DNA of 33,573 bases from Desulfobacteraceae bacterium (GTDB taxonomy: Bacteria > Desulfobacterota > Desulfobacteria > Desulfobacterales > ETH-SRB1): contig JABZFQ010000340.1 of assembly GCA_014237365.1 (NCBI GenBank), positions 1 through 33,573 on the forward strand, given 5' to 3'. This document shows, piece by piece, positions 1 to 33,573 of this stretch. The notes beneath the pieces were generated by a model, which had not been told where the DNA came from, ran no database searches, and saw only the letters and a program-made list of their open reading frames with translations. The position numbers were made by a program, and so were the translations under genes. Numbering within the stretch: position 1 is the stretch's first letter; each line of letters starts with the position of its first letter.

Positions 1-602
1 CGTACACTGTGGAACTTGGCGGGATAAAGGCAGAAAAACGCGATATAAAAGTAATGGATAAAAACATGTTTTTCTGCCCGGATATGGATGCTGCTGAAAA
101 TATGGAAAAACGAGTTAAAAGTGTCCGGGAAAAAGGTGATTCATTAGGAGGTATTGTAGAAATAAAGGCGGAAGGTGTGCCAAAGGGTTTGGGTGATCCG
201 GTATTTGACAAACTTGATGCAGATCTGGCAAAGGCAATAATGAGTATAGGTGCAGTAAAGGGATTGGAGATTGGCTCCGGTTTCGAGGCTGCTGCAAAGC
301 TGGGATCTGAAAACAATGACCCCATAACTCCTGATGGCTTTACATCAAACAATTCCGGAGGAATCCTTGCAGGTATATCCAACGGTGATGATATTGTAAT
401 ACGCGCAGCAATTAAACCTATACCTTCAATTTCAATTGAACAAAACACAATTGACCGGTTCAAAAATCAAAGAACGATTTCAACTAAAGGACGTCACGAT
501 ATATCGGCCATACCACGCATCAATGTTGTATGTGAAGCAATGACATGCATTGTGCTGGCAGATCATTTATTAAGACAAAAAGCAATATCATGGACAGATT
601 AA
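1..602 (+). CDS. aroC: Chorismate synthase, C-terminal part (5' end off the window)
   Basis: Chorismate synthase makes chorismate from EPSP, the last step of the shikimate pathway in the cytoplasm. The reading frame is open from base 3 and runs off the left edge. About 199 residues are visible, a little over half of the usual ~350-360. Family signatures can be read: a GLGDPVFDKLDADLAKA stretch, then GAVKGLEIGSGF, then the SNNSGGILAGISNGDDI block that lines the FMN/EPSP site, and IPRINVV near the end. The GTG at base 9 is an internal Val codon, not a start. The stop codon overlaps the start of the prephenate dehydrogenase gene by 13 bases, so the two aromatic genes are translationally coupled. 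Nothing in the visible part looks broken. Confidence 0.95.
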   Translation, partial: YTVELGGIKAEKRDIKVMDKNMFFCPDMDAAENMEKRVKSVREKGDSLGGIVEIKAEGVPKGLGDPVFDKLDADLAKAIMSIGAVKGLEIGSGFEAAAKLGSENNDPITPDGFTSNNSGGILAGISNGDDIVIRAAIKPIPSISIEQNTIDRFKNQRTISTKGRHDISAIPRINVVCEAMTCIVLADHLLRQKAISWTD

Positions 603-1420
603 ACATAGGTATAATTGGCGGTACAGGAGGCATGGGCCGCTGGTTTAAGAATTTTTTTTCTGAAGCCGGCCACAATGTTTTCATCGCCGGCAGAAAAACG
701 GAACTCACTTATAAAGATGTCGCCCAAAGGTGCGATGTAGTAATCTTAAGCGTACCTTTTGATGCAGCCATGTCTATTGCCAAAAGAATCGGCCCTGTAA
801 TGAGTCAGAATCAGCTTCTTATGGACTTTTGCTCCCTTAAAGAAATTATTCTAAAAAATATGCTTTCTTCTACCTCAGCTCAGGTAACAGGGACACATCC
901 CCTTTTCGGTCCTTTTACTGATTCCATAAGGGGGCAAAACATAATTGTATGCCATGGAAGAGGAACTAAATGGCTCGAATGGCTCGAAGATGAATTTGCA
1001 AAAAAGGGAGCAATTGTTACGCATATGGATCCGGTTACACACGACCGGAATATGGCTGTTGTCCAGGGATTAACCCACCTTTTAACAATCTGCCTGGGCA
1101 GAACTCTCCAAAAATTGAACATGGCTCCTTCCGATGCTGTCTTGCATTCAACCCCTGTGTTCAGGTTAAAGATTGATTTGCTGGCACGTCTGTTTGCGCA
1201 AGATCTTGGCCTGTATACAAATCTTATAGGTAAAAACACACATGTTAAAGATGCCGTGGATACTTTTTTATCTGCTATGGATGAAGCGAAAAAATGCTTA
1301 TTATCCGGTCAGGACGAAAATGCGATATCTTTTATGGAAAATATTCGAGACTTTCTCGGAGATTATTGTCAGGACGGCCTTAAAGAGAGCAATAAAATAT
1401 TAACTGCTCTTTACACTTAG
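590..1420 (+). CDS. tyrA: Prephenate dehydrogenase
   Basis: NAD(P)-dependent oxidative decarboxylation of prephenate to 4-hydroxyphenylpyruvate, on the route to tyrosine. The 276-residue protein opens with a Rossmann fold (GIIGGTGGMG at residues 7-16). It carries the THPLFGP motif around H103 and a later THDRNMAVVQGLTHLL segment, both like the dehydrogenase half of the enterobacterial T-protein (HPMFGP; HDQNMA). There is no chorismate mutase or ACT domain. I chose ATG 590 because the Rossmann fold begins at once; the frame also has an ATG at 545 that would add 15 residues deep inside aroC. The TAG stop (1418-1420) is formed where a palindromic repeat element begins. A TAA stop is recovered if the element and one copy of the TTA duplication are removed. 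Confidence 0.92.
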   Translation: MDRLNIGIIGGTGGMGRWFKNFFSEAGHNVFIAGRKTELTYKDVAQRCDVVILSVPFDAAMSIAKRIGPVMSQNQLLMDFCSLKEIILKNMLSSTSAQVTGTHPLFGPFTDSIRGQNIIVCHGRGTKWLEWLEDEFAKKGAIVTHMDPVTHDRNMAVVQGLTHLLTICLGRTLQKLNMAPSDAVLHSTPVFRLKIDLLARLFAQDLGLYTNLIGKNTHVKDAVDTFLSAMDEAKKCLLSGQDENAISFMENIRDFLGDYCQDGLKESNKILTALYT

Positions 1421-1603
1421 GAACGTGGACGAAATAACTTTCCCAAGTAGGCGCACAGATTTGGGTCGAATGTGTTTGATCTCAGATCACAAAAGTTGAT
1501 GGAATAGCTTACCTATTTCAATATTTTTGGGATTTGAGATTGAACAAAGGCGGCCTGAATCTGTGATGCATGGTTGTGGAAGTTGTTTCGTCCACGTTCC
1601 TTA
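1417..1603. mobile_element. MITE-like palindromic element, copy A1
   Basis: Non-coding 187-bp element. The left end reads TTA then GGAACGTGGACGAAATAACTT; the right end is its near-perfect inverse followed by TTA, so a 3-bp TTA duplication flanks the element (1417-1419, 1601-1603). The inner arms also pair: both carry a GATCTCA(G/A)ATCACAAAA-like block in opposite orientation, so the whole element can fold into one long imperfect hairpin. It lies in the opposite orientation to copies at 7393 and 9441. No ORF is present. Non-autonomous element by inference. The 3-bp TNA-type duplication would fit mobilisation by an IS5-like (IS1031-group) transposase, which is not in this window. Confidence 0.8.
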
Positions 1604-1676
1604 AGGACTCGCCCAAAGTTAACAAATTCGTAAAAAGTCTTTTCGGAGTAATTCTAACTCACCCGAATGGTTATGT

Positions 1677-2471
1677 ATGATTGATTTACACTCCCATATC
1701 CTTCCCTGCCTTGATGATGGCGCCAGGAACATGGATGAGACGCTTGAGATGTGCCGGATCGCCGAGGCCGACGGAATACACACTATCATCGCATCTCCCC
1801 ATTCCAGAAACGGTGTTTATAATAACGATGAAAAGACGATTCTGCCGGTACTGAAGAAAGTAAAAGAAGCTGTGAAGGAAAAAGGTATCTCTATAGAAAT
1901 TATTCCGGCGGTTGATATGCACATTGATCCTGAAGTTGTTACTTTCTTTAAGCAAAACTCCCAGCTTCTTCTGGGGGAACGTTACGTGCTCCTGGAATTT
2001 CCCAGTCAATCAATACCACCTTATACTGGGGAATTTCTTTTTAAGATGAAATTAAAAGGATATATTCCTATCATCACTCATCCAGAGCGCAATACAATTA
2101 TCCAGGGCGATATAAGTGTTTTGCACAAGTGGGTGGAAGATGGGGCAATTGTTCAGCTAACGGCAATGAGTCTCACAGGGGAGTTCGGGGAAAAGGTACG
2201 TAAGGTGTCTCTCAAAATGGTGCAATCCGGTTTGGTTCATTTTATTGCTACGGATGCTCATTCTTCGAACTGGCGAAAACCAATACTGTCGAAGGGAAGG
2301 AATGTTCTGGAAGAGATTTTGGATAGCAACAGGGCGAAGGCCATGGTAGAAGACATTCCGAAGAAAATCCTGAATGGCAAGGTGATAGAAAGTATAGAGA
2401 TACAAAATTCAAATCATACTTCATCATCATTTGTAAAGCGGCTTTTTGAAAAAAAACTTTTATTAAAATAA
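1677..2471 (+). CDS. CpsB/CapC-family PHP-type protein-tyrosine phosphatase
   Basis: Metal-dependent tyrosine phosphatase of the PHP fold. In capsule loci this family dephosphorylates the BY-kinase that controls polymer length, here most likely the Wzc-like protein encoded at 5117-7396. The 264-residue protein shows the metal-ligand motifs in order: DLHSH (H5, H7), LDDGA (13-16), SPH (H42), VDMH (D80), THPERN (H135) and ATDAH (D193, H195). The family ligand near residue 80 is usually Glu, so D80 is a conservative oddity. The protein has no signal peptide and is cytosolic. Start ATG 1677 is directly followed by the first motif; no strong Shine-Dalgarno is visible. It opens the polysaccharide operon after the repeat element downstream of tyrA. 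Confidence 0.9.
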   Translation: MIDLHSHILPCLDDGARNMDETLEMCRIAEADGIHTIIASPHSRNGVYNNDEKTILPVLKKVKEAVKEKGISIEIIPAVDMHIDPEVVTFFKQNSQLLLGERYVLLEFPSQSIPPYTGEFLFKMKLKGYIPIITHPERNTIIQGDISVLHKWVEDGAIVQLTAMSLTGEFGEKVRKVSLKMVQSGLVHFIATDAHSSNWRKPILSKGRNVLEEILDSNRAKAMVEDIPKKILNGKVIESIEIQNSNHTSSSFVKRLFEKKLLLK

Positions 2472-2500
2472 AAGATGTAGTATAGGAATTCGGCTTGTAT

Positions 2501-2550
2501 CTGAACGGAAACCTCAATTTCTTGCAGGTTGGGTTGATTTTTTCGTTCAG
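2501..2550 (+). other. Inverted repeat in the leader of the secreted-protein gene
   Basis: CTGAACG at 2501-2507 pairs with CGTTCAG at 2544-2550, with an inner AACCT/AGGTT pair. It lies in the 160-bp gap between the phosphatase gene and the next gene, about 80 bases before the start. It could be a structured leader or a weak terminator. There is a T-run inside the loop side but none after the stem, so a classic terminator is unlikely. No riboswitch class is recognised. Confidence 0.25.
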
Positions 2551-2616
2551 GCAATAGTTTCATTTAATTGAGTGGAGAAGAGGGCTTTAAAGCAAAAATT
2601 TATCACCAATAAAGTA

Positions 2617-2625
2617 AGGAGGAGG
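2617..2625 (+). promoter_or_regulatory. Strong Shine-Dalgarno that sets the start at 2632
   Basis: AGGAGGAGG ends 6 bases before ATG 2632. The frame is open further upstream (GTG 2572), but that extension would put 20 charged residues before the signal peptide and has no ribosome site, so 2632 is the start. Confidence 0.8.
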
Positions 2626-2631
2626 ATCATC

Positions 2632-3216
2632 ATGAAAGTCTTAAAGAAAAAGCACGGTTTTTTAATTGCTATTTCACTGTTCTTCATGGTAGCAGGGCTT
2701 ATGTTTGTCCCAACCAAAGCTATGGCACAAACAACTCAGGGCGATGTAGCTCTGGAACTGGCCGAATTGTTAGGATTTGAAGTCACGACCGCTCAGGAAG
2801 CCGTTTGGGCGATTGAGGCAGTGGGAATTATTCCTAAAGATGAAGGGAAAGAATTAACGGAGGCAACTCCTGACTTCATTGGTGGATGGAAAATATCGAC
2901 GGAGGCAACTCCTGACTTTATTGCCAGCCTTTATTCCGCGGTTAATAATGCAATTAATAAAGGGACGTTAATTCCTCCTTCAGTTTTGGGAAATGCTTCT
3001 GCTTTGGTTGCAGCGGCGGCTACATCGGCAGGTATGGCCAGCACTACAGCAGTGGAAGCCGTGGTTGCTGCAGGGGGAAATCAGGCGAGTGCGAGCCAGG
3101 GAGCATCATATGGAACGGCAGTGGGACCGGGACAGGCTTCTACTACTTCTACGGCTGTCACCCCCATAACTCCATCTGGGCCCGATGTAGTTGGTACGCC
3201 ATCACCAAGCGAATAG
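2632..3216 (+). CDS. Secreted protein of unknown function in the polysaccharide operon
   Basis: I do not recognise a family. The 194-residue product starts with a clear signal peptide (KKK n-region, hydrophobic core, cleavage after AMA near residue 32). The mature part begins with a short region about a predicted helical LAELLGFEVTTAQEAVWAIEAVGIIP. Two copies of TEATPDFI follow, 14 residues apart. The C-terminal third is an Ala/Ser/Thr/Gly/Pro-rich low-complexity tail ending SPSE, with no PEP-CTERM-like anchor. It is followed after about 36 bases by the outer-membrane beta-barrel gene, so a periplasmic or surface role in polysaccharide export is inferred from context only. It could also be a small matrix or structural protein. 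Confidence 0.75.
   Translation: MKVLKKKHGFLIAISLFFMVAGLMFVPTKAMAQTTQGDVALELAELLGFEVTTAQEAVWAIEAVGIIPKDEGKELTEATPDFIGGWKISTEATPDFIASLYSAVNNAINKGTLIPPSVLGNASALVAAAATSAGMASTTAVEAVVAAGGNQASASQGASYGTAVGPGQASTTSTAVTPITPSGPDVVGTPSPSE
2857..2922 (+). repeat. In-frame direct repeat encoding TEATPDFI twice
   Basis: A 24-base unit starting ACGGAGGCAACTCCTGACTT occurs at 2857-2880 and 2899-2922, a 42-base (14-codon) period, with one base difference. It repeats TEATPDFI inside the secreted protein. The near identity at DNA level implies a recent duplication. Confidence 0.85.
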
Positions 3217-3252
3217 CGGAAAGTCTGAAAACTTAAAAAAGGGAGATTAGTT

Positions 3253-4497
3253 ATGATAAAAAGTAAACTATTTGTTATTATAGCGGTATCAGTCATTCTT
3301 TTGTTTGAGTCCTCTCCTGTTTTTGCTCAACTGCAGGCCCCTACCGGGGGAAAAATCAAGCTTGGTCCGGTGGAAATTCATCCATCCATTGGGCTTATGG
3401 AAACATACAGCGACAATATTTACGTAAGTTATGACGACAAGGCCAAAGAATCGGACTATATTACGACTCTTTCACCTGGTATTCAGTTTTTACTTCCCTT
3501 GAAACGTCACAGCTTTCAGGTAGGCTACAAGTCAGATATTAACCTGTATTCTGATAATGATGAGATAAATTACACAAATCATCTGTTTGGCGGGGGGCTG
3601 AGCCTCAATTTCCTCGGTGGACTGATTTTTACACTGTCTGACTATTACTCAATTGCGACGGTTCCAAGAAAGTGGAAGGAACGGGCTGGAGTTTCAGAAT
3701 CGGAAGATCCATATCGTGAGCTGGATTACAAGGCAAATAACCTGAATGCAAAGGTGCGGTATAACTTTGTGGATCGCTGGGCCATTGCAGTATGGTACAA
3801 TAACTATGACTATGACTATGACGAAAATTATGACGATTCAGGAAGCTATAATCGAAATCTCGGTGGAGGTTCAATATTCTATCGTTTTACTGCCAAGACA
3901 GAAGCGCTTATCGAATATAACCATTCCAAGGTAGATTATGATACGAATAACACCACAGCTAACAACAAAAATAATATGGTCTATATTGGCCTTTCCTTCG
4001 ACCCGACAGCTATACTGAATGGTTATCTCAAATTAGGTTGGGCAGAAAAGAAATATGATAAGACTGTCTCCGGCAGAAATGACAGCTTAGATAAATTTTC
4101 CAGTCTCGTCGATCTTGGTTATAATATTTCTGCTTACAACCAGTTGAGATTGAAGGTTTACAGGGCTATTGAAGAAGATTTAGATACCAATGCACCCTTT
4201 ACAAAAAGTGACGTCAACATGAATTTTCGACATGTCCTGGCATGGAATGAAAATATCAACCTGAACGCCAATGTTGGATACAAAACGTCTGATTTCGAAG
4301 AAAGCGCTAACGATATTGACGGTACGAACAAGATCAGGGACGACGAAAAATGGTATGGTGGAGTTGGTATTGGCTATGCAATACAGAAATGGCTGAAGTT
4401 TGATTTGAATTACACGTATGCAGATAATGACTCCAACTTCAAGAGATACGACTACTTGGAAAACAGAGTGTTTCTCAGCGCACTCGTTCACTTTTGA
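3253..4497 (+). CDS. Outer-membrane beta-barrel protein of the polysaccharide locus
   Basis: 414 residues with an N-terminal signal peptide (cleavage after VFA, about residue 25). The rest is dominated by alternating hydrophobic/polar strands rich in Tyr, Asn and Asp, such as YSDNIYVSYDD, YKSDINLYSDND and LKFDLNYTYAD. It ends in HF, the terminal aromatic residue typical of BAM-inserted outer-membrane proteins. Barrels of this kind often sit next to wza/wzc-like genes in exopolysaccharide loci of Deltaproteobacteria and in exosortase-linked loci, where they are thought to help polymer leave the cell. No exosortase gene is visible here. Start ATG 3253 has AGGGAGA about 10 bases upstream. The exact subfamily is not assigned. 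Confidence 0.82.
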   Translation: MIKSKLFVIIAVSVILLFESSPVFAQLQAPTGGKIKLGPVEIHPSIGLMETYSDNIYVSYDDKAKESDYITTLSPGIQFLLPLKRHSFQVGYKSDINLYSDNDEINYTNHLFGGGLSLNFLGGLIFTLSDYYSIATVPRKWKERAGVSESEDPYRELDYKANNLNAKVRYNFVDRWAIAVWYNNYDYDYDENYDDSGSYNRNLGGGSIFYRFTAKTEALIEYNHSKVDYDTNNTTANNKNNMVYIGLSFDPTAILNGYLKLGWAEKKYDKTVSGRNDSLDKFSSLVDLGYNISAYNQLRLKVYRAIEEDLDTNAPFTKSDVNMNFRHVLAWNENINLNANVGYKTSDFEESANDIDGTNKIRDDEKWYGGVGIGYAIQKWLKFDLNYTYADNDSNFKRYDYLENRVFLSALVHF

Positions 4498-4536
4498 CCT
4501 GAATTAGGCCTGATTCCCAAACCAAACGGACAAAAC

Positions 4537-5091
4537 ATGCAACATTTAAAATCTCTTTTTGTTTTTTTACTTGTTATAATATCACTCGGACTTTTAATTA
4601 CAATACCATCCTCAATCAGAGCCCAGAGTGACTATATTTTAGGTCTGGAAGATATCCTTGAGATCATTGTCTGGGGGCACGGTGATCTCAAACGCAAGAT
4701 GCCAATTTCTCTGGAAGGTCGGATTTCTTTTCCGTTAATCGGTGAAGTAGAAGCAGCCGGAAAGACCACGCAGCAGCTTGAGAAAGATATAGCCAAAAAA
4801 CTGGCAGATGGATACATCATTCATCCCCAGGTTACGATTACTGTTAGCGAATATAAAAGTCAGAAATTCTTCATCATAGGTGAGGTAAAAAGCCAGGGAA
4901 AGTATGACCTTGCGCCGGGAACAACAGTGCTGATGGCAATAAGCATTGGAGGCGGCATGACCGAAAAGGCGGCACCCAGACGCACAAAAATTATACGTGA
5001 AGAAAATGGTAAAAAGAAAGAATTCAGAGTAACAATGGATAACATTGTCCAGCCCAATGACACCATTATCATCCCAGAGAGCTTTTTCTAA
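4537..5091 (+). CDS. Wza-like polysaccharide export protein (short form)
   Basis: Periplasmic/outer-membrane polysaccharide export protein. The 184-residue product has a signal peptide (cleavage near IRA-QS, about residue 30). It then has the Poly_export domain (GLEDILEIIVWGHGDL ... GRISFPLIGEVEAAGKTTQQLEKDIAKKL, about 35-115) and one SLBB domain (FFIIGEVKSQGKYDL ... PNDTIIIPESFF, about 115-184). It is about half the length of E. coli Wza: there is a single SLBB domain, no C-terminal amphipathic helix and no lipobox Cys. It is therefore unlikely to cross the outer membrane alone, and the adjacent beta-barrel may supply the pore (inference). It lies 25 bases before the BY-kinase gene. Confidence 0.9.
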   Translation: MQHLKSLFVFLLVIISLGLLITIPSSIRAQSDYILGLEDILEIIVWGHGDLKRKMPISLEGRISFPLIGEVEAAGKTTQQLEKDIAKKLADGYIIHPQVTITVSEYKSQKFFIIGEVKSQGKYDLAPGTTVLMAISIGGGMTEKAAPRRTKIIREENGKKKEFRVTMDNIVQPNDTIIIPESFF

Positions 5092-5116
5092 AAACCAAAC
5101 AGACAACAGGAACTAA

Positions 5117-7396
5117 ATGGACCAAACAGACCACATCAACGAAACAGACCAGATCAATCTCCGTGACTATTGGCGAATAATCCTCAAACACCGCAAACTG
5201 ATCATCACCTTCTTCCTCGTCGTAGTAACGACAGTCGCCATTTATTCCCTTACAATGATTCCCGTGTATCGTTCGACTACACGAATTCTCATTGAAAGGG
5301 CAAATCCCAATATACTTTCAACCCAGGAAATGTTTGTTATCAACCCGTCGGGGCAGGATTTTTACCAAACCCAGTATAAAATCCTCGAATCACGCGCTCT
5401 TGCCCGTGAGGTAATCAAGCGTCTTAACCTGGCGGAGCATCCTGAATTCAAAGGCGTAGAGGAAGAAGCCGGCATCTTTTCGTATTTCAAAGATATTCAA
5501 AATACAATTATAAGTGAAATTAAAGGTTTTTTCAAATTCATGAAACCCTCAAGACCCGATTTTAACGAGGAGAAATATTTCGAGAAAACTGGATTTATAC
5601 AGGGTATGGAATCTCATGACAATTCATGCCTGGTTAATGCCTTTTTGGGTGGTCTGAAGGTGGAGCCCATTAGAAACAGCCGTCTCGTAAATATCAGCTT
5701 TGAATCAACATATCCGGAGTTTTCAGCCCGAATTGCGAATACCCTTGTCAAGGCATATATCGACTGGAACCTCAGCCTCAAATTTAAAAGCCGGCAGGAG
5801 GCATCCAAATTCCTGGATGATCAGGTAAAGGCGGAAAAGCTCAAGCTGGAGGCAGCTGAGCTTGCCCTCCAGCAATACAGAGAAAAATATGGAGTAGCGA
5901 TAATCTCATCTCAAGTTGGGGAAAAGGCCGAATACGGCCAGGCTTTGAGCCGGCAGAAGCTTCTTACCATAAGCAAACAAGTGCTGGACGTGAAAAACAA
6001 GCGCATCGAAGCTGAGATCAAATACATAAATGCTCTCAAGTTATCAAAAGATTTCATAAAGGCTGAAGCTATTCCTGAAGTGATCAACAGTCCCGTTATA
6101 ATTTCAATAAAACAAAACGAGGTTGATCTCCTCCGCGAAAAGGCCGAAAAGTCTCAAAAATTTGGACAGAAACATCCCGTCATAATCGCCCTTAATCAGG
6201 AGATCAAAAAACTCAGGAAGCAGAAATATCAAGAAATCATAAATATAGTATCTGCCATGAAGGAAAAATATGAAATTGCCTTGAGCCAGGAACATGCCCT
6301 GCAGAAAACCCTTGGGCTCAGTCAGGATGAAACCATTAGCAGGAACAAGATCGCCGTCCAGTATCAGATGCTCCAGCAGGAAGCAGACTCAAGCCGTCAG
6401 CTCTACGATATGCTCCTAAAACGTTTCAAAGAAACAAACGTATTTGAGGAAAACCGAACCATCAACATCCATGTGGTCGATTATGCCGAGGTACCCAAGT
6501 TTTCCGTTAAACCGCAACTGAAATTAAATCTTTTTCTTGCCGTTATAGTGGGACTGTTCATGAGCGTCGGGATGGCCTTTTTCATCGAATATCTGGATAA
6601 TACAATAAAGAATCCAGAGGATCTGGAGCGGTATTTCCAGCTTCCCTACCTCGGCCCTGTTCCTCATTTTGATATAAAAAAACCGAAAACAGACCAGCCT
6701 GATGAGTTTATTATTGTCAGTGAACCAAAATCATCAGCAAGTGAGGCGTACAGGGGGCTTCGAACGGGAATTCTCTTCTCCACACCAGTTCAATCCCCCC
6801 GCTCTATACTTGTTACAAGTGCCGGTGCAGGAGAAGGGAAAACGATTACCTGCGCAAATCTGGCCATCGCCATGGCACAGGCAGGAACAAAAGTGGTGCT
6901 CCTTGATTGCGATATGAGAAAGCCCCGACTTCATCGAATGCTTGGTATCAGAAACGAGCAAGGTCTTTCCAGTATTCTGGTAGGAGAAAGTGAGTGGCGA
7001 GATATCCTTGTGTCGACGAATATTCCCAATCTGGATTTTATTCCCGCCGGGCTTATTTCCCCGAATCCAGCAGAATTAATCGGTTCGGAACGAATGCAGA
7101 ATCTTATCAATGAACTGAGAGAAAAATATGGCAGGATCATTATTGATAGCTCACCTATTGCTGCCGTTACCGATCCTGTTATCCTTTCCAGGCTTGTCGA
7201 TGGTGTAGTTTTGGTCATCCATGCCGGCATTACCAGCCGGGACATTATCGCAAACGGCGTCCGTCAGCTACGAGACGTCCATGCCCATATCCTGGGATCG
7301 GTACTCAATAATGTGGATATCGAAAAAAATAGTTACTACTACTATTATCAGTACTACGGCGAAAAAGACGGCAAAAAGGAAAAACGCAATAATTAG
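5117..7396 (+). CDS. Wzc-like polysaccharide co-polymerase and tyrosine autokinase (BY-kinase)
   Basis: Inner-membrane protein of 759 residues controlling exopolysaccharide polymerisation and export. It has an N-terminal Wzz domain with a first membrane helix (about 28-48), long periplasmic coiled coils (about 230-420) and a second helix (about 470-490, LNLFLAVIVGLFMSVGMAFF). A cytoplasmic BY-kinase domain follows, with Walker A GAGEGKT near 570, Walker A' VVLLDCDMRKPR near 593 and Walker B IIIDSSP near 674. The C-terminal tyrosine cluster SYYYYYQYYGE is the usual autophosphorylation site and the likely substrate of the CpsB-like phosphatase. The TAG stop lies at the left end of repeat copy A2, and the Tyr cluster sits about 15 residues before it. 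The kinase is fused to the Wzz part, as in proteobacteria. Confidence 0.94.
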   Translation: MDQTDHINETDQINLRDYWRIILKHRKLIITFFLVVVTTVAIYSLTMIPVYRSTTRILIERANPNILSTQEMFVINPSGQDFYQTQYKILESRALAREVIKRLNLAEHPEFKGVEEEAGIFSYFKDIQNTIISEIKGFFKFMKPSRPDFNEEKYFEKTGFIQGMESHDNSCLVNAFLGGLKVEPIRNSRLVNISFESTYPEFSARIANTLVKAYIDWNLSLKFKSRQEASKFLDDQVKAEKLKLEAAELALQQYREKYGVAIISSQVGEKAEYGQALSRQKLLTISKQVLDVKNKRIEAEIKYINALKLSKDFIKAEAIPEVINSPVIISIKQNEVDLLREKAEKSQKFGQKHPVIIALNQEIKKLRKQKYQEIINIVSAMKEKYEIALSQEHALQKTLGLSQDETISRNKIAVQYQMLQQEADSSRQLYDMLLKRFKETNVFEENRTINIHVVDYAEVPKFSVKPQLKLNLFLAVIVGLFMSVGMAFFIEYLDNTIKNPEDLERYFQLPYLGPVPHFDIKKPKTDQPDEFIIVSEPKSSASEAYRGLRTGILFSTPVQSPRSILVTSAGAGEGKTITCANLAIAMAQAGTKVVLLDCDMRKPRLHRMLGIRNEQGLSSILVGESEWRDILVSTNIPNLDFIPAGLISPNPAELIGSERMQNLINELREKYGRIIIDSSPIAAVTDPVILSRLVDGVVLVIHAGITSRDIIANGVRQLRDVHAHILGSVLNNVDIEKNSYYYYYQYYGEKDGKKEKRNN

Positions 7397-7580
7397 GAAC
7401 GTGGACAAAATAACTTCCCCAAGTAGGCATCACAGCTTCAGGCCACCTTTGCCCGATCTCAAATCACAAAAATATCAAAATAGATAGGCTTATTCCATCA
7501 ACTTTTGTGATCTGAAATCGAACAAATCTGACCCAAATCTATGCGCCTACTTGGGGCAGTTAATTCGTCCACGTTCCTAA
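7393..7580. mobile_element. MITE-like palindromic element, copy A2
   Basis: 188-bp full-length copy. It begins TTAGGAACGTGGAC and ends GTCCACGTTCCTAA, with matching subterminal arms (CGATCTCAAATCACAAAA left, its inverse right). The left TA plus the element's first G form the TAG stop of the BY-kinase gene. Flanks are TTA and TAA, so the duplication is either TA or a mutated 3-bp repeat. Orientation is the same as copy A3. The 7397-7900 gap contains this element, then a second palindromic element, then an AT-rich leader. Confidence 0.82.
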
Positions 7581-7602
7581 CATTTACTATTGTGCTATTT
7601 TT

Positions 7603-7804
7603 TGGCATCCTTCATTTACCAGTTTACACTTTTTTCGAAAAAGCGTGTATTATCGAATTGAATGCCGATATCGAAACTGGAAATTTGAAATTAGGTAACG
7701 CATCTACATCTTTCTATTTTTCCAATTTCTATTTTCAAATTTCACTGCCAAAACACAAGATCAACAAAGTGTAAACTACTTTTGACTTGTCGTGAAGGAT
7801 GCCA
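7603..7804. repeat. Second palindromic element (terminal repeat TGGCATCCTTCA)
   Basis: TGGCATCCTTCA at 7603-7614 is perfectly inverted at 7793-7804, and AGTTTACACTTT at 7621-7632 is perfectly inverted at 7766-7777. The interior is AT-rich with further partial self-complementarity (TGGAAATTTGAAATT against AATTTCTATTTTCAAATTT). The ends differ from the A family. The 77-codon frame crossing it (7541-7774) begins inside copy A2 and resembles no protein, so I treat the region as non-coding. It may be another non-autonomous element. Confidence 0.6.
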
Positions 7805-7900
7805 TTTATTTCATAAAAAAAGATATTTTTTATTGTTAAAACATATTATTAGTACTAAAGATTTTTTATTTGATGAACTATTTATGCCCGGGAGGAAAAA

Positions 7901-8908
7901 ATGAAAAAAAGAATCATTGTTACATCCTGGATAATTGTTATATTATTAATTTTACCCTGCATTGTTTTTGCCGGTAGCGTTATGCTGACTTGGAAAGCGA
8001 GCCCTGAGCTGGATCTATCCGAATATTGGGTATATTATGGAACATCATCGCATGTATATGGGCCATCTATACCTGTGGGTAATGTTACAAGCTATACAGT
8101 TAGTGAGCTTGATGAAGAAAAGACTTATTATTTCTCAGTTACAGCAGTAGATACTTCGGGAAACGAAAGTGGATATTCAGTAGAAATTACGGTAACTATG
8201 CTCTCAATTCCCCCAGACATTGCGATAACAACTCCAACGACTGCCGGAACATATGATACTGCTGATGCATTAATAACCATATCCGGCGATGCTTCAGATA
8301 ATGTAGGTGTAAACGAAGTTACATGGGCAAACTCGACTGGCGGAAGCGGAACGGCAACCGGCACAGAAACCTGGACTGTGTCTGACATTGTGTTGGCTGA
8401 AGGCGAAAACATAGTGACAGTTACCGCTGCAGATGCTGTAGGAAATGAAAATAGCGCTTCTCTGGCAGTAACATATACACCGCCTCCCACTCCTGTAATT
8501 TCAGACTTGACCGTAGCCTCTGATGCGACTTATGTGATTGTTGATGGTCTTGATAATGGTTCAATAGCTTATGTGGACAGTAATTCCACTTACAGCAATT
8601 TGCCAAATGTCTTAAAAAATGCTACCTATATCAGGACATCTATTAATGACGGAACCAGTACAACAAAACCATTTATCAGTTTTACTGTTAATAAAGATGT
8701 TACCGTTTGTATTGCTCATGATGACAGAATAGATCCTAAACCATCCTGGCTGCCGTTTAAAAACAAAACTGAAGCTGATTTAGCTATTGGAAATGAAGTG
8801 ATGAACATATATACCAAATTTGTTCGCGCAGGCAAAGAAGTAAGGTTGGGCGGAAATGAAGGTGATATTAATTCCAATATGTATACTGTTATTATAGTTG
8901 AAAAATAA
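7901..8908 (+). CDS. Secreted FN3 / Ig-like protein with a shared C-terminal module (paralogue 1)
   Basis: 335 residues, exported through a standard signal peptide (cleavage after VFA, about residue 25). An FN3 domain follows (about 26-105: LTWKASPELDLSEYWVYYG ... YYFSVTAVDTSGNESGYS). Next comes an Ig-like domain of the kind found in surface proteins (about 108-195, ending ENIVTVTAADAVGNENSASLAVTY). The last 140 residues form a compact C-terminal module with conserved SYTYSNLP-like, PKPSWLP and LGGNEGDINSNMYTVIIVE segments. I recall similar modules at the ends of secreted carbohydrate-active proteins but cannot name the family. GGAGG (7891-7895) lies 5 bases before the start. Surface adhesin or polysaccharide-binding role is inference. 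Confidence 0.8.
   Translation: MKKRIIVTSWIIVILLILPCIVFAGSVMLTWKASPELDLSEYWVYYGTSSHVYGPSIPVGNVTSYTVSELDEEKTYYFSVTAVDTSGNESGYSVEITVTMLSIPPDIAITTPTTAGTYDTADALITISGDASDNVGVNEVTWANSTGGSGTATGTETWTVSDIVLAEGENIVTVTAADAVGNENSASLAVTYTPPPTPVISDLTVASDATYVIVDGLDNGSIAYVDSNSTYSNLPNVLKNATYIRTSINDGTSTTKPFISFTVNKDVTVCIAHDDRIDPKPSWLPFKNKTEADLAIGNEVMNIYTKFVRAGKEVRLGGNEGDINSNMYTVIIVEK
8486..8905 (+). repeat. 420-bp near-identical direct repeat, copy 1 (other copy 10565-10984)
   Basis: From CCCACTCCTGTAATTTCAGA to the penultimate codon, this stretch matches 10565-10984 without net insertion or deletion. By my count about 20 of 140 encoded residues differ. The Ig-like domain just before it is far more diverged, so the boundary is sharp. 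This points to a recent duplication of, or gene conversion in, the C-terminal module. Confidence 0.85.
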
Positions 8909-9050
8909 TAGCGAAAGCCGATGGATACTCCATCTCCAGCGTTGTCGAGGGTTTGCAGTAGACTTACTACGGCTTCACTTTTGACGTATTGGGGAATCCT
9001 GGGGCATTCTTGATTTTCGCTCAATTCAGGTATAAATGAGGGAGGATATT
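8909..9050. other. Structured intergenic spacer
   Basis: A 142-bp spacer. It has a short hairpin (GATGGA 8920-8925, TCCATC 8929-8934) and an outer 7-bp inverted repeat (AGCGAAA 8910-8916, TTTCGCT 9015-9021). No T-run follows, so no terminator is called. It may be another degraded repeat. The next gene's ribosome site GGGAGG lies at its right end. Confidence 0.3.
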
Positions 9051-9410
9051 ATGGATAGAAAAACAACTATCTTTGGTATATCTGTATTATTAATATTTCT
9101 AATCGGATTTTATTCCAATGCTCTCGGTGCAACATTGTCCTGGACTGCCAGTACCGGTGAAGTTACTGGATACAATCTTTATTATAGTGAAAGCGAAGGA
9201 AGCTATAGCTTACATGTGGATGTCGGCAATGTTATTTCTTATAGCACAGATTTTCTGTCATTAACAGTAGGCACACCTTACTACTTTGTTGTAACTGCTT
9301 ACAATTTTGCAGGCGAAAGCGGCTATTCAAATATGGTTTCATTGACCCCGGCCGATACAACGCCGCCCATACCTCCCGAAGAGTTGGAAGCAACAGAGGT
9401 GCTAGAATAG
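9051..9410 (+). CDS. Small secreted single-FN3 protein
   Basis: 119 residues: a signal peptide (cleavage after ALG or nearby, about residue 27) and one fibronectin type III domain (LSWTASTGEVTGYNLYYSESEG ... YYFVVTAYNFAGESGYSNMVSLTP). A short acidic tail, TPPIPPEELEATEVLE, ends the protein. I prefer ATG 9051 over ATG 9036 because GGGAGG lies 5-6 bases before 9051 and would be inside the longer version. It resembles the N-terminal FN3 domain of the protein at 7901 but lacks the Ig-like and C-terminal modules, so it could be a genuine small secreted protein or a fragment of such an array. Repeat copy A3 starts 31 bases after its stop. Confidence 0.7.
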   Translation: MDRKTTIFGISVLLIFLIGFYSNALGATLSWTASTGEVTGYNLYYSESEGSYSLHVDVGNVISYSTDFLSLTVGTPYYFVVTAYNFAGESGYSNMVSLTPADTTPPIPPEELEATEVLE

Positions 9411-9440
9411 CATGGATTCTATGATTTAATTGCGTTGCAC

Positions 9441-9626
9441 TAAGGAACGTGGACGAAATAACTTCCACAACTATGCATCACAGCTTCAGGCCAGCTTTGC
9501 CCGATCTCAAATCACAAAAATATTGAAATAGCTCGCTATTCCTTCAACTTTTGTGATCTGAGATCGAACAAATCTGACCCAAATATGTGCGCCTACTTGT
9601 GGAAGTTAATTCGTCCACGTTCCTAA
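9441..9626. mobile_element. MITE-like palindromic element, copy A3
   Basis: 186-bp full-length copy with a perfect 3-bp TAA duplication (9441-9443 and 9624-9626). The terminal arms GGAACGTGGACGAA(A/T)TAACTTCCACAA pair over about 27 bases with one mismatch. The subterminal CGATCTCAAATCACAAAA block also pairs with its inverse. The two arms meet at GCTCGC/GCGAGC-like sequence in the centre, so the transcript could fold along its whole length. It is the cleanest copy for defining the element. No ORF is present. Confidence 0.85.
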
Positions 9627-9652
9627 TTACAATTTGAATTAGGAGCAATAAA

Positions 9653-10987
9653 ATGAAAAATTTAGTAGAAGTTGTTTTTCGTAATTCTGTTATTTATAAT
9701 TTCAGCGAAATAGGATTTGTAAGGAAAATTTCGAAACCACTACTATTTTTTTTGTTTTTTATCCTGCTTTTCCCAGTAATGACCGGTCTTGCAGATGCGG
9801 ATGTTATTTACTTTGATGATATTACCACTGGTGATTTTGAAGCCGTTCCTTTGGAATACTGCGGGTTTAACTGGGGTACAAATGAATTCGGTGTGGTTTC
9901 TGATAATGCTTACTCGTCTTACCATTACAATAATACCTATGGTTCCCCTTCGGGAGAATATGCGGCTTTTAATGACAGGGGCAAGGAAAATCTTATTGTA
10001 ACTTCTATTTCAGGAAACAACTTTGTTTTTAATGGTGCATACTTTTCCGGATGGGCACAGGAGGATCAATGCTTTGAATTTACTGCCACCTCAATTACTG
10101 TTTATGGATACAGGGATGAAGTTTTAGTTGGAACGGTTTCTATGGATCTCTCTAATAGCCAATATGACTGGCTCAAAGCTGACATGGACGGCATCAATAA
10201 GCTTCAATTCGTGTCTTCCGGAAATAATAAGTTCTGGATAATGGATGACTTTACTTTTAACGAAAATATTCCTGCTGATGCAATTGCTCCTGAGATCGCA
10301 GTAACGTATCCAACAAGTGGGGCAACTTATGAGACTAATGTATCTACTCTTGATATATCAGGCACTGCATCAGATAATGTCGGTGTTATCAGCGTAACAT
10401 GGTTCAGCTCCGGTAGCGGAAATGGGACAGCTATTGGTACGAAAAATTGGTCAATATCAAACATTGAGCTTGTTGAAGGAAACAATATAATAACTATATG
10501 GGCAAAAGATGCTGCAGGTAATGAAAACGGTGCAACACTGAAAGTAACCTATACTCCGCCTCAACCCACTCCTGTAATTTCAGATTTGACCGTAGCCTCT
10601 GACGCGACTTGTGTGGTTGTTGATGGTCTTGATAATGGTTCAAAAGCTTATGTGGACAGTGGTTCCACTTATAGCAATTTACCAAATGTCTTAAAAAATG
10701 CTACCTATATCAGGACATCTATTAATGACAAAACCAGTACAACAAAACCATTTATCAGTTTTACTGTTAATAAAAATGTTAGCGTTTGTTTTGCCTATGA
10801 TGATAGAATAGATCCTAAACCATCATGGCTGCCGGTTAGAACCGATACCGGAACTGATTTGTTAATTGGGAATGAAGTGATGAGCATATATGCCAAATTT
10901 GTTCGCGCAGGCAAAGAAGTAAAGTTGGGCGGAAATGAAGGTGATATTAATTCCAATATGTATACTGTTATTATAGTTGAAAGGTAA
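9653..10987 (+). CDS. Secreted Ig-like protein with a shared C-terminal module (paralogue 2)
   Basis: 444 residues. The N-terminal leader is long (about 26 residues before the hydrophobic core at about 27-47; cleavage near ADA). A domain of about 160 residues follows (DVIYFDDITTGDFEAVPLEYCGFNWG ... KLQFVSSGNNKFWIMDDFTF), which has the look of a lectin-like jelly roll seen in PEP-CTERM-type extracellular proteins. Next is an Ig-like domain (about 215-300). The same 140-residue C-terminal module as the protein at 7901 ends it. AGGAG (9641-9645) precedes the start. It differs from paralogue 1 by having the jelly-roll-like domain in place of FN3. Surface localisation is supported; binding target is unknown. 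Confidence 0.78.
   Translation: MKNLVEVVFRNSVIYNFSEIGFVRKISKPLLFFLFFILLFPVMTGLADADVIYFDDITTGDFEAVPLEYCGFNWGTNEFGVVSDNAYSSYHYNNTYGSPSGEYAAFNDRGKENLIVTSISGNNFVFNGAYFSGWAQEDQCFEFTATSITVYGYRDEVLVGTVSMDLSNSQYDWLKADMDGINKLQFVSSGNNKFWIMDDFTFNENIPADAIAPEIAVTYPTSGATYETNVSTLDISGTASDNVGVISVTWFSSGSGNGTAIGTKNWSISNIELVEGNNIITIWAKDAAGNENGATLKVTYTPPQPTPVISDLTVASDATCVVVDGLDNGSKAYVDSGSTYSNLPNVLKNATYIRTSINDKTSTTKPFISFTVNKNVSVCFAYDDRIDPKPSWLPVRTDTGTDLLIGNEVMSIYAKFVRAGKEVKLGGNEGDINSNMYTVIIVER
10565..10984 (+). repeat. 420-bp near-identical direct repeat, copy 2 (other copy 8486-8905)
   Basis: Same length and register as 8486-8905, encoding the shared C-terminal module. Repeat-family elements lie between the two copies (A3) and just outside them (A2, A4), which could help recombination between the paralogues. 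Confidence 0.85.
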
Positions 10988-11023
10988 TTAGGAAAAGGGA
11001 AGTTAATTCGTCCACGTTCCTAA
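10988..11023. mobile_element. MITE remnant, copy A4 (both tips, interior deleted)
   Basis: TTAGGAA (10988-10994) is joined through two bases to GGGAAGTTAATTCGTCCACG and the terminal TTCCTAA. Both outer ends of the element remain but about 150 interior bases are missing. It starts directly after the TAA stop of the upstream gene. Orientation matches A2 and A3. Confidence 0.8.
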
Positions 11024-11027
11024 ACAT

Positions 11028-11061
11028 AAAAAAAGCAGGGCAAATGCCCTGCTTTTTTTTT
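11028..11061 (+). terminator. Rho-independent terminator
   Basis: AAAAGCAGGGCA pairs with TGCCCTGCTTTT around a 2-base loop and is followed by a run of T, giving a classic strong terminator. The A-run on the other side makes it potentially bidirectional. It closes the secreted-protein transcription unit before galE. Confidence 0.93.
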
Positions 11062-11092
11062 ACAATAGTATGTTCAGATTAATAGAATTTGA

Positions 11093-11145
11093 GTAACGGT
11101 TCACAGTTTTATGTTTTGAACAACCGGTAAACTTTGAACGGTTAC
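11093..11145. repeat. Inverted repeat with the GTAACGGTTCAC motif
   Basis: GTAACGGTTCACAGTTT at 11093-11109 and AAACTTTGAACGGTTAC at 11129-11145 are inverted repeats with two mismatches. The motif is the same as in the arms of the palindromic element at 29146-29414, so this may be a small member or remnant of that family. It lies 23 bases before the galE start and could also affect galE leader folding. Confidence 0.5.
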
Positions 11146-11167
11146 AAATTTTGAGAGGGTAATATTC

Positions 11168-12151
11168 ATGAAAAACATCCTGGTTGTTGGAGGAGCGGGT
11201 TATATCGGCTCTTACATGTGTAAATATCTGGCAAAAAAGGGTTATAATCCCATAGTGCTTGATAATCTTGTATACGGTCATCGGCAGGCAGTAAGGTGGG
11301 GGCCTTTTATCGAAGGTTCCATGGCAGATTCAAAACTGCTGAAAAGCATATTTACAGAATGTCGTGTTGAGGCTGTCATGCATTTTGCTGCATTTTGTTA
11401 TGTTGGAGAATCAGTATCAGAACCTGATAAGTATTACCGGAATAATGTGGCAAATACTCTCAATTTGCTTGAGGTTATGATTGAGAATAATGTACGGTAC
11501 TTCATCTTTTCTTCCTCATGTGCTACCTACGGGGAACCAATAGAAATTCCCATTACGGAACGGCACCTACAAAATCCGATTAACCCTTATGGCAGAAGCA
11601 AACTCATGGTGGAACAGATCCTGAAGGATTTCAGCAATGCCTATGGTTTAAAATATGTTTCTTTGCGTTATTTTAATGCAGCCGGAGCTGACCCTGACGG
11701 TGAGGTTGGAGAGGATCACAGGCCCGAAACACATCTTATCCCCCTGGTGCTTCAGGCAGCCCTTGGGCAGAGGGAGAGAATAGATATTTTCGGAGATGAC
11801 TATCCTACAAAAGATGGCACATGTATTCGAGATTATGTCCATATTGTCGATCTGGCTCAGGCTCACCTTCTTGCTCTGGAAAGGCTTATGAATGGCATGC
11901 AGGAAGGAGAATATAATTTAGGGAATGGTGACGGCTTTTCAGTAAAAGAAGTAATTGAGGTTGCACGAAATATTACGGGCAGGACAATTACTTCAAGGGT
12001 TACAAAGAGACGTCCTGGGGATCCTGCAGTACTGATTGGTTCCAGCAAAAAGGTTATCAAGGAGCTTGGTTGGAAACCTCAATTTGCCGATCTTTCTACA
12101 ATAATTGAAACAGCCTGGAAGTGGCACAAAAGTCATCCTGAAGGTTGGTAA
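11168..12151 (+). CDS. galE: UDP-glucose 4-epimerase
   Basis: NAD-dependent interconversion of UDP-glucose and UDP-galactose, a precursor supply step for surface polysaccharide. The 327-residue protein is the usual length for the short-chain dehydrogenase epimerases. It shows the NAD site GGAGYIG (8-14), SSSCATYGEP with the active-site Ser/Thr (about 113-122), the catalytic YGRSK (Y near 141), and RYFNAAGADPDGEVGEDH, the typical GalE substrate loop. GAGAGGG lies about 10 bases before ATG 11168. It sits between two terminators (11028-11061 and 12218-12250) and so is probably a single-gene unit. It is more GalE-like than UDP-glucuronate epimerase-like. Confidence 0.94.
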   Translation: MKNILVVGGAGYIGSYMCKYLAKKGYNPIVLDNLVYGHRQAVRWGPFIEGSMADSKLLKSIFTECRVEAVMHFAAFCYVGESVSEPDKYYRNNVANTLNLLEVMIENNVRYFIFSSSCATYGEPIEIPITERHLQNPINPYGRSKLMVEQILKDFSNAYGLKYVSLRYFNAAGADPDGEVGEDHRPETHLIPLVLQAALGQRERIDIFGDDYPTKDGTCIRDYVHIVDLAQAHLLALERLMNGMQEGEYNLGNGDGFSVKEVIEVARNITGRTITSRVTKRRPGDPAVLIGSSKKVIKELGWKPQFADLSTIIETAWKWHKSHPEGW

Positions 12152-12217
12152 TGAGACAATAGCTTTGGATTAAGCTTTGCGGTAGCACAAACAATCTGCT
12201 GTAAATGACAATTCTTT

Positions 12218-12250
12218 AAGCGAAGCATTGTTTTGACTTCGCTTTTTTTA
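12218..12250 (+). terminator. Rho-independent terminator after galE
   Basis: AAGCGAAG (12218-12225) pairs with CTTCGCTT (12237-12244) and runs into seven T residues. It lies about 65 bases after the galE stop and before the APS kinase gene. Confidence 0.85.
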
Positions 12251-12327
12251 TTTTCTAAATATTGTATTTGACATTAGGGAAAATTAAGAGATATTTTTGT
12301 AAATTTCTGATTAGAGAATTTATCATT

Positions 12328-14040
12328 ATGAATAAAAAATACTCAGAACCTCATGGCGGGACTCTTGTAAATCTTCTTGCTGATTCAGAACGCTGTAAGC
12401 TGCTTAAAAACATTTCACTTAAACTCCCGGATATTACACTTAATGAGAGGCAGCTCTGCGATCTTGAACTCCTTGCAACCGGTGTTTTTTCGCCTTTAAA
12501 AGGTTTTATGGTACGTTCTGAATATGAATCTGTATTGGACCGAATGCGTCTTCAAAACGATATGCTCTGGCCTATACCTGTTTGTTTTGATATTACAAAC
12601 ACAAAAGCGAGCACAATTGAGGCAGGCCAGTCTGTAACTCTCAGAGATCCTGAGGGTTTTCTTCTTGCAATTATGCATATTGAAGATTTTTGGGAAATAG
12701 AACGCGAAAAAGAATGCTTAAAAATTTATGGGACTCTGGATCAAACACACCCTGGAGTAAATTATCTTTTCAATAAATCCGGTGATTATTACATAGGCGG
12801 TAAACTGGAAGTATTAAACCTGCCAATACACTTTGATTTTAAACAGTTGCGTATGTCTCCGGAAGAAGTTGCAATTATATATAAAAAACTTGGCTGGAAG
12901 AGAGTTGTTGGATTCCAGACCAGAAATCCTATTCACAGGCCGCAGTTTGAAATGACTATTAAAGCAATGCAACAAGCCGGTGCCAATTTACTCATTCTTC
13001 CCATTACAGGTATAGCAAAAGCTGATGATTTTGATCACTATATAAGGGTAAGGTGCTATCGTGAAGTGACCAATCACTATCCGCCGGATTCTTACTTATT
13101 AAATTTACTACCTCTTGCCATGCGAATGGCCGGGCCAAGAGATGCGCTCTTAGACGCAATTATATCAAAAAATTATGGATGTACTCATTTTATTATAGGA
13201 CATGAGCATGGGAGCCCAGGCCTGGATAGCAAGGGGAGGCCCTTTTATGACAGCAATATGACCAGGGATCTGTCAGAAAAATATAGTAGTGAAATTAATA
13301 TAAGCGTTATCCATTTTGAGGAGATGGTTTATCTGCCTTTTGAAGATGAATTTCGTTTTCAAAATGAAGTTCCTGCTAATACTCAAACAATATCTCTAAG
13401 TGGTTCAGATATTCGGGAAAGAATTCGTTCGGGAAGGCGGATACCTGAATGGGCTACATTCCCTAAGGTAGTTAAAGAACTTCAAAAAGCTTATCCACCT
13501 CCTCATAAACAAGGATTTACAATCTTTTTAACAGGTCTTTCAGGTGCAGGGAAATCTACAATTGCAAAAATTCTTTATGCTCGTTTTCTGGAAATAGGGG
13601 AAAGACCTGTTTCCCTCCTTGATGGCGACATCGTCCGCCATAATCTATCCAACGAATTGAGCTTTTCTAAGGAACACCGCGACATAAATGTTCGACGTAT
13701 TGGCTTTGTTGCAAGTGAAATCACTAAAAACCGTGGTATTGCTATATGTGCACCCATAGCACCATATTCGGTTACAAGGTCACAAATAAGATCAATCATA
13801 GAAGCTTATGGAGGTTTTGTAGAAGTTCATGTGTCCACTCCAATTGATGTATGTGAAAAAAGAGATAGAAAAGGGATGTATGCAAAAGCCAAAGCAGGAC
13901 TTATAAAGGGATTTACAGGAGTAGATGATCCTTACGAACTTCCTGAATCACCTGAGTTGCGCATAGATACCACCGAGATGACTCCTGACGAGGCAGCAAA
14001 AGAAATTTTGTTATTTTTGGGGCAAAAAGGCTATATCTAG
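12328..14040 (+). CDS. Fused ATP-sulfurylase-like / APS kinase protein
   Basis: 570 residues. Residues about 1-385 are ATP-sulfurylase-like; about 392-570 are APS kinase, which makes PAPS from APS. The kinase half is intact: P-loop GLSGAGKST (403-411), then LDGDIVRHNL, RRIGFVA and KGMYAKAKAG. In the sulfurylase half the usual QTRNPxHRxH motif reads QTRNPIHRPQ (197-206), with Gln at the second His of HxxH, and the usual GRDHAGPG reads GHEHGSPG (291-298). Changes of this kind are known from the Thiobacillus denitrificans two-domain protein, which is an APS kinase without sulfurylase activity (recalled). I therefore infer a PAPS-forming kinase with a structural sulfurylase domain. Start ATG 12328 fits family N-termini; the frame stays open to 12262. 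No sulfotransferase is in the window. Confidence 0.9.
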   Translation: MNKKYSEPHGGTLVNLLADSERCKLLKNISLKLPDITLNERQLCDLELLATGVFSPLKGFMVRSEYESVLDRMRLQNDMLWPIPVCFDITNTKASTIEAGQSVTLRDPEGFLLAIMHIEDFWEIEREKECLKIYGTLDQTHPGVNYLFNKSGDYYIGGKLEVLNLPIHFDFKQLRMSPEEVAIIYKKLGWKRVVGFQTRNPIHRPQFEMTIKAMQQAGANLLILPITGIAKADDFDHYIRVRCYREVTNHYPPDSYLLNLLPLAMRMAGPRDALLDAIISKNYGCTHFIIGHEHGSPGLDSKGRPFYDSNMTRDLSEKYSSEINISVIHFEEMVYLPFEDEFRFQNEVPANTQTISLSGSDIRERIRSGRRIPEWATFPKVVKELQKAYPPPHKQGFTIFLTGLSGAGKSTIAKILYARFLEIGERPVSLLDGDIVRHNLSNELSFSKEHRDINVRRIGFVASEITKNRGIAICAPIAPYSVTRSQIRSIIEAYGGFVEVHVSTPIDVCEKRDRKGMYAKAKAGLIKGFTGVDDPYELPESPELRIDTTEMTPDEAAKEILLFLGQKGYI

Positions 14041-14051
14041 AGATAAAATAT

Positions 14052-15626
14052 ATGTATCTTTCATACTACAACTTAAATAAAAAACCTTTCCAAATCAGCA
14101 CAGACCCAAAATTTTTATGGATAGGTGAAAAACACAAAGAAGCTTTAGCAGTTCTAACATATGGAATACTTGATAATAAAGGGTTTCTTCTTCTAACTGG
14201 CGATGTAGGCACAGGTAAAACTACAATCATAAATGCTTTGATAAACAGCCTTGATGATGATGTAATTATAGCACATGTCACTGATCCATGCCTGAAAAAT
14301 CTTGACTTTTTCAACTTTATTGCAACTAAATTTTTAATAGATAAAAAATTCAGCACCAAAGGTGAGTTCCTTAATCATCTAAGCAAATTCTTGAATGATG
14401 CTTATGCAAAGGATAAAAAGGTATTACTTATAATTGATGAGGCCCAGAGATTAAAACCTGAGCTTCTCGAAGAAATACGACTTTTGTCGAACATAGAAAG
14501 ACAGGATACAAAACTTTTAAATATATTTTTTGTAGGTCAAAAAGAATTTAACAATATATTAATAGAACCGGAGAACAGAGCCTTAAGGCAGAGAATTACG
14601 ATAAACTATTATATCAAGCCGTTGACTGAAAATGAAACAAAAGAATACATAAAGTGCCGTTTAAATATTGCCGGTTCTGAAAAAAATATTTTCAGCTCAA
14701 GTGCAATTAGAGAGATCTTTTCTTTTTCTAAGGGTTTCCCGAGATTAATAAATATAATATGTGATTTGGCCTTGTTAACCGGATATGTTAAAGAGCAAAA
14801 AACAATAAATGAACTTATTATAAAGGAATGCGCTAAAGAGCTTCAAATACCTGCTGAAGAAGCTATAGAAGATGATTCAAATATTGAAACAGGCAGGCTG
14901 AAGCCCGTTGCCAGAGTGGTTGGATGTTTCTTTCTGTTAGTTGGCCTGATTATTCTAACATGGTATATTAGTTATCCTGCAGATTTCAAAATAAAACTTT
15001 CTAATATAAATAAATATATGACGCAAATTATTGATAATATCAATAATTCAAAATCAGAACAATTGCTTCAATCCAGTTCAACAACTATTAATTCCAAGTC
15101 TGTTGCACAAAAGTATTCAATAAATCAGATTGATTCCAGACAAAATAAACAAGTTCAAATTTCTGAAGAGCAAGACGAATTATTAGAGGATAAAAATATT
15201 TCAAATAAAAACCTGTCAGATAATAATGGAGATCACCTTGATAAATTAGGTGTTGTACCCAAACAAATTCCAGATAAAAATATTATCATATATTTCAAAT
15301 ACAATACAAACGAACTTTCAGAAAATGCTTTAATAAAACTTAATGAAGCTGCTGAGATAATGATTCAAAATCCTGACGTATACATTATTATTAAAGGCTA
15401 TACCGACACTTTCGGCAATTACAAATATAATAAGGTGCTTTCTATGTTCAGAGCTAATATCGTAAAAAGCTATCTTACAGGCAAAGGAATTGAGCCAACA
15501 AAAATTAAAGCCATTGCAATGGGGCCGGAAAACTCCATAGATACTAATGAAACTGCAAAAGGGAGAAAAATCAACCGCAGGGTTGAAATAGAGTTTTTAA
15601 CCCAAGGTTTAAACAAAACAGGATAA
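14052..15626 (+). CDS. ExeA/GspA-like AAA ATPase fused to an OmpA peptidoglycan-binding domain
   Basis: 524 residues. The cytoplasmic ATPase (about 1-270) begins MYLSYYNLNKKPFQISTDPKFLWIG, the ExeA-family opening, with Walker A GDVGTGKTT (50-58) and Walker B LLIIDEAQ (125-132). One membrane helix follows (about 286-306). A Ser/Asn/Gln/Lys-rich periplasmic linker leads to an OmpA-family domain (about 410-524) with YFKYNTNELSENA, GYTDTFGNYKYN and a NRRVEIEF end, the usual peptidoglycan-contacting fold. ExeA-type proteins help insert the secretin through the cell wall, but usually end in a PG_binding_1 domain. Related ATPases also occur in exosortase-linked polysaccharide loci. It begins 11 bases after the APS kinase stop, heading the ATPase cluster. 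Confidence 0.88.
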   Translation: MYLSYYNLNKKPFQISTDPKFLWIGEKHKEALAVLTYGILDNKGFLLLTGDVGTGKTTIINALINSLDDDVIIAHVTDPCLKNLDFFNFIATKFLIDKKFSTKGEFLNHLSKFLNDAYAKDKKVLLIIDEAQRLKPELLEEIRLLSNIERQDTKLLNIFFVGQKEFNNILIEPENRALRQRITINYYIKPLTENETKEYIKCRLNIAGSEKNIFSSSAIREIFSFSKGFPRLINIICDLALLTGYVKEQKTINELIIKECAKELQIPAEEAIEDDSNIETGRLKPVARVVGCFFLLVGLIILTWYISYPADFKIKLSNINKYMTQIIDNINNSKSEQLLQSSSTTINSKSVAQKYSINQIDSRQNKQVQISEEQDELLEDKNISNKNLSDNNGDHLDKLGVVPKQIPDKNIIIYFKYNTNELSENALIKLNEAAEIMIQNPDVYIIIKGYTDTFGNYKYNKVLSMFRANIVKSYLTGKGIEPTKIKAIAMGPENSIDTNETAKGRKINRRVEIEFLTQGLNKTG

Positions 15627-15630
15627 AACT

Positions 15631-15858
15631 ATGGCAAAAAACAATAGAAATATTCAGATTGTTTGGGGAGTTGTACTGGTACTGGCAGGAATCGGCGTAT
15701 TTTTCATGATACCACAGAAAATGCTGGAAATTCAAAAAATCGAACATTTTTCTTCAGCTATTTTTTTTATACGTTTTTGTTTCTATTTTTTAGGCGTTCT
15801 GCTTATAGGTGGTGGAGCAAAAAAGATTTATGATAATTATAGATTTCCAAAAAAATAA
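15631..15858 (+). CDS. Small two-helix membrane protein, unknown function
   Basis: 75 residues with two predicted membrane helices (about 9-26 and 43-61) joined by a short polar loop, and basic ends (N-terminal KNNR, C-terminal RFPKK) suggesting both termini face the cytoplasm. AGGA lies about 8 bases before ATG 15631, and the gene begins 4 bases after the ATPase-OmpA stop, so co-translation is likely. I recognise no family. Context suggests an inner-membrane partner of the secretion ATPases. Confidence 0.6.
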   Translation: MAKNNRNIQIVWGVVLVLAGIGVFFMIPQKMLEIQKIEHFSSAIFFIRFCFYFLGVLLIGGGAKKIYDNYRFPKK

Positions 15859-15884
15859 AAATTACAAATAAAGAAATGGTTTAG

Positions 15885-18212
15885 ATGAAAATCGGACCCT
15901 TACCAAAATTATTAAATAGGTTGAAAAGTACTAAGGCCGCCTCTGATTTGCAGTACCTCAAATCAGAGGTGAAATATAGGACAAAGCTTCAAGAGATCGG
16001 CAATAAAATAAATGCAGCTTCGAATTTGGATGAAATACTAATAGGCCTGAAAAATAAAATTACTTCTCTTTTTGAAGCTGAAAGAATCACTGTTTATGTT
16101 ATCGACAAAGAAAGAAAGGAGCTGGTATCAAGGTTTAAGAGCGGCGATGAAATTTCTGAAATACGCATACCTGTATCAAAAAACAGTTTAGCAGGATATT
16201 CTGTTTTAAAACAAGAACTTATAAATATTAAAAATGTGTATGATGAAAAGGAGCTTTCTGCAATTGATCTTGAAATGAAATTCGATAAAAGCTGGGATAA
16301 AAAAACAGATTTTAAAACAAAACAGGTTCTGGTTGTTCCTGTTATTTTCAGAAACCATCTGCTTGGTGCCTTTCAACTGATAAACAGGATTAACGACAGC
16401 ACATTTACAATAAAAGATGGGCAATCTGCGATGGAGCTGGCCAAGGTACTTGGAATAGCTCTGTTTAACCAGAAAAGAATGGTAAGAGCCAGGCCCAATA
16501 AATTTAGTTATTTGCTTGAAAATCAAATTTTGTCTCAAAAAGAGCTTGATAAAGCCGTAGCTAATGCAAGAAGGCGAAAAGATCTCATCGAAACTATTCT
16601 GGAAAAAGAGCTTAAGATTTCAAAAAATGAGATAGGCAAATCTTTAAGCAAATTTTATAATGTTCCATTTATCAGATACAATGAAAATACCCCGATTCCT
16701 GATGAGCTTCTTGCAGGTTTTAAAGTCTCCTTCATGCGCAAAAATTTATGGGTGCCCCTGCGAATTGAAGATGGCAACATAGTAATTGTAATAGATAATC
16801 CATATGATCTGCAGAAAATTGATGTAATAAGATCTCTCTTTCCAGGCAAAAAAATCAAATTCTACGTTTCATTAAAACAGGATATTCTTGATTTTATTAC
16901 ACTGTTTACCCATGATAAAAAACAGCTTGCAGCGATTGATGAAATCCTTTCTCAGTTGCAGGAAGAGGAAGATGAAATAGAAGAAGCGCAAACTTTAATA
17001 GTCGAGGAAGACAGCGCTATTATTCAACTTGTCAACAAGATCATTCTTGATGCTTATGACAGAAGAGCCTCGGATATTCATATAGAGCCGGCACCTGGAA
17101 AGGAAAGTACTCTGGTCCGCTTAAGAGTTGACGGTGCTTGCTCTACTTATCAAACTATTCCATATAACTATAAGAATGCGGTAGTATCACGTATCAAGAT
17201 AATGGCAGACCTTGATATTGCCGAACGTCGCAAACCGCAGGACGGAAAGATAAAATTCAAAAAATACGGCGGTAAGGATATTGAACTAAGAGTCGCAACC
17301 TTACCTACTCAGGGAAGAGTTGAAGATGTCGTACTTCGCATTCTTGCTGCAGGCGAGCCCATAGCGCTTGAAAGAATGAATTTTTCAAAAGATAATCTTG
17401 AAAACTTTATAAGCACAATCACAAAGCCCTATGGTATTATTTTTGTTTGCGGTCCAACGGGTTCAGGCAAAACTACCACACTTCATTCAGCTCTTGGTTA
17501 TATTAATAAACCTGAAATAAAGATTTGGACCGCTGAAGATCCAGTTGAAATTAGTCAGAAAGGTTTGAGGCAGGTACAGGTTAACCCCAAAATAGGATTT
17601 GATTTTGCTGCTGCAATGCGTGCATTTTTGAGAGCAGATCCGGATGTTATTATGATAGGTGAGATGCGGGACAAGGAAACAGCCCGGATCGGAATAGAAG
17701 CATCGCTAACCGGACATCTTGTATTTTCAACCCTTCATACCAATACTGCTCCTGAGAGCATAATAAGACTTCTTGATATGGGAATGGATCCGTTCAACTT
17801 TGCAGACGCTATTTTATGTATTCTCGCCCAGCGCCTGGTTCAAACACTTTGTGCGGATTGTAAACAGGCATACCATCCTTTTAAAGAAGAATATGATGAG
17901 CTTGTAAGGGAATATGGTATTGAAAAATTCAAAAAAGATATAAACATACCTTACTCACCGGATTTGGCTTTAAACAAAGCAAATGGCTGTGAAGCCTGTA
18001 ACAATAGCGGGTATAGGGGTCGAATGAGCATACATGAGCTGTTAATGGGAACTGATGAAATAAAAAGATTGATACAAACAAATGCGAGAATGGAAGAAAT
18101 AAAAGACCAGGCTATAAAGGACGGCATGAAAACACTTAAACAGGATGGAGTTGCAAAAATTTTTGATGGGCAATGCGATCTTATCCGGGTCAGAACGGTC
18201 TGTATAAAATAA
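15885..18212 (+). CDS. GspE/PilB-family assembly ATPase with an N-terminal GAF domain
   Basis: 775 residues. A GAF domain (about 35-195: LQEIGNKINAASNLDEIL ... LLGAFQLINR) precedes a degenerate MshEN-like region (about 205-345) and a complete secretion ATPase. Visible motifs are DIHIEP, Walker [11 protein letters not shown] near 522, Walker B VIMIGEMRD near 587, the STLHTN His box, and the zinc tetracysteine pairs CADC (near 657) and CEAC (near 702). It should power assembly of a type II secretion or type IV pilus-like fibre from the inner membrane. The GAF domain suggests control by a small ligand or redox signal, but which one cannot be read. Its stop is 4 bases before the next ATPase gene. 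Confidence 0.9.
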   Translation: MKIGPLPKLLNRLKSTKAASDLQYLKSEVKYRTKLQEIGNKINAASNLDEILIGLKNKITSLFEAERITVYVIDKERKELVSRFKSGDEISEIRIPVSKNSLAGYSVLKQELINIKNVYDEKELSAIDLEMKFDKSWDKKTDFKTKQVLVVPVIFRNHLLGAFQLINRINDSTFTIKDGQSAMELAKVLGIALFNQKRMVRARPNKFSYLLENQILSQKELDKAVANARRRKDLIETILEKELKISKNEIGKSLSKFYNVPFIRYNENTPIPDELLAGFKVSFMRKNLWVPLRIEDGNIVIVIDNPYDLQKIDVIRSLFPGKKIKFYVSLKQDILDFITLFTHDKKQLAAIDEILSQLQEEEDEIEEAQTLIVEEDSAIIQLVNKIILDAYDRRASDIHIEPAPGKESTLVRLRVDGACSTYQTIPYNYKNAVVSRIKIMADLDIAERRKPQDGKIKFKKYGGKDIELRVATLPTQGRVEDVVLRILAAGEPIALERMNFSKDNLENFISTITKPYGIIFVCGPTGSGKTTTLHSALGYINKPEIKIWTAEDPVEISQKGLRQVQVNPKIGFDFAAAMRAFLRADPDVIMIGEMRDKETARIGIEASLTGHLVFSTLHTNTAPESIIRLLDMGMDPFNFADAILCILAQRLVQTLCADCKQAYHPFKEEYDELVREYGIEKFKKDINIPYSPDLALNKANGCEACNNSGYRGRMSIHELLMGTDEIKRLIQTNARMEEIKDQAIKDGMKTLKQDGVAKIFDGQCDLIRVRTVCIK

Positions 18213-18216
18213 ATAA

Positions 18217-20496
18217 ATGAATAAACAAGTATCATCAAATAAAAACCAGTTTTTTTTGCAGAAAACCACTCTGAAATCTACCATAAAAGATCAATCAGGA
18301 GCCGGCAAAGCCCGGATAGGCAAGTTTTTGAGTAAATCAGGAGCCGGTAAAACACGGATAGGCGAGCTTCTGAGTAAAGAGGGATATATTACAAGTGCCC
18401 AGTTAAAGAATGCTCTAAACTATCAGAAAACAAATTCGCTAAGGCTGGGCAGCATACTCATCAAACTTGGCTACATAGATGAAGAAAGCATACTAAATGT
18501 ACTGAGCCGCATTTATAATTACCCTGCTGTAATAATATCAGAAAAACATCCGGATCCGGATGCTCTCAAGATCATATCTTACGAAGTCGCTAAAAAATAT
18601 ATGGTTTTTCCTTTAAAGTTTGAAGGGAAAAATCTTGTAGTCACTATGTCGGAGCCTACTGATACGACCGCTGTTGAAAACTTGCAAAAAGAGATCCAGC
18701 GGAATTTAAAGGTCAGTGTGTCTTCTGAACAGGATATAATCGAAGCTTACAGAAAATATTACAAGATAAGTGATGAAGAATATAATAAATATGGATTAAA
18801 AGAAGAAGAAGAAGAAACTATCCCGATCACTGTTGTTGATGACTTTGGTTCTCTGGTTTCAGAAGCAGCAGGTGAAATTGAGCTGCAGAGCATTCAGGAA
18901 GAAGAAGATGCCGGCATGGATCAATATCTTGCCTCCGATGTTCCAATTATCAAACTTGTTAACGGCATTCTTATAAAAGCTATGAACGAGGGTGTCAGTG
19001 ATATACACATTGAACCTTTCGAGAAGTCATTGCAGGTTAGATACAGACTGGACGGCTCTCTTTATAAATCTATGAATTTGCCTCTCAATATTAAAAATGC
19101 CTTAACCTCAAGGCTGAAAATTCTATCTGGTCTGGATATCGCCGAACGGCGTGTGCCGCAGGACGGCAGAATCAAGATGCGTTTTGGCAAAAACAAGACA
19201 GTTGATCTGAGGGTCTCAAGCCTGCCGACTCTTTTTGGTGAAAGCATTGTCATGCGTATTCTTGATCAAAGCGCACTCAATGTAGACCTGACGAAAATGG
19301 GATTCGAGCAAAAAACATATGAAACGCTTAATGGTTGTATTGCAAGGCCATATGGTCTTCTTCTTGTAACCGGTCCGACAGGCAGCGGCAAAACAACTAC
19401 ACTGTACTCTATTCTTAATAAACTTAATACAGAAGACACAAAAATACTTACGGCCGAGGATCCGGTTGAATTTAATTTTAGAGGAATAAACCAGGTGCCT
19501 GTTAAAGATGAAGTTGGAATGACTTTTGCTGCCGCTCTTAAATCGTTTTTGAGACAGGATCCGGATATAATAATGGTTGGCGAAATCCGTGATCACGGAA
19601 CAGCAGAAATTGCTATAAAAGCCGCTATGACCGGGCACCTGGTTTTCAGCACTCTTCATACAAATGACTGTCCTTCAACCATAGGACGTCTTATAGATAT
19701 CGGTATACCATCTTACATGGTAGCTGCTGCTGTAACCATGGTATTATCACAAAGACTGGCCAGAAGGCTTTGTAAAAAATGCAAGGCATTGGTTAATAAA
19801 ACCAACCCATATGAATTAGAGAGTATGGGATTCTCCAAAGAGGAAATCCCAAATTTGAAAATTTATGAAACAAAAGGTTGCCAAACATGCAAAGGCTCCG
19901 GCTACAAAGGCAGAGTAGGCTTATATGAGCTGATGAAAATAACCGACGAAGTTGCTAAGGCAATAAATGCCAATGTTCCTGAGGAACAACTTAGAAAAAC
20001 AGCCATACAGGAAGGTATGGTTACTTTGAGGGACTCGGGCCTGACTAAAATTAGAGAGGGAGTAACCTCTATTGATGAAATTCTAAAAAAAACAACCATA
20101 ACCAAAGAGGCTTTGCCCGCATATCTTGTGAATCCTGATGTAGAAAAATATGAAGATAAAGAGGTGATTGTCCGTGAAGGCAATAAAGATATAGATTTTT
20201 TCAAGCTTATGCAGGGTGGTTTAATTGTTGTTAAGGGAGGCAAAAAAATAGCTGAAATTGTGCAGCCCGGTGAATATTTTGGAGAAATATCAGCTATAAC
20301 CGGAGAACCTCGATCTGCCAGCATTATTTCAAAGGGAAGGACTATTATAAAACGATTCCCAGGCGATAAGCTCTATGAACTAATTGAGAAACATCCTGAT
20401 GTTGCCAAAAATTTATTCGCGGTAATTGCTGCTCGTCTAAATAAGGCTGACAAGATTATGCTCAGGTTGATTAATGATAGAAAACAGAATAAATAA
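18217..20496 (+). CDS. GspE/PilB-family assembly ATPase with MshEN and C-terminal cNMP-binding domains
   Basis: 759 residues. The N-terminus carries two tandem MshEN motifs, [16 protein letters not shown] (from R47) and [16 protein letters not shown] (from R76), matching the pattern that binds cyclic di-GMP in MshE (family knowledge). The ATPase follows: DIHIEP, Walker [11 protein letters not shown] near 386, Walker [10 protein letters not shown] near 451, and zinc pairs CKKC (near 519) and CQTC (near 555). Residues about 635-740 form a cyclic-nucleotide-binding domain with a phosphate-cassette-like [18 protein letters not shown], retaining the Glu and Arg. A 14-codon in-frame duplication precedes the first MshEN motif. 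The stop is just before ispF. Dual second-messenger control is inferred. Confidence 0.9.
18295..18378 (+). repeat. 42-bp tandem duplication at the 5' end of the MshEN ATPase gene
   Basis: 18295-18336 and 18337-18378 are adjacent 42-base units encoding [14 protein letters not shown] and [14 protein letters not shown]. The second unit begins the first full MshEN motif, so the duplication adds an extra partial RxGxxL motif in front of it. Confidence 0.88.
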
Positions 20497-20497
20497 A

Positions 20498-20971
20498 ATG
20501 CGTATAGGTATTGGATATGATGTGCACAAACTGGTTCATGGTCGGAAGCTGATTCTTGGAGGAATCATTATCCCCTTTGAAAAAGGTTTATTGGGCCATT
20601 CAGATGCAGATGTGCTTGTCCATGCTTTATGTGACGCCCTTTTAGGTGCAGCCGGTTTAGGTGATATTGGTCAACATTTCCCGGATACAGATCCTGAATT
20701 CAAAGACATTCACAGTATAAAACTTCTTGTAAAAACCTGCGCAATAATCAGTAGAAAATGCTTTAAAATAAATAACATAGATTCTACGATTTTTGCACAG
20801 GAACCAAAAATTGCTCCTTTTAAAGAAGCCATGAAAAAAAACATCGCTCAGGCAATAGAAATTGAACCTGCCCGCATCAATATCAAAGCCACCACAACTG
20901 AAGGCCTCGGGATGATTGGAAAAGGGGAAGGAATTGGGGCTATGTGTATAGTTCTTATTAGGGCTCGGTAA
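20498..20971 (+). CDS. ispF: 2-C-methyl-D-erythritol 2,4-cyclodiphosphate synthase
   Basis: Forms the cyclodiphosphate of the MEP isoprenoid pathway in the cytoplasm. The 157-residue length and motifs fit the family: GIGYDVHKL with metal ligands D8 and H10, [19 protein letters not shown] with the third ligand His, [15 protein letters not shown], and [16 protein letters not shown] near the end. ATG 20498 is chosen because MRIGIGYD is the canonical start; ATG 20474 lies inside the upstream gene. The TAA of the ATPase gene ends 1 base before it. It is a housekeeping gene embedded among secretion genes. Its own stop codon (20969-20971) lies within the degraded left end of repeat copy A5. Confidence 0.95.
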
Positions 20972-21120
20972 AAAATAACTTGGTAGAATTTGTTTGATCT
21001 CAGATCACAAAAGTTGATGGAATAGCGAGCTATTTCAATAATTTTGGGATTTGAGATCAAATAAAGGCGGCCTGAAGCTGTGATGCATAGTTGTGGAAGT
21101 TATTTCGTCCACGTTCCTAA
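20958..21120. mobile_element. MITE-like palindromic element, copy A5 (left end degraded)
   Basis: The right end is intact (GGAAGTTATTTCGTCCACGT then TCCTAA, ending 21120). The subterminal TTTGATCTCAGATCACAAAA and central TGGAATAGCGAGC blocks match the other copies. The left terminal repeat is diverged (TTAGGGCTCGG in place of TTAGGAACGTGG), and about 20 bases of the left arm are missing. The ispF stop lies inside this left end. Orientation matches copy A1. Confidence 0.78.
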
Positions 21121-21195
21121 TGCTTTCAACATTTGCCGTAAATTTAATTGATTTGATTGAACAAAATCGCAGGAAAAATTGATTGGGGTTATAGT

Positions 21196-21606
21196 ATGAA
21201 CAAAAAAAAGCACATCGGGCAGCGAGGATTTACTCTGATTGAGATGCTTATCGTCATAATAATCATAGGTCTTCTCGCCTCTCTTGTGGGACCAAAATTA
21301 TTTACAAAAGTTGATAAGGCCAGGATTAAAACTGCAAAAGCGCAGATCGAATTGTTGTCCGCAGCAATTGATACATATCGTCTAGATATGGGAAAATTTC
21401 CTGCAACATTAAAAGAGTTGAGAAGCTCCGATGATCCCAGATGGGAAGGACCATATCTTCCAAAAGCAATTCCGCCTGATCCGTGGAATAACTCTTACGA
21501 GTATAAATATCCGGGCAAACATGGCGCTTATGATATCATTTCGTACGGGGCAGATGGTAAACCAGAAGGAACAGGAAACGATAGGGATATCGTTAGCTGG
21601 GAATAA
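21196..21606 (+). CDS. gspG: Type II secretion major pseudopilin GspG
   Basis: Main subunit of the periplasmic pseudopilus. 136 residues with a short basic leader cut by prepilin peptidase after GQRG, giving FTLIEMLIVIIIIGLLASLVGP with F+1 and E+5. The mature part has KAQIELLSAAIDTYRLDMGKFP and the C-terminal PPDPWNN ... YGADGKPEGTGNDRDIVSW that holds the calcium site and is diagnostic for GspG. ATG 21196 gives the expected 11-residue leader; the frame also opens at TTG 21157. It is the first gene of the main T2SS operon, downstream of repeat A5, and lies 5 bases before gspE. Confidence 0.95.
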   Translation: MNKKKHIGQRGFTLIEMLIVIIIIGLLASLVGPKLFTKVDKARIKTAKAQIELLSAAIDTYRLDMGKFPATLKELRSSDDPRWEGPYLPKAIPPDPWNNSYEYKYPGKHGAYDIISYGADGKPEGTGNDRDIVSWE

Positions 21607-21611
21607 TAACA

Positions 21612-23288
21612 ATGCTCTTAGGTGAAATCCTGGTTAAAAATTTTGGAGTTGATCCTGTTGATGTTGAAAAAGCATTGCAGTTTCAGGCTAATTTTGAAGG
21701 AATGCTTGGCTCAATCCTCATCAACATGGGAATCATCTCTGAGGAGACTCTGGTTTTCGCCTTATCAGATCAACTAAATCTTAAAACATTTAAGGATATC
21801 AATATCAATGAAGTAGATTTCAGGCAGCCGCCGGCCCTTAAAAATGTGAATATACCCTTTTTGCTGCAGCGGTGCTGGCTTCCTTTGAATAAAAAAAATG
21901 GCACGGTCTTTTTCGCCGCTGCTAATCCCCTTGATTATGAAGTAACCCAATATCTTAACGGCCTTAGTATGGATTGGGATACGTATTTGGTGACCGAGTC
22001 ACAGTTCAGGGAACTGGAGAGCGAGCACTCCCTTGCACAGGAAACCAATGGAATGGGATATCCGGATATTTCGGATATGCTGGATACTGAGATTGACAAA
22101 CTGCGTGAACTTGCATCAGAGGCCCCCATTGTAAATCTTGTCAATACGTTTATAGCAAGAGCGGTCAGTCGCGGGGCATCCGATCTTCACTTTGAACCTT
22201 ATAAGAATATGTATCGTGTGCGCTTCCGAATCGACGGGATTCTCCATGACATTGATTTTTTACCCTTGAAAATGCAGCTTCCTGTGGCGTCCAGGATAAA
22301 GATCCTTTCCGGAATGGATATCTCTGAAAGAAGAAAACCCCAGGACGGTCAGATATCCATGAAAGTATCTTCCAAAGAACTGGACATCAGGGTTTCTACT
22401 CTCCCCTTAGCGGACGGGGAAAGCCTGGTTTTACGTTTTTTGGTTAAAGAAGCGGTAAAGTATGAGTTAGAGACCCTTGGTCTGGAAACGGATCTTGCCA
22501 TAACTTTAAAAAAAGATATTTTTAAATCTTCAGGAGTTATTCTCCTTGTCGGACCCACTGGAAGCGGCAAAACGACTACTTTGTATTCCTGCCTCAATAA
22601 AATAAACAGCGAAGACAAAAAGATAATAACCATAGAAGATCCTGTGGAATATCATTTGGATGGAATTAACCAGATACAGGTTAGGCCCGAAATCGGCTAT
22701 GGATTTCTTAATGCTTTAAGAAGCATCCTTCGTCAGGACCCTGATATTATTATGATTGGAGAAATAAGAGATGGAGAAACAGCCAGAATTGCTATGCAAT
22801 CTTCCCTTACAGGGCATCTTGTCTTCAGTACAGTCCATACTAATGACGCGCCTTCAGCCTACATGCGTCTCATTGATCTTGGCGTGGAAGAGTACCTGAT
22901 AAATTCTTCTTTGATTTCCATAATAGCGCAACGACTGGTAAGAAGGGTATGTCGCGATTGTACAAAACCGGCTCCTCTTGATTATGCCACCATTAAGACG
23001 TATGGCCTTGATGTTCTGGCTGAAAAATACAATTTAAAGACTTTGCAAGCTGTGGAGGCCGTGGGATGCCTGGCTTGCAACCAAACCGGTTATAAGGGTC
23101 GGGTCGGTATCATGGAGTATCTCAAATGCACTCCCGAGATTAAAACCATGCCAAAAGACAGCGGATTTTCTTTAAATGCAAGAAAGTACATGTCAGATAA
23201 CAATATCAGAAGCCTGACAAAAGATGGATTCCTTAAAGTTATCAAAGGAATTACAACAATTGACGAAGTTTTGAGAGTTTCGGGGTAA
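21612..23288 (+). CDS. gspE: Type II secretion assembly ATPase GspE
   Basis: Cytoplasmic hexameric ATPase that drives pseudopilus assembly, bound to GspL. 558 residues: an N-terminal N1E/MshEN-like region (LLGEILVKNFGVD and MLGSILINMGIIS, lacking the Arg of the cyclic-di-GMP motif), then the core with DLHFEP, Walker [11 protein letters not shown] near 314, Walker B IIMIGEIRD near 378 and the STVHTN His box. Zinc pairs CRDC (near 447) and CLAC (near 486) follow. It is shorter than the two ATPases upstream and has no extra sensor domain, so it is the housekeeping ATPase of this operon. Its stop overlaps the gspF start by one base (TAATG). Confidence 0.95.
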   Translation: MLLGEILVKNFGVDPVDVEKALQFQANFEGMLGSILINMGIISEETLVFALSDQLNLKTFKDININEVDFRQPPALKNVNIPFLLQRCWLPLNKKNGTVFFAAANPLDYEVTQYLNGLSMDWDTYLVTESQFRELESEHSLAQETNGMGYPDISDMLDTEIDKLRELASEAPIVNLVNTFIARAVSRGASDLHFEPYKNMYRVRFRIDGILHDIDFLPLKMQLPVASRIKILSGMDISERRKPQDGQISMKVSSKELDIRVSTLPLADGESLVLRFLVKEAVKYELETLGLETDLAITLKKDIFKSSGVILLVGPTGSGKTTTLYSCLNKINSEDKKIITIEDPVEYHLDGINQIQVRPEIGYGFLNALRSILRQDPDIIMIGEIRDGETARIAMQSSLTGHLVFSTVHTNDAPSAYMRLIDLGVEEYLINSSLISIIAQRLVRRVCRDCTKPAPLDYATIKTYGLDVLAEKYNLKTLQAVEAVGCLACNQTGYKGRVGIMEYLKCTPEIKTMPKDSGFSLNARKYMSDNNIRSLTKDGFLKVIKGITTIDEVLRVSG

Positions 23289-24499
23289 TGAAAAATTTTG
23301 TATATACTGCCTACGACGGGGCTGGTGCCAAACATCAGGGTGAGCTTTCTGCTATTAATATTGAGTCCGCCAAATTCAAGTTAAAAGAGCTTGGATTGAT
23401 TCCTGTCAAGATTGATTACGTGGATAATGCTGCCAATAAGGTTAACGAACTCTTGCAGTTCAACCGCGGACCCAGGTTATCCGAAGTGGAATTTTTGACT
23501 TCTCAACTTTCGTTATTGCTAAAAAATGGTATTAAAATAGATCGAGCGCTGGAAATAGCAAAAAAAGGGATAAGAAATAACAGGCTCAGAAAAATTGTTG
23601 ACGAGGTTTGCGATGACGTAAGAAGAGGAACTCCTCTTTCCGTCTCTCTTGAAAAAAACCTGGATGTTTTTGATCTCCTTTATGTCAGCATTGTCAGGAT
23701 CGGAGAGGCAACAGGACGACTGCCCGATATTTTTGCAGATCTGGCATCCAATTTGAATTTCAGACAAAAGATATCTGTAAAAACACGTCAGGCAATGATT
23801 TATCCATCCATAATCTTTATTGTTTGTCTGTTGTCGGTACTTTTTATATTCAATTTCATTGTTCCGAAATTTACGGTGTTCTTTTCCGGTATGAAAGACT
23901 TACCCATCTATACCGATATTCTCCTTGGGGTCAGCGACATATTCAGAAAATACCAGTTTATCATGTTATCGACCATTGTCGGGTTTTCCATTCTGATAGT
24001 GCGAATCAGGAAAAAAGACCGATTCAGAAATTTGATGGATGTTGCGGCCCTAAGGGTACCCATCACCAGGCAGCTTTGCTATACCCTGGAAAATCTCAGA
24101 TTTACCTCCTCGCTTGCAATCTTGTTGAAAAGCGGTGTGGTTCTCACCGAAGCCCTTGATTATGCTATAAAATCAATCGGCAACATTTTTCTAAGAAAGC
24201 AGTTGATGATTGTGAAAAATGAGATAAAACAAGGCAAGAAATTCAGCGCTGCCATGGCCAAAACCGGTTTTCTGCCGGATGTGTTTGATGGTCTTATGGA
24301 GGTAGGGGAGCAAACGGGAAATCTCTCTGAGGTATTTTCCGAAATGGAAAAGCGGCTGAGAAGTCTTTATGAAGAAAGGGTGACCTCTCTCATAACCGTT
24401 ATCGAACCGATCATGATCATCTTTATGGGTCTGGTCGTAGGCTCTGTAGTGGTGGTTATGCTGCTGAGCATGGTATCTATCAGCGATATAAATTTTTAG
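23288..24499 (+). CDS. gspF: Type II secretion inner-membrane platform protein GspF
   Basis: Polytopic inner-membrane protein at the base of the pseudopilus. 403 residues, the normal length, with two tandem T2SSF domains (about 68-190 and 270-392), membrane helices near 170-195, 215-240 and 370-398, and the typical LLKNGIKIDRALEIA and IGEATGRLPDIF / VGEQTGNLSEVF signatures. One-base overlap at both ends (TAATG from gspE; TAGTG into gspH) shows strong translational coupling. Confidence 0.95.
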   Translation: MKNFVYTAYDGAGAKHQGELSAINIESAKFKLKELGLIPVKIDYVDNAANKVNELLQFNRGPRLSEVEFLTSQLSLLLKNGIKIDRALEIAKKGIRNNRLRKIVDEVCDDVRRGTPLSVSLEKNLDVFDLLYVSIVRIGEATGRLPDIFADLASNLNFRQKISVKTRQAMIYPSIIFIVCLLSVLFIFNFIVPKFTVFFSGMKDLPIYTDILLGVSDIFRKYQFIMLSTIVGFSILIVRIRKKDRFRNLMDVAALRVPITRQLCYTLENLRFTSSLAILLKSGVVLTEALDYAIKSIGNIFLRKQLMIVKNEIKQGKKFSAAMAKTGFLPDVFDGLMEVGEQTGNLSEVFSEMEKRLRSLYEERVTSLITVIEPIMIIFMGLVVGSVVVVMLLSMVSISDINF

Positions 24500-24921
24500 T
24501 GAGAGCTAAAATGATTTTTGAATTTAATCCGCAATCCCATAGTGCGGGTTTCACTCTCATTGAGCTTTTGGTAGTGATGATCATTGCCGGGGCAAGCATC
24601 GGACTGGTGGCGCCCAGGCTCATTGGCGTCTACGATGGAATTAAGGCAACGGCTGAGGAACAGAAATTGACCGACGTTGTGAAAACAGTGAAGATGCGTT
24701 CATTTCTTCGGCAGGTTTCCTATACAATTGAGTTTAGAGATAATGTGCTGACGGTAATAGACAAAGAAGTAAGGCTCGAATTTGATTTTATCAGCTTTCC
24801 GCATGCAACCCTGACTTTTAATGGCAACGGATTTGCAGATTCAGGCGCACTGAAATACATCATACGAGGAGAAAAAAAAGTTTTAGATGTCTCACAAGAA
24901 CAAAGGATTTACTCTGGTTGA
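24499..24921 (+). CDS. gspH: Type II secretion minor pseudopilin GspH-like
   Basis: Minor pseudopilin at the fibre tip. A leader ending SAG precedes FTLIELLVVMIIAGASIGLVAPRLIGV, the prepilin cleavage and membrane helix with E+5. The rest is a short beta-rich domain (about 30-135). It could start at GTG 24499, overlapping the gspF stop, or at ATG 24511 (136 residues, 13-residue leader). I list the longer frame, but the ATG is equally plausible. Its 3' end overlaps gspI by 35 bases. Assignment as H rests on position (after F, before I) as well as sequence. Confidence 0.83.
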   Translation: MRAKMIFEFNPQSHSAGFTLIELLVVMIIAGASIGLVAPRLIGVYDGIKATAEEQKLTDVVKTVKMRSFLRQVSYTIEFRDNVLTVIDKEVRLEFDFISFPHATLTFNGNGFADSGALKYIIRGEKKVLDVSQEQRIYSG

Positions 24922-25312
24922 GGTAATGATTTCCGCTGTCATCCTGTTTTCAGCCCTGGCCATAGGCATGCTTGCCTACAGGACATCTATCAGGTCGGTG
25001 GATAGAATAAAGGCCAATGTTTTTTTGGCCGATGCCCTCCCTGCCATCATGGCAATGGTGAAAACAGAGATCATCGAACATAAAAACCAGGGAAAGGGGG
25101 ATTACGGCAAGTCAATCGTATATGTCTGGAATTCAAAAGAGATCAAATCATCAAAAAATATACTGAGTTCTTACGATGAGATTACAGGCGGACTGGAATA
25201 CGGACGTTTCAAGGTAATACTTAACAACATTGAGTTGTCTATAACTTACGAGGGAGACGGCCGGAGAAAAAATGCCCTGTACGAATACCGGGAGATGTCA
25301 TGGTCCAGCTAA
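24887..25312 (+). CDS. gspI: Type II secretion minor pseudopilin GspI-like
   Basis: 141 residues with a 7-residue leader MSHKNKG before FTLVEVMISAVILFSALAIGML, the GspI-type V-E-V prepilin helix. The remainder carries a small globular domain ending YEYREMSW. In T2SS, GspI nucleates the tip complex with GspJ and GspK, whose genes follow. The gene begins inside gspH and its end overlaps the gspJ start by 13 bases. Confidence 0.85.
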   Translation: MSHKNKGFTLVEVMISAVILFSALAIGMLAYRTSIRSVDRIKANVFLADALPAIMAMVKTEIIEHKNQGKGDYGKSIVYVWNSKEIKSSKNILSSYDEITGGLEYGRFKVILNNIELSITYEGDGRRKNALYEYREMSWSS

Positions 25313-26073
25313 CGAATCTTAATCCCCAATCCTTGTCCAGCTCAGCGCCGAGCCTGCTTCTCCGGAGTGCAATCCGCAATTGTAATGCAGGATTTACCCT
25401 GATTGAAGTGCTCATCGCCACCATGATTCTTAGTGCTCTGGTATATCTTGCTACACTATCTTATTCTATGTTTTTGACCGTATGGGAGAAAAAAAGATTA
25501 ACAGACACAAGCGCAATCAATGACTATCGTTCCCATATCCTGGTAAGATCGGCTCTGGAGTCTATATACGACTATTATGTTACCGACCCGGCTAATGAAA
25601 AAGTCGGCCGTTATTACCCCTTTTTCAAGGGTAAGAGGGACATGCTTGAGTTTGTGACGCTTTCTTCGGTTTTCAGCAAAGGATTTCCGGCCATAGCTCG
25701 CCTGAAGCTGGAACGGCAAGATATGGCCGCTGGAGAGCATTGCAATGTCATTTACCAGGAGGCGCCACTTGATCAAATATACATAAAGTACGCTGACGTC
25801 AAGCCGGAGTATAGCCATACCATAATTGTATACACAGAGGTAAAAAAAATCAATATCAGATACTATGGAGAGTGGGAGACCAGATGGATTCCGGAACGGG
25901 ATAACTTTGATACAGTGTACAGGTGGCAGGATACCTTCCATGGAGAAAAGAGAAATACCATTCCCGAGATAATAGAACTGACGATTAGCACGGAGGCGGC
26001 AGAGACCACACTCCTTTTTCCGGTCATAGCAAACAATGTATATAAGAGAGCCTTTTTTCACCATGCGCTGTGA
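25300..26073 (+). CDS. gspJ: Type II secretion minor pseudopilin GspJ-like
   Basis: 257 residues. The prepilin site NAG before FTLIEVLIATMILSALVYLATLSYSMF is clear, and the soluble domain is about the expected size for GspJ (IPEIIELTIST ... LFPVI near the end). The leader from ATG 25300 is about 30 residues, long for a pseudopilin and containing a Ser/Leu-rich stretch. A non-ATG start closer to the cleavage site (for example the in-frame TTG for Leu12) is possible. It overlaps gspI at the start and gspK at the end. Confidence 0.85.
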   Translation: MVQLTNLNPQSLSSSAPSLLLRSAIRNCNAGFTLIEVLIATMILSALVYLATLSYSMFLTVWEKKRLTDTSAINDYRSHILVRSALESIYDYYVTDPANEKVGRYYPFFKGKRDMLEFVTLSSVFSKGFPAIARLKLERQDMAAGEHCNVIYQEAPLDQIYIKYADVKPEYSHTIIVYTEVKKINIRYYGEWETRWIPERDNFDTVYRWQDTFHGEKRNTIPEIIELTISTEAAETTLLFPVIANNVYKRAFFHHAL

Positions 26074-26956
26074 GGAAAAGGGGTATGCCCTGCCAATGGT
26101 TATAGTGATAGCACTGATAATCAGCGTTATTACAATGAGCATCGCCTTTTCAGTGCGGGAAAAAACAGCCGTGGCGCAGGAGTTGATGGACCGCAGCAGC
26201 GCCTTACTTAAATCCTATTCTGCCTACAATGGAGCGCTTTATAACATTCTTACTTCTACATTTACGCCCACAGGGATAAAATTTCAGCAAGAAGATGGGA
26301 GTGAATTAGTCTGGAACCTTTATGGTGAGCCCATAGAATTTGCAGAAGGCATAATGGTTAAGTTCAGGGATGGCGCAGGTATGCTTTCACCGCTGTTTCA
26401 TTCGGAATATCTGAGAAAATTCATGGAATATACGTGTGAAGATTCAAAAAAGACAAACCTCTTTGTAGATACATTAGCCGACTGGCAGGACATAGATGAC
26501 TTCAAACGGTTAAATGGGGCTGAATCCTACGATTACAAAATGACAGGTTATAGTTATGCCCCCCGCAATTTTTATATCCAGCTCTCCCACGAAGTCTTGC
26601 TGTTAAAGGGCTTTGATGCCGAAATCTTTGAGGAAATCAAGGATGACATTGTTTATTGGGGAGGCGGCAACATAAATTATCTCACAATGAGCAAAAAGCT
26701 GCTTGGGGCTTTATTGAAAAATGATCCTCTTGTGGACAGGATCCTCCGGATAAGAAAACAAGGAAAACTTACCGGAAGGATATTCAGAGAGTTGACCGGC
26801 ATCCCGGAGACGGAAGAAAATATCTACGCGCCATCCGGTTGGATCAAGGTTGAGATAACCGCTAAGGTGGGAAAAGCCGTAGACAGGATCGAAGCCATTC
26901 TTGTAAAGATGCAGTCGAGAAAAAGGCCGTATATGGTAACAGAATGGAAAAGATAA
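26063..26956 (+). CDS. gspK: Type II secretion minor pseudopilin GspK-like
   Basis: Largest minor pseudopilin, capping the tip. 297 residues with leader MRCEEKG and a YALPMVIVIALIISVITMSIAF helix. It lacks the E+5 found in the other pseudopilins, which is normal for GspK because it sits at the top of the fibre. The middle has an ADWQDIDDFKRLNGAESYDY stretch matching the GspK D-W-x-D segment. The end has an Ig-like IKVEITAKVGKAVDRIEAIL typical of the family. ATG 26063 gives the correct short leader; ATG 26036 would add nine residues inside gspJ. Confidence 0.88.
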   Translation: MRCEEKGYALPMVIVIALIISVITMSIAFSVREKTAVAQELMDRSSALLKSYSAYNGALYNILTSTFTPTGIKFQQEDGSELVWNLYGEPIEFAEGIMVKFRDGAGMLSPLFHSEYLRKFMEYTCEDSKKTNLFVDTLADWQDIDDFKRLNGAESYDYKMTGYSYAPRNFYIQLSHEVLLLKGFDAEIFEEIKDDIVYWGGGNINYLTMSKKLLGALLKNDPLVDRILRIRKQGKLTGRIFRELTGIPETEENIYAPSGWIKVEITAKVGKAVDRIEAILVKMQSRKRPYMVTEWKR

Positions 26957-28086
26957 TGACACATAGGAAACTGCTTGCCAAAGTCTTATTTAAAAAAATC
27001 CTCTATCTGGGTGAGAAGAATTATCTCATCCACAGGGACGGAAAGATTGAAGAAATAGGTACCGACTATAGCGGAAAAGTTCGCTTGATCGTTCTGGGCA
27101 AAAAGTACTATTTTGAGACCTTAACGACGTTTCCGTTTTCCAATATAAAGGACATCAGGGCTGCTATAAAAATGGATATTCCAGCTTTTTCGCCTTTTAA
27201 AACAGATAGATTTTTTATAAGAAAAATAGCAGATAGAGATGAAAGCACGAGGGTAAATCTGTGGTTCATAGATGAAAAAGTTTACGAGAGATCGCGCGAC
27301 CTGGCGCCTTTTTTTCTAATCCCGGAAACAGCTCTATTCTCTTTTCTGGATGAGATTCGGCCGAGGGTTTGTGCTATTGACCTCAAAGACGGGGAAAGTC
27401 TTTTCGTCTATATCGGGCAATACGGAGCTGTTAAGAGCATGACTTCAAGGCACAATAGATCAAATCTCTTGAATTTTAGAAGGACTGTTGGAGCAAAGGC
27501 TCAAGATTGTCCGGCCAAAAATATTAAGGGGATTGAGGAATATCTTGCGCTCTTTCCGGCCATACTTTATGGTATGCCCCTGAAAAGCTTATTGGGTTTT
27601 ACAAATCCGGATTCTTTTTCTTTAAATGTTAATAAAAAGCAATTAAAGATGGGTATGGCCACGGCAGCGTTCTTATTTCTTTTGTACACGGCATTGTCGG
27701 GTTTATTACCTTATTACGCGGATAAGAGTCTGGAAGAAGAGGATAAGACGCTTTCCCTAAGTCTTTCGGGGCTGTTGAAAAAGCAGGAGATGGTCGATAC
27801 TTACCATAAAAAACAAAAAAAATTGGCTGAAAGAATTAATAGCTATGTTTATAAGCTTTCTCTCATAAACTTACTCAATACGATCTTGCCGGAAGAAACC
27901 ACGATCAGGCAACTTACAGTTTCAGGGAATATGGTGGAGATAAGAGGGACCGTCCCAAAGGCTTCCGAGCTTCTTGGCGCCTTGTCTCAAGAAAAGGGAA
28001 TCAAAAAGGCCAGGTTCACGTCTCCCTTGAGAGAAGACAAAAAGACCGGTATGGAAATTTTTACATTAATGCTTGTGTATGAATAA
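26956..28086 (+). CDS. gspL: Type II secretion platform protein GspL-like
   Basis: Single-pass inner-membrane protein linking the GspE ATPase to the periplasmic GspM. 376 residues: an N-terminal cytoplasmic actin-like region (about 1-225, TFPFSNIKDIRAAIKMDIPAFSP resembling the PilM/GspL fold), a membrane helix (about 233-255), a coiled coil, and a periplasmic ferredoxin-like PilN/GspL domain (about 300-376, TIRQLTVSGNMVEIRGTVP). Start may be ATG 26956, overlapping the gspK stop as TAATG, or ATG 26944. The sequence is divergent, and the L call relies on domain order and neighbours. Its TAA stop is the TAA at the outer end of MITE remnant A6. Confidence 0.83.
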   Translation: MTHRKLLAKVLFKKILYLGEKNYLIHRDGKIEEIGTDYSGKVRLIVLGKKYYFETLTTFPFSNIKDIRAAIKMDIPAFSPFKTDRFFIRKIADRDESTRVNLWFIDEKVYERSRDLAPFFLIPETALFSFLDEIRPRVCAIDLKDGESLFVYIGQYGAVKSMTSRHNRSNLLNFRRTVGAKAQDCPAKNIKGIEEYLALFPAILYGMPLKSLLGFTNPDSFSLNVNKKQLKMGMATAAFLFLLYTALSGLLPYYADKSLEEEDKTLSLSLSGLLKKQEMVDTYHKKQKKLAERINSYVYKLSLINLLNTILPEETTIRQLTVSGNMVEIRGTVPKASELLGALSQEKGIKKARFTSPLREDKKTGMEIFTLMLVYE

Positions 28087-28112
28087 GGAACGTGGACGAA
28101 TTAACTTCCACA
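28084..28112. mobile_element. MITE remnant, copy A6 (single end)
   Basis: TAAGGAACGTGGACGAATTA followed by ACTTCCACA matches one terminal arm of the A-family element in the AATTAA variant, i.e. the same orientation as A1 and A5. The rest of the element is absent, so it is a solo end. It fills the gap between gspL and gspM and provides the gspL stop codon. Confidence 0.8.
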
Positions 28113-28116
28113 GGAA
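28112..28116 (+). promoter_or_regulatory. Shine-Dalgarno that sets the gspM start
   Basis: AGGAA ends 5 bases before ATG 28122. The frame is also open from GTG 28092 inside the MITE remnant, but the only purine block ahead of that GTG (AGGAA, 28086-28090) is 1 base away, too close. ATG 28122 is therefore preferred. Confidence 0.7.
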
Positions 28117-28121
28117 CAAGA

Positions 28122-28667
28122 ATGCTTGACAAAATATCATGGCGGGTAAAGGCTGGGTTGGCAGTAACCCTCTGTCTCGTTTTGGCCAAATTTGTTTTGG
28201 TTCCCCTGTATGAGTGGCAGGATGAGACGATACAAAGGATCAATGTCTTTCAAAAGGCTGTGACTCAAAAGAAAGCCATGGTCGGCGATGAAAGCAGGCT
28301 AAATGCCGTGTTGCAAAAGGCAGAATTTTCCTTTAAAGAGATTGCGAAATTTTATTATCAGGATTTTTCAGATACACAATCCTTACAGCTTATGTTACAA
28401 AAAGAAATGGAGCGGCTTTCGGCATCCTGCGGGGTAAAAATAAAAAGTAGCGATTGGCTGTATTCTTCGGAGGGTTATATTGTGCAGGCCCCGATCAAAA
28501 TAAGATGCGAAGCTGCGCCGTATCAGATAATAAAGTTCATACATGCCGTTGAAAATGGCAAGCGCTTCTTTTCTGTGGACAGGTTAAAGATAACCTCACG
28601 CGCCAAATCTTCCACCTTGATTGCAGAGCTTGATGTATCCGCATACGGGATAAAGGAGCAAAGTTGA
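28122..28667 (+). CDS. gspM: Type II secretion platform protein GspM-like
   Basis: Bitopic inner-membrane protein that pairs with GspL. 181 residues: a short cytoplasmic N-terminus, one membrane helix (about 9-29, VKAGLAVTLCLVLAKFVLVPLYEW), a coiled coil (about 30-95) and a ferredoxin-like PilO/GspM domain with YQIIKFIHAVENGKRFFSVDRLKI. Size and layout fit GspM/PilO. An upstream GTG (28092) would add ten residues encoded by a transposon end; I reject it on the ribosome site. If used, it would be a rare case of a mobile-element end contributing a protein N-terminus. Confidence 0.84.
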   Translation: MLDKISWRVKAGLAVTLCLVLAKFVLVPLYEWQDETIQRINVFQKAVTQKKAMVGDESRLNAVLQKAEFSFKEIAKFYYQDFSDTQSLQLMLQKEMERLSASCGVKIKSSDWLYSSEGYIVQAPIKIRCEAAPYQIIKFIHAVENGKRFFSVDRLKITSRAKSSTLIAELDVSAYGIKEQS

Positions 28668-28671
28668 AATT

Positions 28672-29163
28672 GTGACCAGAAAGTTTTTCTTGTTCTTAAA
28701 TCTGCTATTGATAGCTGTTTTTGCCTATAGATTGTTAGCCTTATATGCTGAAATCAAATACAGGAATACAAAGGGACAAAACAGTGTGGATTATAGTTTG
28801 GTTGACATCAAAAGACCTCCCTTGAAAATAAGAGAGGAATATCGTAATATTTTCGGTCTAAAACTATCTGAAATTGCTAAAGAAAACTCTAAGCCTGATT
28901 CCGGTAACCGCGCGCTGAACGAGCTGGTTTCAGGAGATGAAGTCGTACGGGTTATAGGGATTTTCATATCAAAAGATATAAGATACGCGGTAATTTCGCT
29001 AAGTCACAAAAAGAAAAAACACAAAAAGGAAGTGAAAAAGGTAATCGTTGGAGACAAGATTAAGGACTTTTCTGTTATTTCCATTCTGCCTGGATCTATC
29101 AGCCTGGCAGATGCTGCATCAAACAAAATAGATCTAAGGATATTTGTAACGGTTAACGGTTAA
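28672..29163 (+). CDS. gspC: Type II secretion GspC-like inner-membrane protein, without a PDZ domain
   Basis: 163 residues from GTG 28672, with a GGAG block about 13 bases upstream. One membrane helix (about 5-25, FLFLNLLLIAVFAYRLLALYAEI), a linker, and a homology-region-like domain (about 85-160: EVVRVIGIFISKDIRYAVISL ... KVIVGDKIKDFSVISILPGSISL) that in GspC contacts the secretin N0 domain. Classic GspC proteins are about 270-310 residues and carry a C-terminal PDZ domain or coiled coil; neither is present here. Position directly before gspD supports the call. The last codons (VTVNG) and the TAA stop are written by the first arm of the palindromic element at 29146. Confidence 0.8.
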   Translation: MTRKFFLFLNLLLIAVFAYRLLALYAEIKYRNTKGQNSVDYSLVDIKRPPLKIREEYRNIFGLKLSEIAKENSKPDSGNRALNELVSGDEVVRVIGIFISKDIRYAVISLSHKKKKHKKEVKKVIVGDKIKDFSVISILPGSISLADAASNKIDLRIFVTVNG

Positions 29164-29414
29164 CGGTTCACAGTTAACGGTTGTTTGAAACATAAAGGCG
29201 AAAGGCCTTGATGCTAAGAGCCTATTTCAGTAGGCGACTAAGCGCGACCCAAAAGGCCTGTTGGAAGGGCACGAACCATGTGTACATGGCCTACTGAAAT
29301 AGGCTCTAAACTGAGAACTCAAGTTTATATTGCATGTGAAGTTAAAATATTTTCTAAGAAAATTCAAAAAAATAAAAAACCGTGAACCGTAAACTGATAA
29401 CCGTGAACGGTTAC
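29146..29414. repeat. Palindromic element with GGTTAACGGTTCAC arms
   Basis: Arms of 37 bases at 29146-29182 and 29378-29414 are inverted repeats with seven mismatches, built of iterated (A/C)ACGGTT units. The 5' arm overlaps the end of gspC and contains its stop codon. The interior holds a separate perfect 19-bp inverted repeat. The region 29164-29501 has no gene; besides this element it contains only the short leader of gspD. The motif recurs upstream of galE (11093-11145). It is probably a repetitive palindromic element, possibly mobile. Confidence 0.65.
29217..29307. repeat. Nested perfect 19-bp inverted repeat
   Basis: AGAGCCTATTTCAGTAGGC (29217-29235) is exactly inverted at 29289-29307 across a 53-base loop that contains GGCCTGTTGG and ACCATGTGTACATGG, the last itself a small hairpin. 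It could be an independent insertion inside the larger palindromic element, or the stem of a structured RNA. I recognise no RNA family. Confidence 0.65.
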
Positions 29415-29501
29415 CCATAAAGGTTGTTTTGACCCTATCTCATGTTTATATTGTTCTATTTTGGCTACACTCAAACCATTTTGACCTGTGGAGTTGGCTT
29501 G

Positions 29502-31619
29502 ATGAAAGATTTTAACCACTCAACTGCTCGACTGAAACCTTTTCTATTCCTGCTCATTTGTTTACTGCTGGTCTCATGCGCACACAAGCAGCCGCCTCTT
29601 GCAGAACGTCTGATGGTGAGGATGCAGTCCTCCCTGTATTCCAGGGCAGGCGAAATGCCGGCAACGCGGGAAGAGGAGACGTCTCAGGAGCAACGGCCGG
29701 AAAAAGAGCCTGTTCAGGAATTCATACCTATAAAACAGTATGCCACGCCCGAAATAAGGATCTTTGTTGAAAAGCTCCCGTTCAGTAAAACCAGGGAGAT
29801 CAGTGTAGCGGTGGACGAAATGCCGCTGCCGGATTTTATTCACTATATATTTTCAGACATATTTTATGTAAACTATGTTGTGGACAGCAAGGTAAAAAAA
29901 TCAAAGCAACGGATTACCTTGAATCTCAATCAAAAAATAAGCGAGTACCAGTTGTTCGGCATAGTTATGGATGTGATGAAACAGCATCAGCTCTCGGTCT
30001 ATGTCAAGAAAGATGTCTATTATATATGGCAGGACTCCAAAATCAGGGACATTGCTATAGGCATAGGCGCAACAATTAATGACATTCCGCTTACGGTTGG
30101 GGAAATCCGGCAGATTATTCCGATAAAATATGCTGACGTTCAGAACTTATTTGAATTTTTGCCAAGGGATAAAAGCATAAAGGTTATCCCTGCCATCATA
30201 GAAAATATGCTTGTGGTTACAGGGACCAGAGAGCAGATAGAGCAGATTATAAATATTGTAAACGCGCTGGACAGACCTGCCATGAGAGGACGGTTTGCAG
30301 GCATGCTTTGTCTGAAATACTGGAGCCCTTCAGACATGGCTGTGAAGCTTAAGGAGATATTGACCCAGGAGGGTATCCCCGTAACAGAACAGCCGGGCCG
30401 AAAGGGTGTTTATATCAACAAACTTGAGCGATGGGGGACTATCCTGTTTTTTGCTGCTGAAAAAGAGTGGCTGCAAAGGATAAAATACTGGGTCAATGTA
30501 CTTGATATCCCCCTTGACAAGGATGAAAGCCGGTATTTTTTGTATTTCCCGGAAAACTCCAAGGCCTCAGAACTGGGTGAGTCCCTTGAAAAAATACTTG
30601 GTATTTCAAAATCAGATAGCGCTATAAAAGCAGGTTCCGAAATAGTCAAGGCTGCAAAAAAAGAGGCCAAAAACCAGAAAGCAGTATTGAGCAAAAAGGA
30701 TATTTCAAAAAATATTGCCATGCTAGCCGGTGATGTCAGGATTGCGGTGGATGGAAACCGCAATGGCCTTATTATCTACGCAACCCCGAAAAAATATAAA
30801 GCTCTGGAATCACTGCTCAAAAAGCTTGATATCATGCCGGTGCAGGTACTGATTGAGGCATCTGTTGCAGAGGTGACTCTTACAGATACTCTGCAGTACG
30901 GGCTGGAGTGGTTTTTGAAAAATACTGATCAAAGCCAGACCGGCATTCTTCGGACTTTAGGTGGTCTTGGACTTGGAAGCGGGGGCTTAGATGCTTCTCT
31001 TATAACCGATTCTGAGAAATTTCAAATGCTTATAAATGCCATGGCCCAGGAGGGCATGGTGAAAATCCTGTCGAGTCCAAGGATTACAGTGAGAGATGGC
31101 AAAAGCGCCTCTATTATAGTCGGCACCGAGGTGCCGGTCATAACCAGCGAGGCCACCTCCCCTGATATACAAGCCGAAGGCACCTCCGGTATAATCAGAT
31201 CAGTGCAGTATCGGAGCACCGGAATATCGCTGCAGGTAACGCCTTCGGTGCATGCAAAGGGGATTGTCACCCTTGAGATAACTCAAGAGGTGAGCGAGGC
31301 CCAATCCAATACCATCTCAGATATCAGCTCCCCCATCATCCTGAACAGAACCATTAGCACCGAGGTGGTGGCTGCGGACGGTCAGACCGTATTGCTGGGC
31401 GGACTTATCAAAGAAAATAAGAGCGAGACCGTCACCAAAATCCCATTTTTGGGCAGTATTCCGATTTTAGGGTACCTGTTCAAAACCACCAGCAAGGGGT
31501 TTGATCGTACCGAGCTTGTGATTATGATTACGCCTCATATCATAAGAAACACCCAGCAGATTGATGAGATGAGGGACGCCATCTTTGAAAGCTTTGAGCA
31601 TATAGGGGCGGAGAATTGA
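29502..31619 (+). CDS. gspD: Type II secretion outer-membrane secretin GspD (lipoprotein)
   Basis: Forms the outer-membrane channel through which T2SS substrates leave. 705 residues from ATG 29502, with GGAG 9 bases upstream. The signal peptide ends in the lipobox LLVSC, so the N-terminus is lipidated. After a charged linker comes an N0 domain (AVDEMPLPDFIHYIFSDIFYVNYVVD), N1-N3 repeats, and the C-terminal secretin domain. That domain has LIEASVAEVTLTDTLQYGLEW, VKILSSPRITVRDGKSASI, VEITQEVSEAQ-like LEITQEVSEAQ, and LGGLIKENKSETVTKIPFLG ... LGYLFK before VIMITPHII. ATG 29442 would put 20 residues before the signal peptide and is rejected. It is last in the operon, separated from gspC by the 29146 element. 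Confidence 0.93.
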   Translation: MKDFNHSTARLKPFLFLLICLLLVSCAHKQPPLAERLMVRMQSSLYSRAGEMPATREEETSQEQRPEKEPVQEFIPIKQYATPEIRIFVEKLPFSKTREISVAVDEMPLPDFIHYIFSDIFYVNYVVDSKVKKSKQRITLNLNQKISEYQLFGIVMDVMKQHQLSVYVKKDVYYIWQDSKIRDIAIGIGATINDIPLTVGEIRQIIPIKYADVQNLFEFLPRDKSIKVIPAIIENMLVVTGTREQIEQIINIVNALDRPAMRGRFAGMLCLKYWSPSDMAVKLKEILTQEGIPVTEQPGRKGVYINKLERWGTILFFAAEKEWLQRIKYWVNVLDIPLDKDESRYFLYFPENSKASELGESLEKILGISKSDSAIKAGSEIVKAAKKEAKNQKAVLSKKDISKNIAMLAGDVRIAVDGNRNGLIIYATPKKYKALESLLKKLDIMPVQVLIEASVAEVTLTDTLQYGLEWFLKNTDQSQTGILRTLGGLGLGSGGLDASLITDSEKFQMLINAMAQEGMVKILSSPRITVRDGKSASIIVGTEVPVITSEATSPDIQAEGTSGIIRSVQYRSTGISLQVTPSVHAKGIVTLEITQEVSEAQSNTISDISSPIILNRTISTEVVAADGQTVLLGGLIKENKSETVTKIPFLGSIPILGYLFKTTSKGFDRTELVIMITPHIIRNTQQIDEMRDAIFESFEHIGAEN

Positions 31620-31919
31620 AGGATGTTTGTAGTGCCTGTAGTCATAACCCATTGAATATTGGCATATTTTTTTAAAGTGCGAAAATCGGGTTAGGTTAAA
31701 AGTTAATGACTATGTCCAATCTTGATAAATATCCAGGAAATGACATAATGACTTTACATCCGACTGAAATTATAATAACCATTCCATTTTTTAGACAAAT
31801 CCGCATGGGTTTTCTCTGTAACTCAAGGGGCGGAGCTATGTAAAATAATGTGACAAAAAGCCAAAGTATTGCCTGATATCTCTGCTGGCTTTGTGCGAGG
31901 AAAAACAGGAAATGAATTT
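31620..31919. other. Intergenic region, no gene seen
   Basis: 300 bases after gspD without a convincing ORF, strong terminator or repeat-family member. A weak AT-rich dyad followed by a T-run (near 31651-31676) and a candidate promoter are the only signals. AGGA at about 31907-31910 serves the next gene. Confidence 0.5.
31722..31749 (+). promoter_or_regulatory. Candidate sigma-70 promoter for the DUF1703 gene
   Basis: TTGATA (31722-31727) and CATAAT (31744-31749), each one base from consensus, with a 16-base spacer, lie 171 bases before the gene start. Such matches occur by chance in AT-rich DNA, so this is tentative. Confidence 0.25.
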
Positions 31920-33461
31920 ATGAAAAACCTTCCAATAGGGATCCAGACATTTCGTGATATCGTGCAAAACGATTATCTTTACGTAGACAAGACAGAGAAA
32001 ATATTTGATCTGGTGAAAAATCCAAAGGGCGTATATTTTCTTGCAAGACCAAGAAGATTCGGAAAAAGTCTTTTAATTTCCATATTAAATGAAATATTTG
32101 AAGGAAACAAGAATCTTTTTAAAGGGTTGTGGATATATGAAGCGGATTATACGTGGGAAAAATATCCTGTTGTAAGAATTGATTTTAGCAAAAAAAAGGC
32201 GGAAAATAAGGATGGACTAAAGGCTTTTATCCTGAATCAATTAAAAAATATAGGTAATAAATACGGGATCTCGTTAGACCATGATCAATATGATGAGGCG
32301 TTTGATGAACTTTTGATCAAACTGGGTGAAATCAATAAAGTTGTTGTCCTGATTGATGAATACGATAAACTGATCATTGATAATATTGAAAACAAAAATC
32401 TTGCTGTTGAATTTAGGGAGATATTAAAGGGTTTTTATACTATTATCAAAGCATGTGATGAACATATCAGATTTATTCTTTTAACAGGAGTAAGCAAATT
32501 TTCCAAGGCAGGAGTTTTCAGCGGGTTGAACAATCTGGAAGACATTTCCATGGATGCCCGACATTCCTCACTTCTCGGAATAACCAGGCAGGAGATGGAA
32601 AGCTGTTTTAAAGAGTATATAGAACTTTTTGCAAAATCTGAAGTCATTAAGAAATCAGAACTGATTAAAAAAATAATTTTTTGGTACAATGGTTTTTGCT
32701 TTAGCGGAAGCTGTGAAAAGGTTTTTAATCCCTTTTCAGCGCTTCTTTTATTCCAAAAGCTTAATTTTGGAAACTACTGGTTTGAGAGCGCGACTCCAAG
32801 TTTTCTGATAAAACTGATTAAGAAAAAAAACTTTGATTTAAAGAGATTAGACGGAGTCAAGGTAAGTGAATCCGCATTTAGTTCATACGAGATAGAAAAT
32901 CTGAAGATAATGCCCATACTCTTTCAAACCGGCTATCTGACGATCACAGGATATAATAAAGAAAGGATGGAATATACCCTGGCATATCCGAATTTTGAGG
33001 TAAAAAACTCAATGACCGAATGTTTGGCTGAAGTATATTCTTTTGTGGAAAGAGAACTGGTTCACGGTTATGCATGGAAACTGATTGATGCGTTAAGAGA
33101 TCATGATTATGAGTTATTTTTTGATACCTTGCGGGTCTTTTTTGCCAATATTCCATACGACCTTCATATAGAGAGGGAAAAATACTATCAAACGGTTTTT
33201 TATCTGATATTTTCTCTTATCGGCTTGAAGGTAGAAGCGGAAGTAAGAACAAACAAAGGCCGGATAGATGCGGTTATCATGGACAAAGATGTGCATGTAT
33301 TTGAGTTTAAATTCGAGAAAGATAAGGATAAAGCCTTGAGTCAGATTAAGGGAAAAAGGTATTTTGAGAAATATCAGAACGCAGGAAAGGACGTTTATCT
33401 TTTTGGCGTTGAGTTTAAGGACAGGAATGTGGGGGAATGGGTAGTTGAAAAGATAAATTGA
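31920..33461 (+). CDS. AAA-ATPase-like / PD-(D/E)XK nuclease-fold protein (DUF1703 type)
   Basis: 513 residues. N-terminal AAA-ATPase-like domain opening LPIGIQTFRDIVQNDYLYVDKTEKI, with the P-loop variant ARPRRFGKS (R43-S50) and Walker B VVLIDEYDKLI (D146, E147). The C-terminal PD-(D/E)XK-like domain has GRIDAVI (D450) and VFEFKF (E462, K464), i.e. the D...ExK nuclease pattern. This family is widespread, often in many genomic copies; its biological role is unresolved, with suggestions of mobile or defence functions. Start ATG 31920 has AGGA 9 bases upstream; the frame extends back to 31869 without a ribosome site. It is unrelated to secretion and probably a separate accessory gene. Confidence 0.88.
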   Translation: MKNLPIGIQTFRDIVQNDYLYVDKTEKIFDLVKNPKGVYFLARPRRFGKSLLISILNEIFEGNKNLFKGLWIYEADYTWEKYPVVRIDFSKKKAENKDGLKAFILNQLKNIGNKYGISLDHDQYDEAFDELLIKLGEINKVVVLIDEYDKLIIDNIENKNLAVEFREILKGFYTIIKACDEHIRFILLTGVSKFSKAGVFSGLNNLEDISMDARHSSLLGITRQEMESCFKEYIELFAKSEVIKKSELIKKIIFWYNGFCFSGSCEKVFNPFSALLLFQKLNFGNYWFESATPSFLIKLIKKKNFDLKRLDGVKVSESAFSSYEIENLKIMPILFQTGYLTITGYNKERMEYTLAYPNFEVKNSMTECLAEVYSFVERELVHGYAWKLIDALRDHDYELFFDTLRVFFANIPYDLHIEREKYYQTVFYLIFSLIGLKVEAEVRTNKGRIDAVIMDKDVHVFEFKFEKDKDKALSQIKGKRYFEKYQNAGKDVYLFGVEFKDRNVGEWVVEKIN

Positions 33462-33494
33462 GTGTAACCAAAATAGAACAAAGTTATTGATTTT

Positions 33495-33510
33495 CGGGGA
33501 TGGTTCCCCG
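33495..33510. other. Short hairpin after the last gene
   Basis: CGGGGA (33495-33500) pairs with TCCCCG (33505-33510) around a 4-base loop, 34 bases after the stop. There is no T-run on either strand next to it, so terminator function is doubtful. The rest of 33462-33573 shows nothing I can call. Confidence 0.35.
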
Positions 33511-33573
33511 CTCTGTGATATATGCGAGATATTGGTGGAATGTGCAAAACGATTCGAACCTCCGGAAAATCCG

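Follow-up and report, generated by a model that had tools for sequence, protein, structure and literature searches.

Proteins that join an ATP-sulfurylase-like domain to an APS kinase-like domain differ in which of the two has kept its active site. In the bifunctional Sat/APS kinase of Aquifex aeolicus (PDB 2GKS), the sulfurylase motifs are all intact (QTRNPMHRVH, GRDHASPG, SGTEIR), and the ATP sulfurylase of Penicillium chrysogenum (PDB 1I2D; QTRNPMHRAH, GRDHAGPG) is an active sulfurylase bearing an inactive, allosteric kinase-like domain. The APS kinase of Thiobacillus denitrificans (Q3SM86, PDB 3CR8) has a degenerate sulfurylase domain in front of an intact kinase, and the title of the paper describing it (Gay et al. 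2009, cited through PMC13213808 and PMC6715247) speaks of an “absence of ATP sulfurylase activity”. In the APS kinase of Entamoeba histolytica (PDB 23vk), an inactive sulfurylase-like domain, reported to have lost substrate binding, touches the kinase of the adjacent protomer and raises kinase turnover: its deletion cut kcat ~100-fold, although the authors warn of aggregation of the deletion form, and point mutations within it cut kcat 21- to 60-fold (PMC13213808). The importance of the HxxH histidines for the sulfurylase reaction is illustrated by human PAPSS1, in which their mutation removed ATPS and spared APSK, H425A or H428A singly being enough to abolish sulfurylase activity (PMC11697783).

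The fusion protein studied here is encoded in a window of 33,573 bp, which is one whole contig (G000:C25) of a Desulfobacteraceae genome of 3.49 Mb rated 99.3% complete. The gene (12328–14040, forward strand, as are all the features given below for it) codes for 570 amino acids from the ATG at 12328, from which residues are numbered; its mechanical open reading frame begins upstream, at the TTG at 12262. One chain combines a PUA-like N-terminal sulfurylase domain (PF14306, 12346–12819, E 1.6e-53), an ATP-sulfurylase catalytic-type domain recognized by domain match, with a degenerate active site (PF01747, 12844–13488), and an intact C-terminal APS kinase domain (PF01583, 13510–13968, E 7.7e-57). 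A sequence-only reading of this locus had proposed that its HxxH motif reads H203-R-P-Q206, and this is what we find at 12934–12945. The surrounding segment QTRNPIHRPQ (residues 197–206, 12916–12945) keeps QxRN and the first histidine, H203, but the second catalytic histidine is replaced by Q206 (codon 12943–12945). The motif was rightly called degenerate as regards the second histidine, with the refinement that H203, QTRN and SGS-x-x-R are all kept, the last as SGSDIR (13399–13416), which the alignment identifies as a conservative form of SGTxxR retaining the arginine. The GRDHAGPG loop had likewise been read correctly as GHEHGSPG (residues 291–298, 13198–13221), GRD proper having become GHE through R292H and D293E. 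Taking QxRN, HxxH, GRD and SGTxxR together, the sulfurylase site is thus not intact. By contrast, the kinase motifs are preserved, as had been claimed: the P-loop GLSGAGKS from residue 403 (13534–13557), the DGD motif D432-G433-D434 (13621–13629) within an intact LDGD in the alignment, and FTGVDDPYE. A catalytic histidine at a shifted position, which that reading had named as a possible objection, was sought in the alignment to 2GKS and 1I2D; the motif region is free of gaps and none was found. Sequencing error as the source of the substitution was rejected, since dozens of related genomes carry it.

With these sulfurylase residues lost and the APS kinase motifs intact, the protein fits the T. 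denitrificans type in its sequence, and the likeness suggested from sequence alone held on comparison: the two share domain order, HxxQ (HRAQ in 3CR8), a degenerate GRD loop and an intact kinase, whereas HxxH is retained by the proteins of Aquifex and Penicillium. The T. denitrificans protein is nevertheless more decayed (QARQPMHRAQ, GGEHQPDG), with QxRN lost as QARQ and more of the domain gone, while ours keeps QTRN and SGSxxR. An AlphaFold model of the monomer (mean pLDDT 85.9) matches 1I2D, 2GKS and 3CR8 across its full length, the best structural match being the two-domain fold of 1I2D (TM 0.86); 2GKS, which has the same architecture, is 46% identical in its structure match. The sulfurylase-like domain is therefore predicted to retain its fold despite the lost site. 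The Entamoeba enzyme also couples an inactive sulfurylase-like domain to an active kinase, but that domain is shorter, far more diverged and devoid of the substrate-binding loop, in a protein that is mitosomal and dimeric. Our protein is ordinary in kind, its type being already known; what is worth recording is the scale of misnaming and the stepwise decay described below.

We consider it very probable, from the residues present, that this protein is an APS kinase bearing a catalytically dead ATP-sulfurylase domain. Inactivity is expected because H206Q would take away a residue without which the sulfurylase could not use ATP, and the weakened GRD loop points the same way, with the caveat that the mutagenesis precedent is histidine to alanine and the change here histidine to glutamine. 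Alternatively, the H206Q sulfurylase might still be active, maybe slower or kinetically altered, making the protein a true bifunctional PAPS synthetase. The retention of QTRN, H203 and SGSxxR and the conservation of Q206, which does not drift freely, speak for such activity, but human PAPSS1 needs each HxxH histidine (PMC11697783), the title of the T. denitrificans study denies sulfurylase activity to an HxxQ enzyme, and our protein has additionally lost the R and D of GRD, so that we regard this alternative as improbable. The sequence-only reading had also warned that a bifunctional name would probably be a misannotation. The best NCBIfam match is indeed NF004040, “bifunctional sulfate adenylyltransferase/adenylylsulfate kinase” (score 821 bits; cut-off 669 bits), an “equivalog” whose name probably misdescribes the protein given its lost site residues. 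In a sample of 394 Desulfobacterota genomes, 35 of the 40 whose fusion scores above the NF004040 threshold carry one or more changed core sulfurylase residues, and counting such fusions as ATP sulfurylases would make metabolic reconstructions wrong.

Comparison with other fusions indicates that the lesion is old and clade-wide among the related Desulfobacterota proteins. Within the same order, 27 near full-length fusions were compared, ours included; the second histidine of HxxH is gone in nearly all, mostly replaced by glutamine, and QxRN, GRD and SGTxxR vary by lineage. Across 80 further loci, the related Desulfobacterota fusions are HxxQ, with a few HxxE, one HxxL and one HxxH with other losses, while HxxH and the other motifs are intact or nearly so in Acidobacteriota, Planctomycetota, Pseudomonadota, Verrucomicrobiota, Actinomycetota and others. 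The HxxQ sequences form one strongly supported group in trees. In free trees 3CR8 falls outside this group, on a long branch; when it is held within the group the likelihood is slightly higher and the AU test does not reject this placement (AU p 0.59 for the whole protein, 0.64 for the kinase), so that it possibly belongs to the same clade and shares H206Q by descent. What was one odd crystal structure becomes a widespread type. An alignment of 103 fusions altered at one site or more has Q at position 206 in 73, E in 9 and H in 17, and none of the 103 departs from the G, K and S of the kinase P-loop or from the DGD residues examined. Seven rows, some of them one genome under two handles, deviate from the canonical set at 206 alone, which suggests that H206Q preceded the other motif losses; these natural steps, from H206Q alone to further decay, offer a test of activity loss and regulatory gain. 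One lineage within the HxxQ clade (L137/L065) has a histidine at 206 (HRLH), with GRD and SGT lost. A second Desulfobacterota group (L133, L135, L136, L140 and L150; L130, L131, L139 and L143) keeps HxxH and has lost QxRN and/or GRD (e.g. LHNAH...TPNHADP, LHCAH...ADDHGDP); it apparently lost the sulfurylase site independently, and G201, placed next to intact relatives, is a third case of site loss. The extra domain suggested by very long frames at Desulfacinum-type loci (L124, L063, L127) was discarded, their translation being of low complexity by eye, as in open-frame artefacts.

Dissimilatory sulfate reducers require Sat whatever the state of a fusion, and the distribution of second Sat genes has to be read with this in mind. 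The 394-genome sample yielded 43 near full-length fusions, ours included, the genomes of the other 42 having a completeness of 90% or more and a contamination of no more than 5%. They were called broken or intact on the core motifs QxRN, HxxH and SGTxxR, the GRD loop being left out in a repeat of the main test because D293 is a weak criterion, N occurring there in intact fusions that are the sole Sat. In the 42 near-complete genomes, a second PF01747 gene accompanies 37/37 broken fusions versus 1/5 intact ones (Fisher p 4e-5, ignoring ancestry); the intact fusion is the sole Sat in four cases of five, and a broken one in none of the 42 genomes, which argues against sulfurylase activity of the broken forms. 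In a separate set of 49 genomes, which has some overlap with the first, a second Sat goes with 31 of 35 broken versus 3 of 14 intact fusions (p 1e-5, ignoring ancestry). When broken site and second Sat were compared in pairs on the phylogeny, the test rested on one or two independent pairs, too few for significance. Because sulfate reducers need Sat anyway, the pattern is confounded, and it backs the dead-sulfurylase reading short of independent proof. Four draft genomes with broken fusions (L005, L036, L050, L060) yielded neither a second Sat nor, as another source of APS, CysD/CysDN. Some relatives are altered at 206 alone, and two of them, L050 and L060, which differ only by H206Q with every other motif intact, are among these drafts, a circumstance that favours an active enzyme; this simplest form may keep residual sulfurylase activity. 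All four drafts carry dsrA, however, and among the genomes lacking a second Sat aprA was not found in G059 and G071, and the aprA contig of G081 stops ~1.5 kb beyond that gene. The two drafts without aprA and the contig end near aprA suggest missing sequence, which is the likelier cause of the absent second Sat.

Despite the loss of its site, the sulfurylase domain is relaxed yet retained under purifying selection, and is not a decaying remnant. The ratio of sulfurylase to kinase divergence has a median of 2.63 in broken versus 1.75 in intact fusions, and dN/dS computed with L034, the nearest relative at 95% identity, is ~0.20 for the sulfurylase and ~0.08 for the kinase part, from small counts. 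That the gene might be on its way to a pseudogene, neither domain mattering, would fit the motif loss within the sulfurylase domain, but it is scarcely credible given an open frame, kinase motifs intact in every member checked, dN/dS well under 1 in both domains and retention across the phylum. By analogy with the described enzymes, the first domain is probably a scaffold and activator of the APS kinase, most likely kept to hold the oligomer together and/or boost kinase turnover. The fungal ATP sulfurylase is regulated allosterically by its inactive kinase-like domain, and the mirror image of that arrangement, overlapping with the dead-domain reading as a special form of it, would be a sulfurylase domain that senses a ligand (e.g. 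APS) and regulates the kinase. The purifying selection on the domain, the conservation of H203 and Q206 above that of adjacent motif residues, and the altered kinase turnover of Entamoeba dead-domain point mutants (PMC13213808) favour such a sensor, which we nonetheless hold to be rather unlikely, as QxRN, GRD and SGT decay in many relatives, against what a conserved ligand pocket would predict, and the Entamoeba work reports substrate binding lost. More speculatively, Desulfobacterota fusions might repeatedly, via different lesions, have become pseudo-sulfurylase kinases where another Sat supplies APS, and the HxxQ pocket might have been re-used to sense APS and so set the PAPS share of the respiratory APS pool, a combination that we put forward only tentatively and think doubtful.

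As to the source of APS, the sequence-only reading had predicted dependence on a separate Sat, and the genome codes for one other PF01747 protein, on contig C79, a canonical Sat (QLRNPMHRSH, GRDHAGVG). Its gene shares a locus with qmoC (522 bits) and aprA (934 bits), where two HdrA-like proteins occupy the place expected for QmoA/QmoB; dsrA is on a different contig, and no CysD was found in a search of this genome. In gene content the host is a dissimilatory sulfate reducer, with an APS source. We infer that this Sat would supply the APS that the C-terminal kinase of the fusion presumably phosphorylates to PAPS, diverting a side-stream of the respiratory APS pool to sulfotransferases. Several candidate PAPS users are present in the genome, including two clear PF13469 sulfotransferases on contig C13. 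An O-methyltransferase lies between these two (L161, G000:C13, 3428–6861), and enoyl-ACP reductase-, 3-hydroxyacyl-CoA dehydrogenase- and ketosynthase-like genes were recognized by eye beside them; the cluster possibly makes a sulfated lipid or polyketide.

Within the window, the upstream neighbour of the fusion gene codes for an NAD-dependent, GalE-like sugar epimerase (11168–12151, forward strand, domain match), which recurs in 5 clade loci, this one included. Neighbours at related loci include CysQ-like proteins of the inositol-phosphatase family and sugar-nucleotide enzymes, which fits polysaccharide or lipid sulfation without proving it. A stem followed by a T run was seen by hand at ~12219–12252, where the terminator scan made no call. 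Downstream, starting 11 bp past the fusion stop, a gene for an XrtA/PEP-CTERM-type AAA ATPase with a C-terminal OmpA domain (14052–15626, forward strand) possibly shares a transcript with the fusion gene. Farther on (15885–23288), three PilB/GspE-type ATPases (15885, 18217 and 21612) are clustered amid type II secretion/pilin genes, with an ispF (YgbB) gene at 20474–20971 between them. All three contain MshEN-type domains, in one of them together with a cyclic-nucleotide-binding domain. Near the contig end, an AAA-ATPase_like/PDDEXK_9 gene (31869–33461) is apparently unrelated to its neighbours.
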